Assembly: GCA_937944385.1 (NCBI GenBank)
Contig: CALDYQ010000007.1
Span: forward strand, 1-64,000
DNA length: 64,000 bases
From: an uncultured Burkholderiales bacterium
GTDB taxonomy: Bacteria; Pseudomonadota; Gammaproteobacteria; Burkholderiales; Casimicrobiaceae
Direction: 5' to 3'
How positions within the stretch are numbered: the stretch's first letter is position 1; every line of letters starts with the position of its first letter. The notes beneath the pieces were generated by a model that was given only the letters and a program-made list of their open reading frames with translations, did not search any database and had not been told where the DNA came from. A program made the translations under genes and the position numbers. Of the stretch, positions 1-64,000 are shown piece by piece.

Positions 1-218
1 AGTGGCCCTTCGGTGCCGGCCCGTCGAGCACGTAATGCGTGCCGCAGTACGGGCAGGTGGCTTCGCCCGTCTTGACGACGTCGAGGTAAACCTTGGGGTG
101 GCTCGACCAGAGCGGCATCGCCGGGTTGGGGCAAAAGACCACGCCGGGACCCTGAAGATCCTTGGCGGTGACGTGCACGACCGCTTTGTGCGGTGCTGCG
201 GCTTGAGCAGAGGACATG
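1..218 (-). CDS. Zinc-finger domain-containing protein (zf-CHCC-like), C-terminus cut by window edge
   Basis: Minus-strand translation MSSAQAAAPHKAVVHVTAKDLQGPGVVFCPNPAMPLWSSHPKVYLDVVKTGEATCPYCGTHYVLDGPAPKGH; CPYCGT-x-Y motif; lies directly downstream of ilvE. Confidence 0.75.
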
Positions 219-219
219 G

Positions 220-1149
220 TCAGACCTTCGTGAGCCAGTGGGTGTATTTGGGATTGCGGCCGTTGACGATATCGAAGAAGGCTTCCTGGATTTTCGTGGT
301 GATCGGGCCGCGCTCTCCGGCCCCAATCTGGATGCGGTCGTACTCGCGGATCGGCGTGACCTCGGCCGCAGTGCCCGTAAAGAAGAGCTCATCGGCAATG
401 TAGAGCTCGTCGCGGGTGAGCCGCTTCTGGATGACCTCGATGCCGAGGTCGGCTGCGATGTGGAAGACGGTGTTGCGCGTAATGCCGTTCAATGCGCCGG
501 CAGAGAGGTCCGGGGTGTAGATGCGCCCGTCCTTGACGACGAACACGTTCTCGCCTGCGCCCTCGGAGACGAAGCCCGCCGGGTCGAGCAGCATCGCCTC
601 ATCGTAGCCCTCGTCCGTCACCTCCATGTTGGCCAGGATCGAGTTGGTGTAGTTCGACACCGCCTTCGCCTGTGTCATCGTGATGTTGACGTGGTGCCGC
701 GTATAGCTCGAGGTCTTGACACGGATGCCCTTTTTCAGGCCCTCCTCGCCGAGATAGGCCCCCCAGGCCCACGCGGCGACCATGACGTGGATACGGTTGC
801 CCTTCGGTGACACGCCGAGCTTCTCCGAGCCGATCCAGGTGAGCGGGCGCAGGTAGCAGCTCTCGAGCTCGTTCTCGCGCACGACGGCGCACTGGGCGGC
901 CATGACCTCCTCGAGCGTGAAGGGAATCTTCATGCGCAGGATCTTGGCGCTGTTGAAGAGCCGCTCGGTGTGTTCGCGCAGACGGAAGATCGCCGTGCCG
1001 TCGATGGTCTTGTAGGCGCGCACGCCCTCGAAGGCGCCGCAGCCGTAGTGAAGCGTGTGCGAGAGTACGTGGATCTTGGCGTCGCGCCAGTCCACCATCT
1101 GCCCATCCATCCAGATCTTGCCGTCACGGTCGGCCATCGACATCGTCAT
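220..1149 (-). CDS. ilvE: Branched-chain amino acid aminotransferase
   Basis: KIWMDGQMVDWRDAKIHVLSHTLHYGCGAFEGVRAY, class IV aminotransferase; start chosen among clustered ATGs (1149/1143/1137) after GGGAGAG. Confidence 0.93.
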   Translation of the reverse strand: MTMSMADRDGKIWMDGQMVDWRDAKIHVLSHTLHYGCGAFEGVRAYKTIDGTAIFRLREHTERLFNSAKILRMKIPFTLEEVMAAQCAVVRENELESCYLRPLTWIGSEKLGVSPKGNRIHVMVAAWAWGAYLGEEGLKKGIRVKTSSYTRHHVNITMTQAKAVSNYTNSILANMEVTDEGYDEAMLLDPAGFVSEGAGENVFVVKDGRIYTPDLSAGALNGITRNTVFHIAADLGIEVIQKRLTRDELYIADELFFTGTAAEVTPIREYDRIQIGAGERGPITTKIQEAFFDIVNGRNPKYTHWLTKV

Positions 1150-1244
1150 CTCTCCCGAAGGTGCGCGGCACCTGTTTCGTCGAGTCTCGATTGTAGAAAG
1201 TCGCCCACGGCGACGCTCGCGAGCGGGCACGTGGTGTTCGTTTG

Positions 1245-1267
1245 ATAAGACAAGAGACTTGTCCTAT
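1245..1267. promoter_or_regulatory. Candidate MarR-type operator: ATAaGACAAG-AGA-CTTGTCcTAT inverted repeat
   Basis: Perfect 6-bp arms at 1249-1254 and 1258-1263, extended by 3 bp after one mismatch; between divergent ilvE and marR-like genes. Confidence 0.5.
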
Positions 1268-1299
1268 TTGCCGGAATGTAGCTGAGGTCCGACAATTGC

Positions 1300-1314
1300 G
1301 TCAACTTTGTTGAC
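1300..1314. promoter_or_regulatory. Second inverted repeat GTCAAC-TTT-GTTGAC in the ilvE/marR intergenic region
   Basis: Perfect 6-3-6 inverted repeat, centre 51 bp from the first one. Confidence 0.45.
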
Positions 1315-1368
1315 TCTTCCTTGCTCAACGCACCATTGAAACAGGTGCGGCGACTTGGTGCGCAGAAC

Positions 1369-1863
1369 ATGGTCACCTCATCCGCCTCGTCTCCCTCACT
1401 GCCCGAAGCGTGGCAGCTCATGCACTTTGCGCTGCGCGCTGTCATCGCCGAGCCCGACCGGATGCTCGCGGCGCGCAATCTCACGCGGGTTCACCATCGG
1501 GTGCTGTTCTTCGTCGCGCGCGAGCCCGGAATCAGTGTCGGCGCGCTGCAGGGCACGCTCGGGGTATCGAAGCAGGCGCTCGCGGCCCCGCTTCGATCGC
1601 TGGTCCAGCAGGGGCTGATTGCGATTCGCAAGGCGGATCATGATGCGCGCGTGCGGCACGTTCACCTCACGCGCCCGGGACGCGCGCTCGAAGCGCAATT
1701 GACAGGCGCGCAGTACGCCATGTTCGAGGCCGCGTTTGCGGCGGCCGGGCCCGAGGCGGTGGTGGGCTGGACTGCGATCATGCGGCACTTGGCGGGCCCG
1801 TTCGTCGCACCTGTCGTTTCAACGGGTGCTCGTGAACACGGGCGCGAACGGCTGCCCGGTTAG
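1369..1863 (+). CDS. MarR family transcriptional regulator
   Basis: winged-helix pattern: LTRVHHRVLFFVAREPGISVGALQGTLGVSKQALAAPLRSLVQQGLIAIRKADHDARVRHVHLT. Confidence 0.85.
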   Translation: MVTSSASSPSLPEAWQLMHFALRAVIAEPDRMLAARNLTRVHHRVLFFVAREPGISVGALQGTLGVSKQALAAPLRSLVQQGLIAIRKADHDARVRHVHLTRPGRALEAQLTGAQYAMFEAAFAAAGPEAVVGWTAIMRHLAGPFVAPVVSTGAREHGRERLPG

Positions 1864-2766
1864 CGACGCCCGAGCATCGATGACTGCGCCCGACCCCGTC
1901 GGGGACGTCCAGCGGGTCCAACCGTTGGCGGTGACCGAGAAAAGCTCGACGAGCACGCCGAAGCGCTGTGGGGGAGCACCGGAACCCGGACCCAGGACGC
2001 GCTCGCTGCCGCGTCGCACGTTGTCGATGAGCCAGGCCGGCAGCATCAGATGGTACGGGTTTCTCGCCACCTCGCCGCGGTGCTGTGCGAGCGCTGCGAG
2101 CATCGTGGCCGCGGTGTGCCGATCGAGGCCAACGAGTAGATTCGGCGTCTCGAGCGGCGCCCAGTACTCGGTGAGGGCGATCCAGGCCGGCGGCATGTCA
2201 CTGCGCGAGAGGAGTAGATCGATCGCATCACGGAGCAGCCAGTGGCAGCCTGCATGGGTCGGATGCGCATCTGCGGCGTGCGGTGCGAGCACGAGGTCGG
2301 GCCCCCACGCCTCGAGCGAAGCAGCGAGGCGTTCCACCTTGCTCTGCCAATGCGCTGGCTTCGAACGCCGCACATCCGGTGTGACCTCATCGAGCCCGAG
2401 GCGGTCGGTCGCGTCGAGCCGCGTGAGGGCGAAACCGAGCACCGCGCACGATGCTTCGAGCTCGCGAAGCCTCTCGACGCGCCGGGCCGCGTTGGAACCA
2501 AAGGTGACTGCAAGATTGACCACTTCCCATCCCGCTTCGCGCGCGAGACGGAGCGGCAGCCCGCCGTGAATCGCCTCATCGTCGGGGTGAGGCGAAAGGA
2601 TCAGGCAGCGTCGTCGCGTCGCTGCGGATGCTGCGGGCGCGGAAGCAGCGAAGGAGCGTGTGCCTCGAGCGGACGTCTCGGGCAGCGGAAGTCCGGCGCC
2701 TTCGTCGAGTAGCCTTTCCCAGCGGGCGAGCCAGGCCGAGAACGTATCAACCGCCCGATCCTGCAT
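1819..2766 (-). CDS. PIG-L family deacetylase
   Basis: LILSPHPDDEAIHGG motif and downstream HPTHAGCHW motif. Confidence 0.85.
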   Translation of the reverse strand: MQDRAVDTFSAWLARWERLLDEGAGLPLPETSARGTRSFAASAPAASAATRRRCLILSPHPDDEAIHGGLPLRLAREAGWEVVNLAVTFGSNAARRVERLRELEASCAVLGFALTRLDATDRLGLDEVTPDVRRSKPAHWQSKVERLAASLEAWGPDLVLAPHAADAHPTHAGCHWLLRDAIDLLLSRSDMPPAWIALTEYWAPLETPNLLVGLDRHTAATMLAALAQHRGEVARNPYHLMLPAWLIDNVRRGSERVLGPGSGAPPQRFGVLVELFSVTANGWTRWTSPTGSGAVIDARASLTGQPFAPVFTSTR

Positions 2767-2772
2767 CAGAGG

Positions 2773-3933
2773 CTATCGCTCGATGCGAATGAGCGCGCCC
2801 TCCGGCTCGTCGGTGAGGACGTAGAGGTATCCGTCCGGCCCCTGGCGGACGTCGCGGATCCGGCGTTCGGTGCGAAGGCGCTCTTCACGCGTGACCTTCC
2901 CGTCCCGGTCGAGGACGATGCGCCGTACCTCCATGCCGCGCAAGCCCCCAGAAAACAGGTTGCCTCTCCACTCGGGGAAGCGATCGGCCGTGTAAATCGC
3001 AAGTCCCGACGGCGCGATCGAAGGCGTCCACACGGTTCTCGGCGGTTCCACATCCGGTCGTGTCGTCACGCGCGCGACCGGTCCTCCGCCATACTCGTTC
3101 GAGTAGGACACCACGGGCCAGCCGTAGTTCTTGCCGGCTTCGATGAGGTTCAGTTCGTCACCGCCTTGCGAGCCATGCTCGGTGGCCCAGACCCGACCGG
3201 TGGCTGGGTCACGCACCATGCCCTGGATGTTGCGGTGGCCGATCGAGTAAACGTAAGGGTCTCGCCCGGCGACCGGCGCGCCGACCGGTTTGCCGTCCTC
3301 GGTCATGCGAAGCACCTTGCCGATGTGGCTTTGCCAGTTCTGCGCTTGCTCCCGGATGTAGGCGCCTTGATAGCTCGCCGGGGGATTGCCGCCATCGCCG
3401 ACGGCGACGAGCAGCGTGCCGTCCGGCAGCCAGACGAAGCGTGAGCCGAAATGCTGCCGAGAGGACTTCTTCTGGGCGACCTCGAAGATGACCTCGGTGC
3501 CGACGAGCGCATCGCCTTCGAGCCGGCCGCGCGCCACAGCGAGCGCGTTTGCGCTTGCCTCCCCCCGGGCAAAGGACAGATAGACCCATCGGTTTTGTTC
3601 GAAGCGAGGATGCAGGGCGACATCGAACAGGCCGCCCTGGCCGGAAGCGAACACCGTCGGCACGCCGGAGATCTCGGTGCGACGATTGCCCTCGATGCGC
3701 CAGAGCTTGCCGCGCCGCTCGGTCACGAGCATGGCGCCGTCGGGCAGCCAGGTCATCGCCCAAGGGTGATCGAGTCGATCCACCACGGGAACGAGCCGCA
3801 AGCCGCTCATGACGGGCGTCTGATCCGATGGCGGGTAGGGAATCGGCACCTGCTGTGCGCACGCGATGGCCAAGAAGGCGATGGAGCTCGCCGCGATTGC
3901 GCGGAGCAGTGGGCTCGAGGTGCAACGGTTCAT
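2773..3933 (-). CDS. PQQ-dependent sugar dehydrogenase-like lipoprotein
   Basis: LDHPWAMTWLPDGAMLVTERRGKLW ... GHRNIQGMVRDPATGRVWATEHGSQGGDELNLIEAGKNYGWPVVSY; lipobox-like LAIAC. Confidence 0.88.
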   Translation of the reverse strand: MNRCTSSPLLRAIAASSIAFLAIACAQQVPIPYPPSDQTPVMSGLRLVPVVDRLDHPWAMTWLPDGAMLVTERRGKLWRIEGNRRTEISGVPTVFASGQGGLFDVALHPRFEQNRWVYLSFARGEASANALAVARGRLEGDALVGTEVIFEVAQKKSSRQHFGSRFVWLPDGTLLVAVGDGGNPPASYQGAYIREQAQNWQSHIGKVLRMTEDGKPVGAPVAGRDPYVYSIGHRNIQGMVRDPATGRVWATEHGSQGGDELNLIEAGKNYGWPVVSYSNEYGGGPVARVTTRPDVEPPRTVWTPSIAPSGLAIYTADRFPEWRGNLFSGGLRGMEVRRIVLDRDGKVTREERLRTERRIRDVRQGPDGYLYVLTDEPEGALIRIER

Positions 3934-4004
3934 GGCGGACAGACCCATCCGAAGGCTTGGGGTTCCGCTAAATTATGAGCGCACACACCAACAAGGAGGA
4001 CACC

Positions 4005-5614
<1,610 letters not shown>

Positions 5615-5630
<16 letters not shown>

Positions 5631-7681
5631 GCGTCGCGCGCCGACGCCACTGCTCGGCTCTGAGCGCCGGTTCCCGCGGCGTCGTTCGCCGTTCTCCAAA
5701 GCGCGCGGGGATCGCGCGCGATTTGTGCGATGAGCAGCTTGCCGAGGGTGAACAGCTGTGCAACACCCAACCGCTTCGATTTCATCGCGACGTAGAGGGC
5801 CAGGGCGAAACTGACCAGCAGGTTCACCATGCCAATCAACACGATTCCTGCGGCAGCCCACGCGATCGCTGCAGGCAGTGTGTGCCAGCCGAGTGAAGTT
5901 GCGGCCAGACCGACGTTCGCACTCGACAGCGTGACGTGCCGAATGTCGATGGGCAAACCGGTCATCGCGCCCAACCCGCCCGCCAGGCCGAGGTACATGC
6001 CGACGAACATGTTTCCGAGAATGGCTCCGTAGTGATCATCGATGTAACGACCGAGCGCGAGAGCGCGGTCCGGGCCGAGCCACCGGAAGCGGCTTGACCT
6101 GGCGATACGGTCCCCAAGCTGCAGGTAGCGCGCCTGGTTGTCGAAATAGCCAGCGACAAGCCCCGATAGAAAGAGCCCCACGCCCGCGATGGCGGCGAAG
6201 CCGATGCTGCCCGTCGTGAAGGGATGGAGTTCCTCGATCATTTCGGCAAGCTTCGCCTCGGGCGCAAGCGGTGCGTCCTGTGTCAGCGCCCAGACGATCG
6301 CAATGAGACAGGCGACCGGGAGCGCGATGCCCACATTGCCTAGCACTGCCACGATCTGCGTGCGGACGACGTTCAGGGCCGTGTCACGCAGGCGATCGAA
6401 CTGCTTCGGACGGCGATCTTCCAGGGTGTTGGCGAGTGCCGCAGCCGTCATTGCCGGCTGCTTCGTGGCCACCGCCATACCGAGCATGTGGATCACGACG
6501 AACCCGATGCCGTACAACAACCCGTACAGGATCGATTGCGTGAGAATCGGCAGGTGCGCGAGCGTGATCTTGACCTTGATCAGGGCGATCAGCGCGATGA
6601 TGGCGCCGCCGCCGGCGGCGGCGACGAACATCCGCCTGAGGCCCGAGCGGTCGCTTGCGATGTAGTGCTCACCATGCCGGGCGGCATGATCGGTGACGTT
6701 GCGCGCGAGCAGGTTGACGTTGGTTCCAATGAACTGTCGTACCTGGTCGCGCCGGAGGTCGCTGGAGAGCAGCTCCTGCAGCAGGACGATCGCGCTCTCC
6801 GGGCCGGCATCCGCCGTGAGTGTTGCGAGCACATGGGTCAACCGAATGCGCAATTGCTCCATTCGCGCCACGAGGTAGGTCAGCCTGACCGATGCGCCGA
6901 TCTCGCGCATTTTCCTGCGCACCCGGTCGAGCGCGATCTCGCACTGCTCGAGCAGAACTTCGGCATCCCGCAGCTCGCTTCGCGATAACGGCTCGCCGCC
7001 GCAGCGGATTCGCTCGAGCAGTGGAACGAGCAGTGCATTCAGGGCGAGAAAGGGTGACTCGTGCAGTTCGAGCGCGGCCTCGGCGCGCAGCAGTTCGCGG
7101 TCGAGTGCGGCACCGGCGAGCCGGTAGGTGAGGAGGCGCGCCGCTTCGCTCAGATTACGTCGGGTCTGCGTCAGCGCGGCGCTTCCGGCCGGGAGCGCCA
7201 GCATCTCGATCAACCGCTGCCAGACCTGGCCGGGCACCTCGACCAGCCATGGCTGATCCCGGGGCGGAACGAGCTCGTGTGCGATGTCGGCCAACGCTTC
7301 GCGGTCGTGCGGCATGGGCAGCAGACGGTTGCCGATGCGAATGGCAAGCTCGAGCGTGAAGCCCAGTGCCGAGCGCACACCTGCGTCAGCAAAGAAGCTT
7401 TGCTGGCGAGGCAGCGCGAGCAGGGTAAGTACTGCAGCGCGCAACTCGGCCAGTCGCACGGCATCGTTGCGCCACAGTTCGAGCACACGACGGAAGTGGG
7501 CCTGACTCTCAGACTTTGACATCCCCCTCGCCGGGCGAAGATCCGCGAGGAAACGCTTCACCGAGTGCACAGCGGTCGGCACACTGACCGGTGCGGACTC
7601 TCCCGTTGCGGCCATCACAGGTGCTGAACTCGGTGACGAAGCGGCGGAGGCAGGCGGCGTGGGCGGTTCGCTCGACATCAT
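5615..7681 (-). CDS. Gcr-family 'site-specific recombinase' (COG4389-like) multi-TM membrane protein
   Basis: Large protein with soluble N-half and multi-helix membrane C-half (GLLYGIGFVVIHMLGMAVATKQPAMTAA; MYLGLAGGLGAMTGLPIDIRHVTLSSANVGLA). Confidence 0.7.
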
Positions 7682-7779
7682 GCGTCAGGAATTCACTCTC
7701 GAAGTGCAGCGCAGGCCGCAAGCGTAACCGTGGCACGGTCGACGGCCGGACAGCGCAAAGGCGGCCGACCTCGTCACGC

Positions 7780-8940
7780 TCAGCCCATTGAGGCGGTCCG
7801 TGTGCGCGGATTGCCGTGGATGGTGACCAGTTCGGGCGTCTCAGCGCGCGCGTCCGGGGCGCGGCCGGTGGACGGTTCAATGGACGGTGCGGTGGGAAAG
7901 CAGGCACGATCCCTGCCGCTCGCCTTGGCCTGATAGAGCGCGTGATCCGCCAAGGCCAGGGCATCGGACCAGTCGGCGAACGGGGCGAGCAACACGGCAC
8001 CGCAGGAGCAGGTGACGGTGAGCGACGTTCCGTCGGCCAGGATCATCGGCTCTGTGCGCAAGCAGGTGAGGAGATCCGTGAGCACGCGCCCGAGGTCGGG
8101 CCGCTCATGTTCGATGACCACGAGGAACTCCTCTCCGCCCCAGCGTACGACGTGATCCGGCGGCGGGAAGACGCGGGCGAGGCGGTTCACGGTCTCGCAG
8201 AGCACGCGGTCACCGGCGTCGTGCCCGTACTCGTCGTTGATGCGTTTGAAGTGATCGAGGTCGATGAGCACGAGCGCCCACGGCAGATTGGACACACTGC
8301 GCAGACGTTCATAGAGGTGCCGTCGGTTGGCTGCGCCGGTCAGCGGGTCGGTGCGACTGGCGCGCTCGAGCGCCTGTGCCTGCTCCCGTACGCTGCGGGA
8401 TGCGCGACGCAGACGCTCGGCGACGACGTGGGAGTTGAAGCCAAGGAGCAGGGTATAGGCGACGAAGCCGCACAGCGCAATCAGTTCGACCGCGCGCGGC
8501 GCAACCGCATCCACCGGGCCGAGGACGAGGCGTGTGGTTGCGGCCGCGGCGGCGATCCAGAGCATCTCGCGGACGAAGCTCCGAAGGCCACCGTAAGCAA
8601 TCGTGTTGCCGAGCGTGACGCCGACGAGATAGAGACTCGCTGCCGGCGAGAAGCCGAAGACGGCAACGCCGACGCCCGCGTTGATGCCATCCATCACGAA
8701 TAGACGGGGGATCGTGCGCCGATCGTCCGCCCGTTGCGCCGCCCACGCGTGTACAAGCCATGGATAGAACATGGCATAGGCAGCCAGCACGTATTGGGCC
8801 GTGGCCTCGCTCATCACGCGCCCCTGAAGGACGAGCATCACCGTGGCAAGCGAGTAGGAGATGACGCGCGGCAGCGCGTGCAATCTGAGCGCTGCTGCGT
8901 ACCGAGGCGCAGATTTGGAACTCTCCGACGAATCAGCCAT
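7780..8940 (-). CDS. Diguanylate cyclase (GGDEF domain) with N-terminal membrane region
   Basis: RTDPLTGAANRRHLYERL ... LIDLDHFKRINDEYGHDAGDRVL ... RWGGEEFLVVIEH. Confidence 0.92.
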   Translation of the reverse strand: MADSSESSKSAPRYAAALRLHALPRVISYSLATVMLVLQGRVMSEATAQYVLAAYAMFYPWLVHAWAAQRADDRRTIPRLFVMDGINAGVGVAVFGFSPAASLYLVGVTLGNTIAYGGLRSFVREMLWIAAAAATTRLVLGPVDAVAPRAVELIALCGFVAYTLLLGFNSHVVAERLRRASRSVREQAQALERASRTDPLTGAANRRHLYERLRSVSNLPWALVLIDLDHFKRINDEYGHDAGDRVLCETVNRLARVFPPPDHVVRWGGEEFLVVIEHERPDLGRVLTDLLTCLRTEPMILADGTSLTVTCSCGAVLLAPFADWSDALALADHALYQAKASGRDRACFPTAPSIEPSTGRAPDARAETPELVTIHGNPRTRTASMG

Positions 8941-9038
8941 GGCCCCCGAGCATAGCGGTCGGATGCCCTGGTTCGGATGATTCCCGTTGTCGCTCAGCCC
9001 GCCGTGACTGCCTCTGATGGACCGGCGAGAGACGACCC

Positions 9039-10697
9039 TCAGGCGCTTTGTGTCAGTGCCAGTCCCGCGTGTTCCCGAAGCGGATGGAAGCGGATCTTGG
9101 GGTGTCGTTCCTGCGTGAGGCGGAGGTCGTAGCTCGACGTGAGCAGATAGGCGAGCGTGTCGGCCGCGTCGTAGGCGAGCTTCGAGGCGTTGTAGTCCAT
9201 GAATTTCTTGAGCTCCATCTCGTCGTCGCAGGTCACCCAGCGCGCGCCCACGAACTGCGAAGGCTTCAGGCGGACCTCGGCCTTGTACTCGGTGGCGAGG
9301 CGATGCTGTACCACCTCGAATTGGAGTTGCCCGACCGCCCCGAGCAGCATGAGCGAGCCGAGGAGGGGCCGGAAGACCTGGATCGCGCCTTCCTCGCCCA
9401 GTTCCTGGAGACCCGCCTGCAGTTGCTTGCTCCTGACCGGGTTCAGCAATTCGACCACCTGAAAGAGCTCCGGCGCGAAAAAGGGCAGCCCGGTGTATTG
9501 CAGCCGGTCGTTGAGCGAGGCGTCGGTGATCGTGTCGCCCAACTGCACGCCGCCATGGATCGTGAAGCCGATGATGTCGCCCGCGTAGGCGTCCTCGACG
9601 CGCTCGCGCCGCTGGGACATGAAGGTGACCACCGAGGTCGGGCGCATCTCCTTGCCTGTGCGTTGGACCTTGAGCTTCATCCCCGCTTCGTAGTGCCCCG
9701 AGCAGACGCGCACGAAGGCGATCCGGTCGCGGTGCTGCGGGTCCATGTTGGCTTGGACCTTGAACACCACCCCCGAAAACCCTGGCCCGTCCGGCGGGAT
9801 GATGCGGCTGGTGCCATCACGCTCGGTCGAGGCTCGGGGATGGGGCGGTGGCGCCAGGTCCGCCACGGCGTCGAGCACCTCTTGCACGCCAAAGTTGTTG
9901 ACGGCCGAGCCGAAATAGACCGGCGTCTGGCGAGCGGCCAGGAACTCGTCGCGGTCGAAGGCTGGGGCGGCCCCGGTGACGAGTTCGATCGCCGCCTCGG
10001 CCGCCTCGAAAGCGTCACCAAAGCGGGCTCGGAGTGCGTCGCGTTCCGAGAGGGGGACCGTCTCCACACTGTCGGAGAGCCGATCCTCGCCCGGGGCGAA
10101 GATGCGCATGTGGCCGCGCGCAAGGTCGATGATGCCGCCAAACGCCTTGCCCTGGCCCACGGGCCAGGTCATCGGCACGCAGGGCATGCCGAGTTCCGCT
10201 TCCACTTCGTCGAGCAGCGCGAGGGGATCGCGTCCCTCGCGGTCCATCTTGTTGATGAAGGTCAGGATTGGCGTGTCCCGCTGGCGGCAGACTTCGATCA
10301 GCCGCTTGGTCTGGGCCTCCACGCCGTTGGCCGCATCGATGACCATGAGCGCCGAGTCGACCGCGGTGAGTACGCGGTAGGTGTCCTCGGAGAAGTCGCG
10401 GTGCCCCGGGGTGTCGAGCAGGTTGATGACCCGGTTGCGGTAGTCCATCTGCATGACGCTCGAGGCGACCGAGATGCCGCGCTGCTTTTCGATCTCCATC
10501 CAGTCGGAGGTCGCGTGGCGGGTCGCCTTACGCGCCTTCACGCTGCCGGCGATGTGGATGGCGCCCGAGAAAAGCAGGAGCTTTTCGGTGAGCGTGGTCT
10601 TGCCCGCATCCGGGTGCGAGATGATGGCAAAGGTTCGCCGACGCTCAACCTCAGCGGCGAGGGCGTGGTCAGTAGGAAGATGGGTGCTCACGTGCAA
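9039..10697 (-). CDS. prfC: Peptide chain release factor 3
   Basis: RRTFAIISHPDAGKTTLTEKLLLFSGAIHIAGSVKARK..DWMEIEKQRGISVASSVMQM. Confidence 0.96.
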   Translation of the reverse strand: MHVSTHLPTDHALAAEVERRRTFAIISHPDAGKTTLTEKLLLFSGAIHIAGSVKARKATRHATSDWMEIEKQRGISVASSVMQMDYRNRVINLLDTPGHRDFSEDTYRVLTAVDSALMVIDAANGVEAQTKRLIEVCRQRDTPILTFINKMDREGRDPLALLDEVEAELGMPCVPMTWPVGQGKAFGGIIDLARGHMRIFAPGEDRLSDSVETVPLSERDALRARFGDAFEAAEAAIELVTGAAPAFDRDEFLAARQTPVYFGSAVNNFGVQEVLDAVADLAPPPHPRASTERDGTSRIIPPDGPGFSGVVFKVQANMDPQHRDRIAFVRVCSGHYEAGMKLKVQRTGKEMRPTSVVTFMSQRRERVEDAYAGDIIGFTIHGGVQLGDTITDASLNDRLQYTGLPFFAPELFQVVELLNPVRSKQLQAGLQELGEEGAIQVFRPLLGSLMLLGAVGQLQFEVVQHRLATEYKAEVRLKPSQFVGARWVTCDDEMELKKFMDYNASKLAYDAADTLAYLLTSSYDLRLTQERHPKIRFHPLREHAGLALTQSA

Positions 10698-10730
10698 GCA
10701 GACGGTGCTGACGCAAAACTCGGCATTTTC

Positions 10731-11114
10731 TCAAGCCCGGACGAAGAGCGTCTCGAGAACTCCGTTGCCGCCATTTCTCGAGCGGTGTCCGTGCCGCGTC
10801 GGATCGAACGGCTCGCCGGGCGGCAGGGTATCGGCCGAGAAGAAGTGCTCCCCAGGACCGAAGCGCCGCCAGCTGCCGTCGCGCAGCCCGATTTCCATGA
10901 CCCCGCGCAGGATCACGACCCATTGTGGGTGAGGGGTGACATGCCATTCGCTCGCAAAGCCCGGCGCCGAGCGGCGAAGCTGTACCCCGCCGCTTGGCAG
11001 CAGCGCCGAGAGAACTGTGGGAGGCGCACCGAACTCGAGTGCGATTGCGTCCTTCCGGAAACGGGCGACGCCGTCTGGGCCGGTGTAGAGCGTGACGCGG
11101 TTGAAGTGCTGCAT
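10731..11114 (-). CDS. Cupin-fold protein
   Basis: WHVTPHPQWVVILRGVMEIGLRDGSWRRFGPGEHFFSADTLPPG cupin pattern. Confidence 0.7.
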   Translation of the reverse strand: MQHFNRVTLYTGPDGVARFRKDAIALEFGAPPTVLSALLPSGGVQLRRSAPGFASEWHVTPHPQWVVILRGVMEIGLRDGSWRRFGPGEHFFSADTLPPGEPFDPTRHGHRSRNGGNGVLETLFVRA

Positions 11115-11117
11115 CGG

Positions 11118-12002
11118 TCAACCTTTGAGGGCGAAGACGAGCCCAAGTGGCACGAACACGATGCTCGCAATGTTGCCGACCAGCACGATCGAGGCCACCT
11201 TGGCGGGCTCCTGCCTGTAGTGATCGGCCACGAGGAAGTTGAGCACCGCCGGCGGCAACGCGCCAAAGAGATAGGTGAGACCGATTTGCTCCTGAGTCAT
11301 CGGAATGAACATCACGACCAGTCCGGCCGTCGCAAGTCCGGTGAGTGGGCAGACCGCAGCTGCCAGGAGCGAGGTGCCGAAATCCCGCCAGTGCACATCG
11401 TTCATGCGGACGCCGAGCGAGATCAGCATGAGCGGGATTGCCGAGTCACCGATCATTTTCATCGGGGCATGGATCGTGTCCGGCAGATGCGTGCCAGTCA
11501 GGCCGAGCGCGGCGCCGATCGCCGTGGCCCAGATCATGGGGCTTTTGGCGAAGAACGCCCAGTCGGCGCGCCGACCGACCATCACCGCGCCGACGGTGAA
11601 GTGAAGCAGGTTCGAGGTGGTGAATAGCGCGACCATGCCGGCCACCCCCGGCGGTCCAAAGGCAAACAGCGCAAGAGGTAGCCCCATGTTGCCGCAGTTG
11701 TTGAACATCATCGGCGGAACGAAGGTCCGGGCATCCCAGCCGGCAAGGCGTGCGAAGGGCCAGGCGAGCAGGCCCGAGCCGAGCACGATCATGACCGAGG
11801 CGAGCGCGAGCGGCCAGAGCGCAATCAGATCGACGCCTTTGTCCGACAGGTAGGCCAGCACGAGGAACGGGGCGAAGACGTCCAGGTTGAAGCGGTTGAA
11901 CGTCCGCATATCCGGCTTCCAGATGCGGCCGAGCACAAAGCCCACGAGGATGATCGCGAGCACCGGCAGGATGATCTCGACGATGCGGAAGCCGACGGTC
12001 AT
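11118..12002 (-). CDS. AEC family transporter (auxin-efflux-carrier-like)
   Basis: [56 protein letters not shown]; start ATG overlaps stop of upstream MFS gene. Confidence 0.85.
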   Translation of the reverse strand: MTVGFRIVEIILPVLAIILVGFVLGRIWKPDMRTFNRFNLDVFAPFLVLAYLSDKGVDLIALWPLALASVMIVLGSGLLAWPFARLAGWDARTFVPPMMFNNCGNMGLPLALFAFGPPGVAGMVALFTTSNLLHFTVGAVMVGRRADWAFFAKSPMIWATAIGAALGLTGTHLPDTIHAPMKMIGDSAIPLMLISLGVRMNDVHWRDFGTSLLAAAVCPLTGLATAGLVVMFIPMTQEQIGLTYLFGALPPAVLNFLVADHYRQEPAKVASIVLVGNIASIVFVPLGLVFALKG

Positions 12003-13294
12003 GAGTGCGAGGTGCGGGTCGCGGCGCGGGACAGCTTGCGCATGGCGATCAGCGTCCAGACGGCGGCCACGCCCTGCAGCAGCAGCAAAAGTACAAATGC
12101 GGTCTCGTAGCCAACCGGGAGGTAGCGACCCGCGCTCTCGGCGGGGAAACGATTGATCACGAGGCCCATGCCCCATTGCAGCAGAAAGCTGCCGAAAAAC
12201 ATGATGAAGTTGATCGTGGTGACCAGCCGCCCTGCGACTTCACGCGGAAACTGGGGCGCGAGCGCAGCAAAGGCGAGATTGCCGAACACGTGCGTGAGCC
12301 CGAAGGCGAGCATCACGAGCGCGGGCACGCTCGCCCACGAGGCAAGAAACGGCAGTTGCCCGAGCGGCGCGGCGAGGCAGGCCCACGCGGCGAAGCGGAT
12401 GGCCGAGCCGCCACGGTTCACGTGAGCGGTGAGGGCGCGGCCGAGGATCAGGTTGGCCGCAAGCATCCCGGCCGGCACGAGCAGCAGATAGTGACCGATC
12501 CGACTTCGCTCGATGCCCGCGACATCCACGAGCCAGGGTCCGGCCCACAGGCCCTGAACTGCGAGCCCGATGGCGTTGGTCAAGCAGGCGATCGGGATCA
12601 AAAGCCAGAACGTACGGTGGCCGAGCACCATGCCCCACGAGGAGCGCGCGGCTGAAGACGGCGGTGTCGATATCGGGGGCGTGCCTGTGGCAACGACGGG
12701 CGGGTCGGGCACACGAAACGCCAGCCAGCCGGCGATCGCGAGCGCGGCAAAGCCAATGCCCACGAACATCTGCGGCCAGGTGATCACGCCGAGTAGCCAG
12801 AGCACCGGTGCGGTCGAAGCGATGGCTCCGGCGTTTCCCACGGCCAACATGTAGCCGTTGACGGCTGGCAACTGAACAGGCGCAAGCCACAGGCCGAAGG
12901 TACGCAGACTCGCCATCAGGCAAGCGGCGACGCCAATGCCGATCAGGATGCGCCCGGCGATGAGCATCTCGGCGCTCGTCGCGCTGGCAAAGACGAAGCA
13001 GCCGGCCGCGCAGGCGACCAGCAGCATGGCATTCACCCGCCGGGGCCGAAAGCGATCGAGCCAGCCGCCGAGCGGGAGCTGAGTGAACGAGAACGAGAGG
13101 AAGTACGCCGCGGTGAGGAGCCCGAGGGTTGCGGCATCGAGCGAGAACTCGGCGATCAGCGAGGGCGCAATGGCCGCATTCACCGAACGCAGGCCGAAAC
13201 TGACGAGGTAGGCCGCTCCGAACGGGACGAAGACGGCGAACCAAAAACGCGGCGGCCACACGGCCGCCGGGGCTGCACGCGTCGACGCGTTCAA
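11999..13294 (-). CDS. MFS transporter
   Basis: 12-TM-like composition; [14 protein letters not shown] loop motif. Confidence 0.88.
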
Positions 13295-14628
13295 AGGATG
13301 AATTGCGACAGATTTTCGTCGCGCACGATACCCGCGAGGCGGGCCTCGACGAAGTCTGCATCGATGGCCACCGATTGATTGCGGTAGCGCTCGGCTGCGA
13401 AGCTCACTTCCTCGAGCAGTTTTTCCATCACGGTGTGCAGTCGTCGGGCACCGATGTTTTCCTGCCGTTCATTCACGGAGTGCGCGATTTCGGCCAGCCT
13501 GCGGATGCCGCTTGTCTGGAAATCGAGTGTCACCCCTTCTGTTGCCAGGAGGGCTGCGTATTGGCGGGTGAGGCTCGCATCAGTTGCGGTCAGGATCCGT
13601 TCGAAGTCATCGACCGAAAGCGCCGAAAGCTCGACCCGGATCGGAAACCGCCCCTGCAGCTCGGGGATCAGGTCGGAGGGCTTGGCCAGATGAAAGGCCC
13701 CGCTCGCGATGAAGAGGATATGGTCGGTCTTGACCGGACCGTACTTGGTGTTGACGGTGGTGCCTTCGACGAGCGGCAGCAGGTCGCGCTGCACGCCCTG
13801 GCGCGAGACGTCCGCGCCATGCGTCTCCTGACGCGCGGCGATCTTGTCGATCTCATCGATGAAAACGATGCCGTGCTGTTCGGCGGCGGCGAGGGCGCGC
13901 GATTTGATGTCCTCCTCGTTGATGAGTTTGGCCGCTTCCTCCTCGGTCATGACACGCAGCGCCTCGACGACCGTCATCCGCCGGAGCTTGCGCCGCTGGG
14001 ACTGAAGCCCGGCGAACATCTGCTGGATCTGCTGGCTGAGCTCCTCCATGCCGGGAGGGGCCATCACTTCCATACGCGGAGCTTCGACGGCGACCTCGAT
14101 ATCGATCTCGCGGTCGTCGAGCGTGCCCTCGCGCAGCATCTTCCGGAATTTCTGGCGCGTGGCGTTGTCGGTGGGCTTCAGGTCATCGAAGTTCACCGCA
14201 GCCGGTGGCGGCAGGAGGGCGTCCAGCACCCGGTCTTCGGCCTGATCGAGCGCCCGGTCACGCACGGCGCGGGTGGCCTCGTCCCGCGTCTGCTTGATCG
14301 CGACCTCGACCAGGTCACGGATGATCGTGTCGACGTCTCGGCCCACGTAACCGACCTCGGTGAATTTGGTGGCCTCGACCTTGACGAACGGGGCTTTCGC
14401 GAGTCGGGCAAGCCGACGTGCGATCTCTGTCTTGCCCACGCCCGTGGGGCCGATCATGAGGATGTTCTTGGGCGTAATCTCCTGGCGAAGCGGTTCGGGC
14501 ACCTGCTGACGACGCCAGCGGTTGCGTAGCGCGATGGCCACCGCCTTCTTTGCCTCGGCCTGACCGACGATGTGGCGGTCAAGCTCGTGGACGATCTCGG
14601 GCGGGGTCATGGGGGGTGGTGGGCTCAT
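13291..14628 (-). CDS. hslU: ATP-dependent protease ATPase subunit HslU
   Basis: [49 protein letters not shown]-terminus ENLSQFIL. Confidence 0.96.
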
Positions 14629-14687
14629 TCGGCGATTGTAGGAAGCCTCCGGTGGCACATCGAAGGCGGCGCGGGGTTCGCGTGAAT

Positions 14688-15608
14688 TCAGACGGGGGGC
14701 GGCACGCGCGCGAGGTTCCAGTGCGCCGCCGCGAAGCGCAGGAACGCTGAAACGTCATCGACCAGACCCGGATCGACCTGCCCCAGGTGTTGCCACGCGG
14801 CGCGCAGCGCGGGCAGCGCTTCATCCGACGCGATGGCCCGGGCGAGCGTCTGCTTCGAAAGCTTTTGCCCATCGGGCGCACGCACGAGGGGCAGATGCAG
14901 ATAGCGCGGGATCGGGAAACCGAGTGCTTCGCCCAGCACGATCTGGCGCGGGGTGTTCATCAGCAGGTCATCGCCACGCACGACATCGGTTACGCCTTGG
15001 TCGGCGTCGTCCACGACCACCGCAAGCTGATAGGTATAGCACCCATCGGCGCGACGCAAAACGAACGGGCCGATTTCCCGCGCTACGTCCTGTTCGAGCG
15101 GACCGTGTCGCCGGTCGGTGAATCGCGTGGCGCCCTGGCCGGGCAGGGCAAAGCGCACCGCATGCCGATCGAGCGGCAGCCCGAGTGCCGCGCAGGTGCC
15201 TGGATAGATCGGCTCGCCCCAGGCGTTGACCGCGGCGTACTCGAGCAGACGCCTGCTGCAGCGGCAGCCGAAGAGGGTGCCTAGGTTTGCGAGCCGGTCG
15301 AGGGCCGCCGAGTAGCATGCGCTGCGCTCGCTCTGCCGCAGGATCGGGCCGTCGCTCACGAGCCCGCACGCGCCGAGTTGATCGAGGATCACGCGCTCCG
15401 CCTCGCGCGAGGCGCGCATCGTGTCCACGTCCTCGATGCGCACGAACCAGGTGCCACCCTGTGCGCGCGCATCCGCCCAGCTGCCGAGCGCAGCCACGAG
15501 AGAGCCCAGATGCAGCGGGCCGGTCGGGGAGGGCGCGAATCGACCCACATAGCGACCGCCGCGGCCGCCCGAGTGCTCGGTACCGATCAATTCGCCGGGG
15601 GGAGCCAC
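14688..15608 (-). CDS. gluQRS: Glutamyl-Q tRNA(Asp) synthetase
   Basis: [27 protein letters not shown]; short GluRS-like protein, KLSKQTLA. Confidence 0.93.
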
Positions 15609-16198
15609 GACCAGTTACGCTCGAGCAGAGCCAACACGGCGTTGGGATAGTCGAAGCGTCCGAGCGAGCCGTTGTAGCGAGCCAGCGCGCGCACGACATT
15701 GCCGTTTTCCATGTCGAGATAGTGGCGCAGGATGACGCAGCCGTAGCGCAGGTTGGTCCGCAGATGGAACAGGTTGTGCTCGGGCGAGCCGATGAGCCGC
15801 ACCCAGAAGGGCATCACCTGCATGTAGCCGCGGGCCGAAGCGGTGCTCACTGCATATTTGCGAAAGGCGCTTTCGTGCTGGATGACTGCAAGCACGAGCT
15901 GCGGGTCGAGTCCGGCACGGCTCGCCTCGTACTGCACGGTGATCAGGAACTCGGTCCGCTGCTCCGCATCCGGCATGCGGCGAGCGAGCCGCGCAGACAT
16001 CTCGGCAAGCCACGCCTGCGTCACCCTGGGGTCGCCGATCAGGCGCGGTGCGCCGCGATCGGCGATGGCCGAGGCGAGGGCGGTCTGCACGCTCGGGATC
16101 AGCTTCTCTTCGATCTGTGCCCCTGCGTACACGCGGTCGGCGACCAACGCGGCCGAGGAAAGAAACAGAGCGAGGGCGAAAAACGACCTGAATTTCAA
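15587..16198 (-). CDS. Lytic transglycosylase domain-containing protein
   Basis: [36 protein letters not shown]; signal peptide. Confidence 0.92.
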
Positions 16199-17922
16199 TG
16201 GACGAGTCGGGATCGGAGAGCAATCACGATCTCGGTGAGGGGAATCTTGGTCGCTTCGGTCTCACGACGGCCCTGAAGTTCCACGACGCCTTCCTTCAAG
16301 CCACGTTCGCCGATCGTGATCCGCCAAGGAATGCCAATCAATTCGAGATCCGCAAACATCACGCCGGGCCGTTCCCCGCGGTCATCGAGCACGACATCGA
16401 TATCGGCGGCAGCGAGCTGGCTGTACAGCTGGTCTGCCGCCGCGCGCACCTCGGCGCTCCGGTCGTATCCGACCGCCGCGATCGCCGCCACCCAGGGGGC
16501 CATCGCTTCGGGCCAGATGATGCCGCGAGCATCGTTGTTCTGCTCGATCGCCGCCGCCACCACGCGGGTGACGCCGATGCCGTAGCAGCCCATCTCCATG
16601 ACCTGTTCCTTCTGCTCGCGGTCGAGGAAGGTGGCGCGCAAGGCTTCCGAATACTTGCGACCGAGCGCGAACACATGCCCGACCTCGATCCCGCGACGCA
16701 GCTTGAGGTGGCCCTTGCCATCGGGCGAGGGGTCGCCCTCGACGACGTTTCTCACGTCGGCGACGAGGTCGGGTTCGGGGCAATCCCGGCCCCAGTTGAC
16801 GCCGGTGAGGTGATAGCCCGCCTCGTTCGCGCCGCAGATGAAGTCCGCCATGGCCGCCGCAGTCCGGTCTGCGACGACCGTGACCCTGCCCGGATGTGCC
16901 TTGCCGTGGCGTGGTACCGGGCCGCAGTAGCCCGGGATGACGCCCAGGTGGGCTTCGATCTCCTCGGGCGTGGCCGGACGGGCATCGGCGAGAGGCGCAA
17001 GCTTGCCGAGCTTTACCTCGTTCACCATGTGGTCCGCGCGGAGCATGACCAGCACAAAGCCCGATGACCCCATGTACATCATGGCCTTGAGCTGCTTTTC
17101 GAGCGGCTCACCGAGAAAGCGAGCGACGTCCTCGCAGGTCGTCTGTCCGGGGGTGTGTACGAGCGTGAGCGGCTGCGATGGAGCGGGCCTGGGTTCGGCC
17201 GGTGCGAGCGCTTGGGCGAGCTCGAGGTTGGCCGCGTAGTCCGAATCGGGACAGTAGGCGATGACGTCCTCGCCGCTGTCGGCAAGCACCTGGAATTCAT
17301 GCGAAGCGAAGCCGCCGATGTTGCCAGTGTCGGCTTCGACGGCGCGGAACTCGAGCCCGAGCCGCGTGAAGATGCGACTGTAGGCGTCATACATCCCCTG
17401 GTAGCTCCGCATGAGTCCGTCCTTGTCCACGTCGAACGAGTAGGCATCCTTCATGATGAACTCGCGCGAGCGCATGACGCCGAAGCGCGGGCGCCGCTCG
17501 TCGCGGAACTTTGTTTGGATGTGGTAGAGGTTCTTTGGCAGTTGCCGCCAGCTCTTGAGTTCCTGCCGCGCGATGTCGGTGATGACCTCTTCCGAGGTGG
17601 GCTGCACGATGAAATCGCGCTCGTGGCGATCCTTGAGCCGAAGCATCTCGGGGCCCATCTTCTCCCAGCGCCCGGATTCCACCCAGAGCTCCGCGGGCTG
17701 GATCACCGGCATCAGGAGCTCGATCGCGCCCGCGGCATTCATCTCCTCGCGGATGATCGTCTCCACCTTGCGCAGCACGCGCACACCGAGCGGCATCCAG
17801 GTGTAGATCCCGGCACCGAGCTTTCGGATCATGCCGGCCCGGAGCATGAGCTGATGGGAGACGATCTCGGCCTCGGCGGGGGCTTCCTTGGTGGTCGAGA
17901 GGAGGAATTGGGACAGGCGCAT
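16195..17922 (-). CDS. proS: Proline--tRNA ligase
   Basis: [54 protein letters not shown]; class II aaRS motifs. Confidence 0.97.
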
Positions 17923-17991
17923 GATGGAGGGGACGGGAGTCTGCGGCACGGATCTGCCGGCGAGCTTTCGATTTTCGCCTATCCTAGGGCA

Positions 17992-18918
17992 ATGCAACCG
18001 GAAGCCCAACCTACAGCGCCGCTCACCGACAGCGAGGGCGAGCCGCTCGAGCCTTTGTCGCGCAACGTGGTGGAAGTCCGTCGTCCCCCTCCGCGTGCAG
18101 CCGTCGTTCCGCTCCTGTTCGACTCGCCGCATAGCGGCACCTGGTACCCGGAGGACTTCGACCATGCCTGCGACCCTGCGCTTCTGCGCAAAGCGGAGGA
18201 CACCCATGTCGATGATCTCTACGACTTTGCGCCTTCACTCGGCGCAACCCTCGTCTGCGCCGTCTTCCCGCGAAGCTACATCGATGTCAATCGACGGTTG
18301 GCCGACATCGACATCACGATGATCGAGGGCGCTTGGCCCGACCCCGTCGATGTCTCGCCCAAGACCCGCTCCGGCATCGGTCTCATCTGGCGACTGCTCG
18401 ACGACCGCACGCCAATCTACGCACGAAAGCTCACGGTTGACGAAGTACGTCATCGGATCGACCGCTGCTACCGCCCGTACTGGGATGCCTTGCATCGATC
18501 GGCAGAGCATCTGGTCGCGCAGCACGGACGGCTCGTGCACATCAATTGCCATTCGATGCCGGAGGAGGCTGGCCCGCTCTCCTGGGTGCCGCGCGGGACG
18601 CGCTTTGCCGATATCGTGCTCGGGGATCGCGACGGTACGACCTGCACGCCGGAATTCACTGCGCTCGTGGCCGAGGCCTTTCGCAAGGAGGGTCTGTCGG
18701 TTGCGATCAATGACCCCTACAAGGGGGTCGAGATCGTCAAGCAGATGGGGCGACCGGCCGAGCAGCGCGAGTCGATGCAGATCGAGATCAACCGGCGGCT
18801 CTACATGGACGAGGCGACACGCGAGCGAAATGCAAACTACGCTTCGCTCAAGGCCAGCCTGCGCCGCGTGATGGAGCAGGTGGCCGCCTACGCAGCGCAA
18901 GCCGCGCGGCGGTTCTGA
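17992..18918 (+). CDS. N-formylglutamate amidohydrolase family protein
   Basis: [16 protein letters not shown] ... [13 protein letters not shown] ... [16 protein letters not shown]. Confidence 0.87.
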
Positions 18919-18951
18919 ATTTCGAGTCGGGCCCTTCCTACAATCGAACGT

Positions 18952-20118
18952 ATGCAGGATGACCGGCCCTTTTCCCTTCCCGACCCGCGCGTGTTCCGCG
19001 CGCAATCGAGCGCGAACGCGGGTCCTCAGGTGCGGGCCCTGATCGATGTGGCAACCGAAGCGCTGGCCGCCGAAGTCGCGGTCATTGCCGAGAAGGCCGA
19101 AGAGCGGCTCGTCGATCGAATCGTGGAGCAACTTCTTGCGGGCGATGTCGGGCCCATCGCTGACGCGCTCGCTGCCGCGCCATCACTCGGTGCGCTTCGG
19201 CTTCTCGCGCGCAGCCTCGCTCGTGCGCATGTCGAGGCCGCGCGGCGCAGGCATCCTGCCGAAGGCCTCGCGGCGACGGTATTCGCGCTGCCGGTGGTCA
19301 TCATCGCAGGGAGCCCGAACGCTGTCCGTGTGCCGGGCGCGCTGCCGCGGATCGAGGAGTTCGTCGAAGTGCTCAAGACGCATCGCGCGCTGCGTGGGAA
19401 CCAGGCCTTCGCGCTCGGTAACGCGCTCGTCTCCTCGGCGGCCTTTGCGCTCGAACGACTGCCGGCGACGCTCGACTGGTGGCGTGTGGATGACGTGCTG
19501 GGCGAACCGCTCGCGCTCGAGCGGGCGCCGATGGAGGTGGTCGCCAATCAGGAGCAGGTGTTCCTGCGTTTTCTCATCGGGCGGGCGCTCGCCGCACCCG
19601 GGGTCGATCTGCTCTCGGAGCGCGACGTCGGCCCCTGGGCCATGCCCTTCACCCAGGCGTTTGCGCGGCAGCTCGGCGGGGGCAGCCTGTCGCTGCTTGC
19701 CATGGCGCGACCGCCGCGCGAACCGCTCGCTGCGCTCTACCAGGGCCGCGTCGCCCAGCGCGAAGTCTCGCTCCAGCTCTTCGTTGCCAATGCGCTTCGC
19801 AAGTTTCGCCAGAGCGTCGGGGAGCCGGCCGCGGTGATCTCGGCGCATCGCACGGACGCTGGCGGCGAGGTCCGGCTCTCGCTTTCCAACCCCTTCGACG
19901 AGCGCGGCGCGGAAGGCTTCCGAGCGGAACTCTTTCCTACCGATCGCGCCGAAGCCGTGGCCGCGGAGATGCGTGCGCTCCTCTCCGAGTGCCGAGTGCA
20001 GGATGTCACCGTGCTCGCCGACGTCTTTCCGGACGTAGATCCAGTGACGCGGCTGCCGCTGCTGTTTCGCGCAGATGCGCTCGAGAACGCATCGATGCAT
20101 GCGCTTCGGTTGCATTGA
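18952..20118 (+). CDS. Conserved hypothetical protein, no domain recognised
   Basis: Intact 388-aa ORF with good spacing, codon-consistent, in the same strand run as the neighbouring genes. Confidence 0.7.
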   Translation: MQDDRPFSLPDPRVFRAQSSANAGPQVRALIDVATEALAAEVAVIAEKAEERLVDRIVEQLLAGDVGPIADALAAAPSLGALRLLARSLARAHVEAARRRHPAEGLAATVFALPVVIIAGSPNAVRVPGALPRIEEFVEVLKTHRALRGNQAFALGNALVSSAAFALERLPATLDWWRVDDVLGEPLALERAPMEVVANQEQVFLRFLIGRALAAPGVDLLSERDVGPWAMPFTQAFARQLGGGSLSLLAMARPPREPLAALYQGRVAQREVSLQLFVANALRKFRQSVGEPAAVISAHRTDAGGEVRLSLSNPFDERGAEGFRAELFPTDRAEAVAAEMRALLSECRVQDVTVLADVFPDVDPVTRLPLLFRADALENASMHALRLH

Positions 20119-20155
20119 ACCCTGCGGTTGCTTTTTGATTCCGACGCTTGATGAG

Positions 20156-20671
20156 ATGAATCCGCTCGATGTCTTTCCTTCGCGCCGTGCTGCTTACGCC
20201 ACCTGCGCTTTGCTGTGTCTGGCGCTGTTGGGCTACGCCTTCTATCTCCAGTACGTCGAACTGATGGAGCCCTGCCCGATGTGCTGGTTCCAGCGTGGCG
20301 TGTTCGTCCTGCTCGCGCTCATCTTCGGCGCGGCTGCGGTCGTGAACCCGGGCGAGCGTGGCGCGCGCGTGGTCGCAGTCGTCGCCGGACTCACGGCCGT
20401 CGGCGGCGTGGCGCTCGCGCTCCGGCACCTTTGGATCCAGTCCTTGCCCGCCGATCAGCTTCCGAGCTGCGGCATGGGCATTGGCTACATGCTCGAAACC
20501 TTGCCCTTCATGGACGTGTTCGCGCGAGCACTTTCCGGTTCGGTCGAATGCAACAAGATCGATCGCGTGCTGGGCCTCTCGCTGCCGGCCTGGAACGTCA
20601 TCCTGTTTTCGCTGCTGCTCTTCGGTGCCCTTGCCCTGGTTCGCCATCGTGGTCGCACGGCAACCCGCTGA
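20156..20671 (+). CDS. dsbB: Disulfide bond formation protein B
   Basis: YVELMEPCPMCWFQRGVF and PSCGMGIGYM; four-TM pattern. Confidence 0.92.
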   Translation: MNPLDVFPSRRAAYATCALLCLALLGYAFYLQYVELMEPCPMCWFQRGVFVLLALIFGAAAVVNPGERGARVVAVVAGLTAVGGVALALRHLWIQSLPADQLPSCGMGIGYMLETLPFMDVFARALSGSVECNKIDRVLGLSLPAWNVILFSLLLFGALALVRHRGRTATR

Positions 20672-20676
20672 TTCCG

Positions 20677-22803
20677 ATGGCCTCACGCGTTCGCCCCACC
20701 ACGCTTTTCGTCCAGCCGACGATGCTTGTCGCAATCGCTCTCGCCGGTGCCGCCGCTGATGCGCAACCGCGCTCGTTCGCCCCGTTCACCCAGCCGGCCA
20801 CGGCCGCGCGCCCAGTGACCGATACGGTTCACGGCATTCGCCTGACCGACCCCTACCGCTGGCTCGAGGATCATCGCGATCCGGAGGTCGTCCGCTGGAC
20901 ACGCGCCCAGCACGATGCAACGGTTGCCTGGCTCGAGGCGAACGCGCCCCTGCCCGCCGGCCTTGCCGAGGAGCTCACGCGATTCCTCGATCGCACGATC
21001 ACCTCGCCACCGCAGTGGGTCAAAGGCCGCGAATTCTTCACGCGCAAGGCCAAGGGCGATGCCCAGGCCAAGCTCTACACCCGGATCGATGGCCGTGACG
21101 TGCTGCTCTTCGATCCGGTGCGGCTCGACCCGAGCGGCAAGTCCTCGATCTCGACCCGGAGCTTCAGCCGCGATGTGTCGATTGCGGCGGTGGGTGTGCA
21201 GCGGGCCGGCGACGAACTGCCGACGCAGTACTTCATCGATACCCTGACCGGCCGCGAGGTCTACCCGCCGCTCAAGGAAGTCTGGGGCGTGTCGTGGACG
21301 GCAGACAATGCGATCGTCTACGTCCAGCCGCGGACGGCGGAGCAGGTGGCCAGGCAGCTTCCGCTCTACACGCAGCGCCATCGGCTGGGCACCGACCTCG
21401 CGGCCTCGCCGGTGGTGCAGCGCTTCAGCGACGCCAAGCAGTGGGGCGGGGTCTACGACCTCGAGTACGCGCCCTACACGGTGACACTCGTTGGCGAGGG
21501 GCGGTCACCGCGCTACGCCCTCGCACGCACCGGCAGCAACGAGACGCCGCGGGTGGTCTTCGACGTGAAGGACGCGAACGCCTCGATCGAGGTGATCGGC
21601 GAGACGCTCTACGCCTGGACCACGGCGGGTGCCCCCAACGGGCGCATCATGACCGCGTCGATGCAGGCGCCGGAGTTTTCCAACTGGCGCGAACTCGTGC
21701 CCGAGCGCAAGGATGCTCAGATCGAGTCCTTCGTCGTCACGCGCGGCCACCTGATCGTTCGTGAACGGCACGAGCTCGTGGGGCGACTGCGCGTGCATGG
21801 CCTGGATGGCCGCTTCGTGCGTGATCTCGCGCCCCCGGAGTTCGGCAGCGTGACTGCGCTCTTCTACGATCGGGATGTCGATCAGCTCTATGTTGGGCTC
21901 TCCACCTTCAATGCGCCTTACAAGCTCTACACGGTCGATCCGAAAACCTTTGCCTGGACGCTCATCCATCAGGACGAATCGGTCATCGACACGAGTCAGA
22001 TCGAAACCCGCGTGGTCAACGTGAAGAGCCGCGACGGGACACTCGTGCCGATGTTCGTGAGCCATCGGAGGGGGCTCAAGCTCGATGGCAGCCATCCGAC
22101 GCTGCTCTACAGCTACGGCGGCTTCAACATCGGAATCAGCGTAGGTTACCTGGGCAGTTGGGCGCTCCTCGTCAATCGCGGCGTGGTCATCGCCCAGCCG
22201 GGTCTGCGCGGCGGCAATGAATACGGCGAGGCATGGCACAAGGCAGGGCAACGCGAGCGCAAGCAAAACGTCTTCGATGATTTTTATGCCGCGGCCGAGT
22301 GGCTGGTGCGCGAGGGCTACACGACACGCGATCGTTTGGTCGCCTACGGCGGCAGCAACGGCGGGCTGCTCGCCGGCGCCGCGGCGACGCAACGTCCAGA
22401 CCTGTTTGGCGCGATCATCTGCTCGGTACCGTTGCTCGACATGGTGCGCTACCACCGCTTCCGCATCGCCCGGTACTGGATCCCCGAGTACGGCGACCCC
22501 GACCGCGCAGAGGACTTCGCGTGGCTTTTGCGCTACTCGCCTTACCACAACGTCCGTGCGGGGGTGGACATGCCGCCGATGCTTGTGATCGCCGGTGAGA
22601 ACGACACCCGGGTCGATCCGTTGCACGCCAAGAAATTCGTGGCCTTGGCACAGAACAACCCCGGGCAGAAAAACCCGATCCTGCTCAAGATGGACTACGA
22701 CGCGGGTCACGGCAGCGGCAAGTCGACTGCACAGCAGGTCGAGGATCGGCTGACCTGGATGCGTTTTCTCTTTGCGATGACGGGCCTGAGGCAGCGTGAG
22801 TGA
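20677..22803 (+). CDS. Prolyl oligopeptidase family serine peptidase (S9)
   Basis: DPYRWLEDHRDPEVVRW ... YGGSNGGLLAGAAATQRPDLF ... GENDTRVDPLHAKKF ... GHGSGKST; signal peptide. Confidence 0.93.
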   Translation: MASRVRPTTLFVQPTMLVAIALAGAAADAQPRSFAPFTQPATAARPVTDTVHGIRLTDPYRWLEDHRDPEVVRWTRAQHDATVAWLEANAPLPAGLAEELTRFLDRTITSPPQWVKGREFFTRKAKGDAQAKLYTRIDGRDVLLFDPVRLDPSGKSSISTRSFSRDVSIAAVGVQRAGDELPTQYFIDTLTGREVYPPLKEVWGVSWTADNAIVYVQPRTAEQVARQLPLYTQRHRLGTDLAASPVVQRFSDAKQWGGVYDLEYAPYTVTLVGEGRSPRYALARTGSNETPRVVFDVKDANASIEVIGETLYAWTTAGAPNGRIMTASMQAPEFSNWRELVPERKDAQIESFVVTRGHLIVRERHELVGRLRVHGLDGRFVRDLAPPEFGSVTALFYDRDVDQLYVGLSTFNAPYKLYTVDPKTFAWTLIHQDESVIDTSQIETRVVNVKSRDGTLVPMFVSHRRGLKLDGSHPTLLYSYGGFNIGISVGYLGSWALLVNRGVVIAQPGLRGGNEYGEAWHKAGQRERKQNVFDDFYAAAEWLVREGYTTRDRLVAYGGSNGGLLAGAAATQRPDLFGAIICSVPLLDMVRYHRFRIARYWIPEYGDPDRAEDFAWLLRYSPYHNVRAGVDMPPMLVIAGENDTRVDPLHAKKFVALAQNNPGQKNPILLKMDYDAGHGSGKSTAQQVEDRLTWMRFLFAMTGLRQRE

Positions 22804-23494
22804 GACCGCCAGGGAAGCTGAAGCGCGTCTCAGGGCCGCGCTCGCCGAAGCCCGCAGCACGCGCGAGCGAAGCGCAGCAGATGTGGCGCTCGCGGGCGAT
22901 CGCATGGCGGTGCGCGTCTACCAGCGGGCACGGCTCGCACAGACTCACGCCGACCTGCTGGCCGATTCCGGCACGGCCGGTGCGGCGCGCTTTTTCCTTG
23001 ACGAACTCTACGGTACCGAGGACGTGAGCGCGCGCGATGCAGAGGTCGAAAAAGTGATCAAGGTGCTGGTGCGGTTTCTGCCGGCTTCGGCGCTCTCGAC
23101 GCTCGCCGATGCACTCGAGATCGATGCGCTCTCGGAGCGGCTCGACCGCTTGCTTGCGCTCGCGTGGAGAAAGCGCGCCCCCCAGGCGATTGCGCTCGAC
23201 GCCGCGTCCTATCGTGATGCCTACCGCGAGATGGGTCATCACGACGAGCGGGAACGACAGATCGAACTCATCGAGCATATCGGTCTCTCGCTGTGTAAGC
23301 TGGCCCGCGTGCCCCTCCTGCGCGGGCTGCTCGCGATGATGCGCGGCCCGGCGCACGCGGGGGGCGTGGGCCACCTGCATGACTTCCTCGAGCGTGGGTA
23401 CGACACGTTTACGGCGCTGCCGGACGCGCGCGGGTTCGTCGCCAAGTTGATTGCCCGCGAGCGGGCGGAGCATGCCCGTCTTCTCGCCTCGTGA
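22796..23494 (+). CDS. FFLEELY-motif family protein (FFLDELYG here)
   Basis: GAARFFLDELYGTEDVSARDAEVEKVIKVLVRFLP. Confidence 0.7.
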   Translation: MSETAREAEARLRAALAEARSTRERSAADVALAGDRMAVRVYQRARLAQTHADLLADSGTAGAARFFLDELYGTEDVSARDAEVEKVIKVLVRFLPASALSTLADALEIDALSERLDRLLALAWRKRAPQAIALDAASYRDAYREMGHHDERERQIELIEHIGLSLCKLARVPLLRGLLAMMRGPAHAGGVGHLHDFLERGYDTFTALPDARGFVAKLIARERAEHARLLAS

Positions 23495-23587
23495 TCCGCC
23501 ATGGCAGGCTGCGAGCGCATTGCGACCGATAATCGAGTCCTATCAACTCGACGCCGCGGCTCAAGCGAAGCCGCCCATCCGAATCCG

Positions 23588-24391
23588 ATGCTGCTCAAGG
23601 ACAAACGAATCCTCCTGACCGGGGTCCTTTCCAACCGCTCGATCGCCTATGGCATCGGCCAAGCGCTGTGCCGCGAAGGGGCGACGCTCGCGCTGACCTA
23701 CGCCGGTGAGGGGATGCGGGAGCGTGTCGAGCGGCTGGCGCCGGATTTCGGCGCCTCGCTCGTGCTCTCCATGGACGTGACACGGCAGGAGGAGATCGAC
23801 GCCGTGTTCGACCGCCTCAAAGGCGAGTGGGGCGCGCTCGATGGCGTCGTCCACTCGATCGGCTATGCGCCCCGGGAGGCGATTGCCGGGGACTTTCTCG
23901 ATGGCCTGTCGCGCGAGTCGTTTGCGACCGCGATGGATATTTCGGCCTACAGCTTCGGCGCGCTCGGAAAGGCGGCACGGCCGCTCATGCAGGGACGCAA
24001 CGGCGCGCTTCTGACCTTGTCGTACCTCGGTTCGATCCGCGCGGTGCCCAACTACAACACGATGGGCGTAGCCAAAGCAGCGCTCGAGGCCATCACGCGC
24101 TACATGGCGGTGAGCCTGGGCCCTGAAGGCACAAGGGTGAATGCCATCAGCGCTGGCCCCATCAAGACGCTCGCGGCCTCCGGCATCGCGGGCTTCTCGA
24201 AGATGCTCAAGAACTTCGCGCAGGCTGCACCCCTGCGCCGCAACGTGACCATAGAGGAAGTGGGCAACGTTGCCGCGTTCCTCATGAGCGACTGGGCGAG
24301 TGCAATGACCGGTGAGGTGCTCTACGTCGATTGCGGCTACTCGCACGTGGCTGCCGGCATCGATGATGGCGGAGATAAGCCGGCCGGTTGA
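23588..24391 (+). CDS. fabI: Enoyl-[acyl-carrier-protein] reductase (NADH)
   Basis: LLKDKRILLTGVLSNRSIAYGIGQALCREGATLALTYAGE; AYSFGALGKAARPLM; SYLGS..PNYNTMGVAKAALE. Confidence 0.95.
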   Translation: MLLKDKRILLTGVLSNRSIAYGIGQALCREGATLALTYAGEGMRERVERLAPDFGASLVLSMDVTRQEEIDAVFDRLKGEWGALDGVVHSIGYAPREAIAGDFLDGLSRESFATAMDISAYSFGALGKAARPLMQGRNGALLTLSYLGSIRAVPNYNTMGVAKAALEAITRYMAVSLGPEGTRVNAISAGPIKTLAASGIAGFSKMLKNFAQAAPLRRNVTIEEVGNVAAFLMSDWASAMTGEVLYVDCGYSHVAAGIDDGGDKPAG

Positions 24392-26700
24392 GGCGCGCAG
24401 CGTTCCAAGCGCGGACGGGGTGGCACTGCGCATCCAGAACACGGGTGAATCGTTTGAGTCGTGATGCACGCTTTCGCTGGACGGCACTTTTCCTGATCGC
24501 GGGCGGGCTTGCGCTCGTGCCTTGGTACGCACTCCAGGACAGTTTCTTCGACTTTCGCTGGCTCGGTCGTCTCGGCGGCAAGGATCAGGCGCCTGCGCTC
24601 CTGCAGATCGCGTCGTGGGGCAAGGTCTGGCTGATCGCGCTGCCGGTTTTGCTTCTCGCCGTGATGGGGCTCTATGCCCGACCGATCGAGCCGCACCGAG
24701 CGGCGGTGGGCGCGATGCGGAGCTGGGGGCGCTCGGTGGCCCTGCTGGGCGGCGTGGGTGCGCTCTATGTGCTCGGGCAGGGGTTCGCGATCGGGCCGCG
24801 CGGGTACGCGACCGACTGGCTGTCGGCGCTACTGCCTCCGATTGCAGGCGGGCAGTTCGGCATGGGTGCAGGCGCGCTGCTTGTCGCGTTCGGTTTCACA
24901 CTCGTCTGTGCCGATGGCATCGCCAGCATGGGCTACTTTCGGGGGGATCGGTTCGTCGCGACCGCGCTCCTCTCGGTGACGGCGCTGGTGGTGCTCTTCG
25001 TCTTCTTCCCTGTAGTGCGCGTGCTCTGGGAGGGCCTGCTCGGCCAGGATCGTGCGCTCTCGTTCGCTGCATTCTGGGAGCGCTTCAGCCAGCCCAAGCT
25101 CTGGGCGCTGTCCTGGGCCTGTCTCTGGGGCGGCAGCGGTTGCGGTGTGGCTTGGAACACGCTCTGGCTCGCGCTTCTGTGCGCCGCCGGCACCACGGTG
25201 CTCGGGCTTTTGCTTGCGCTGCTCGTGGTGCGCACACAGTTCCCGGGAAAGCGGCTCATCCGGCTGGTCACGCTGCTTCCGATCATCACGCCGCCGTTTG
25301 TGGTGGGCATAGCGCTCATCATGCTCTTTGGGCGCGCGGGCATCATCAACGAGCTGCTCGAATGGGCGTTCGGCATCCCGCCGACGCGCTGGATCTACGG
25401 CTTGCCGGGCGTGCTTCTTGCCCAGCTGTTCGCCTTCACACCGGTCGCTTTCCTCGTGCTCATCGGCGTGGTCGAGGGCGTGAGCCCGACGCTCGAGGAG
25501 GCGAGCCAGTCGCTGCACGCGAACCGCTGGCAGACGTTCCGCCATGTGACCCTGCCGCTCATGGCCCCTGGGCTGGCCAATGCCTTCCTCGTCGGTTTCA
25601 TCGAATCGATCGCGGACTTCGGCAACCCGATCCTGCTCGGCGGAAACTTCGGCGTCATGTCCACCGAGATCTACTTCGCGATCGTCGGTGCCCAACTCGA
25701 TCAGGGCAAGGCTGGGGTGTATTCGCTGATCCTGCTCGCGTTCGCGCTCTTCGCGTTCTGGCTGCAGCGGCGCGCGACCGCGCGCAAGAACTTCGTCACC
25801 GTGTCTGGCAAGGGCGATACCGGGCTCGCGAGCCCGCTACCCGACGGCGTCCGGCGTACGGCCTTTGCGGTCGGTCTGCCTTGGCTCGCCCTCACGGTCG
25901 TGCTCTACGGCATGTGCCTGTTCGGCGCGTTCGTCAAGATCTGGGGGCGGGACCACACCTTCACCATCGAGCATTTCGTCAAGGCGTTCTCGATCGACTA
26001 TGGCACCCACGGGCTCCTTTTCACGGGCGCGGCCTGGCACAGCCTGGGCAACACCTTGCTCTTCTCGCTTGCCGCAGCGCCGCTCACCGCGATCGTCGGC
26101 ATCCTCTCGGCGTTTCTCATCGCGCGGACACGCTTTGCCGGGCAGCATCTGTTCGAGTTCCTCACGCTCCTGTCCTTCGCGATTCCCGGGACGGTCATCG
26201 GCGTGGCCTACATCTTCGCCTTCAATGTGCCGCCGATCGAGATCACCGGGACGGGGCTCATCATCGTGCTCTGCTTCGTGTTCCGCAATCTTCCGGTCGG
26301 CGTGCGTGGCGGTATCGCGGCCTTCGCCCAACTGGACCGCTCGCTCGATGAAGCGAGCACCACGCTCGGCGCCGGCGGCGCCACCACATTCCGCCGCGTG
26401 CTGATGCCGCTGCTCAAGCCGGCGATCATCGGCGCGCTGATCTATGGTTTCGTGCGCTCGATGACCACGGTCTCGGCCATCATCTTCCTGGTTTCTGGCA
26501 ACACAGAGCTTGCCACCACCTACATCATTGGCCGCGTCATCAACGGCGACTATGGCGTGGCCATCGCCTACAGCGCCACCCTCATCATGATCATGGTGCT
26601 TGCCATCGTGCTCGTGCAGTGGCTCGTAGGCGCGCGTCGGCTCGGGCGTCGCAGCGCCGCCGCGCCCGGCCTGGGCAGCGCTGTCGCGGTGGGCGGCTGA
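24388..26700 (+). CDS. Iron(III)-type ABC transporter permease, two fused TM domains
   Basis: Two BPD_transp_1 EAA motifs (EEASQSLHANRWQTFRHVTLPLMAPG; DEASTTLGAGGATTFRRVLMPLLKP); start uncertain (TTG 24388 or TTG 24454). Confidence 0.88.
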   Translation: MRRAAFQARTGWHCASRTRVNRLSRDARFRWTALFLIAGGLALVPWYALQDSFFDFRWLGRLGGKDQAPALLQIASWGKVWLIALPVLLLAVMGLYARPIEPHRAAVGAMRSWGRSVALLGGVGALYVLGQGFAIGPRGYATDWLSALLPPIAGGQFGMGAGALLVAFGFTLVCADGIASMGYFRGDRFVATALLSVTALVVLFVFFPVVRVLWEGLLGQDRALSFAAFWERFSQPKLWALSWACLWGGSGCGVAWNTLWLALLCAAGTTVLGLLLALLVVRTQFPGKRLIRLVTLLPIITPPFVVGIALIMLFGRAGIINELLEWAFGIPPTRWIYGLPGVLLAQLFAFTPVAFLVLIGVVEGVSPTLEEASQSLHANRWQTFRHVTLPLMAPGLANAFLVGFIESIADFGNPILLGGNFGVMSTEIYFAIVGAQLDQGKAGVYSLILLAFALFAFWLQRRATARKNFVTVSGKGDTGLASPLPDGVRRTAFAVGLPWLALTVVLYGMCLFGAFVKIWGRDHTFTIEHFVKAFSIDYGTHGLLFTGAAWHSLGNTLLFSLAAAPLTAIVGILSAFLIARTRFAGQHLFEFLTLLSFAIPGTVIGVAYIFAFNVPPIEITGTGLIIVLCFVFRNLPVGVRGGIAAFAQLDRSLDEASTTLGAGGATTFRRVLMPLLKPAIIGALIYGFVRSMTTVSAIIFLVSGNTELATTYIIGRVINGDYGVAIAYSATLIMIMVLAIVLVQWLVGARRLGRRSAAAPGLGSAVAVGG

Positions 26701-26715
26701 ACAGGGGGAACCGGC

Positions 26716-27801
26716 ATGACCACGACTGCAAACAAAGGCACGCTCGAATTCATCAATGTCGTCAAGGACTACGGCACGGGCGACCCGGCCGTCAAGAGCA
26801 TCTCGTTCCGCGTGGAGGATGGGCAACTGGTCACGTTGCTCGGGCCTTCCGGATGCGGCAAGACGACGACGCTGCGCATGATCGCCGGGCTGGAACTCCC
26901 TACCGCAGGGCAGATCCTGCTCGGCGGACGCGACGTGACCACCGAGTCCGCCGCCGCGCGCAACGTCTCGCTCGTGTTCCAGAGCTATGCGCTCTTTCCC
27001 CATCTCACGGTGATGGAAAACGTCTGCTACGGCCCGACGGTCCAGGGCATGAAGAAGCCCGACGCCATCGAGCGGGCGAATGCGGTGCTCAAGCTGATCG
27101 GTTTGACGGGGTTCGAATCTCGTCTGCCGTCCGAACTCTCGGGCGGGCAGCAGCAGCGCGTCGCAATCGCGCGCGCGCTCGTGCTCGAGCCGGCAGTCCT
27201 CCTGTTCGACGAGCCGCTGTCGAATCTCGACACCAAGCTCCGCCGCCACGTGCGAGAGGAGATCCGGGAACTGCAGCAGCGCCTGGGCATCACCTGTGTT
27301 TACGTCACCCATGACCGGGAAGAGGCCATGGCGGTGTCCGATCAGATCATCGTCATGGAGCAGGGGCGGATCGCCGAGCAAGGGACCCCAGGTGCCCTGT
27401 TTTTTTCGCCCGCCACAGCATTCGTCGCCGACTTCCTATCGGAGGCGAACGTACTCGACATCGAGCGCATCGAGGCGCCCGACGTCCCATCGGGGCAGTG
27501 CCGCGTTCGACTGGCCGACTGCGTCTTCGATGTCGAAGCCCCCGTGCGCGCCGAAGCCCGTCGCCTGGCGCTTCGGCCCGACATCTTTCGCATCGACCGC
27601 GATGTATCCGCTGCCGGGTGGGTGCGGTTCCCGGTGACCATCAGCAAGTCGGCCTTCATCGGCAAGGGCGTGGAGGCCGAGGTCACCCTTTCCGACGGAA
27701 AGAACCTGTTTGTTTTTCTCGCCGGGGAACGTCAGCCCCTGGTTGCGGGGCAAGCCATCGCGCTTGTGTTTTCGCCGTCGGATGCGCGGCTGATCGTCTG
27801 A
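26716..27801 (+). CDS. ABC transporter ATP-binding protein
   Basis: [49 protein letters not shown]-terminal TOBE-like region. Confidence 0.95.
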   Translation: MTTTANKGTLEFINVVKDYGTGDPAVKSISFRVEDGQLVTLLGPSGCGKTTTLRMIAGLELPTAGQILLGGRDVTTESAAARNVSLVFQSYALFPHLTVMENVCYGPTVQGMKKPDAIERANAVLKLIGLTGFESRLPSELSGGQQQRVAIARALVLEPAVLLFDEPLSNLDTKLRRHVREEIRELQQRLGITCVYVTHDREEAMAVSDQIIVMEQGRIAEQGTPGALFFSPATAFVADFLSEANVLDIERIEAPDVPSGQCRVRLADCVFDVEAPVRAEARRLALRPDIFRIDRDVSAAGWVRFPVTISKSAFIGKGVEAEVTLSDGKNLFVFLAGERQPLVAGQAIALVFSPSDARLIV

Positions 27802-27897
27802 GGCAGCGCGGGCGCGGACCTTGATGTCCGGCGTCTCGCCTACACTTCAGTGGCAGTATCTTTCTTCGCGGCGATTCCCGTCCGCGCCCTTCGTCCA

Positions 27898-28362
27898 ATG
27901 ATCGTCTACAACCTCGCCTGCAAGCAGGGGCATGTGTTCGAAGGCTGGTTCAAGTCGCCCTCAGATTTCGAGAATCAGCGCGATCGGGGTTTGGTCGAAT
28001 GCCCAATATGCGGGGACTGCGCGGTCGAGCGCAAGCTGCACGCGCCGCGGGTCAACGTGGGCGCAGCGCCGACCAGCCGTGCGAGCGCCGTCGAGGACGC
28101 GACGCTGAGCGACGGCAACGTCCACCCCGAGCGGCTCGCCAAGGCACTTGCCGCCATGGCGGAGTTCGCGGTCAGGGTCCGCGAGAACACCGAGAACGTC
28201 GGCGAACGCTTTGCCGAAGAGGCGCGGGCGATGCATTACGGCGAAATACCGCACCGGGGTATCCGCGGGCGGGCCGATGCCGAAACCGCTGCCGAGCTGC
28301 GCGAGGAGGGTATCGAATTCCAGGCTCTGCCTTTCCCGGTCGACTGGCCTTCGCTCAACTGA
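27898..28362 (+). CDS. DUF1178 family protein
   Basis: MIVYNLACKQGHVFEGWFKSPSDFENQRDRGLVECPICGDCAVERKLHAP. Confidence 0.88.
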   Translation: MIVYNLACKQGHVFEGWFKSPSDFENQRDRGLVECPICGDCAVERKLHAPRVNVGAAPTSRASAVEDATLSDGNVHPERLAKALAAMAEFAVRVRENTENVGERFAEEARAMHYGEIPHRGIRGRADAETAAELREEGIEFQALPFPVDWPSLN

Positions 28363-28366
28363 CAGG

Positions 28367-29920
28367 TCAGATTTCTTCGATGCGTGCCCGCAGCACCTCC
28401 GCCTGCGCGTGAATCGCTTGCACGCCGTCCGTGCCCATGCGGTCGAGATGGGCGAGCATCATGCGTGAGCGCGGATGGGTGCCCAATTCGACTCTGTTCT
28501 TCGCCATGAAGTCCCAGTAGAACACCGTGATCGGGCAGGCGCGCGCTCCAGTCTTTTCTTCCGGGCGGTAGCGACAACCCGTGCAGTAGTTGCTCATCCG
28601 CTTGATGTAGGCGCCACTTGCGGCATAGGGTTTCGACGTAAAGCGGCCGCCGTTCGCATAGAGCGCCATGCCAAGCGTGTTCGGATGCTCCACCCACTCG
28701 ACGGCGTCGACGTAGACCGCCAGGTACCAGGCAGCAACCTCCTGAGGGCGAATGCCCGCCACGAGCGCGAAATTTCCGGTCACCATGAGCCGCTGGATGT
28801 GGTGCGCATAGCCATGGGCGAACGTCTGGCCGATCGCCTGCCGGAGGCAGTTCATCTGTGTCTCGCCGGTCCAGTACCAGCGCGGCATGGGCAGCATGTG
28901 CCCGAAGTGATTGGCTGAGGCGAGCGTTGGCATGTCGAGCCAGTAGACCCCGCGCATGAACTCGCGCCAGCCCAGGATCTGGCGGATGAAGCCCTCAGCG
29001 CTCGCGAGGTTGCAGTGCCCGGCTTCGAAGGCCTCGACTACGGCACCGATGACCTCTCGCGGGTCGAGCAGGTGCAAGTTGAGCGCAGCCGAGAGGAGCG
29101 AGTGGTGCAGGAAGGGCTCATTCGTCCACATCGCGTCCTGGAAGCGACCGAAGCCGGGCAGCCGATCGCGTACGAATGCCTCGAGCGCTACGAGCGCCTG
29201 CGAGCGCGTGACGGGCCAGGCGAAGTGCTCGAGCGAGCCGGGGTGGCGAGCGAAATGCCGCTCGGTTGCCTCGAGCGCCGAGTGTGTCAGCGCATCGGGC
29301 GGAAACCTGGGCGGAGGCGGAACCGAGCCCGGTCCCGCACGGCCGAAAGACTCGCGGTTGTCGTGATCGAGGTTCCAGACACCGCCCACGGGTTCGCCCG
29401 CGGCGGTCATGAGGTGGCCGGTCTTCAACCTCATGTGCCGGTAGAAGCGTTCCATGAGGAGCTTCTTCGGACGTTTGCCTGCGGTGATTGGGCCGCCGGC
29501 CCAGCGCGCGAACTCGGCGCGAGAAATCAGGAAATGCGGATCCGGGTGTACCGTGAGCGGCGCAGGCGCTCCCGCTGCGAGGGCGCGGAGCATCTGCTCC
29601 ACGCGCCAGTCTCCTGGCTCGCAGACGTGGACCGCCGTCGGTCGCAGTTCGGCGATCACGGCGCGCCACGCGGCATCGAGCGAGGCGTGGGCGTGCTCGC
29701 CCAGCCGGAGGTAGCGCACGCGATAGCCGGCCTCGGCGAGCGCGCACGAGAAGTGCCGCATCGCGGCCAAAAAGAGCGCGGTACGTGGCTTTGCGCTCCA
29801 GACATGGGTCGATTCCTCGACCGCTTCGACCATGAGGACGAGATCCTGCGTGCGGTCGAGCGCGGCGAGCGCCGGATTGCCGAGCCAGAGCTGGTCGCCC
29901 AGAAGGAGAGCGAGCTTCAT
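28367..29920 (-). CDS. Deoxyribodipyrimidine photolyase-related protein / CryB-like (FeS-BCP) cryptochrome
   Basis: MKLALLLGDQLWLGNPALAALDRTQDLVLMVEA; MSNYCTGCRYRPEEKTGARACPITVFYWDFM Cys cluster. Confidence 0.92.
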   Translation of the reverse strand: MKLALLLGDQLWLGNPALAALDRTQDLVLMVEAVEESTHVWSAKPRTALFLAAMRHFSCALAEAGYRVRYLRLGEHAHASLDAAWRAVIAELRPTAVHVCEPGDWRVEQMLRALAAGAPAPLTVHPDPHFLISRAEFARWAGGPITAGKRPKKLLMERFYRHMRLKTGHLMTAAGEPVGGVWNLDHDNRESFGRAGPGSVPPPPRFPPDALTHSALEATERHFARHPGSLEHFAWPVTRSQALVALEAFVRDRLPGFGRFQDAMWTNEPFLHHSLLSAALNLHLLDPREVIGAVVEAFEAGHCNLASAEGFIRQILGWREFMRGVYWLDMPTLASANHFGHMLPMPRWYWTGETQMNCLRQAIGQTFAHGYAHHIQRLMVTGNFALVAGIRPQEVAAWYLAVYVDAVEWVEHPNTLGMALYANGGRFTSKPYAASGAYIKRMSNYCTGCRYRPEEKTGARACPITVFYWDFMAKNRVELGTHPRSRMMLAHLDRMGTDGVQAIHAQAEVLRARIEEI

Positions 29921-30078
29921 GACCGGGCCTTCCTCGCCCGGCGGCAGCGCTCGGAGCAGTAGAGCACGCTCTCCCAGTTCTTCGCCCAGGATTTGCGCCA
30001 GGTCATCTCGCGACCGCACACCATGCAGGGCTTGGTGGGTAGGGCGAGCTTGTTGCCCTTGAAATGACCGCTTTTCAT
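29917..30078 (-). CDS. DUF2256 domain-containing protein
   Basis: GNKLALPTKPCMVCGREMTWRKSWAKNWESVLYCSERCRRARK; 4-nt overlap with the cryB-like gene. Confidence 0.88.
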   Translation of the reverse strand: MKSGHFKGNKLALPTKPCMVCGREMTWRKSWAKNWESVLYCSERCRRARKARS

Positions 30079-30088
30079 TGACCGCACT

Positions 30089-30835
30089 TCATTTAGTGGC
30101 CGCTTTTGGCAGCGGACGCAGGATGGCCTGTCCCCCATCGACACGGATCACCTGTCCGGTGATGTGCGAAGCCTCGGGCGAGAGTAGAAAGGCGATCGCG
30201 GCAGCCACCTCGTCGGGTTCGCCGATTCGACCATCTGGGATGAGCGAGGCCGAGCGTGCTTCGGCCTCGGGTGTGGCGATGAAACGCTGCGTGAGCGGCG
30301 ACCGCGTGAGACCCGGTGCCACGACATTGACCCGAATGCCCCGCTCGGCATAGCTTGCCGCGGTCGATAAGGCGAGTGCGGTCACGGCCGCCTTGGCGGC
30401 CGCGATCGCCTCGTGATTGGCGAAGCCTGCCTCGGCGACGACCGAGCTCAAGAGCACGGCGCTCGCCGGTCGCTGGGCCTTCACCGCAGCCGCTACCAAC
30501 CCCTTGAGGAGCGCGAACGCCGTGGTTGCGTTGATCTCGAACTGCGTTCGCCAGTCGGCGAGCGAGGTGAGATGAAGTGGCCGGACAACCGTACTGCCAA
30601 CGCAGTGAGCAAGCGCAGTCACCGGGCCGTGGGCCTCGACCCATTCGGCGAGGGCGGCGATACCGCCCTCGGTTGCGAGATCGGTTGGAAGGGCAGGCGC
30701 GCCGACGGCCTGCGCGAGCGCCTCGAGTCGCTCGGCATTCCGCCCGGTCAAAAGCAGCGGCGTTCCCGCTGCAGCGAGGCGGCGCGCAAGGGCGCCGCCG
30801 ATGGCGCCGGTGGCGCCGGTGATGAGGGTCGTCAT
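30089..30835 (-). CDS. SDR family oxidoreductase
   Basis: [65 protein letters not shown]. Confidence 0.93.
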
Positions 30836-32043
30836 ATCGGGAAGGGTCCTTTGCTGATGGCGTGCCAAAACGACGAAAACGAGCGATGCAGCCGCTCGGG
30901 GTCGGGGAAGGCGCGCGGTGGCGCCAGCCGCTGCCCGAGCGAGGCGATGACATCGCGATAGAACGGGTTGAGCGTCTCGACGCCGCCAAGCCGTGCGGCA
31001 CGGGGGGCGAGCACCGCAACGAGGGCTTCCCGCGAGCCGACAAGCACACCGCGTGTCACCGGTGACAACGCCGAAAGTACCCAGTTCCAGCGCGCGGCCG
31101 ACCAGGGATGCGCCGCGTGAAAGTCGGTCACGATGACGCCAACGGCTTCCTCAGGGTTGAGCGCGGGGACGAACATCGACCACGGATGGATGACCCACCG
31201 AGCATGCGCGAGATCGGCCTCATCAGCGGTTCGCAGGGGGGCCTCTGGTGGCGGCAGAGTGAACAGTTCGGGCTCCTCGCAGGGTGATGGCGCGATGGGG
31301 CGGCGCTCCGGCCCGACATCGAAGGTGGAGGCAGCAATCCGTTCGAGCTCGTCGTAGCGGCGATCGATGGCCGTACCCGCATTGCGGGCGCCTGGCCATC
31401 CTCGGGGCGCGTACTTCGCGACGTTTTCGGCGTTGAAGAGGTAGGGCTTGCCCGTCCAGCTTCCGGCAACCCACTGCCACGAGAGGGTGTTCGATGCGAG
31501 ATCCCCGTCGAAGAGATGCGCGTACATCCACCGCGCGCCTGCTCGCCAGTCGATCTTGCGCAGGTGGACGAGATAGCTCGCAAGCCACATGCGCTGGTGG
31601 TTGTGCAGATAGCCGGTCCGGTAGAGCTGGAGGATCGATCGATCGACCGCAGGTACGCCCGTAGTGGCACGGGTCACGTCCTCCGGTAGTTCGGGACGGT
31701 AGGCCGAGGCAGGTGCAGACAAACGACGCGCCGGCTGCCAGATCGCCTCAGCAAGATGGCGCCAAGCGTGATGGAAATATTCGCGCCAGCCGAGTTCGAA
31801 GACGAACTTGTCCTGCCAGCCTAGGCTGTGACGCGATGCAATCCGGTCGAGGACCTCAGGAATCGTGATCAGGCCGTGCGTGATGTAAGGAGAGAGGCCG
31901 CTCACCGCGCCCTGGAGATGGTTGCGCGTGGCGGCGTAGCGCTTGGGGTCGACGCGGTCACAGCGTTCGAGCGCCGCGGAGCGATTGGGGGCAAATGCGC
32001 ATACCCCGCCGGGTCGCTCGGGAGAGGCGAAGGAACCATCCAT
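30832..32043 (-). CDS. Photolyase/cryptochrome FAD-binding-domain protein lacking the N-terminal antenna domain
   Basis: [25 protein letters not shown] ... [70 protein letters not shown]. Confidence 0.85.
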
Positions 32044-32164
32044 TGAAACTGGCGCCTACGGGTTCACCCCGCGTGCGTCCACAACCTGTCGTTCTTCTCC
32101 CTGCATGCGAAGCGTAGCGCATACGATCCGCCGGGTGCCGATCGAGGTGAAATCAGGCATTCGC

Positions 32165-32170
32165 TATAAT
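32165..32170 (+). promoter_or_regulatory. -10 element (TATAAT) for tRNA-Val(GAC)
   Basis: Consensus hexamer ending 10 nt before the mature tRNA 5' end; -35 not convincing. Confidence 0.55.
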
Positions 32171-32180
32171 GGGCGGCGAC

Positions 32181-32257
32181 AGAGACATAGCTCAGTTGGT
32201 TAGAGCACCACCTTGACATGGTGGGGGTCGGTGGTTCGAGTCCACTTGTCTCTACCA
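32181..32257 (+). tRNA. tRNA-Val (anticodon GAC)
   Basis: AGAGACA/TGTCTCT acceptor, TTGACAT anticodon loop, GGTTCGAGTCC T-arm, encoded CCA. Confidence 0.93.
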
Positions 32258-32410
32258 GAATTCAACCGCCAATGCGCCCGCCCCCGCATCTGGGGCCGTC
32301 GCGAGGGATGCCGAAGAATGCCGCGAACTCGTCTTTTTTTCGGAGCGATCAACCGCCGAGGCTAGGTTTGCGGCCCACGCTCCCGACGAAAGTGCGGGTG
32401 GGCATCAGTC

Positions 32411-32437
32411 AAAAGGCAGCTTCGGCTGCCTTTTTTA
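32411..32437 (+). terminator. Intrinsic terminator-like hairpin immediately upstream of thrS
   Basis: AAAAGGCAGC-TTCG-GCTGCCTTTTTTA, UUCG tetraloop plus U-tract. Confidence 0.75.
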
Positions 32438-32456
32438 TTTTCTCGAAGCACCCCAG

Positions 32457-34403
32457 ATGATTCAGATCCAACTCCCCGACGGTTCAAAGCGCGCCTTCGA
32501 CGGCCCGGTGACGGTGGCTCAGGTCGCCGCCTCGATCGGCAGCGGACTCGCCAAGGCCGCCTTGGCGGGCAAGGTCGACGGCAAGCTCGTCGATACGTCG
32601 CACGTGATCGATCGCGATTCGTCGCTCGCAATCGTCACTGACCGCGATGCCGATGGTCTCGAGATCATCCGGCACTCCACGGCACACCTCCTGGCTTATG
32701 CGGTGAAGGAGCTGTTCCCCGAGGCGCAAGTGACCATCGGGCCGGTCATCGAGGATGGCTTCTATTACGACTTCTCGTATCACCGTCCTTTCACGCCTGA
32801 GGATCTTGCAAAGATCGAGGCGCGTATGGCGGAACTCGCGAAGAAGGACGAGCCGGTCGTGCGCAAGGTGGTGCCACGCGACGAGGCGGTGGCCTACTTC
32901 AAGGGCATCGGCGAGGCCTACAAGGCCGAGATCATCGAGAGCATTCCAGCGGGCGAGGACGTGTCGCTCTACAGCGAAGGCGGCTTCACGGACCTCTGCC
33001 GTGGCCCCCACGTGCCTTCCACGGGCAAGCTGAAGCACTTCAAGCTCATGAAGGTCGCCGGCGCCTACTGGCGGGGCGACCACCGCAACGAGATGCTCCA
33101 GCGGGTCTATGGCACGGCCTGGGCGAAGAAGGAGGATCTGGACGCCTACCTGTTCCGGCTCGAAGAGGCCGAAAAGCGCGACCACCGCAAGATCGGCCGC
33201 CTGCTCGAGCTCTTCCACGTGCAGGACGAAGCGCCGGGCATGGTGTTCTGGCACCCGAACGGCTGGCGCATCTGGCAAGTGGTCGAGCAGTACATGCGCC
33301 GCGTGTATGAGGACAACGGCTACCAGGAGGTGAAAGGGCCGCAGATCCTCGACCGCACGCTCTGGGAGAAGAGCGGCCACTGGGAGAACTACAAGGACAA
33401 CATGTTCACGACCGAGTCCGAGAAGCGGACCTACGCGGTCAAGCCGATGAACTGTCCGGGCCATGTGCAGATCTACAACGCGGGCTTGCATTCCTATCGC
33501 GAGCTGCCGCTTCGCTACGGCGAATTCGGCGCCTGCCACCGCAACGAGTCCTCCGGCTCGCTGCACGGCATCATGCGGGTGCGGGGGTTCACGCAGGACG
33601 ATGGCCATATCTTCTGCACCGAGGAGCAGATCCAGGCCGAGTGCGTCGCCTTCAACGAGCTCTTGAAGCGCGTGTACGCGGATTTCGGATTCACCGAGAT
33701 CATCTACAAGCTCTCCACGCGGCCCGAGAAGCGCGTGGGTTCGGATGAAATCTGGGACAAGGCAGAGGCCGCGCTCAAGGCCGCGCTCGACGCAGTCGGT
33801 GCGCCGTGGCAGGAACTACCGGGCGAGGGCGCGTTCTATGGGCCCAAGATCGAGTATTCGCTCAAGGACGCCCTTGGGCGCATCTGGCAGTGCGGCACCA
33901 TGCAGGTCGACTTCAACATGCCGGTGCGCCTCGGGGCGGAATACGTGGCCGAGGACAACACGCGTCGCCACCCCGTGATGCTGCACCGGGCGATCCTCGG
34001 GTCGCTCGAGCGCTTCATCGGCATCCTGATCGAAAACTACGCCGGCGCGTTGCCGCTCTGGCTCGCGCCACGCCAGATCGCGGTCGCCTCGATCACCTCG
34101 GAGCAGAACGCCTATGCCGAATCCGTCGTTCAACGGCTGCGTGCTGCCGGTCTGCGGGCCGAAGCCGACTTGAGGGCGGAAAAAATCTCCTATAAAATCC
34201 GCGAGTTAAGCCTTCAGAAGCTACCCTTCATCGCTGTGGTGGGTGCCAAGGAGGCGAATCAGGGGCAGCTTGCTGTTCGCGGGCGCGGCAACGTGGATCA
34301 CGGTGTGGTCACGGTCGAAGCGTTCATCGCGGCCATGCAGGCCTTGAACCAGCCCGGGGCCCATGATCGGGTCGCGGAGGTATTGCCCGCTGTCGTCAAG
34401 TAA
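32457..34403 (+). CDS. thrS: Threonine--tRNA ligase
   Basis: TGS domain start [35 protein letters not shown]; full-length class II ThrRS. Confidence 0.97.
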
Positions 34404-34421
34404 CCAACCTGGAGTCGTCAC

Positions 34422-35048
34422 ATAGCCGATAAGGAAACCCGGATCAACGGCGAAATCACCGCCCGTGAAGTCCGGCTGATCGATCAGAACGGTGAGCAAG
34501 CCGGCATCGTGCCGCTGAGGCAGGCCATGGCCATGGCCGAAGATGCCGATCTGGACCTGGTGGAAATCGCGCCGACCGCGCAGCCGCCGGTGTGCCGGAT
34601 CATGGACTACGGCAAGTTTAAGTTCCAGGAATCGAAGCGGCTGCAGGAAGCCAAGGCCAAGCAGAAGCAGATCGAGATCAAGGAGATCAAGCTCCGTCCC
34701 CAGACGGACGAGCATGACTACCAGATCAAGATGAAGAAGCTGGTCGAGTTCATCGGTGACGGCGACAAGGTGAAGGTGACGCTGCGCTTCCGCGGTCGGG
34801 AGATGGCGCACCAAGAATTCGGGATCCGGCAGTTGGAGCGGATCCGCGCCGAAACGGCGGAGATTGCGATCGTCGAGCAGTTTCCTCGGCTCGAGGGGCG
34901 GCTGATGGTCATGCTGTTGGCGCCCAAGAAAAAGCAGGTGCAGGCGGCGCCCAAGGCCAAGCCGGCACCAGCGGGAGGCGCAAAGGCGTCCGGCGGTGCC
35001 GGGGCCCCCGCGTCAACCGCCAAAGCAGTCGCTGCGCCGTCTGCCTGA
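34422..35048 (+). CDS. infC: Translation initiation factor IF-3 (predicted ATA start)
   Basis: In-frame from ATA 34422: (I)[71 protein letters not shown] at 34411-34414. Confidence 0.93.
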
Positions 35049-35159
35049 GCGATCAGGCAATCGTCTCAGCAACCCCTGGTCCGGGTCAGGCCACCAAGTT
35101 CCCGTCAGGTCGACGGGACGCCTGCCAGGTCCGCCATACGAGAGAAGTCAGAGGCTCAC

Positions 35160-35357
35160 ATGCCCAAGATGAAAACCAAGAAAGCCGCAGCCAAGCGCCT
35201 CATGGTGCGCAAGAGCGGCAGCGTCAAGCGTGGTCACGCCACCAAGCGCCACATCCTCACCAAGCGCACGACCAAGAACAAGCGTCAGCTGCGCGGCGTG
35301 GTCACCATCCATGACAGCGACGTCGGCCGTGTGAAGGCCATGTTGCCGTACGCATAA
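35160..35357 (+). CDS. rpmI: 50S ribosomal protein L35
   Basis: [46 protein letters not shown]. Confidence 0.97.
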
Positions 35358-35373
35358 CGGAAGGAGATCGACC

Positions 35374-35724
35374 ATGCCTCGCGTCAAACGTGGTGTCACC
35401 GCTCGCGCTCGTCACAAGAAGATCCTCGCGCTCGCCAAGGGCTTCCGGGGACGTCGCAACAACGTCTTCCGCGTCGCCAAGCAGGCGGTCATGCGCGCCG
35501 GGCAATACGCCTATCGCGATCGCCGCAACAAGAAGCGCGATTTCCGTGCGCTCTGGATCGCCCGCATCAACGCCGCAGCGCGTGAATGCGGCATGAAGTA
35601 TTCGACCTTCATGGGCGCTCTCAAGAAGGCGTCGATCGAGATCGACCGCAAGGTGCTCGCCGACATGGCCGTGTTCGACATGGACGGCTTCAAGGCGCTC
35701 GTCGAGCGCGTGAAGTCGGCGTAA
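35374..35724 (+). CDS. rplT: 50S ribosomal protein L20
   Basis: [68 protein letters not shown]. Confidence 0.98.
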
Positions 35725-35788
35725 GCCTCCCCGCACTACCGCTCTCGAGCACCCACGACGGGGAGGCTTCGGCCTCCCTTCGTTTTTT
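35725..35788 (+). promoter_or_regulatory. Candidate attenuator between rplT and pheS (antiterminator arm 35725-35732; terminator 35761-35788)
   Basis: GCCTCCCC (35725-35732) complementary to GGGGAGGC (35760-35767), which also pairs with GCCTCCC (35772-35778) followed by TTCGTTTTTT. Confidence 0.6.
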
Positions 35789-35808
35789 CCGATCTTCCGG
35801 CTGCCAAC

Positions 35809-36849
35809 ATGACTGAATCACTTCAACAGATCGTCGACCGCGCCCGCGCCGAATTCGCCGCCGTCTCCGAGGGGCCCGCGCTCGAGGATGCCAAGGCCCG
35901 CTACCTGGGCAAGGGCGGTGCGCTCACCGAGCTTCTGAAAGGGCTGACCGCCCTCCCGCCCGAGGAGAAGAAGTCGCGCGGCGCCGAGATCAACCGCGCG
36001 AAGGAGACCGTCGAAGAGGCGCTTCGGGCGCGTCGGGCGGAATTGGCCGAAGCCGCACTGGCGGCGCGGCTGGCCGCGGAGGCGATCGACGTGACGCTGC
36101 CCGGACGCGGCCGCGGGACAGGCGGCATCCATCCGGTGATCCGCACCTGGCAGCGGGTGGAAGAGATCTTTGGCTCGATCGGCTTCGACGTCGCCGATGG
36201 GCCCGAGATCGAGGCCGACTGGTTCAATTTCACGGCGCTCAACAACCCGCCGAACCATCCGGCGCGGTCGATGCAGGACACGTTCTACGTCGACATGAAG
36301 GGCACGGATGGTTTGCCGCTCCTCCTGCGCACGCATACGTCGCCCATGCAGGTGCGCTACGCGCGCGAACACGCCCGTGCGCTCGTCGAGGAGGGCAAGC
36401 CGATCAAGGTGATCGCGCCAGGGCGCACCTATCGCGTGGACTCGGATGCGACGCACTCGCCAATGTTCCATCAGGTCGAGGGGCTCTGGATCGACGAGGC
36501 CATCTCGTTCGCCGATCTCAAGGGGGTCTATACCGACTTCCTGCGCCGGTTCTTCGAGACCGACGCGCTCACGGTGCGCTTCCGGCCGAGTTACTTCCCC
36601 TTCACCGAGCCCTCGGCCGAGATCGACATGATGTTCGACTCCGGCCCCCTCAAGGGGCGCTGGCTCGAGATTTCGGGCTCAGGGCAGGTCCATCCTGCGG
36701 TCGTTCGCAATTTCGGCCTCGATCCCGAGCGATACATCGGCTTCGCCTTCGGCTCGGGGCTCGAGCGATTGACCATGCTCCGCTACGGCATTGGCGACCT
36801 GCGCCTGTTCTTCGAGGGCGATCTGCGCTTTCTACGCCAGTTCGCATGA
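35809..36849 (+). CDS. pheS: Phenylalanine--tRNA ligase alpha subunit
   Basis: [63 protein letters not shown]. Confidence 0.97.
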
Positions 36850-36863
36850 TCTGTCCGCGTCAA

Positions 36864-36936
36864 CGGCTTTTCGGTCTAACGCCCCGTTCTCTGGGGCGTG
36901 CAGCCCGAAAAACGCTCGAGTCGACCTGATTCATTC
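36864..36936 (+). repeat. Intergenic hairpin repeat copy A (between pheS and pheT)
   Basis: CGGCTTTTCG..ACGCCCC-N7-GGGGCGT..CGAAAAACG.TCGAGTCGACCTGATTCATT; similar to copy B at 49977. Confidence 0.5.
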
Positions 36937-36996
36937 CCGAGGCGGCCCGCCGACATTCGGCGCTGCCTTGGATCGCACAGAAACGCACCTTCCATC

Positions 36997-39408
36997 ATGC
37001 TGATTCCCGAGTCCTGGCTCCGCACTTACTGCAACCCGCCCCTCGACACCGATCAACTGGCCCACGCGTTGACGATGGCGGGTCTCGAGGTCGAAAGCGT
37101 CCGGCGGGGCGCCCCGCCGTTCACGCGCGTGGTCGTGGGCGAGATCGTCTCGCGGGGGAAGCATCCGAATGCGGATCGGCTGTCGGTCTGTACCGTGAAC
37201 GTGGGCGAGGCGGCGCCGCTGTCGATCGTCTGCGGCGCACCCAACGCCCGCGCGGGCATCCGCGTGCCCTGCGCCCTGGTGGGGGCCGAGTTGCCGCCGG
37301 GCGAGGACGGCAAGCCTTTCGTCATCAAGCAGGCGAAGATGCGCGGGGTGGAATCAGCGGGCATGCTCTGCAGCGCGCGTGAACTCGGCATTTCGGACGA
37401 GGCCTCGGGGCTCCTAGAGCTCGCGCCGGACGCGCCGATCGGTCAGGACCTGCGCACCCACCTTGCACTCGACGAGGCGGTGTTCGAGATCAAGCTCACG
37501 CCGAACAGGGCGGATGCCCTTTCGGTCTACGGTGTAGCGCGCGAAGTCGCGGCGATCACGGGTGCGGCGTTGGCGCCCGAGCCGCGGCGCGCGATCTCGC
37601 CCACGCTCACCGAGGTGCTGCCGGTCCGGGTCGAAGCGCCCGACCTCTGCGGTCGCTTTGCCGGACGGGTCATCCGCGGCGTGAATGCCCGCGCGACCAC
37701 GCCGGCATGGATGCGCGAGCGGTTGGAGCGCGCAGGGCAGCGCTCGATTTCGGCCCTCGTGGACATCTCGAACTACGTCATGCTCGAGCTCGGTCGCCCG
37801 AGTCACGTGTTCGACCTCGACCGCGTGCATGGGCCGGTGACCGTGCGCTGGGCGCGCGAAGGCGAGCGGCTCGAGCTCCTGAACGGCCAGACGGTCACGC
37901 TCGACGCCTCGGTGGGTGTGATCGCGGCCGGAGACACCGTCGAATCTCTTGCCGGCATCATGGGCGGCGAGGCGACGGCGGTCACGCTCGACACCACGAA
38001 CGTCTACGTCGAAGCCGCCTTCTGGCATCCCGAGGCGATCCAGGGGCGGGCGCGGCGGTTCGGCTTCGCCACCGACGCGGGCCACCGCTTCGAGCGCGGA
38101 GTGGACTGGGCGACGATTCCCGAGCATCTCGATTACCTGACCGGTCTGATCCTCGAGATCTGCGGCGGTCAGGCCGGCCCGAACGACGCGCAGACGCTCA
38201 GGCTGCCCGAACGTGCACCGGTCACGATGCGCGTTGCGCGCGCACGCAAGGTCATCGGTATCGACATCGCGGCTGATGCGATGAGCGCGATCTTCACCCG
38301 CCTAGGCCTGGCGCACACCCGCGCCGGCAGCGGCGAGAGCGAGACGATCACCGTCACGCCCCCCACGTACCGGTTCGATCTGTCGATCGAGGAGGACCTG
38401 ATCGAAGAAGTTGCCCGGATTCACGGGTTTGATGCGATCCCGTCCCGACCGCCGCTCGCCCGTGCGGCCATGCGTGCCCGCCCGGAGGCCGAACGCAGCT
38501 TGCACACGCTGCGCGCGCGGCTGGCTGGACAGGACTACTTCGAGGTCATCAACTACGCCTTCGTCGACGCCGCATGGGAGACCGAGGTCGTGGGTAATGC
38601 CGACCCCATCCGGCTCTTGAACCCGATCGCGAGCCAAATGGCGGTAATGCGCTCGTCGCTGATTCCGGGGCTTCTCGCCAACATCCGGCACAACGCACAC
38701 CACCGCGCCGACCGTGTCCGGGTGTTCGAACTCGGCAAGGTCTTCCGGCGCGACGCGAGCGTGACGGACGGTCCGTTGACCGTGGCCGGCGTGGCGCAGC
38801 CGCTGATGATTGCCGGTGCTGCCTGGGGCGGCGCGCTGCCGGAACAATGGGGAGCGCCCAAGCGCGCGGTGGATTTCTACGACGTCAAGGGTGACTTGGG
38901 GGCGGTTCTGCCGCCGGATGCCCGCTTTGCGCGCGTCCAGCATCCGCTCCTGCACCCCGGCCGTGCGGCGTGCATCCGGGTGGCGGACGCGGTCGTCGGC
39001 GTGCTCGGCGAACTGCATCCAGAACACCTGGCGCGATTCGACCTGACGCAGGCCCCGATCGTCTTTGAGCTCGATGCCGCTGCGCTCCAGCGGCTGTCGC
39101 TCCCGACGCCCAAACCGGTTTCCCGCCAACCGGTCGTGCGGCGTGACCTCGCGCTGGTGGTCGAAGCATCGGTGGAATCCGAGCGCATCGTCAAGACATT
39201 GTCCAGTGCTGCGCCGGCCTTCGTGCAGAGCCTTGACGTATTCGATGTTTACCGTGGCTCGGGACTGTCTGAGGGCGAAAAAAGCGTTGCTATTCGGATA
39301 CTTATGCAGGATTTCGAACGTACACTCAGCGACTCAGAGATCGACGAAGCGTGCCAGCGCCTCCTCTCGGTCGCCACGACAGAGCTCGGGGCGCGACTGC
39401 GCACCTGA
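36997..39408 (+). CDS. pheT: Phenylalanine--tRNA ligase beta subunit
   Basis: [35 protein letters not shown]; tRNA-binding and B5 domains. Confidence 0.97.
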
Positions 39409-39472
39409 GCCCGCTGTCCACAGCCACAGACACGAGGCCACCGCCCGAGGGGGGCGAAGGGAACATAGAACC

Positions 39473-39799
39473 ATGCCGGAATCGTTCACCAAAGCCGAGT
39501 TGGCGGAAGTGCTGTTCGACCGCCTCGGTCTGAACAAGCGCGAGGCCAAGGACATGGTCGACTACTTCTTCGAAGAGCTTCGCGGGGCGCTCGAGCGGGG
39601 TGAGGAGGTGAAGCTGTCGGGTTTCGGCATGTTCAGCGTGCGGGAAAAGCCACCCCGTCCCGGCCGCAACCCGAAGACCGGCGAGGAAATTCCGATCACG
39701 GCACGACGCGTCGTCACCTTCCACGCGAGCAACAAGCTCAAGGCCAAAGTCGACGCGGCATATGCAGAACGAGAGTCCCAGCAGCAAGCCGCTGCCTGA
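39473..39799 (+). CDS. ihfA: Integration host factor subunit alpha
   Basis: [70 protein letters not shown]. Confidence 0.95.
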
Positions 39800-40265
39800 G
39801 CTGCCGCCCATCCCGGCGAAGCGCTACTTCACGATCGGTGAAGTGAGCGAGCTATGCCTGGTCAAGCCGCACGTACTGCGCTACTGGGAGCAGGAGTTCT
39901 CGCAGCTGCGGCCGGCCAAGCGTCGCGGCAATCGCCGCTACTACCAGCATCACGAAGTGCTGCTCGTGCGGCGCATCCGAGAACTGCTCTACGGCGAAGG
40001 CTTCACGATCGTCGGCGCGCGCGGCCGGCTGGATGAGGAGGCCAACGGCAAGGTCGCGCGCGTCCGCAGGCGTGGCGCAAGCGCGACTGCCGCAGCCAAC
40101 GGAACTGCCGCCGCCGGTTCAGCGCAGGGCGCCGTGATGGATGTGCGCGCCGAGTTGCTGGCCATCGTCGAACTGCTGTCTTCGTCCACCGATCGCGCGC
40201 CGTCGCTCAACGGCGGAGGGACGCAGGATGACCCGCCCGCCGGGCCAACCGTGGGTGCGGACTGA
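39762..40265 (+). CDS. MerR family transcriptional regulator
   Basis: [63 protein letters not shown]; overlaps the ihfA end, a common arrangement. Confidence 0.92.
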
Positions 40266-40284
40266 TAGAATTTCGGGGGTATCT

Positions 40285-40359
40285 GGACGGTTAGCTCAGC
40301 GGTAGAGCACTGCCTTCACACGGCAGGGGTCGCAGGTTCGAACCCTGCACCGTCCACCA
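40285..40359 (+). tRNA. tRNA-Val (anticodon CAC)
   Basis: GGACGGT/ACCGTCC acceptor, CTGCC-TTCACAC-GGCAG anticodon arm, GGTTCGAACCC T-arm, encoded CCA. Confidence 0.93.
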
Positions 40360-40374
40360 CCGATGGGTCAACAG

Positions 40375-40396
40375 GCCGCGCAACGCGGCTTTTTTG
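40375..40396 (+). terminator. Intrinsic terminator after tRNA-Val(CAC)
   Basis: GCCGCG-CAA-CGCGGC followed by TTTTTTG. Confidence 0.75.
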
Positions 40397-40512
40397 TTGC
40401 CCTTTGGTTTCATTGGCATGAGTTTATGCCGATATAAAAACGCCGTTGCGAGCGGCTGACAGCCGACGCGGCCGGGTCAGCATGGCGACATCGTAAACAC
40501 TGATGACTAGCC

Positions 40513-41532
40513 ATGCACCCCCGACGACGCTTTCTTGCCTCCACTGTTGCCGCGGCAAGCGGCTTGGCCGCCATGCGTCTTGCCGCGCAATCGGGGCCGG
40601 ATTCGCTGCTCAATGTCTCCTACGATGTCTCGCGCGAGTTTTTCCGCGATCTGAATGCCGCCTTCGTTACGCGTGAGCGTTCCGCCGGGCGGATGCTAAG
40701 GATCGAACAGTCCCACGGCGGATCGAGCGCGCAGGCGCGGGCGGTGGCCGACGGCCTGGCTGCGGATGTGGTGACCTTCAACACGACGACTGATGTCGAT
40801 TTCCTCGCCGAGCGGGGCGTCGTGGCCCGTGACTGGCGCCAGCGATTCCCCCTCGGGGCGGTGCCCACGACGTCGACCATGCTCTTCCTCGTCCGGCGGG
40901 GCAATCCGAGGGGCATCCGCGACTGGGCCGACCTCGCAAAACCCGGAGTGCAGGTGATCGTGGTCAATCCAAAAACCGGTGGCAACGGACGCATGGCCTA
41001 TCTGGCCGCCTGGGGTGCCGTGCGTGACCGCGGCGGCAGCGACGCCGATGCGCTCGACTTCGTCACGCGGCTTTACCGCAACGTGCCGGTGCTCGCCCGC
41101 GGCGGGCGGGACGCCACGGGCGCATTCCTGCAGCGCAACATCGGCGATGTGCTGATCACGTTCGAATGCGAGGTGATCTCGGTCGACCGCGAGTTCGGCA
41201 GCGGTCGCGTGGACGCGATCCATCCGAGCGCATCCCTGCTCACCGAAAACCCGGTGGCCGTCGTGGAGCGAACGGTAGCCCGGCGCGGCAGCGCCGAGCT
41301 CGCGCGCAGCTATCTGAACTTCCTCTACACGCCCGAGGGACAGGAGATCGCTGCGCGGCACGGTATCCGGCCGCGCAGCGAGGCGGTGCTGCGCCGGTAT
41401 GCGAACGTCTTCCGGCCGCTCAAACTGTTCACGGTCGAGCAGCACTTCGGTTCGCTGGCCGAGGCGCAGCGCGTGCACTTCAATGATGGCGGAACGTTCG
41501 ATCGCATCTACACGCCGGGCAAACCTGCATGA
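40513..41532 (+). CDS. Sulfate ABC transporter substrate-binding protein
   Basis: LLNVSYDVSREFFRDLNAAF; GGNGRMAYLAAWG; Sbp/CysP family, followed by cysT/W/A. Confidence 0.93.
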   Translation: MHPRRRFLASTVAAASGLAAMRLAAQSGPDSLLNVSYDVSREFFRDLNAAFVTRERSAGRMLRIEQSHGGSSAQARAVADGLAADVVTFNTTTDVDFLAERGVVARDWRQRFPLGAVPTTSTMLFLVRRGNPRGIRDWADLAKPGVQVIVVNPKTGGNGRMAYLAAWGAVRDRGGSDADALDFVTRLYRNVPVLARGGRDATGAFLQRNIGDVLITFECEVISVDREFGSGRVDAIHPSASLLTENPVAVVERTVARRGSAELARSYLNFLYTPEGQEIAARHGIRPRSEAVLRRYANVFRPLKLFTVEQHFGSLAEAQRVHFNDGGTFDRIYTPGKPA

Positions 41533-42413
41533 GCACAATCGAAGCCGCTTTGCCGCTCGCGCGCGAGGGCTGGGTGGGCGGTCGCCCGCGCCGCCGCCGC
41601 ATCCTGCCCGGGTTCCGCCTGACGCTCGGGCTCACGCTCCTCTACCTGGGGCTGATCGTGCTGCTTCCCCTCACGGCCCTCGCCGCCAAGGCGGCGGGCC
41701 TGAGCTGGGCGCAGTTCGCCGACGCGGTCAGTGCGCCGCGCGTGCTTGCAGCCTATCGCCTGAGCTTTGCTGCCTCACTGATCGCAGCCAGTGTCAACGT
41801 AGTCTTCGGCGTGCTCGTCGCCTGGGTGCTCGTGCGCTATGACTTTCCCGGCCGAAGGCTAGTGGACGCCCTGGTTGATCTGCCCTTTGCGCTGCCCACG
41901 GCGGTCGCGGGGATCGCGCTCGCGGCGGTGCTGGCTGGCAATGGCTGGGTGGGACGCTGGTTCGAGCCGTGGGGTATCCAGCTCGCCTATACGCCGACGG
42001 GTGTGGTCATCGCGCTGCTCTTCATCGGACTGCCGTTCGTCGTGCGCACGGTGCAGCCGGTGCTCGCGGACCTGGAGCCCGAGTTGGAAGAGGCTGCGGC
42101 AAACCTCGGGGCCACGCGCTGGCAGACCTTCCGGCGGGTCCTGCTGCCGACGCTCCTGCCCGCCATCGTGACCGGCTTCGCGCTGGCCTTTGCGCGGGCG
42201 CTCGGGGAGTATGGCTCGGTCATCTTCGTCGCCGGCAACCTGCCGATGGTTTCCGAGATCGTGCCGCTCATCATCATCGGCAAGCTCGAGCAGTACGACT
42301 ATGCGGGGGCCACCGCCGTGGCGGTCGTGATGCTCGCGGCCTCCTTCGTGATTCTGTTCGCGATCAATGCGCTTCAGGCGTGGCAAGGCCGACGCGCTGG
42401 AGCAGGGACGTGA
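41529..42413 (+). CDS. cysT: Sulfate ABC transporter permease CysT
   Basis: [42 protein letters not shown]. Confidence 0.93.
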
Positions 42414-43294
42414 TGCCTGCTCATCCACGCCATCGGCGGGTCGCCACTACCGAGCCGGCCTGGCTGCGCCGGCTGCTGATTGGCTTGGCCATCGGGTTCG
42501 TCGGGTTGGTGCTGGTGCTGCCGCTTGTCGCGGTGTTCACCGAGGCACTCCGCAAAGGGATCGATGCCTACTGGGCCGCGCTCGTCGAGCCCGAGGCTCG
42601 CGCCGCGCTCTGGCTCACGCTCGGGGTTGCGCTCTTCTGCGTGCCGCTCAACCTGATCTTCGGCATCGCTGCCGCGTGGGCCGTGACGAAGCATGAGTTT
42701 CCGGGCAAGGCGGCCCTGATCACGCTGATCGAACTGCCGTTTTCGGTGTCGCCGGTGGTCGCGGGCTTGATCTACGTGCTTGTCTTCGGGGCACAAGGGC
42801 TCTTGGGGCCGTGGCTCGTCGCTCGCGACGTCCAGATCGTCTTCGCGCTGCCCGGGATCGTGCTGGTCACGCTATTCGTGACCAGCCCGTTCATCGCCCG
42901 CGAACTGATTCCGCTGATGCAGGCGCAGGGCACCGAGGAGGAACAGGCCGCCCTCACGCTCGGGGCGAACGGCTGGCAGATCTTCTGGCGTGTGACGCTA
43001 CCCAACATCCGCTGGGCGCTGCTTTACGGTGCGATTCTCTGCAATGCCCGCGCGATGGGCGAGTTCGGTGCGGTCAGCGTCGTCTCCGGCCACATCCGCG
43101 GGCAGACCAACACGCTGCCGCTGCACGTGGAGCTGCTCTACAACGAGTATCAATCGGCGGCCGCCTTCGCGGTGGCATCCCTTCTTGCGCTGCTCGCGCT
43201 CTTCACGCTCATCGTGAAGCATCTTGCCGAACGCCTGCAGGTTCGCCCGCGGGCGCCGGCTACAGCCCCGAACATCGGAGGTATCGCCGCATGA
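42413..43294 (+). CDS. cysW: Sulfate ABC transporter permease CysW
   Basis: [65 protein letters not shown]. Confidence 0.93.
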
Positions 43295-44040
43295 GCATTC
43301 ACACCCGTCACCTCGACAAGCGCTTCGGGGCCGTGCCGGTGCTCGAGGACATCAACCTCGACATCGCGAGCGGCGAGCTGGTGGCCCTGCTGGGCCCGTC
43401 GGGCTGCGGTAAGACGACGCTCCTGCGCATCATCGCCGGGCTCGAGACCGCTGATCGCGGCGAGCTCTATCTGGCAGGGGTCGATGCCAGTGATACACCG
43501 GCGCGCGAGCGGCAGGTGGGCTTCGTGTTTCAGCACTACGCGCTGTTCCGGCACATGAGCGTGGCCGAGAACGTTGCTTTCGGTCTGCGCGTCCGACCTC
43601 GCGCACGACGCCTCGACGAGCGCACGATCCGGACGCGCGTGGCCGAACTGCTCGAACGCGTTCAACTGCAAGGGCTCGAGGATCGGTATCCGGCGCAGCT
43701 TTCCGGCGGCCAGCGTCAACGGGTCGCGCTCGCCCGCGCACTTGCAATCGAGCCCCGCGTGCTCTTGCTCGACGAGCCGTTCGGCGCGCTGGACGCGAAC
43801 GTGCGCAAGGATCTGCGTCGCTGGATTCGGTCCCTGCACGAGGCGATCGACGTGACCACCGTGCTCGTGACCCATGACCAGGAGGAAGCGGTCGACATCG
43901 CCGACCGCATCGTGCTCATGAACGCCGGCCGGATCGAACAGACCGACACGCCCGAGGCCCTGCGCATGCAGCCCGCAACGCCGTTCGTTGCGCAATTCCT
44001 CGGTGCCCCGGCCCAGGGCGCGAGCGTGGCGGCCTGTTAG
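43291..44040 (+). CDS. cysA: Sulfate ABC transporter ATP-binding protein (short CysA)
   Basis: [60 protein letters not shown]. Confidence 0.9.
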
Positions 44041-45023
44041 TTGCCGCGGACGGCCGACAGCACCTCGGTCATGTCGAGGTTACGCGCCCGATCCTGGATC
44101 TGCGGCACGTAGCGCGCCTGCATCTCCTTCGCCGGGCCGAGCAAGTCGTCGAACGTCTGCTTGAGTACCGCGGTACTCATGGTGCGCCCGCCGCCGTAGT
44201 AGCGCTTGGCCAGCTGGCCGAGGGCGTAGGTCGTGGCGAAGGAGAAGGCCATGCCGGTCGCCCCGCGCGCGAGGCCGCCGATCATGCGGCCGGCCACCTT
44301 GCCGACGAGGCCACCGATGAGCTTCCGACCCGCCTGTTCGAGGTACTGCGAGGCCATGCCCACGCCGACCGTGGCGAGAAACTCCTTGATGTGACCCGCG
44401 TCGAGCTCGTAGCCGTAGGCTTTACCGGTCTTGTAAACGAGCCGCGTCTGCAGCGGGACGATCGCCATCGTGGCCCAGGACTGGGGCAGCAGTTCGAGTG
44501 CGCCATTGAGGATCGAGGCGTTCAGGATCGAGCGGTCGAGCGCGGCCTCGTCCAACGTGGCTGTGGAGCGCGAGGCCGCTGTGCCCGGGGACGCTGCCGC
44601 GGCTGACACCGCCACCGCTGCCGCCGGGGCATACGCCGCCTCGGCAATCGCATCGGCATCGCGCGCGAGGCCCTGGGCGGAGGCGGCATCCAGCCCGAGG
44701 CCCTGCGCGAGCAGGCTCAGAAAGTCGGCCTCGGCCGCGGTCTTCTGCCCGTCAGCGTCGATCATGCACACGGCCATCTCGTAGGCGAGCTGGCGGGCCG
44801 CCGGGTCGGTCAGGTTCGCCACAGCGCTTTCGAGCGTCACGCGCTTCATGAGCACGTCCTGATAGAGCCCCGGAAGATCGAGCGCTGCGGTGCTGTCAGC
44901 TTCGCCCGCGAGGCTCTCCGCGATCTTGCGCAGTTCTTCCCGCTCCCGATCGTCCTTGCCTCCGTCGGCAAAGGCGGCCATCAGGGCGATCGCCAGGATC
45001 GCGCGTTGCTGTTCCACGGTCAT
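44037..45023 (-). CDS. TerB-like N-terminal domain protein with glycine-rich C-terminal region
   Basis: [30 protein letters not shown] ... [30 protein letters not shown]-half [34 protein letters not shown]. Confidence 0.7.
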
Positions 45024-45118
45024 GTCACTCGTCTCCGCATCGTTCGAGAAAGCGGCCTCGCGCGTGGCCCAGGGCTAGCCTCACGCACGCGAGTTCCGCC
45101 CGTCCGTCGCGCGGGTCC

Positions 45119-45166
45119 GCGGCCTGCCGCGCGGCCTGTCGTGCGGCCCGTCGTTCGGCCTGTACG
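45119..45166. repeat. Four imperfect 12-bp tandem repeats
   Basis: GCGGCCTGCCGC / GCGGCCTGTCGT / GCGGCCCGTCGT / TCGGCCTGTACG. Confidence 0.75.
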
Positions 45167-45190
45167 AAGGACGCGCGGGGTTCTTTCGAC

Positions 45191-45889
45191 CTAACCCAAA
45201 ACTCGCCCGAAGAAGCGCAGCGTCCGGTCCCAGGCGATCGTGGCCCAGGCGGCGTCGTACTGGGTAAGAGCGATGCGGCCCGGACCTTGCGCGGTTTCGT
45301 TAGCGAAGCCATGGTGGGCGAGGTAGCGGTAGCCAGTGTAGGCCACGCCCGCGCTGCGGAGCGTGTGTTCGAGCGTATCGACCGTGGCAATCGGGAAGGG
45401 CTGGTCCTGCTCGGCCCAGTGGGCGATCATCGGGGCTTTGATCTTGCTCGCATCGACGAATTCGAGTGGCGGATAGCCGTACCAGACGCAGCCGGCGTCC
45501 GCCTCCGGGGCCATCGTGAGGGTGAGCAGCGTGAGCGCACCGCCCATGCAGAAGCCGGTGACGCCGACCTTGGCATGGCTTTGCTTGAGGTACTGGATCG
45601 CGCCGCGGATGTCCTGCGAGGCGGCGTCAGCAAAGTCGAGCCCGCTCATCAGGTGGTGCGCTTCCTCTGCCTCGACTGTGCTCTTGCCGCGGTAGAGATC
45701 GGGCACGAGCGCGGTGTAGCCCGCCTGGGCGAGCTTGATCGCAACACCGCGGATCTGCTCATTGAGCCCCCACCATTCCTGGATGACGACGACGGCCGGG
45801 CCGCCGGCTTCACCTTGGGCTAGAAATCCCGTGACATCGCCGCCATCGGGGCGTTTGAACGATATGGTGCGGGTGGTGATCTTGTTCAT
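45191..45889 (-). CDS. Dienelactone hydrolase family protein
   Basis: VVVIQEWWGLNEQIRGVAIKLAQAGYTALVPDLYRGK ... VGVTGFCMGGALT ... YRYLAHHGFANE. Confidence 0.93.
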   Translation of the reverse strand: MNKITTRTISFKRPDGGDVTGFLAQGEAGGPAVVVIQEWWGLNEQIRGVAIKLAQAGYTALVPDLYRGKSTVEAEEAHHLMSGLDFADAASQDIRGAIQYLKQSHAKVGVTGFCMGGALTLLTLTMAPEADAGCVWYGYPPLEFVDASKIKAPMIAHWAEQDQPFPIATVDTLEHTLRSAGVAYTGYRYLAHHGFANETAQGPGRIALTQYDAAWATIAWDRTLRFFGRVLG

Positions 45890-45998
45890 CGTTGGAATGC
45901 TCCATGCAAGTCGGCTGAACGCAGGGTGGGAAAGCTCGCAAACCTAGAATCGAGCTGTTTTTCATCTCTGCATTCTGACGTCGATCGACGTCCAACGC

Positions 45999-47303
45999 AT
46001 GTCCGATTCCGCTCGAACATACCCGAATATTCTCGACGAGCTCGCCTGGCGGGGCCTGATTCATCAGAGCACGGACCGCGCCGAGCTGGCAGCGCATCTG
46101 GCGACCCCGCGTACGCTCTACTGCGGCTTCGACCCGACCGCGCCGTCGCTGCATGTCGGGCATTTCCTGCCGCTCATGATGCTCCGCCGCTTCCAGCGTC
46201 ATGGCCATACGCCGATCGCCGTGGTCGGCGGAGCGACCGGGATGATTGGTGACCCCTCGGGCAAGAGCGAGGAGCGCAACCTGCTCACGCGAGAGGCGCT
46301 TGCCGCAAACATCGAGGGCATGCGCACGCAGATGCAGCGCTTTCTCGACTTTTCTGGACCCCATGGCGCGAAGCTCGTCAACAACCACGACTGGACCGCG
46401 CCTTACAGCTTCCTCGACTTCCTGCGCGACATCGGCAAGCACGTGTCGGTGAACACGATGATGGCGAAGGAGTCGGTGCGCGCGCGGCTCGAGCGGCCGG
46501 ACGCCGGCATCAGCTACACGGAGTTCAGCTATCAGCTCCTACAGGCCTTTGATTTCGCCGAGCTCTATCGCCGCCATGGCTGCACGCTGCAGATTGGCGG
46601 CAGCGACCAGTGGGGCAACATCACCGCGGGCATCGATCTGGGACGCCGCTTGCATGGCGCGCATCTGTTTGGGCTGACCTGTCCGCTCCTCACCACGAGC
46701 GAAGGCAAAAAGATGGGCAAGACCGAGCGCGGCGCGGTCTGGCTCGACCCGGCGCGGACCTCGCCCTATGCGTTCTATCAGTACTGGATCAATGTCGCGG
46801 ACGCGGACGTCGGCACCTGTCTGCGCTACCTTACGGAGCTGCCAGAGGCGGACATCCTCGCGCTCGAGACGGCGCAGCGTGAGCGGCCGGCTGATCGGCC
46901 TGGGCAGAACGCGCTCGCGCACTGGCTCACCGGCTTCGTGCATGGTGAGGTCGGCCTCGCCGCGGCCAAGCGTGCCACCTCGATACTCTTTGGTGCAGAG
47001 ATTGCTGCCCTTACGGACGCAGAGCTCGGCGACATCTTTGCGGACGTGCCAAGCGCAAGCGTTGCCCACGACGAGTGGGCGGCGGGTGTGACGGTCGTCG
47101 ATGCGCTCGTGCGCACAGGTCTTGCCACGAGCAAGGGTGAGGCGCGGCGCGCCCTGCAAAGCGGTGCGGTCGCGCTCAACAATCGTCGAATCGATGCGGA
47201 GCGGCCCCTGACCGAGGCGGACCGCGCAAGCGAAACCATGATCGTGCTGCGAAGCGGCAAGAAGCGCTATGCGCTCCTACGTATCGACGACGCTGAGAAT
47301 TGA
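45999..47303 (+). CDS. tyrS: Tyrosine--tRNA ligase
   Basis: [33 protein letters not shown]-terminal S4 domain. Confidence 0.97.
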
Positions 47304-47325
47304 CATCACGATGGCCGGGACCCCC

Positions 47326-47718
47326 ATGCGCATCCTCCACACCATGCTTCGCGTCGGCAACCTCGAGCGGTCGGTCGACTTCTATACCCGGGTGCTGGGT
47401 ATGCAGCTTCTTCGCACGACCGATCGACCCGAGCAGAAGTATTCGCTCGCATTCGTCGGCTACGGGGATGAGCAATCCGGGGCAGTGCTCGAACTCACCC
47501 ACAACTACGGTGTGGACAAGTACGAACTGGGCACGGGCTTCGGCCACATCGCCATCGCGGTGCCGGACGCTGCGGCCGCCTGCGAGCAGGTCCGCGCGGC
47601 GGGCGGCAAGGTCACACGCGAGGCCGGCCCGGTGAAGGGCGGCACGACGGTCATCGCCTTCATCGAGGACCCGGACGGCTACAAGATCGAGCTGATCGAG
47701 TCGAAGCTCGCGCGTTGA
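47326..47718 (+). CDS. gloA: Lactoylglutathione lyase
   Basis: [46 protein letters not shown]. Confidence 0.96.
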
Positions 47719-47739
47719 GCAGCGAGCGTCGCGGCACGC

Positions 47740-48261
47740 TCAACGCGCCGCTTCGAGCTCCGCCGCGAGCTTCTTGCCGCGCGCTTCCATGTCGGCTGTC
47801 AGCTTCTCCATCACGACGCGCGTCTCGGGCATCGCGGCTTGGATCGCCTGTGGCGTCTTCTCGACCATCGCCTTGCCGGCCGGGGAGCGATAGAAGTCGC
47901 GAATCGCGCGCAACTCGGCTTCGGTGTAGACCTTGGCAAAGGCGTCGGCGAAAGCGATGCGCAGCTTGCCCATGTAATCCGGGCCCATGACGTCGTTCAT
48001 GACTGCATCCATCTCGCGCTGCATGATGGCCCGTTGCTTCTCGTTCAGGCGGTTCGGGCCGCCGACGTTGCGCGTCATCTCGGTCATCATGGGCACGATG
48101 GCCTGACGGAGGGAGTTCATCACGTTCTCGCCGGCGGTGAGATCGACCACCTCGGCGGCGAGGGCGCGGCGCGCATCGGTCGTCTGAGCCTGCGTGGGAT
48201 GCGCGGCCACGGCCAGGGCGAATACGCTCGAAAGCGCGAGCAGGGTGAGGGCGTGTTTCAT
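47740..48261 (-). CDS. DUF2059 domain-containing secreted protein
   Basis: Signal peptide MKHALTLLALSSVFALAVAAHPTQA; FADAFAKVYTEAELRAIRDFYRSPAGKAMVEKTP. Confidence 0.85.
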   Translation of the reverse strand: MKHALTLLALSSVFALAVAAHPTQAQTTDARRALAAEVVDLTAGENVMNSLRQAIVPMMTEMTRNVGGPNRLNEKQRAIMQREMDAVMNDVMGPDYMGKLRIAFADAFAKVYTEAELRAIRDFYRSPAGKAMVEKTPQAIQAAMPETRVVMEKLTADMEARGKKLAAELEAAR

Positions 48262-48284
48262 GCGTACTTCTCTTTTCGGGCTCA

Positions 48285-49727
48285 TCACAAGGCTTCGGCC
48301 GCGAAGTCTGCCAGACGCGAGCGCTCGCCGCGTTGCAGCGTCACGTGGCCAGAGTGCGCCCAGCCCTTGAACCGGTCGACCACGTAGGTGAGACCCGACG
48401 AGCCCTCGGTCAGGTAGGGGGTGTCGATCTGCGCGATGTTGCCGAGGCAGACCACCTTGGTGCCGGGGCCGGCCCGGGTGATCAGCGTCTTCATCTGCTT
48501 GGGCGTGAGGTTCTGCGCCTCGTCGATGATCAGGAACTTGTTCAGGAAGGTCCGGCCGCGCATGAAATTGAGGCTCTTCACCTTGATCCGCGAGCGGATG
48601 AGGTCGTTGCTTGCGGCGCGGCCCCAGTCGCCGGCATCGCTGGCGCCGCCCATGAGCACGTCCAGGTTGTCCTCGAGCGCGCCCATCCAGGGTGTCATCT
48701 TCTCTTCCTCGGTGCCCGGCAGGAAGCCGATGTCCTCGCCCACGGGCACGGTCACCCGGGTCATGATGATTTCGTTGTAGAGCTTCTGGTCGAGCGTGAG
48801 TTGCAGGCCCGCGGCGAGCGCGAGCAGCGTCTTGCCGGTGCCTGCCTGTCCGAGCAGCGTCACGAAGTCGATGTCCGGGTTCATGAGCAGGTTCAACGCG
48901 AAATTCTGCTCGCGGTTACGCGCGGTGATGCCCCAGACGGCGTTCTTGTGGTGCCCGAAATCCCGTAGCGTGACCAGGGTCGCGCTCTTGCCTTCGATCG
49001 ACACCACGCGAGCGTAGAACGGCGAGTCATGCTCGGTGTAGACGAGCTCGTTGAGGAGGAGCTTCGGTACCAGCGGGCCGGTGATCCGATAGAACGTCGC
49101 GCCGCCTTGCTGCCAGCTTTCCACCCCCTTGCCGTGGCGTTCCCAGAAATCAGCTGGCAACTCGGTTGCGCCCGAGTAGAGAAGCTCGGTGTCCTCGAGC
49201 ACCTTGTCGTTGTAGTAGTCCTCGGCATCGACATCGAGCGCCCGCGCCTTGATGCGCATGTTGATGTCCTTCGAGACGAGCACCACGTGCCGCCTGGGCT
49301 GCTTCTTCTTGAGATGCAGGCAGACCGCAATGATTTCGTTGTCCGCCTTGCCTGCGGCAAACGAGGGAGGTAACTGCACCGAAAGCGGCTCGGTCTGCAG
49401 GAACAGCCGACCGGTGGCGCCACCGCCCGTGGGCCCGGCGAGCGGGATGCCGTCGTGGATGCCATTGGCAAAGTCGCCGACGATCTGGTCGAGGAAGCGT
49501 GACGCCTGGCGCGCGTTTCGGTTGACCTCGAGCGTGCCCTTCTTGTGGTTGTCGAGCTCCTCGAGCGTGCAGATCGGCAGGAAGATGTCGTGTTCCTCGA
49601 ACCGATGCAGCGAGGTCGGATCATGCATGAGCACGTTGGTGTCGAGCACGAAGAGCTTGCTGCTCGAACCGCGCGACTTGGTGGCACGGGGGGCGAGGGC
49701 GACGACCCGGGAGGTTTTGCTGGTCAT
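48285..49727 (-). CDS. PhoH family protein with N-terminal PIN domain
   Basis: KLFVLDTNVLMHDPTSLHRFEEHDIFLPICTLEELDNHKKG ... LLGQAGTGKTLLALAAGL ... FLIIDEAQNLTPKQMKTLITRAGPGTKVVCLGNIAQIDTPYL. Confidence 0.93.
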   Translation of the reverse strand: MTSKTSRVVALAPRATKSRGSSSKLFVLDTNVLMHDPTSLHRFEEHDIFLPICTLEELDNHKKGTLEVNRNARQASRFLDQIVGDFANGIHDGIPLAGPTGGGATGRLFLQTEPLSVQLPPSFAAGKADNEIIAVCLHLKKKQPRRHVVLVSKDINMRIKARALDVDAEDYYNDKVLEDTELLYSGATELPADFWERHGKGVESWQQGGATFYRITGPLVPKLLLNELVYTEHDSPFYARVVSIEGKSATLVTLRDFGHHKNAVWGITARNREQNFALNLLMNPDIDFVTLLGQAGTGKTLLALAAGLQLTLDQKLYNEIIMTRVTVPVGEDIGFLPGTEEEKMTPWMGALEDNLDVLMGGASDAGDWGRAASNDLIRSRIKVKSLNFMRGRTFLNKFLIIDEAQNLTPKQMKTLITRAGPGTKVVCLGNIAQIDTPYLTEGSSGLTYVVDRFKGWAHSGHVTLQRGERSRLADFAAEAL

Positions 49728-49937
49728 GCGGAAAGCGGCACGGGTGCCGCAGGGCGGAGAAGAGGAAGGGCGTGACGCGCACCGAACGACGCGCCGACAA
49801 GGCACCGATGGCAGATGCCGCGAAGACAGATGCCCGAAGAGCAGCCGAGACTCAAGCGCGAGTCCAACGGCGGGGGCGGGAGCGGGTTCCCGACAGAGGA
49901 TGCATGAGACGAAATGTAGCGATTCCGTGGCTAAAAA

Positions 49938-49953
49938 ACACAATATCTTGTGT
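49938..49953. promoter_or_regulatory. Candidate NrdR box ACACAATATCTTGTGT
   Basis: 16-bp palindrome inside perfect 7-bp inverted repeat AACACAA-TATC-TTGTGTT (49937-49954); 15/16 match to recalled NrdR consensus acaCwAtATaTwGwgt. Confidence 0.6.
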
Positions 49954-49976
49954 TGCCGGACGTCGTGCTCGCCCAT

Positions 49977-50050
49977 CGGCTTTTCGCTCAAAGCCCCATT
50001 CAATGGGGCGCGGAAGGACGAAATCGAGAAAGTCGACTTCAATGAATCGA
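49977..50050 (+). repeat. Intergenic hairpin repeat copy B (between phoH and thiL)
   Basis: CGGCTTTTCGCTCAAAGCCCC-ATTCAAT-GGGGCGCGGAAGGACGAAATCGAGAAAGTCGACTTCAATGAATC. Confidence 0.5.
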
Positions 50051-50172
50051 CCGGTTGAAAGGCCGCCGGATCGGGTACGCCGCTTCGTTGACATGGAAAG
50101 CTGTTCATGCACACTGCGCCTCGGCCAAGCGATCGTCGGGGACACGGCGCGCCAGTGATACAAACGGAAGCG

Positions 50173-51153
50173 ATGACCGAATTCGAACTGATCGAGCGCC
50201 TGTTCACGCGGCCTTCCCCCGGTGCCTTGGTGGGCAATGGTGATGATGCGGCGGTGATTGCGCCGTCATCGGGTCATGCCTTCGTCGTCACGACCGACAC
50301 GCTGATCGAGGGGCGACACTTTCTCCCCACGCTCGATCCGGAAAAACTCGGGCGACGGGCGGTGGCGGTCAATCTCTCGGATCTGGCCGCAATGGGGGCA
50401 TGGCCGCGTTTCGCGCTGCTCTCGCTCACACTGCCTCAGATCGACGCGCCCTGGGTCACGGCGTTTGCGCGTGGCCTGTTTGACGCACTTGGTGAGCATC
50501 GGGTCGAACTCGTCGGCGGCAACACCACACGCGGTCCACTCGCTGTGGGCTTGACCGCCATGGGCGAGGTGCCGCTGTCGGTGGGGCAGCCGCAGGTGCT
50601 GTTGCGTTCCGGGGCGCAGCCGGGCGACGATGTCTGGGTCAGCGGCCCGCTTGGAGACGCCGGCTGGGCCTGCCTTTGCCTGCTCGGCGAGATCGATGCC
50701 GTGCCGACCGCAGAACAGATCGCTCACTACGAATGCCCTGTGCCACGCGTGGACCTCGGACTTGCGCTTCGGCCGATCGCCACAGCAGCGATTGACGTCT
50801 CCGACGGGCTCGTGAGCGAAGCGCGGCATCTGGCGCGCTCCTCGGGCGTCGCCATCGAGATCGACGCGACGCGCATCCCCACCGGCCTCGGAGCGCTGCT
50901 CTCCGACGAACGTTTCGCCCAGGCGGCGTGGCGAGCGCTACTTGCGACGGGGGACGCGTATGAGCTTCTCTTCACCGCCCCGCCGGGCGCACGTGCGCGG
51001 ATTTCGGAGCTCCTGGCGCAACAGGGACTCGACGGCACGCGCATCGGCCGGGTGCTCGCCGTTGCGGCGGAGGAGGCCGGAATGGTGCGTGTGCTGGATG
51101 CCCGGGGCGAGGATCGGGCAGCAGGGCGCACCGGCTGGGATCACTTCGCATGA
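50173..51153 (+). CDS. thiL: Thiamine-phosphate kinase
   Basis: MTEFELIERLFTRPSPGALVGNGDDAAVIAPSSGHAFVVTTDTLIEGRHFL. Confidence 0.95.
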   Translation: MTEFELIERLFTRPSPGALVGNGDDAAVIAPSSGHAFVVTTDTLIEGRHFLPTLDPEKLGRRAVAVNLSDLAAMGAWPRFALLSLTLPQIDAPWVTAFARGLFDALGEHRVELVGGNTTRGPLAVGLTAMGEVPLSVGQPQVLLRSGAQPGDDVWVSGPLGDAGWACLCLLGEIDAVPTAEQIAHYECPVPRVDLGLALRPIATAAIDVSDGLVSEARHLARSSGVAIEIDATRIPTGLGALLSDERFAQAAWRALLATGDAYELLFTAPPGARARISELLAQQGLDGTRIGRVLAVAAEEAGMVRVLDARGEDRAAGRTGWDHFA

Positions 51154-51177
51154 GTCGGGTCTGAAAGCGGGGCACGC

Positions 51178-51702
51178 ATGGAAAATCTGCCCATGGACAC
51201 TTCTTTGACCTCGACCGCTCTGCATCGCGAGCCCACCCTGCGCTTCATGCTCTCGCATCCGGCGCACACCGTGTCGCTCGGATTCGGAGCTGGGCTCGTT
51301 CCGGTTGCGCCCGGCACGTGGGGGGCGCTGCTTGGGCTCTTTATCGCTCGCTGGCTGCAGCCCGCGTGGGGCGATACGGCGTACTTCACCGTGCTCGCCG
51401 GGGCTTTCTTGATCGGTATCTGGGCGGCGCAGGTGACCGGCGAGGCGCTCGGCAAAAGCGATCATTCGGCGATCGTTTGGGATGAAACGGTGGCCATGGC
51501 GCTCGTGGCGGGGATGTTCCCTGACAGTTTGCGCGAGCAGGCAATCATGTTTCTCGTCTTCCGGCTTTTCGATATCTGGAAGCCAGGCCCGATCGGTTGG
51601 GTGGATCGGCGCGTGAAGGGTGGGCTTGGAGTCATGCTGGACGATTTGGTGGCTGCGTGCCTCGGGCTTTTCCTTGCCGCCGTGGTCATCAGGCTCTGGT
51701 GA
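51178..51702 (+). CDS. pgpA: Phosphatidylglycerophosphatase A
   Basis: GFGAGLVPVAPGTWGALLGL; IVWDETVAMALVA; FRLFDIWKPGPIGWVDRRVKGGLGVMLDDLVA. Confidence 0.95.
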   Translation: MENLPMDTSLTSTALHREPTLRFMLSHPAHTVSLGFGAGLVPVAPGTWGALLGLFIARWLQPAWGDTAYFTVLAGAFLIGIWAAQVTGEALGKSDHSAIVWDETVAMALVAGMFPDSLREQAIMFLVFRLFDIWKPGPIGWVDRRVKGGLGVMLDDLVAACLGLFLAAVVIRLW

Positions 51703-51708
51703 GCGCAA

Positions 51709-52215
51709 ATGACGGATCGACTTCCCGCAGCGTGGGTCAGTGCGGCTGATCGGCTGGGTGCCGCCTGCGTTTCGCGCGGAGTGATGCTTGCGGGCGCGGA
51801 GAGCTGCACCGGCGGATTGATCGCGGCGACACTTACGGCGGTTGCTGGTTCCTCGGCCTGGTTCGACCGCGTGTTCGTGACCTACAGCAACGCGGCCAAG
51901 GTCGAGCTGCTTGGCGTCGCCCCGGCAACGCTCGATGCCTTCGGAGCGGTGAGCGAGGAGACGGCGCGCGAGATGGCCTTGGGCGCACTCAAGCAGTCCG
52001 GAGCGAACCTCGCCTATGCGGTCACGGGTATCGCCGGGCCGACCGGTGGCACACCGGAGAAGCCCGTCGGGCTCGTCTGCTTTGGTTTTTCTGGTGCGGG
52101 TGGCGTGCAGTCGCTTTCCCGGCGTTTCGACGGCGACCGGGCGGCCGTCCGCGCGCAGAGTCTGCGCCTTGTCATCGAACGCCTTCACGCGCTCGTGGAA
52201 CAATCCGGCGTATGA
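51709..52215 (+). CDS. pncC: CinA C-terminal family protein (nicotinamide-nucleotide amidohydrolase)
   Basis: [57 protein letters not shown]. Confidence 0.93.
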
Positions 52216-52736
52216 AGTGCCCGTTCTGTGGATCGGCCGAAACGCAGGTCATCGATTCGCGCGTGTCGGAATCGGGGGACGCCATTCGCCGGCGTCGCCG
52301 CTGCGAGGGCTGTGACAAGCGCTTCACCACCTTCGAGACGGTGGAGATGCGCATGCCCCAGGTGGTCAAACAGAACGGCACCCGGGTCGACTTCAACACC
52401 GAGAAGATCCGCGCGGGCTTCACGAAGGCGCTGCACAAGCGCTTCGTACCGACCGAGTATGTCGATCAGGCGATCGCGCGGATCGTGGCCAACGTACACG
52501 CGCGCGGCGAGCGCGAGATCGCTTCGCGCGAGATCGGCGAGATGGTGATGGCCGAGCTCTACAAGCTCGACAAGGTCGGCTACATCCGCTTTGCCTCGGT
52601 CTACCGTGCGTTCTCCGACGTGGCCGACTTCAAGAGCATGCTCTCCGAAGTGGAGCGCCCGGCCGCGTCCCGCAAGGGCAAGTCCGCGGCTGCGGTCAAG
52701 TCGTCGACGTGCAAGGGGGGCGCGCGCGGTGTTTAG
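52212..52736 (+). CDS. nrdR: Transcriptional repressor NrdR
   Basis: [56 protein letters not shown] zinc ribbon plus ATP cone. Confidence 0.97.
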
Positions 52737-53826
52737 CCCGGCCGACGCCGACTGGATGCGCCTTGCGCTCGGGGAAGCCGAGCGCGCGGTGAACCATGCG
52801 ACACCCAACCCGCGCGTGGGCTGCGTGCTGGTCAAGGACGGGCAGGTCATCGGCAGCGGCCACACTCAGCCGCCTGGCGAGCCGCACGCCGAAGTGATGG
52901 CGCTACGAGACGCGCGCAATCGCGGCGCGAATGTCGCCGGGGCCACGGCCTATGTCACGCTCGAGCCTTGCTCCCACTTCGGGCGCACGCCGCCGTGCGT
53001 CGATGCCCTGGTGGAGGCTCGCATCGCGCGCGTCGTGGCTGCGATCGAGGATCCGAACCCGCTCGTGGCGGGACGCGGCTTCGCCCGTCTACGCGAGGCG
53101 GGCATCGAGGTGCGCGTGGGTCTTCTCGCCACCGAGGCGACCGAGATGAATCTCGGCTTCATCAAGCGCATGACCACGGGCCTGCCCTGGGTGCGGGTGA
53201 AGATGGCGATCTCGCTCGACGGCCGCACGGGCCTCGCCGATGGCCGGTCCAAATGGATCACCGGCCCCGAGGCGCGACGCGATGGCCACCGTTTCCGGGC
53301 CCGCGCCTGCGCCGTGGCAACTGGTGTGGGCACCGTCCGGCACGACGATCCGGCGTTGACCGTTCGGGACCTCGACTTCGAACGACCCGTCCGCCAGCCA
53401 CGCCGATTCGTCTTCGACCATCTCGGCATCACGCCGCCAGAGGCCCAGGTGCTCGATCATGCAACGGGTGGCGCCACGCTCATCCTGGCCGACCGGGTGC
53501 CGCCCGACCTCCCGGCGCACGTGAGAACGGTGCACTTTCCCGACGGGCGCGGGAAGATCGACTTCGTGGCGGCCCTGCGCTGGATGGCGGGCGAGGGCGT
53601 CAACGAGCTGCATCTCGAGGCTGGTGCGCGGCTTTCCGGCCCGCTGATCGAGACCGGGCTCGCCGATGAGCTCCTCGTTTATGTCGCGCCCAAGCTTCTG
53701 GGCCACTCGGCCCGCGAGATGTTCACGCTGTCAGCGCCAGCGACGCCAGCGGAAGCGCGGTCCTTCGACCTGCACGATGTCGCGCGCTTCAGCGACGACG
53801 TGCGCCTGATCTACCGAACCCTCTGA
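52729..53826 (+). CDS. ribD: Bifunctional riboflavin deaminase/reductase
   Basis: [62 protein letters not shown] start overlapping nrdR by 8 bp. Confidence 0.96.
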
Positions 53827-53829
53827 ATC

Positions 53830-54438
53830 ATGTTCACCGGCATCATCACCGGCACCGGCCGGATCATCCGGCATGCCCCGCTTGGGGATGGCGTGCGCAT
53901 CACGATCGATTGCGGCGACTGGCCGATTGCAGATGTCGAAATCGGAGACTCGATCGCGCACAGCGGCTGCTGCCTGACCATCGTCGAGAAGGGCGAGCGG
54001 ACGCTCGCGAGTGACGTCTCTGCGCACACGCTCTCGGTGGTCACTGGGCTCGAGATCGGTGCGCTGGTCAATCTCGAAAAGGCCGCAACACTCGCCGACC
54101 GCCTGGGCGGGCATCTCGTTACCGGCCACGTGGACACGACCGGCCGTGTGACGCGCTGGGAGCCGATCGCCGAGAGCTGGCTGCTCGAAGTCGAGGTGCC
54201 GTCCGATTGGGCGCGGTTCATCGCTAGGAAAGGCTCGGTCACGGTCAACGGCGTGAGCCTCACCGTGAACGAGGTCGCGGACGTCCCCGAAGGTTGCCGC
54301 TTCCAGATCAACGTGATCCCACACACGTTTCACGCGACTAATTTCCGTGAACTGGCGGTGGATCAGCGCGTCAATTTTGAAGTCGACACGGTAGCGCGCT
54401 ACGTCGAGCGGATGCTCGCCCTCGGCGTGCGCGACTGA
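53830..54438 (+). CDS. ribE: Riboflavin synthase (alpha)
   Basis: MFTGIITGTGRIIRHAPLGDGVRI; duplicated lumazine-binding domains; GHVDTTGRV. Confidence 0.96.
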   Translation: MFTGIITGTGRIIRHAPLGDGVRITIDCGDWPIADVEIGDSIAHSGCCLTIVEKGERTLASDVSAHTLSVVTGLEIGALVNLEKAATLADRLGGHLVTGHVDTTGRVTRWEPIAESWLLEVEVPSDWARFIARKGSVTVNGVSLTVNEVADVPEGCRFQINVIPHTFHATNFRELAVDQRVNFEVDTVARYVERMLALGVRD

Positions 54439-54479
54439 TCCTTTAGACTCCAAATACAGATATTGTCTGAGGCGCGACC

Positions 54480-55661
54480 ATGGCCACCAAAGCGCAGTTC
54501 AATTGGGCCGATCCGCTGCTGCTCGACCAGCAACTGACGCAGGAGGAGCGCGCCGTCCGCGACGCGGCGCACGCCTATTGCCAGGACAAACTCGCCCCCC
54601 GCGTGACCGAGGCGTTCCGCAACGAGCACACGGATGTGGCGATCTTTCGCGAAATGGGCGAGCTCGGCCTGCTCGGGCCCACGATCCCCGAGCAGTACGG
54701 CGGCGCTGGGCTCAACTACGTGAGCTACGGCCTGATCGCGCGGGAAGTCGAGCGCGTGGATTCGGGCTATCGCTCGATGATGAGCGTGCAATCCTCGCTC
54801 GTCATGGTGCCCATCCACGAGTTCGGCACCGAGGCCCAGCGTAGGAAATACCTGCCCAAACTCGCCACGGGTGAGTGGATCGGCTGCTTTGGCCTGACCG
54901 AGCCCAACCACGGCTCCGATCCGGCCAGCATGGTCACGCGCGCGAAGAAGGTCGATGGCGGCTACCTGCTCAACGGCACAAAGATGTGGATCTCGAATTC
55001 ACCGTTTGCCGATGTCTTTGTCGTCTGGGCCAAGAACGACGAAGGAAGGATCCGCGGCTTCATTCTCGAAAAGGGCATGAAGGGCCTCTCGGCACCGGCC
55101 ATCAAGGGCAAGGTGGGCTTGCGCGCCTCCACGACCGGCGAGATCGTCATGGATGACGTCTTCGTGCCGGCCGAGAACGAGTTCCCCGAGATCGAAGGGC
55201 TGAAGGGCCCGTTCACCTGCCTCAACTCCGCGCGCTATGGCATCGCCTGGGGGGCGCTCGGCGCGGCCGAGGACTGTTGGTTCCGGGCGCGGCAGTATGT
55301 GCTCGACCGCAAGCAGTTTGGCCGACCGCTCGCGGCGAATCAATTGATCCAGAAGAAACTCGCTGACATGCAGACCGAAATCACCCTCGGGCTGCAGGGT
55401 TGCCTGCGCCTTGGGCGCATGAAGGACGAGGGCACCGCCGCCGTCGAGATCACCTCGATCATGAAGCGCAACAGCTGCGGCAAGGCGCTCGACATCGCCC
55501 GCATGGCGCGTGACATGATGGGCGGCAACGGCATCAGCGACGAATACGGTGTGGCCCGCCACCTCGTGAACCTCGAAGTGGTCAACACCTACGAAGGCAC
55601 GCACGACATCCACGCCCTCATCCTCGGCCGCGCACAGACGGGGATTTCGGCTTTCGCCTGA
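54480..55661 (+). CDS. Acyl-CoA dehydrogenase, glutaryl-CoA dehydrogenase type
   Basis: [87 protein letters not shown]. Confidence 0.92.
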
Positions 55662-55776
55662 TGGTGGGCGAACCCAATCGTTTTCGCGCCTGACGGGCAA
55701 CCGAAGCCAGACCCTGGGGTACGGCCCTCGTCTCGGGTATCGTTGCGCGCTCGATCGACCACATGGAGAGAACATC

Positions 55777-56772
55777 GTGACACACGAAACATCACGTCGC
55801 GTCTGGGTGAGCACCGCGGTCGGGGTTTTGCTTGGGTCGCTCTGGCCGGGTCCGTCCGTCCACGCGCAAAGCGGCCCCTGGCCGAATCGTCCGGTCAAGA
55901 TCGTGGTGCCCGCGCCTGCCGGTTCGTCGCTCGACATCGTGGCCCGGTTGCTCGGCGACAAACTCAAGGACCGCTGGGGACAGCCGGTCGTGGTGGAGCC
56001 CAAGCCGGGCGCAGGCGGCATGCTGGGCGTGGATCAGGCCGCCAAGGCCACGGACGGACACACGCTCGTACTCGGTTTTCCGGGGCCGACGGCCTATGCG
56101 CCGTTCCTCTACAAAAAAATGCCCTATGACCCGGTCCGTGATCTCGTGCCGATCGTGGTCACGACCACGCAGCCCAACGTGCTTGCGGTAAACGCCAACC
56201 TGCCGGTGAAGAACGTTCAGGAGCTGATCGCCTGGGCCAAGGCGAATCCCGGCAAGCTCTCCTACGCGAGCGTGGGCAATGGCTCGTCCTCGCACCTGTC
56301 GATGGAGTTGCTCAAAAGCGAAGCGGGCTTCGAGGCACAGCATGTGCCGTTCAACGGCGCGCCGCCTGCGGCCCTGTCCACCGCAAATGGCGACACGCAG
56401 GTGCTGTTTGCCGTGGCCTCGGGTATCGCCCCCCATGTGCAGGCGGGGCGGATCCGGCAGATCGCGGTGACGAGCCTCAACCGGTTCGATTCCCTCAAGG
56501 AGCTGCCGACGATCAACGAGTCGGGCGTCAAGGGCTTTGAGGCGATTGCTTGGAACGGGCTCTTCGGCCCGGTGTCGTTGCCCGAGGACGTGGTCGCCAG
56601 GATCAACGCTGACGTGAACGCCGTGCTCGCGATGGAGGAAGTGAAGCAGCGCCTCACCGGCGCCGGCATGGCCCCAGGCGGTGGCACCCAGGCGGCATTC
56701 AAGGCGATGATCGAGGCCGACATGAAGAAGTGGGGCGGCATCATCCGCAAGCTGGGCGTTCAACTCGACTGA
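55777..56772 (+). CDS. Bug/TctC-family tripartite tricarboxylate transporter substrate-binding protein
   Basis: WPNRPVKIVVPAPAGSSLDIVARLLGDKLKDRWGQPVVVEPKPGAGGMLGVDQAAKA; signal peptide. Confidence 0.93.
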   Translation: MTHETSRRVWVSTAVGVLLGSLWPGPSVHAQSGPWPNRPVKIVVPAPAGSSLDIVARLLGDKLKDRWGQPVVVEPKPGAGGMLGVDQAAKATDGHTLVLGFPGPTAYAPFLYKKMPYDPVRDLVPIVVTTTQPNVLAVNANLPVKNVQELIAWAKANPGKLSYASVGNGSSSHLSMELLKSEAGFEAQHVPFNGAPPAALSTANGDTQVLFAVASGIAPHVQAGRIRQIAVTSLNRFDSLKELPTINESGVKGFEAIAWNGLFGPVSLPEDVVARINADVNAVLAMEEVKQRLTGAGMAPGGGTQAAFKAMIEADMKKWGGIIRKLGVQLD

Positions 56773-56788
56773 ACGACATCTGCGCCGC

Positions 56789-57448
56789 GTGAAACTGTAT
56801 AACTACTTTCGCTCTTCGGCCGCCTACCGGGTGCGGATCGCGCTCAATCTCAAGGGACTGACCTGGGAGCATGTGGGCGTGCATCTGCTCCGGGGCGAGC
56901 AGCGCGCCGCGTCCTACCGCGGCGTGAATCCGGCCGGACTCGTGCCGGCGCTCGAGACGGACTCGGGCGAACTCATCACGCAGTCGCTCGCGATCATGGA
57001 ATGGCTCGACGAGACCTATCCTGAGCGCGCGCCGCTCCTGCCCGGGGATGCGCTCGCCCGGGCGAGGATTCGCGCCTTCGCACTCACGATTGCTTGCGAC
57101 ATTCACCCACTCAACAACCTGCGCGTCATGCAGTACCTCGAGCATGAGCTCGGTGCAGATGAGGCGGCGCGGGCTGCGTGGACACGGCACTGGATCGCGC
57201 TCGGATTCTCGGCCTGTGAAGCCATGCTCGAAGCCGAGGTCCGCGCAGGGCGTAGCGGGCGATTCGCTTTCGGCGATGCGCCAACGCTCGCCGATTGCGT
57301 GCTCGTGCCGCAGTGCTTCAATGCCCGACGGTTCGATCTGGACATGACCCCGTATCCGCGCCTCGCCGCAGCCGAGGCGGCGTGTCTCGAACTCGAGGCG
57401 TTTCAGGCGGCGCACCCGATGCGGCAACCAGACGCACCGCCAACATGA
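56789..57448 (+). CDS. maiA: Maleylacetoacetate isomerase (zeta-class GST)
   Basis: [40 protein letters not shown] start. Confidence 0.92.
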
Positions 57449-57867
57449 CTTCGGCCGGGATGGAACAGACAGCCGCCGCGGCGCTCCTCGATGCGATCCG
57501 CTTCGACGCTGCGGGCCTTGTCCCGGCAATCGCTCAGGATGCAGCGACGGGCGAGGTGCTGATGCTGGCCTGGATGGACCGCGCAGCGGTCGAGCGCACG
57601 CTCGAGACGGGCAAGGCCTGCTACTGGAGCCGCTCGCGTCAGCGGTCGTGGATGAAGGGTGAGAGTTCCGGGCACCTGCAGATCGTGCGCTCGATCCATC
57701 TCGACTGCGACGGCGATGCACTTCTGCTCAAGGTCGATCAGTTGGGCGGCATCGCCTGTCATACCGGGCGGCGACGCTGCTTCTTCCGGCGTGCCGAGGG
57801 CGGCGGTTGGGTGGTCGAGCTCAAGCCCATCAAGACGGAGGCAGAGATCTATGGCAGCGGTTCCTGA
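57445..57867 (+). CDS. hisI: Phosphoribosyl-AMP cyclohydrolase
   Basis: [72 protein letters not shown]. Confidence 0.96.
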
Positions 57868-58210
57868 GCCAGGCGAGGCGACGCTCGACATCCTCGATCG
57901 CCTGTCGCGCGTGATCGCCGAGCGGCGCGGGGCCGACCCGCAGACGAGCTATGTCGCCAGGCTCGCCTCGCGCGGCGAGGATGCGGCGCTCAAGAAGGTG
58001 GGCGAGGAGGCAGCCGAATTCATCATGGCCGCGAAGGACGCCGCGCGCGGCAGCGACGCGGCGCGTCTCGTGGCCGAAGCGGCCGATCTGTGGTTTCACA
58101 CGCTCGTTGCCCTGTCGGCCCACGGGCTGGGTGCCGCCGACGTGGCGCGCGAGCTCGCCCGGCGCGAGGGCGTTTCGGGTATCACGGAGAAGGCTGCCCG
58201 TTCACAATGA
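57851..58210 (+). CDS. hisE: Phosphoribosyl-ATP diphosphatase
   Basis: [52 protein letters not shown]. Confidence 0.95.
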
Positions 58211-58232
58211 TCGACGATTCCTGGAGCATCAG

Positions 58233-58592
58233 ATGGCAAGCGATCCCGACTGCATCTTCTGCAAGATCGTGCGCGGCGAAGTCCCGTCGCGCAAGGTTTA
58301 CGAGGACGGTGACGTCCTCGCGTTTCACGATATCCATCCGGTAGCACCAGTACATGTGCTGGTGATTCCCAAAAAGCACATCCCGAAGCTCTCCGATGCG
58401 TCCGAGGCGGACCAGATGGTGCTCGGTAAAATGATGCTTGTGGCAACCAAGGTGGCGAACGATCTCGGCTCGACCGACGGCTTTCGCACCATCATCAACG
58501 TCGGACGGGTCGGACGACAGGACGTCTTTCACCTTCACATGCATGTGCTGGGCGGCCCGAATCCACTGGGCCGGATGATCCAGCCCGAATGA
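58233..58592 (+). CDS. HIT family (HinT-like) protein
   Basis: CIFCKIVRGEVPSRKVYEDGDVLAFHDIHPVAPVHVLVIPKKHI ... HLHMHVLGG. Confidence 0.96.
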   Translation: MASDPDCIFCKIVRGEVPSRKVYEDGDVLAFHDIHPVAPVHVLVIPKKHIPKLSDASEADQMVLGKMMLVATKVANDLGSTDGFRTIINVGRVGRQDVFHLHMHVLGGPNPLGRMIQPE

Positions 58593-58631
58593 ACCGATTC
58601 TGACCCCGAACAGATATCTGGAGAGCGTGAC

Positions 58632-58856
58632 ATGGGTACCTTTTCGATCTGGCACTGGCTGATCGTGCTGTTGGTGGTGGTGCTGATCTTCGGCACCAAG
58701 AAACTGCGCAACATCGGCAAGGACCTGGGCGGCGCCGTCAAGGACTTCAAGGAAGGCATCAAGGGGGGTGAAGATGCTGCGAAGGGCGATTCCGCGCCAG
58801 CGCAGGTCGCAGCCCCGAATGTGATCGAGGGCGAGGCGCGCAAGGACAAGGTCTGA
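58632..58856 (+). CDS. tatA: Twin-arginine translocase subunit TatA
   Basis: [42 protein letters not shown]. Confidence 0.96.
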
Positions 58857-58922
58857 CGCCCGACCGTGGTCGGTGGTCGCCCCTCGTAATTGCCGCTCGA
58901 CGACGCTGCCGGCGTCAACCGC

Positions 58923-59519
58923 ATGTTCGATTTTTCCTTTGGTGAACTGGCCCTCGTTGCCGTTGTGGCGCTGGTCGTGCTCGGCCCCGAGAAGCTGCCG
59001 CGCGTAGCACGTACGGCGGGCCATTTGCTGGGCCGCGCGAGAACCTACGCCAATCAGGTCAAGTCCGACATCGACCGCGAGATGCATCTCGACGAGCTAC
59101 GAAAGCTTCAGCAGGAAGCGCAGGACGCAGCTCGGAGCTTCGAGACGTCGGTCAACCAGTTTGGACAAACGGTCGAGTCAGAGGCGGCAAAGCTCGAGCA
59201 AGCGGTAACTGATGGCTCGGGTACGTCCAATGGTTTGGATGACCCGCTGGCCACCTCACTTGCCGAGCAGGCACAGGCCGCCAATGACGGGCGGAACAAG
59301 CGCGACGACTTACGGCCACGTCTCGATTCGCCGCTCGCACCCGCCTGGCAGCTCGCGCCCCTCACGCCCTCCGGTGAGGGGCCGGACATCGTCATTGGCA
59401 CCAGTGCGCGCTCGTCGTCGCCCTTGGCTGAGGCCTGGCCTTCGCCGCTGCGTGCCGACCGCACGCGCGCCACGTCGTCGTCAGGCTCGGCAGCGCCTGT
59501 GGAATCCGCCCCACGCTGA
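58923..59519 (+). CDS. tatB: Twin-arginine translocase subunit TatB
   Basis: MFDFSFGELALVAVVALVVLGPEKLPRVARTAGHLLGRARTY. Confidence 0.95.
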   Translation: MFDFSFGELALVAVVALVVLGPEKLPRVARTAGHLLGRARTYANQVKSDIDREMHLDELRKLQQEAQDAARSFETSVNQFGQTVESEAAKLEQAVTDGSGTSNGLDDPLATSLAEQAQAANDGRNKRDDLRPRLDSPLAPAWQLAPLTPSGEGPDIVIGTSARSSSPLAEAWPSPLRADRTRATSSSGSAAPVESAPR

Positions 59520-59542
59520 GCGTCCATCCAGAACCCCGCGCC

Positions 59543-60301
59543 ATGTCTGACAGCCCGGAAACGCTCAAGGAAGAGTCCTTCGTCTCGCATCTGGTCGAGC
59601 TGCGCGACCGGCTGATCCGTGCCATCGGCTCGGTGCTCGTGGTGCTGATCGTCCTGCTGATCTACCCAGGGCAAAAGGCGATTTACGCATTCGTCGCGGC
59701 GCCTCTCATGAAGGCGCTGCCGGCGGGCGGGTCCATGATCGCCACCGACGTGATCGGCGTGTTTTTCATCCCGCTGAAGGTCACGCTGCTGGTCAGCTTC
59801 CTGCTCGCCCTGCCCGTCGTGCTCTACCAACTGTGGGCGTTCGTCGCCCCCGGCCTCTACAAGCACGAGCGGCAACTGGCGATGCCGCTGATCATTTCGT
59901 CCACCGTGCTGTTCTTCGTCGGGATGGCGTTTGCCTATTTCGTGGTCTTTCCGTTCCTGTTTCCGGTGCTGTTCGGTCACACGCCGGAAGGGGTCACGGT
60001 GGCGACGGACATCGAGAAATACTGGAGCTTCGCGCTGACGATGTTTCTCGCCTTTGGCGTGACATTCGAGACGCCAGTGGTGCTCGCGGTACTCGTCCGC
60101 GCAGGCATCGTGAGCGTGGAGCAGCTCAAGCATTTCCGGAGCTACTTCATCGTGGGCGCTTTCGTCATCGCCGCGATCGTGACGCCGCCGGATGTGCTAT
60201 CGCAGCTCTTCCTTGCGGTGCCGCTCGTGATCCTCTACGAGGCCGGCATCTGGATCTGCAAACTGATCAAGCCGAAGAAGCACCCGGAAGAGATCGCGTG
60301 A
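59543..60301 (+). CDS. tatC: Twin-arginine translocase subunit TatC
   Basis: ESFVSHLVELRDRLIRAI; YQLWAFVAPGLYKHER; GVTFETPVVLAVLVRAGIVSVEQLKHFRSYFIVGAFVIAAIVTPPDVLSQ. Confidence 0.97.
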   Translation: MSDSPETLKEESFVSHLVELRDRLIRAIGSVLVVLIVLLIYPGQKAIYAFVAAPLMKALPAGGSMIATDVIGVFFIPLKVTLLVSFLLALPVVLYQLWAFVAPGLYKHERQLAMPLIISSTVLFFVGMAFAYFVVFPFLFPVLFGHTPEGVTVATDIEKYWSFALTMFLAFGVTFETPVVLAVLVRAGIVSVEQLKHFRSYFIVGAFVIAAIVTPPDVLSQLFLAVPLVILYEAGIWICKLIKPKKHPEEIA

Positions 60302-60343
60302 CGGTCGGCACGGTCGTCGCTGATCTGCGTTTTCTTTGAACGT

Positions 60344-61531
60344 TCAGTTGCGCCGCAGGCGCGGACGCGTCCCGAGGGTCACTTCGACCTCGCGTTCCGC
60401 GCCGTCCCGAAGCACCTTGATGGCAATCGTGCTGCCCGGTGGCGTCATGGCGATGGCGTTGGTCGCCTCAATCCGGTCTTCCACCGGCTTACCATTGACT
60501 GCGATGATGATGTCGCCCGGGCGAAGTCCAGCCCGTGCGCCGGGCCCGTCGCTGACCACCGCCTCGATGACGGCGCCCCGTTCGCTGCGCTGACTGGACG
60601 AATTTGACGTGCCCTGTGCAGGGAGCGAACCCAGCGTCACACCGAGATAGCCGCGTTGTACGCGTCCGTTGGCGATCAGTTGTTCCATCACCGGCAGCGC
60701 CACGCTGGTCGGGATGGCGAAACCGATACCGGAGAAGTCGCCGGTTCGGGTAAAGATGCTCGTGTTGATGCCGACGAGGTGGCCCGCGAGATTGACCAGT
60801 GCGCCGCCCGAGTTGCCCTGGTTGATGGCGGCATCGGTCTGGATGAAGCTTTCGAAGGGATTGCCGTCACCGATCTGCGTGCGGCCGGTCGCGCTGACGA
60901 TGCCCATCGTCACCGTATGCCCGAAGACGCCGAATGGGTTGCCGATGGCAAGCACCACATCGCCCTGGCGAAGGGCGTTGGAATCGGCAAAGACGATTGC
61001 AGGCAGGGGCCCGTCAGTGTCGACCTTGATGACGGCCAAATCTGTCTCCGGGTCCGTGCCGATCAGCCGTGCGGGCAGGGTGCGCTTGTCGGAGAGCTCG
61101 ACTTGGATGCGCTGTGCACCATCCACTACATGATTGTTGGTGAGGATGTAGCCGTCCGCACGGACGATGACGCCCGAACCTTCACCGATCATCGGCTGGC
61201 CGCCGCCGTCACGCGGACGGCCGAAGAATCGCTCGAAGGCTGGATCGTCCATCAGCGGATGCCGGAAGCGCCGACGCTCGGTGCTGATCGCCACCTTGAC
61301 GACCGCCGGCAGCGCCGTGGACGCCGCAGAGGCGAAGCTGATCGCACCCGATTCGGCCGGCTTGGCAGCCAACGCCGCGGGCGGCGTGGTGGCTACGGTG
61401 ATCGGCGGCGGCGCCGTCCCTGGCGCGGATGAGCGGGTCAGCCATTCGGGTCGCAGGGTGCTGATGGTGAACAACGCGGCCACGCAGACCGTGCAGATCT
61501 GCGCAAAGAGCAGCCATAATCGATGGAACAT
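60344..61531 (-). CDS. DegS/HtrA-type serine protease with PDZ domain
   Basis: GSGVIVRADGYILTNNHVVDGAQRI; QTDAAINQGNSGGALVNLAGHLVGINTSIF; N-terminal anchor; convergent with tatC. Confidence 0.94.
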   Translation of the reverse strand: MFHRLWLLFAQICTVCVAALFTISTLRPEWLTRSSAPGTAPPPITVATTPPAALAAKPAESGAISFASAASTALPAVVKVAISTERRRFRHPLMDDPAFERFFGRPRDGGGQPMIGEGSGVIVRADGYILTNNHVVDGAQRIQVELSDKRTLPARLIGTDPETDLAVIKVDTDGPLPAIVFADSNALRQGDVVLAIGNPFGVFGHTVTMGIVSATGRTQIGDGNPFESFIQTDAAINQGNSGGALVNLAGHLVGINTSIFTRTGDFSGIGFAIPTSVALPVMEQLIANGRVQRGYLGVTLGSLPAQGTSNSSSQRSERGAVIEAVVSDGPGARAGLRPGDIIIAVNGKPVEDRIEATNAIAMTPPGSTIAIKVLRDGAEREVEVTLGTRPRLRRN

Positions 61532-61636
61532 TTAATCGAGCGCGGTCGGCGGAAGCAATTGAGCGTGCCTTTCAGCTGCTTGTCAGCGTACGGATCGGCG
61601 TAACCGGGCGGCGTTTGCCGCACCGCAAAAGATTGT

Positions 61637-62446
61637 ATGCGTGCCAACGACATGAATGAGTCGGACGCCGTGCGCACCCTTGCTGTGCGGGCGATGGACC
61701 GGAACGCGCTGGTTAGTCATCTCGACACTTATCTCGACGTCGGTCGCTTCAAGGACGCATCCTTCAACGGGCTTCAGGTGGAAGGGCGCCCGCTCGTCTC
61801 CCGCATCGTCGTCGGCGTCACGGCCAACCTGGCGCTCATCGAAGCCGCGGTTGCAGCCGACGCGCAGATGGTGATCGCGCATCATGGCCTGTTCTGGAAG
61901 GGCGATGATCCCCGCGTGGTTGGGTTCAAGCGGGCCCGCTTGGCTTGCGTTCTCGCCTCCGGGCTTAACGTTGTCGCCTACCACTTGCCACTCGATGTCC
62001 ATCCGCAGTTGGGTAATAACGCGGAACTGGCGCGTCGGCTTCAATTGAAGCAGACAGGGACCGTCGGCGAATATGGGCTGGTGAGCCTCGGGCGTCTCGG
62101 CGAAGGAGCCGTCGTCGCGACGCGAACCCTGGCTGCCTTCGTGGCGCGCAAGTTCGGTTCCCGGGTGGCGCTCCACGCGGAGAGCGCGCGGCCGATCCGG
62201 ACGATCGCGTGGTGTACGGGGGCAGGGGGTGCACTCTTGCATGACGCAATAGCAGCCGGTGCGGACGCTTTCATTACAGGTGAAGTCGCAGAACATCACG
62301 TGCATGTAGCCCGGGAGTCGGGGGTTGCACTGATCACCGCCGGGCATCATGCGACCGAGCGTGGCGGTGTCATCGCGCTGGCCGCCTACGTGACCCGACA
62401 GTTCGGCATCGAGGCTCAGTTTGTCGAGGTGCCGTCGCCCCTCTGA
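61637..62446 (+). CDS. Nif3-like dinuclear metal center hexameric protein
   Basis: GLQVEGRPLVSRIVVGVTANLALIEAAVAADAQMVIAHHGLFWKGDDPRVVG; ITGEVAEHHVHVARESGVALITAGHHATERGGV. Confidence 0.94.
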   Translation: MRANDMNESDAVRTLAVRAMDRNALVSHLDTYLDVGRFKDASFNGLQVEGRPLVSRIVVGVTANLALIEAAVAADAQMVIAHHGLFWKGDDPRVVGFKRARLACVLASGLNVVAYHLPLDVHPQLGNNAELARRLQLKQTGTVGEYGLVSLGRLGEGAVVATRTLAAFVARKFGSRVALHAESARPIRTIAWCTGAGGALLHDAIAAGADAFITGEVAEHHVHVARESGVALITAGHHATERGGVIALAAYVTRQFGIEAQFVEVPSPL

Positions 62447-63882
62447 TCGAGGGCGCCATCCGCAGCCGGGGAGGAAGGGGCATGGCGATGGCGGTGTGTG
62501 CCGAGCGGCAGCTCGACGCAGGCCAGCGCAACCAGCGCAGTGAAGACGAACGCGACGCCCGGAATTCGGGTTGGAAAGTCGAGCCAGGCATGAAGGGCGA
62601 GCGCGAGCGCTCCGAGCAACGCGGCATGGCCACGACCGAGAGTGTCGAGGCTCCGCCATGCTCGACGAGCCAGACTCCAGGTGGCGAGCGCGGCCGCCGA
62701 GAGGAAAAGGAGTCCACCCGCGCCGAGCTCGAACAGAATCTGGACATATTCGTTGTGTGCGTGTTCGACGAAGCCCTGAAGTTGCACGGGCTGGAAGTGT
62801 GGAAAGACCGCGCCGAAACTGCCCAGTCCGCTGCCGAGCGGGAACAGGGCGAGCGCGCCACGCCAACCGGCTTCGGTCATCTTCGCCCGCGCCGACAGGC
62901 TCTGCACGGCCGCTGGGTCGCCGACCGCGCGAACTAGAAAGTCGGACGAGATGAGCAGCGCGATGCCCGCCACGGCCCCCACAGCGCCGATGATCATGAG
63001 ACGTCGGCGATGCGACGCACGTCGCCGGGTGGAGGCCACATGCGCCGCGGCCGTCAGGCACAGCACGACCAGTGTGGCCGCATAGGCTGCGCGCGACATG
63101 CTGAGGATGATTCCGGCCGCAAGTAGACCGCTTACGCTCACCCAGAGCGCGAGGCGCAACGGCTTGTGGTCTGACGCATCACGCCGCACCCGCATTGCCG
63201 TGTCGAAGAGCGCGAACACTGCAATGGGAAACAGCATCGCGAGAAGCGATGCGAAGTGGTTCTTGTTGACAAAGGTGCCCGACGCGCGGACGTGTCCTGC
63301 GAACTCCGGTGTGACCATCGAGGCTCCGCCGAGAGCGATCTGGGCTACACCGAGAAGCACCTGAAAGACGCCGAGCGCGAGGAGAAAGCCAACGAGAGCC
63401 GTGCGTTGCAGTGGGTCGGAAATGAGAACGGCGACAAAGACGCTCGTGGCGCTCCCGACCAGGAGCAACGCGCGCAATGTGGCTGACGGTGACATCGTGA
63501 TGGGCAGTACATCCAGCCCGATCGAAGCATCTCGAAGGGATGTGGCGATCTCGGCAAACGTGCTCCGTCCAGGCAGTACCTGCCAAGTCTCAATTGGCAG
63601 CGGCACGAGAGTGAGGGCGCCGACGCCTGCAAGTACAGCAAGCGCCGTCAGCGACCAACGTACCGCTGGCGTGCGGATGGAAGTTGGTGGCCCCGCGACG
63701 ACGATAAAGCCCGCAACGGCGAGAAAGGTGGGTAAGGCCAACCATCCTGCGAGCAACATGGCCGCATCGACATTGCCGCCCCGCTCGAGAATGATACCGA
63801 GCTGAGCCAGCGCGCCGATCCATGCGAGCCACGAACAAAAAAATGCGGCACGCGAAGGTGCCGCAGAGCGGGCTAGAGACAA
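62416..63882 (-). CDS. O-antigen ligase / Wzy-family multi-TM protein
   Basis: FVNKNHFASLLAMLFPIAVFALFD; GVGALTLVPLPIETWQVLPGRS; GLGSFGAVFPHFQPVQLQGFVEHAHNEYVQILFELGAGGLLFL. Confidence 0.85.
   Translation of the reverse strand: MSLARSAAPSRAAFFCSWLAWIGALAQLGIILERGGNVDAAMLLAGWLALPTFLAVAGFIVVAGPPTSIRTPAVRWSLTALAVLAGVGALTLVPLPIETWQVLPGRSTFAEIATSLRDASIGLDVLPITMSPSATLRALLLVGSATSVFVAVLISDPLQRTALVGFLLALGVFQVLLGVAQIALGGASMVTPEFAGHVRASGTFVNKNHFASLLAMLFPIAVFALFDTAMRVRRDASDHKPLRLALWVSVSGLLAAGIILSMSRAAYAATLVVLCLTAAAHVASTRRRASHRRRLMIIGAVGAVAGIALLISSDFLVRAVGDPAAVQSLSARAKMTEAGWRGALALFPLGSGLGSFGAVFPHFQPVQLQGFVEHAHNEYVQILFELGAGGLLFLSAAALATWSLARRAWRSLDTLGRGHAALLGALALALHAWLDFPTRIPGVAFVFTALVALACVELPLGTHRHRHAPSSPAADGALDQRGDGTSTN
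63828..63863 (-). terminator. Terminator-like hairpin at the 5' end of the predicted O-antigen-ligase ORF
   Basis: Minus strand GCGGCAC-CTTCGC-GTGCCGC followed by ATTTTTTTG. Confidence 0.6.
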
Positions 63883-63887
63883 TGAAA

Positions 63888-64000
63888 TCAGTTGGGGCTG
63901 GTGTTGCGGCGATCCCGATCGTAGAGGTAGTAGCCCAGGCCAACGACGCCGGCACCGCCGAGGAGCATGGCTGCGGGATTGACCGTAGGCGGGGGCACGA
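63888..64000 (-). CDS. C-terminus of a protein with a short hydrophobic helix and basic tail (cut by window edge)
   Basis: Minus-strand translation ...VPPPTVNPAAMLLGGAGVVGLGYYLYDRDRRNTSPN*. Confidence 0.5.
   Translation of the reverse strand, partial: VPPPTVNPAAMLLGGAGVVGLGYYLYDRDRRNTSPN

Follow-up and report, generated by a model that had tools for sequence, protein, structure and literature searches.

NrdR is a bacterial sensor that switches off the production of DNA building blocks. It requires two DNA boxes, usually separated by a 15–16 bp spacer and so placed that their centres are a whole number of helical turns apart, and these boxes overlap the polymerase site (PMC12051234). dATP plus ATP converts the protein into a DNA-binding tetramer that spans both boxes (PMC9110341; PMC12051234). 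According to the structure from Streptomyces coelicolor, specificity is set by C4 and G13 of each box together with residues D15 and R17 of NrdR (PMC9110341); the position numbers C4 and G13 used here were derived from the numbering of the 57-bp fragment in that paper.

A preliminary description of the 64,000-nt stretch of DNA analysed here (the window) had pointed to a palindrome resembling a NrdR box between the divergent genes phoH and thiL. In the mechanism that we propose, this palindrome would be one of the two boxes (box 1) in a tandem NrdR operator (49907–49953) lying across the phoH promoter. NrdR loaded with dATP and ATP would bind there, and high dATP would thus lead to the joint repression of nrdA, fimV and phoH. 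We put the probability of this reading, which relies on sequence comparison, at about 0.8. The features concerned are the following.

48285–49727, minus strand: phoH (480 aa), with a PIN domain and a PhoH ATPase domain (PhoH2 type), the presumed target of the operator
49907–49922, minus strand: NrdR box 2, TCGCTACATTTCGTCT on the minus strand (AGACGAAATGTAGCGA on the plus strand), degenerate, but with C4/G13 and the core CnAnATnTnG kept
49913–49918, minus strand: TACATT, the probable −10 element of phoH, inside box 2 and assigned by alignment
49923–49937, no strand: spacer of 15 bp between box 1 and box 2, corresponding to 31 bp from centre to centre or approximately three helical turns
49938–49943, minus strand: TTGTGT, a weak −35-like element within the right-hand half of box 1; its distance to TACATT is 19 bp
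49938–49953, minus strand: NrdR box 1, promoter-distal relative to phoH, ACACAAGATATTGTGT on the minus strand, the core of an 18-bp palindrome at 49937–49954
50173–51153, plus strand: thiL, thiamine-phosphate kinase, which among the loci examined is the divergent neighbour of phoH only here and in the congeneric genome G016
52212–52736, plus strand: nrdR (174 aa), encoding a protein with Zn-ribbon, ATP-cone, D15, R17 and an RRRR motif, which is presumed to bind the operator

The palindrome at 49937–49954 reads AACACAATATCTTGTGTT and consists of two perfect 7-bp arms (AACACAA and TTGTGTT) flanking TATC, exactly as first described. Its core ACACAATATCTTGTGT (49938–49953) differs from the NrdR consensus acaCwAtATaTwGwgt at one position and agrees at the other 15 of 16; a shuffled window is expected to contain 0.11 such matches by chance if up to three mismatches are allowed. 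The distances given in the preliminary description also held, with 220 bp from the edge of box 1 to the ATG of thiL (50173) and approximately 210 bp to the start of phoH (49727). When the whole genome (2,536,416 bases in 98 contigs) was searched with ACACWATATMTTGTGT, box 1 was the sole match without mismatches; all remaining matches had three mismatches each, and two of these were the nrdA boxes on contig C48. Because ACACWATATMTTGTGT had been derived from the box 1 site itself, a separate matrix was built exclusively from the 29 distinct nrdA boxes of the family (maximum 24.3 bits). Under this matrix box 1 reached 23.6 bits; the two nrdA boxes of this genome obtained 19.9 and 22.1 bits, and elsewhere in the window no site exceeded 10.8. 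Matrix scoring was applied to the window and to selected loci, and the genome-wide tests were pattern searches.

The initial view that only one box is visible proved wrong. Towards phoH, box 1 is followed after 15 bp by a second, weaker box (49907–49922), and its presence at this spacing led us to reject a single-box reading. While box 1 is a 16-bp palindromic box of the acaCwAtATaTwGtgt type, box 2 is a degenerate one that alone receives 2.6 bits, a score equalled at approximately 0.07% of the window positions. The pair, however, scores 26.2, versus 4.3 for the best other pair at 31 or 32 bp in the window if box 1 is left out. The 15-bp spacer falls within the range described for NrdR (PMC12051234); in this genome, the boxes at nrdA and those at fimV are separated by 16 bp. 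Both boxes at phoH carry the G–C pairs at positions 4 and 13 (PMC9110341), and an intact NrdR with the corresponding DNA-reading residues is encoded in the same genome. The region 49907–49953 thus has the makings of an authentic-looking two-box NrdR operator, a kind of element that is already known.

The position of the phoH promoter can be proposed from the alignment, in which almost every member of the genus, with or without box 1, retains ATCGCTACATT. The −10-like TACATT conserved within box 2 is the probable −10 element of phoH. The weak −35-like TTGTGT that had been noticed to overlap the palindrome on the minus strand is indeed present. Its distance of 19 bp from TACATT is large for a sigma-70 promoter, and scanning by consensus found no strong promoter of this type. 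In sister genera, the TTGTGT of the second box is located approximately 17 bp ahead of a TAGCAT-type −10 element. As the boxes would overlap this putative promoter, repression of phoH is the predicted outcome. Between box 2 and the start codon, phoH has a leader of approximately 180 nt (49730–49900), and the length of this leader ranges from approximately 180 to 260 nt across the genus.

The rarity of such pairs was assessed with a strict tandem pattern consisting of CNANATNTNG, 21 or 22 bases and again CNANATNTNG, with the core CnAnATnTnG. This pattern was written post hoc, when the sites had already been seen, and its six fixed columns are the best-conserved ones of the nrdA-only matrix. In this genome it matches at three places only, which are nrdA (on contig C48, with its own box pair), fimV (contig C10) and the phoH site in the window. 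Across 17 genomes of the genus, 41 places were found (17 at nrdA, 1 at nrdD, 14 at fimV, 5 at phoH and 4 others), and a reversed control pattern gave 2 matches in the genus. The four unexplained matches (G005 C1:216931; G011 C44:61643, inside thiL; G002 C18:56882; G014 C26:3379), most of which lie within open frames, were taken as background. As a positive control, the pattern was followed across the order, where it falls on nrdA, nrdD or nrdJ, plus some unexplained matches, and it can therefore be considered a fair detector of NrdR operators. The single nrdD match in the genus (G013:C6:108349) is a strict pair ahead of the gene for the class III ribonucleotide reductase. Near a chance match of the pattern in another genome (G079:C19, 1783–2681), tandem repeats were seen that translate as PTPVGVF/PHARGGVS and are CRISPR-array-like.

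The gene fimV encodes a polar landmark protein of the FimV/HubP family. Its strict pair in this genome (G000:C10:18291–18332) is situated between leuB and fimV, approximately 130 bp upstream of the latter, and of the 15 genomes of the genus in which fimV was located, 14 have a strict pair there. All 15 fimV loci of the genus, and likewise all 11 loci examined from the genera g2, g3, g4, g5 and g7, have a good box whose partner stands 31 or 32 bp away; in nearly all of these loci no shuffle was equally good. No such pair was detected at fimV in four genomes of other families (G077, G054, G075 and G049). Also outside the family, a strict pair (G070:C21:432075–432115) follows the end of phoH and precedes a gene just downstream of phoH whose product matches FimV_N weakly, at 24.7 bits and thus short of the cut-off of 27.

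Beyond the genus, the signal at fimV is stronger than that at phoH. Three sister genera (g2, g3 and g5) have box pairs at a distance of 31 or 32 bp ahead of phoH, and in nearly all cases few or no shuffles were equally good. These pairs are weaker than those in the genus; the arms CCACAA and TTGTG are kept and the centre is often altered, and G13 is often missing from the upstream box. In g4, g6 and 27 genomes of other families no pair signal was found at phoH, where spacings of 31 or 32 bp did no better than others. Similarly, among 77 named phoH loci that were scored, clear scores (6.8 to 27.3) were obtained in four only, all on contigs matching members of the family, and the loci from outside the family gave no spacing-specific signal.

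The preliminary description had seen the palindrome mainly as heading the gene run that encodes nrdR, so that NrdR bound there would control the divergent thiL-pgpA-pncC-nrdR-ribD-ribE genes and thereby limit its own synthesis. Autoregulation of this kind has some appeal, as nrdR is the fourth gene of a tightly packed run beginning 220 bp from box 1 and in other bacteria NrdR frequently regulates the gene that encodes it (PMC9110341). However, the same pair stands ahead of phoH in four other members of the genus (G002, G007, G010 and G014), with CCACAAGATGTAGTGG or a close variant followed by a box 2 element reading TCGCTACATTTAGTGC, and in none of them was thiL found within 1500 bases upstream of phoH. 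Conversely, thiL adjoins phoH in G016 as it does here, yet that genome lacks box 1 and the pair. The gene order thiL-pgpA-pncC-nrdR-ribD is kept, at different locations, in most members of the genus, but no strict pair was matched ahead of any of these relocated operons, and box 2 and the conserved −10-like element face phoH. Since the pair is retained at phoH without thiL in the 1500 bases upstream and is absent in G016, the operator goes with phoH and not with the thiL-nrdR operon. Autoregulation is thus not supported as the main reading and appears unlikely to us. The alternative that had been offered alongside it, NrdR control of phoH, gained support from the second box at canonical spacing, the agreement with the genome's own nrdA boxes and the conservation at phoH of relatives; all three also favour the reading of the palindrome as a NrdR box in the first place. 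Nine examined members of the genus have no pair even though the −10-like element is kept, and consequently NrdR control of phoH would not be universal. In a PhoH tree, this genome (G000) and G016 form a pair distinct from the clade that holds the four box-bearing relatives, which fits either an older origin of the operator with subsequent losses or two origins.

If the operator belongs to phoH, it might still be read by a protein other than NrdR. A repressor recognizing a similar palindrome (CACAA-N4-6-TTGTG), with a convergent likeness to NrdR boxes, would fit the phoH boxes of g2, g3 and g5, where the arms CCACAA and TTGTG persist but the AT at the centre of NrdR boxes is often missing, as is G13 in the upstream box. 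In this genome and the four box-bearing relatives, however, the boxes fit the nrdA-trained matrix over their full length, the spacing of the phoH pair is that of the nrdA pair, and box 2 at phoH of G017 still reaches 19.6 bits; we regard a different repressor as improbable, even more so than autoregulation. The least credible explanation is a palindrome without regulatory role that arose by chance in an A+T-rich promoter patch. Such words are more easily expected at a G+C content of 38%, versus 66% in the window, and several relatives lack the palindrome. But box 1 is the best site in 2.5 Mb and has a paired box at the right spacing, the same pair occurs at the same gene in four relatives despite diverged surroundings, and the background of the strict pair amounts to approximately four unexplained matches in 17 genomes.

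The same kind of site occurs at both phoH and fimV, which points to a role of NrdR beyond nucleotide synthesis in this bacterial family. We consider it reasonably likely, with less confidence than for the phoH operator itself, that within this betaproteobacterial family NrdR serves as a small regulator with multiple targets and would link dNTP supply to the fimV/hubP cell-pole organizer and to the RNA-acting PIN-PhoH2 protein, each via a conserved two-box operator. One might speculate that the PIN-PhoH2 protein and the polar landmark protein are tied to dNTP supply via the replication or cell-cycle state. A search of the open-access literature retrieved no paper joining NrdR with fimV; three papers name both NrdR and phoH, but judged by titles and abstracts none of them deals with NrdR control of phoH; within the literature searched, phoH thus appears to be new as a NrdR target. 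Because NrdR has been described as specific for ribonucleotide reductase, conserved two-box operators at other genes are the new point here. The operators at phoH and fimV are direct, testable candidate cases in which NrdR would regulate genes other than those of ribonucleotide reductase; if true, they would link a dATP signal to cell-pole organization and RNA handling.

The operator at phoH resembles the tandem NrdR operators of ribonucleotide reductase operons (nrdAB, nrdHIEF, nrdDG and nrdRJ) in its two 16-bp palindromic boxes, the 15-bp spacer, C4/G13, a predicted overlap with the putative promoter and the presence of NrdR in the genome. It differs from them in its weak box 2 and in its target, as the neighbouring genes are phoH and thiL and no ribonucleotide reductase gene is involved. 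The best-known proposed target outside the ribonucleotide reductase genes comes from Pseudomonas aeruginosa, where a NrdR box was found at topA (PMC4409342). That gene, however, has a single box and was reported to be activated, which has been called questionable (PMC12051234) on account of the single box. In contrast, phoH has two boxes at canonical spacing, for which repression is predicted. Finally, the autoregulated nrdRJ operon of S. coelicolor likewise has NrdR boxes near the transcription unit that contains nrdR. Here, however, nrdR occupies the fourth place in a divergent run of biosynthetic genes, no strict pair was matched ahead of the relocated thiL-nrdR operons of relatives, and genome comparison ties the boxes to phoH.
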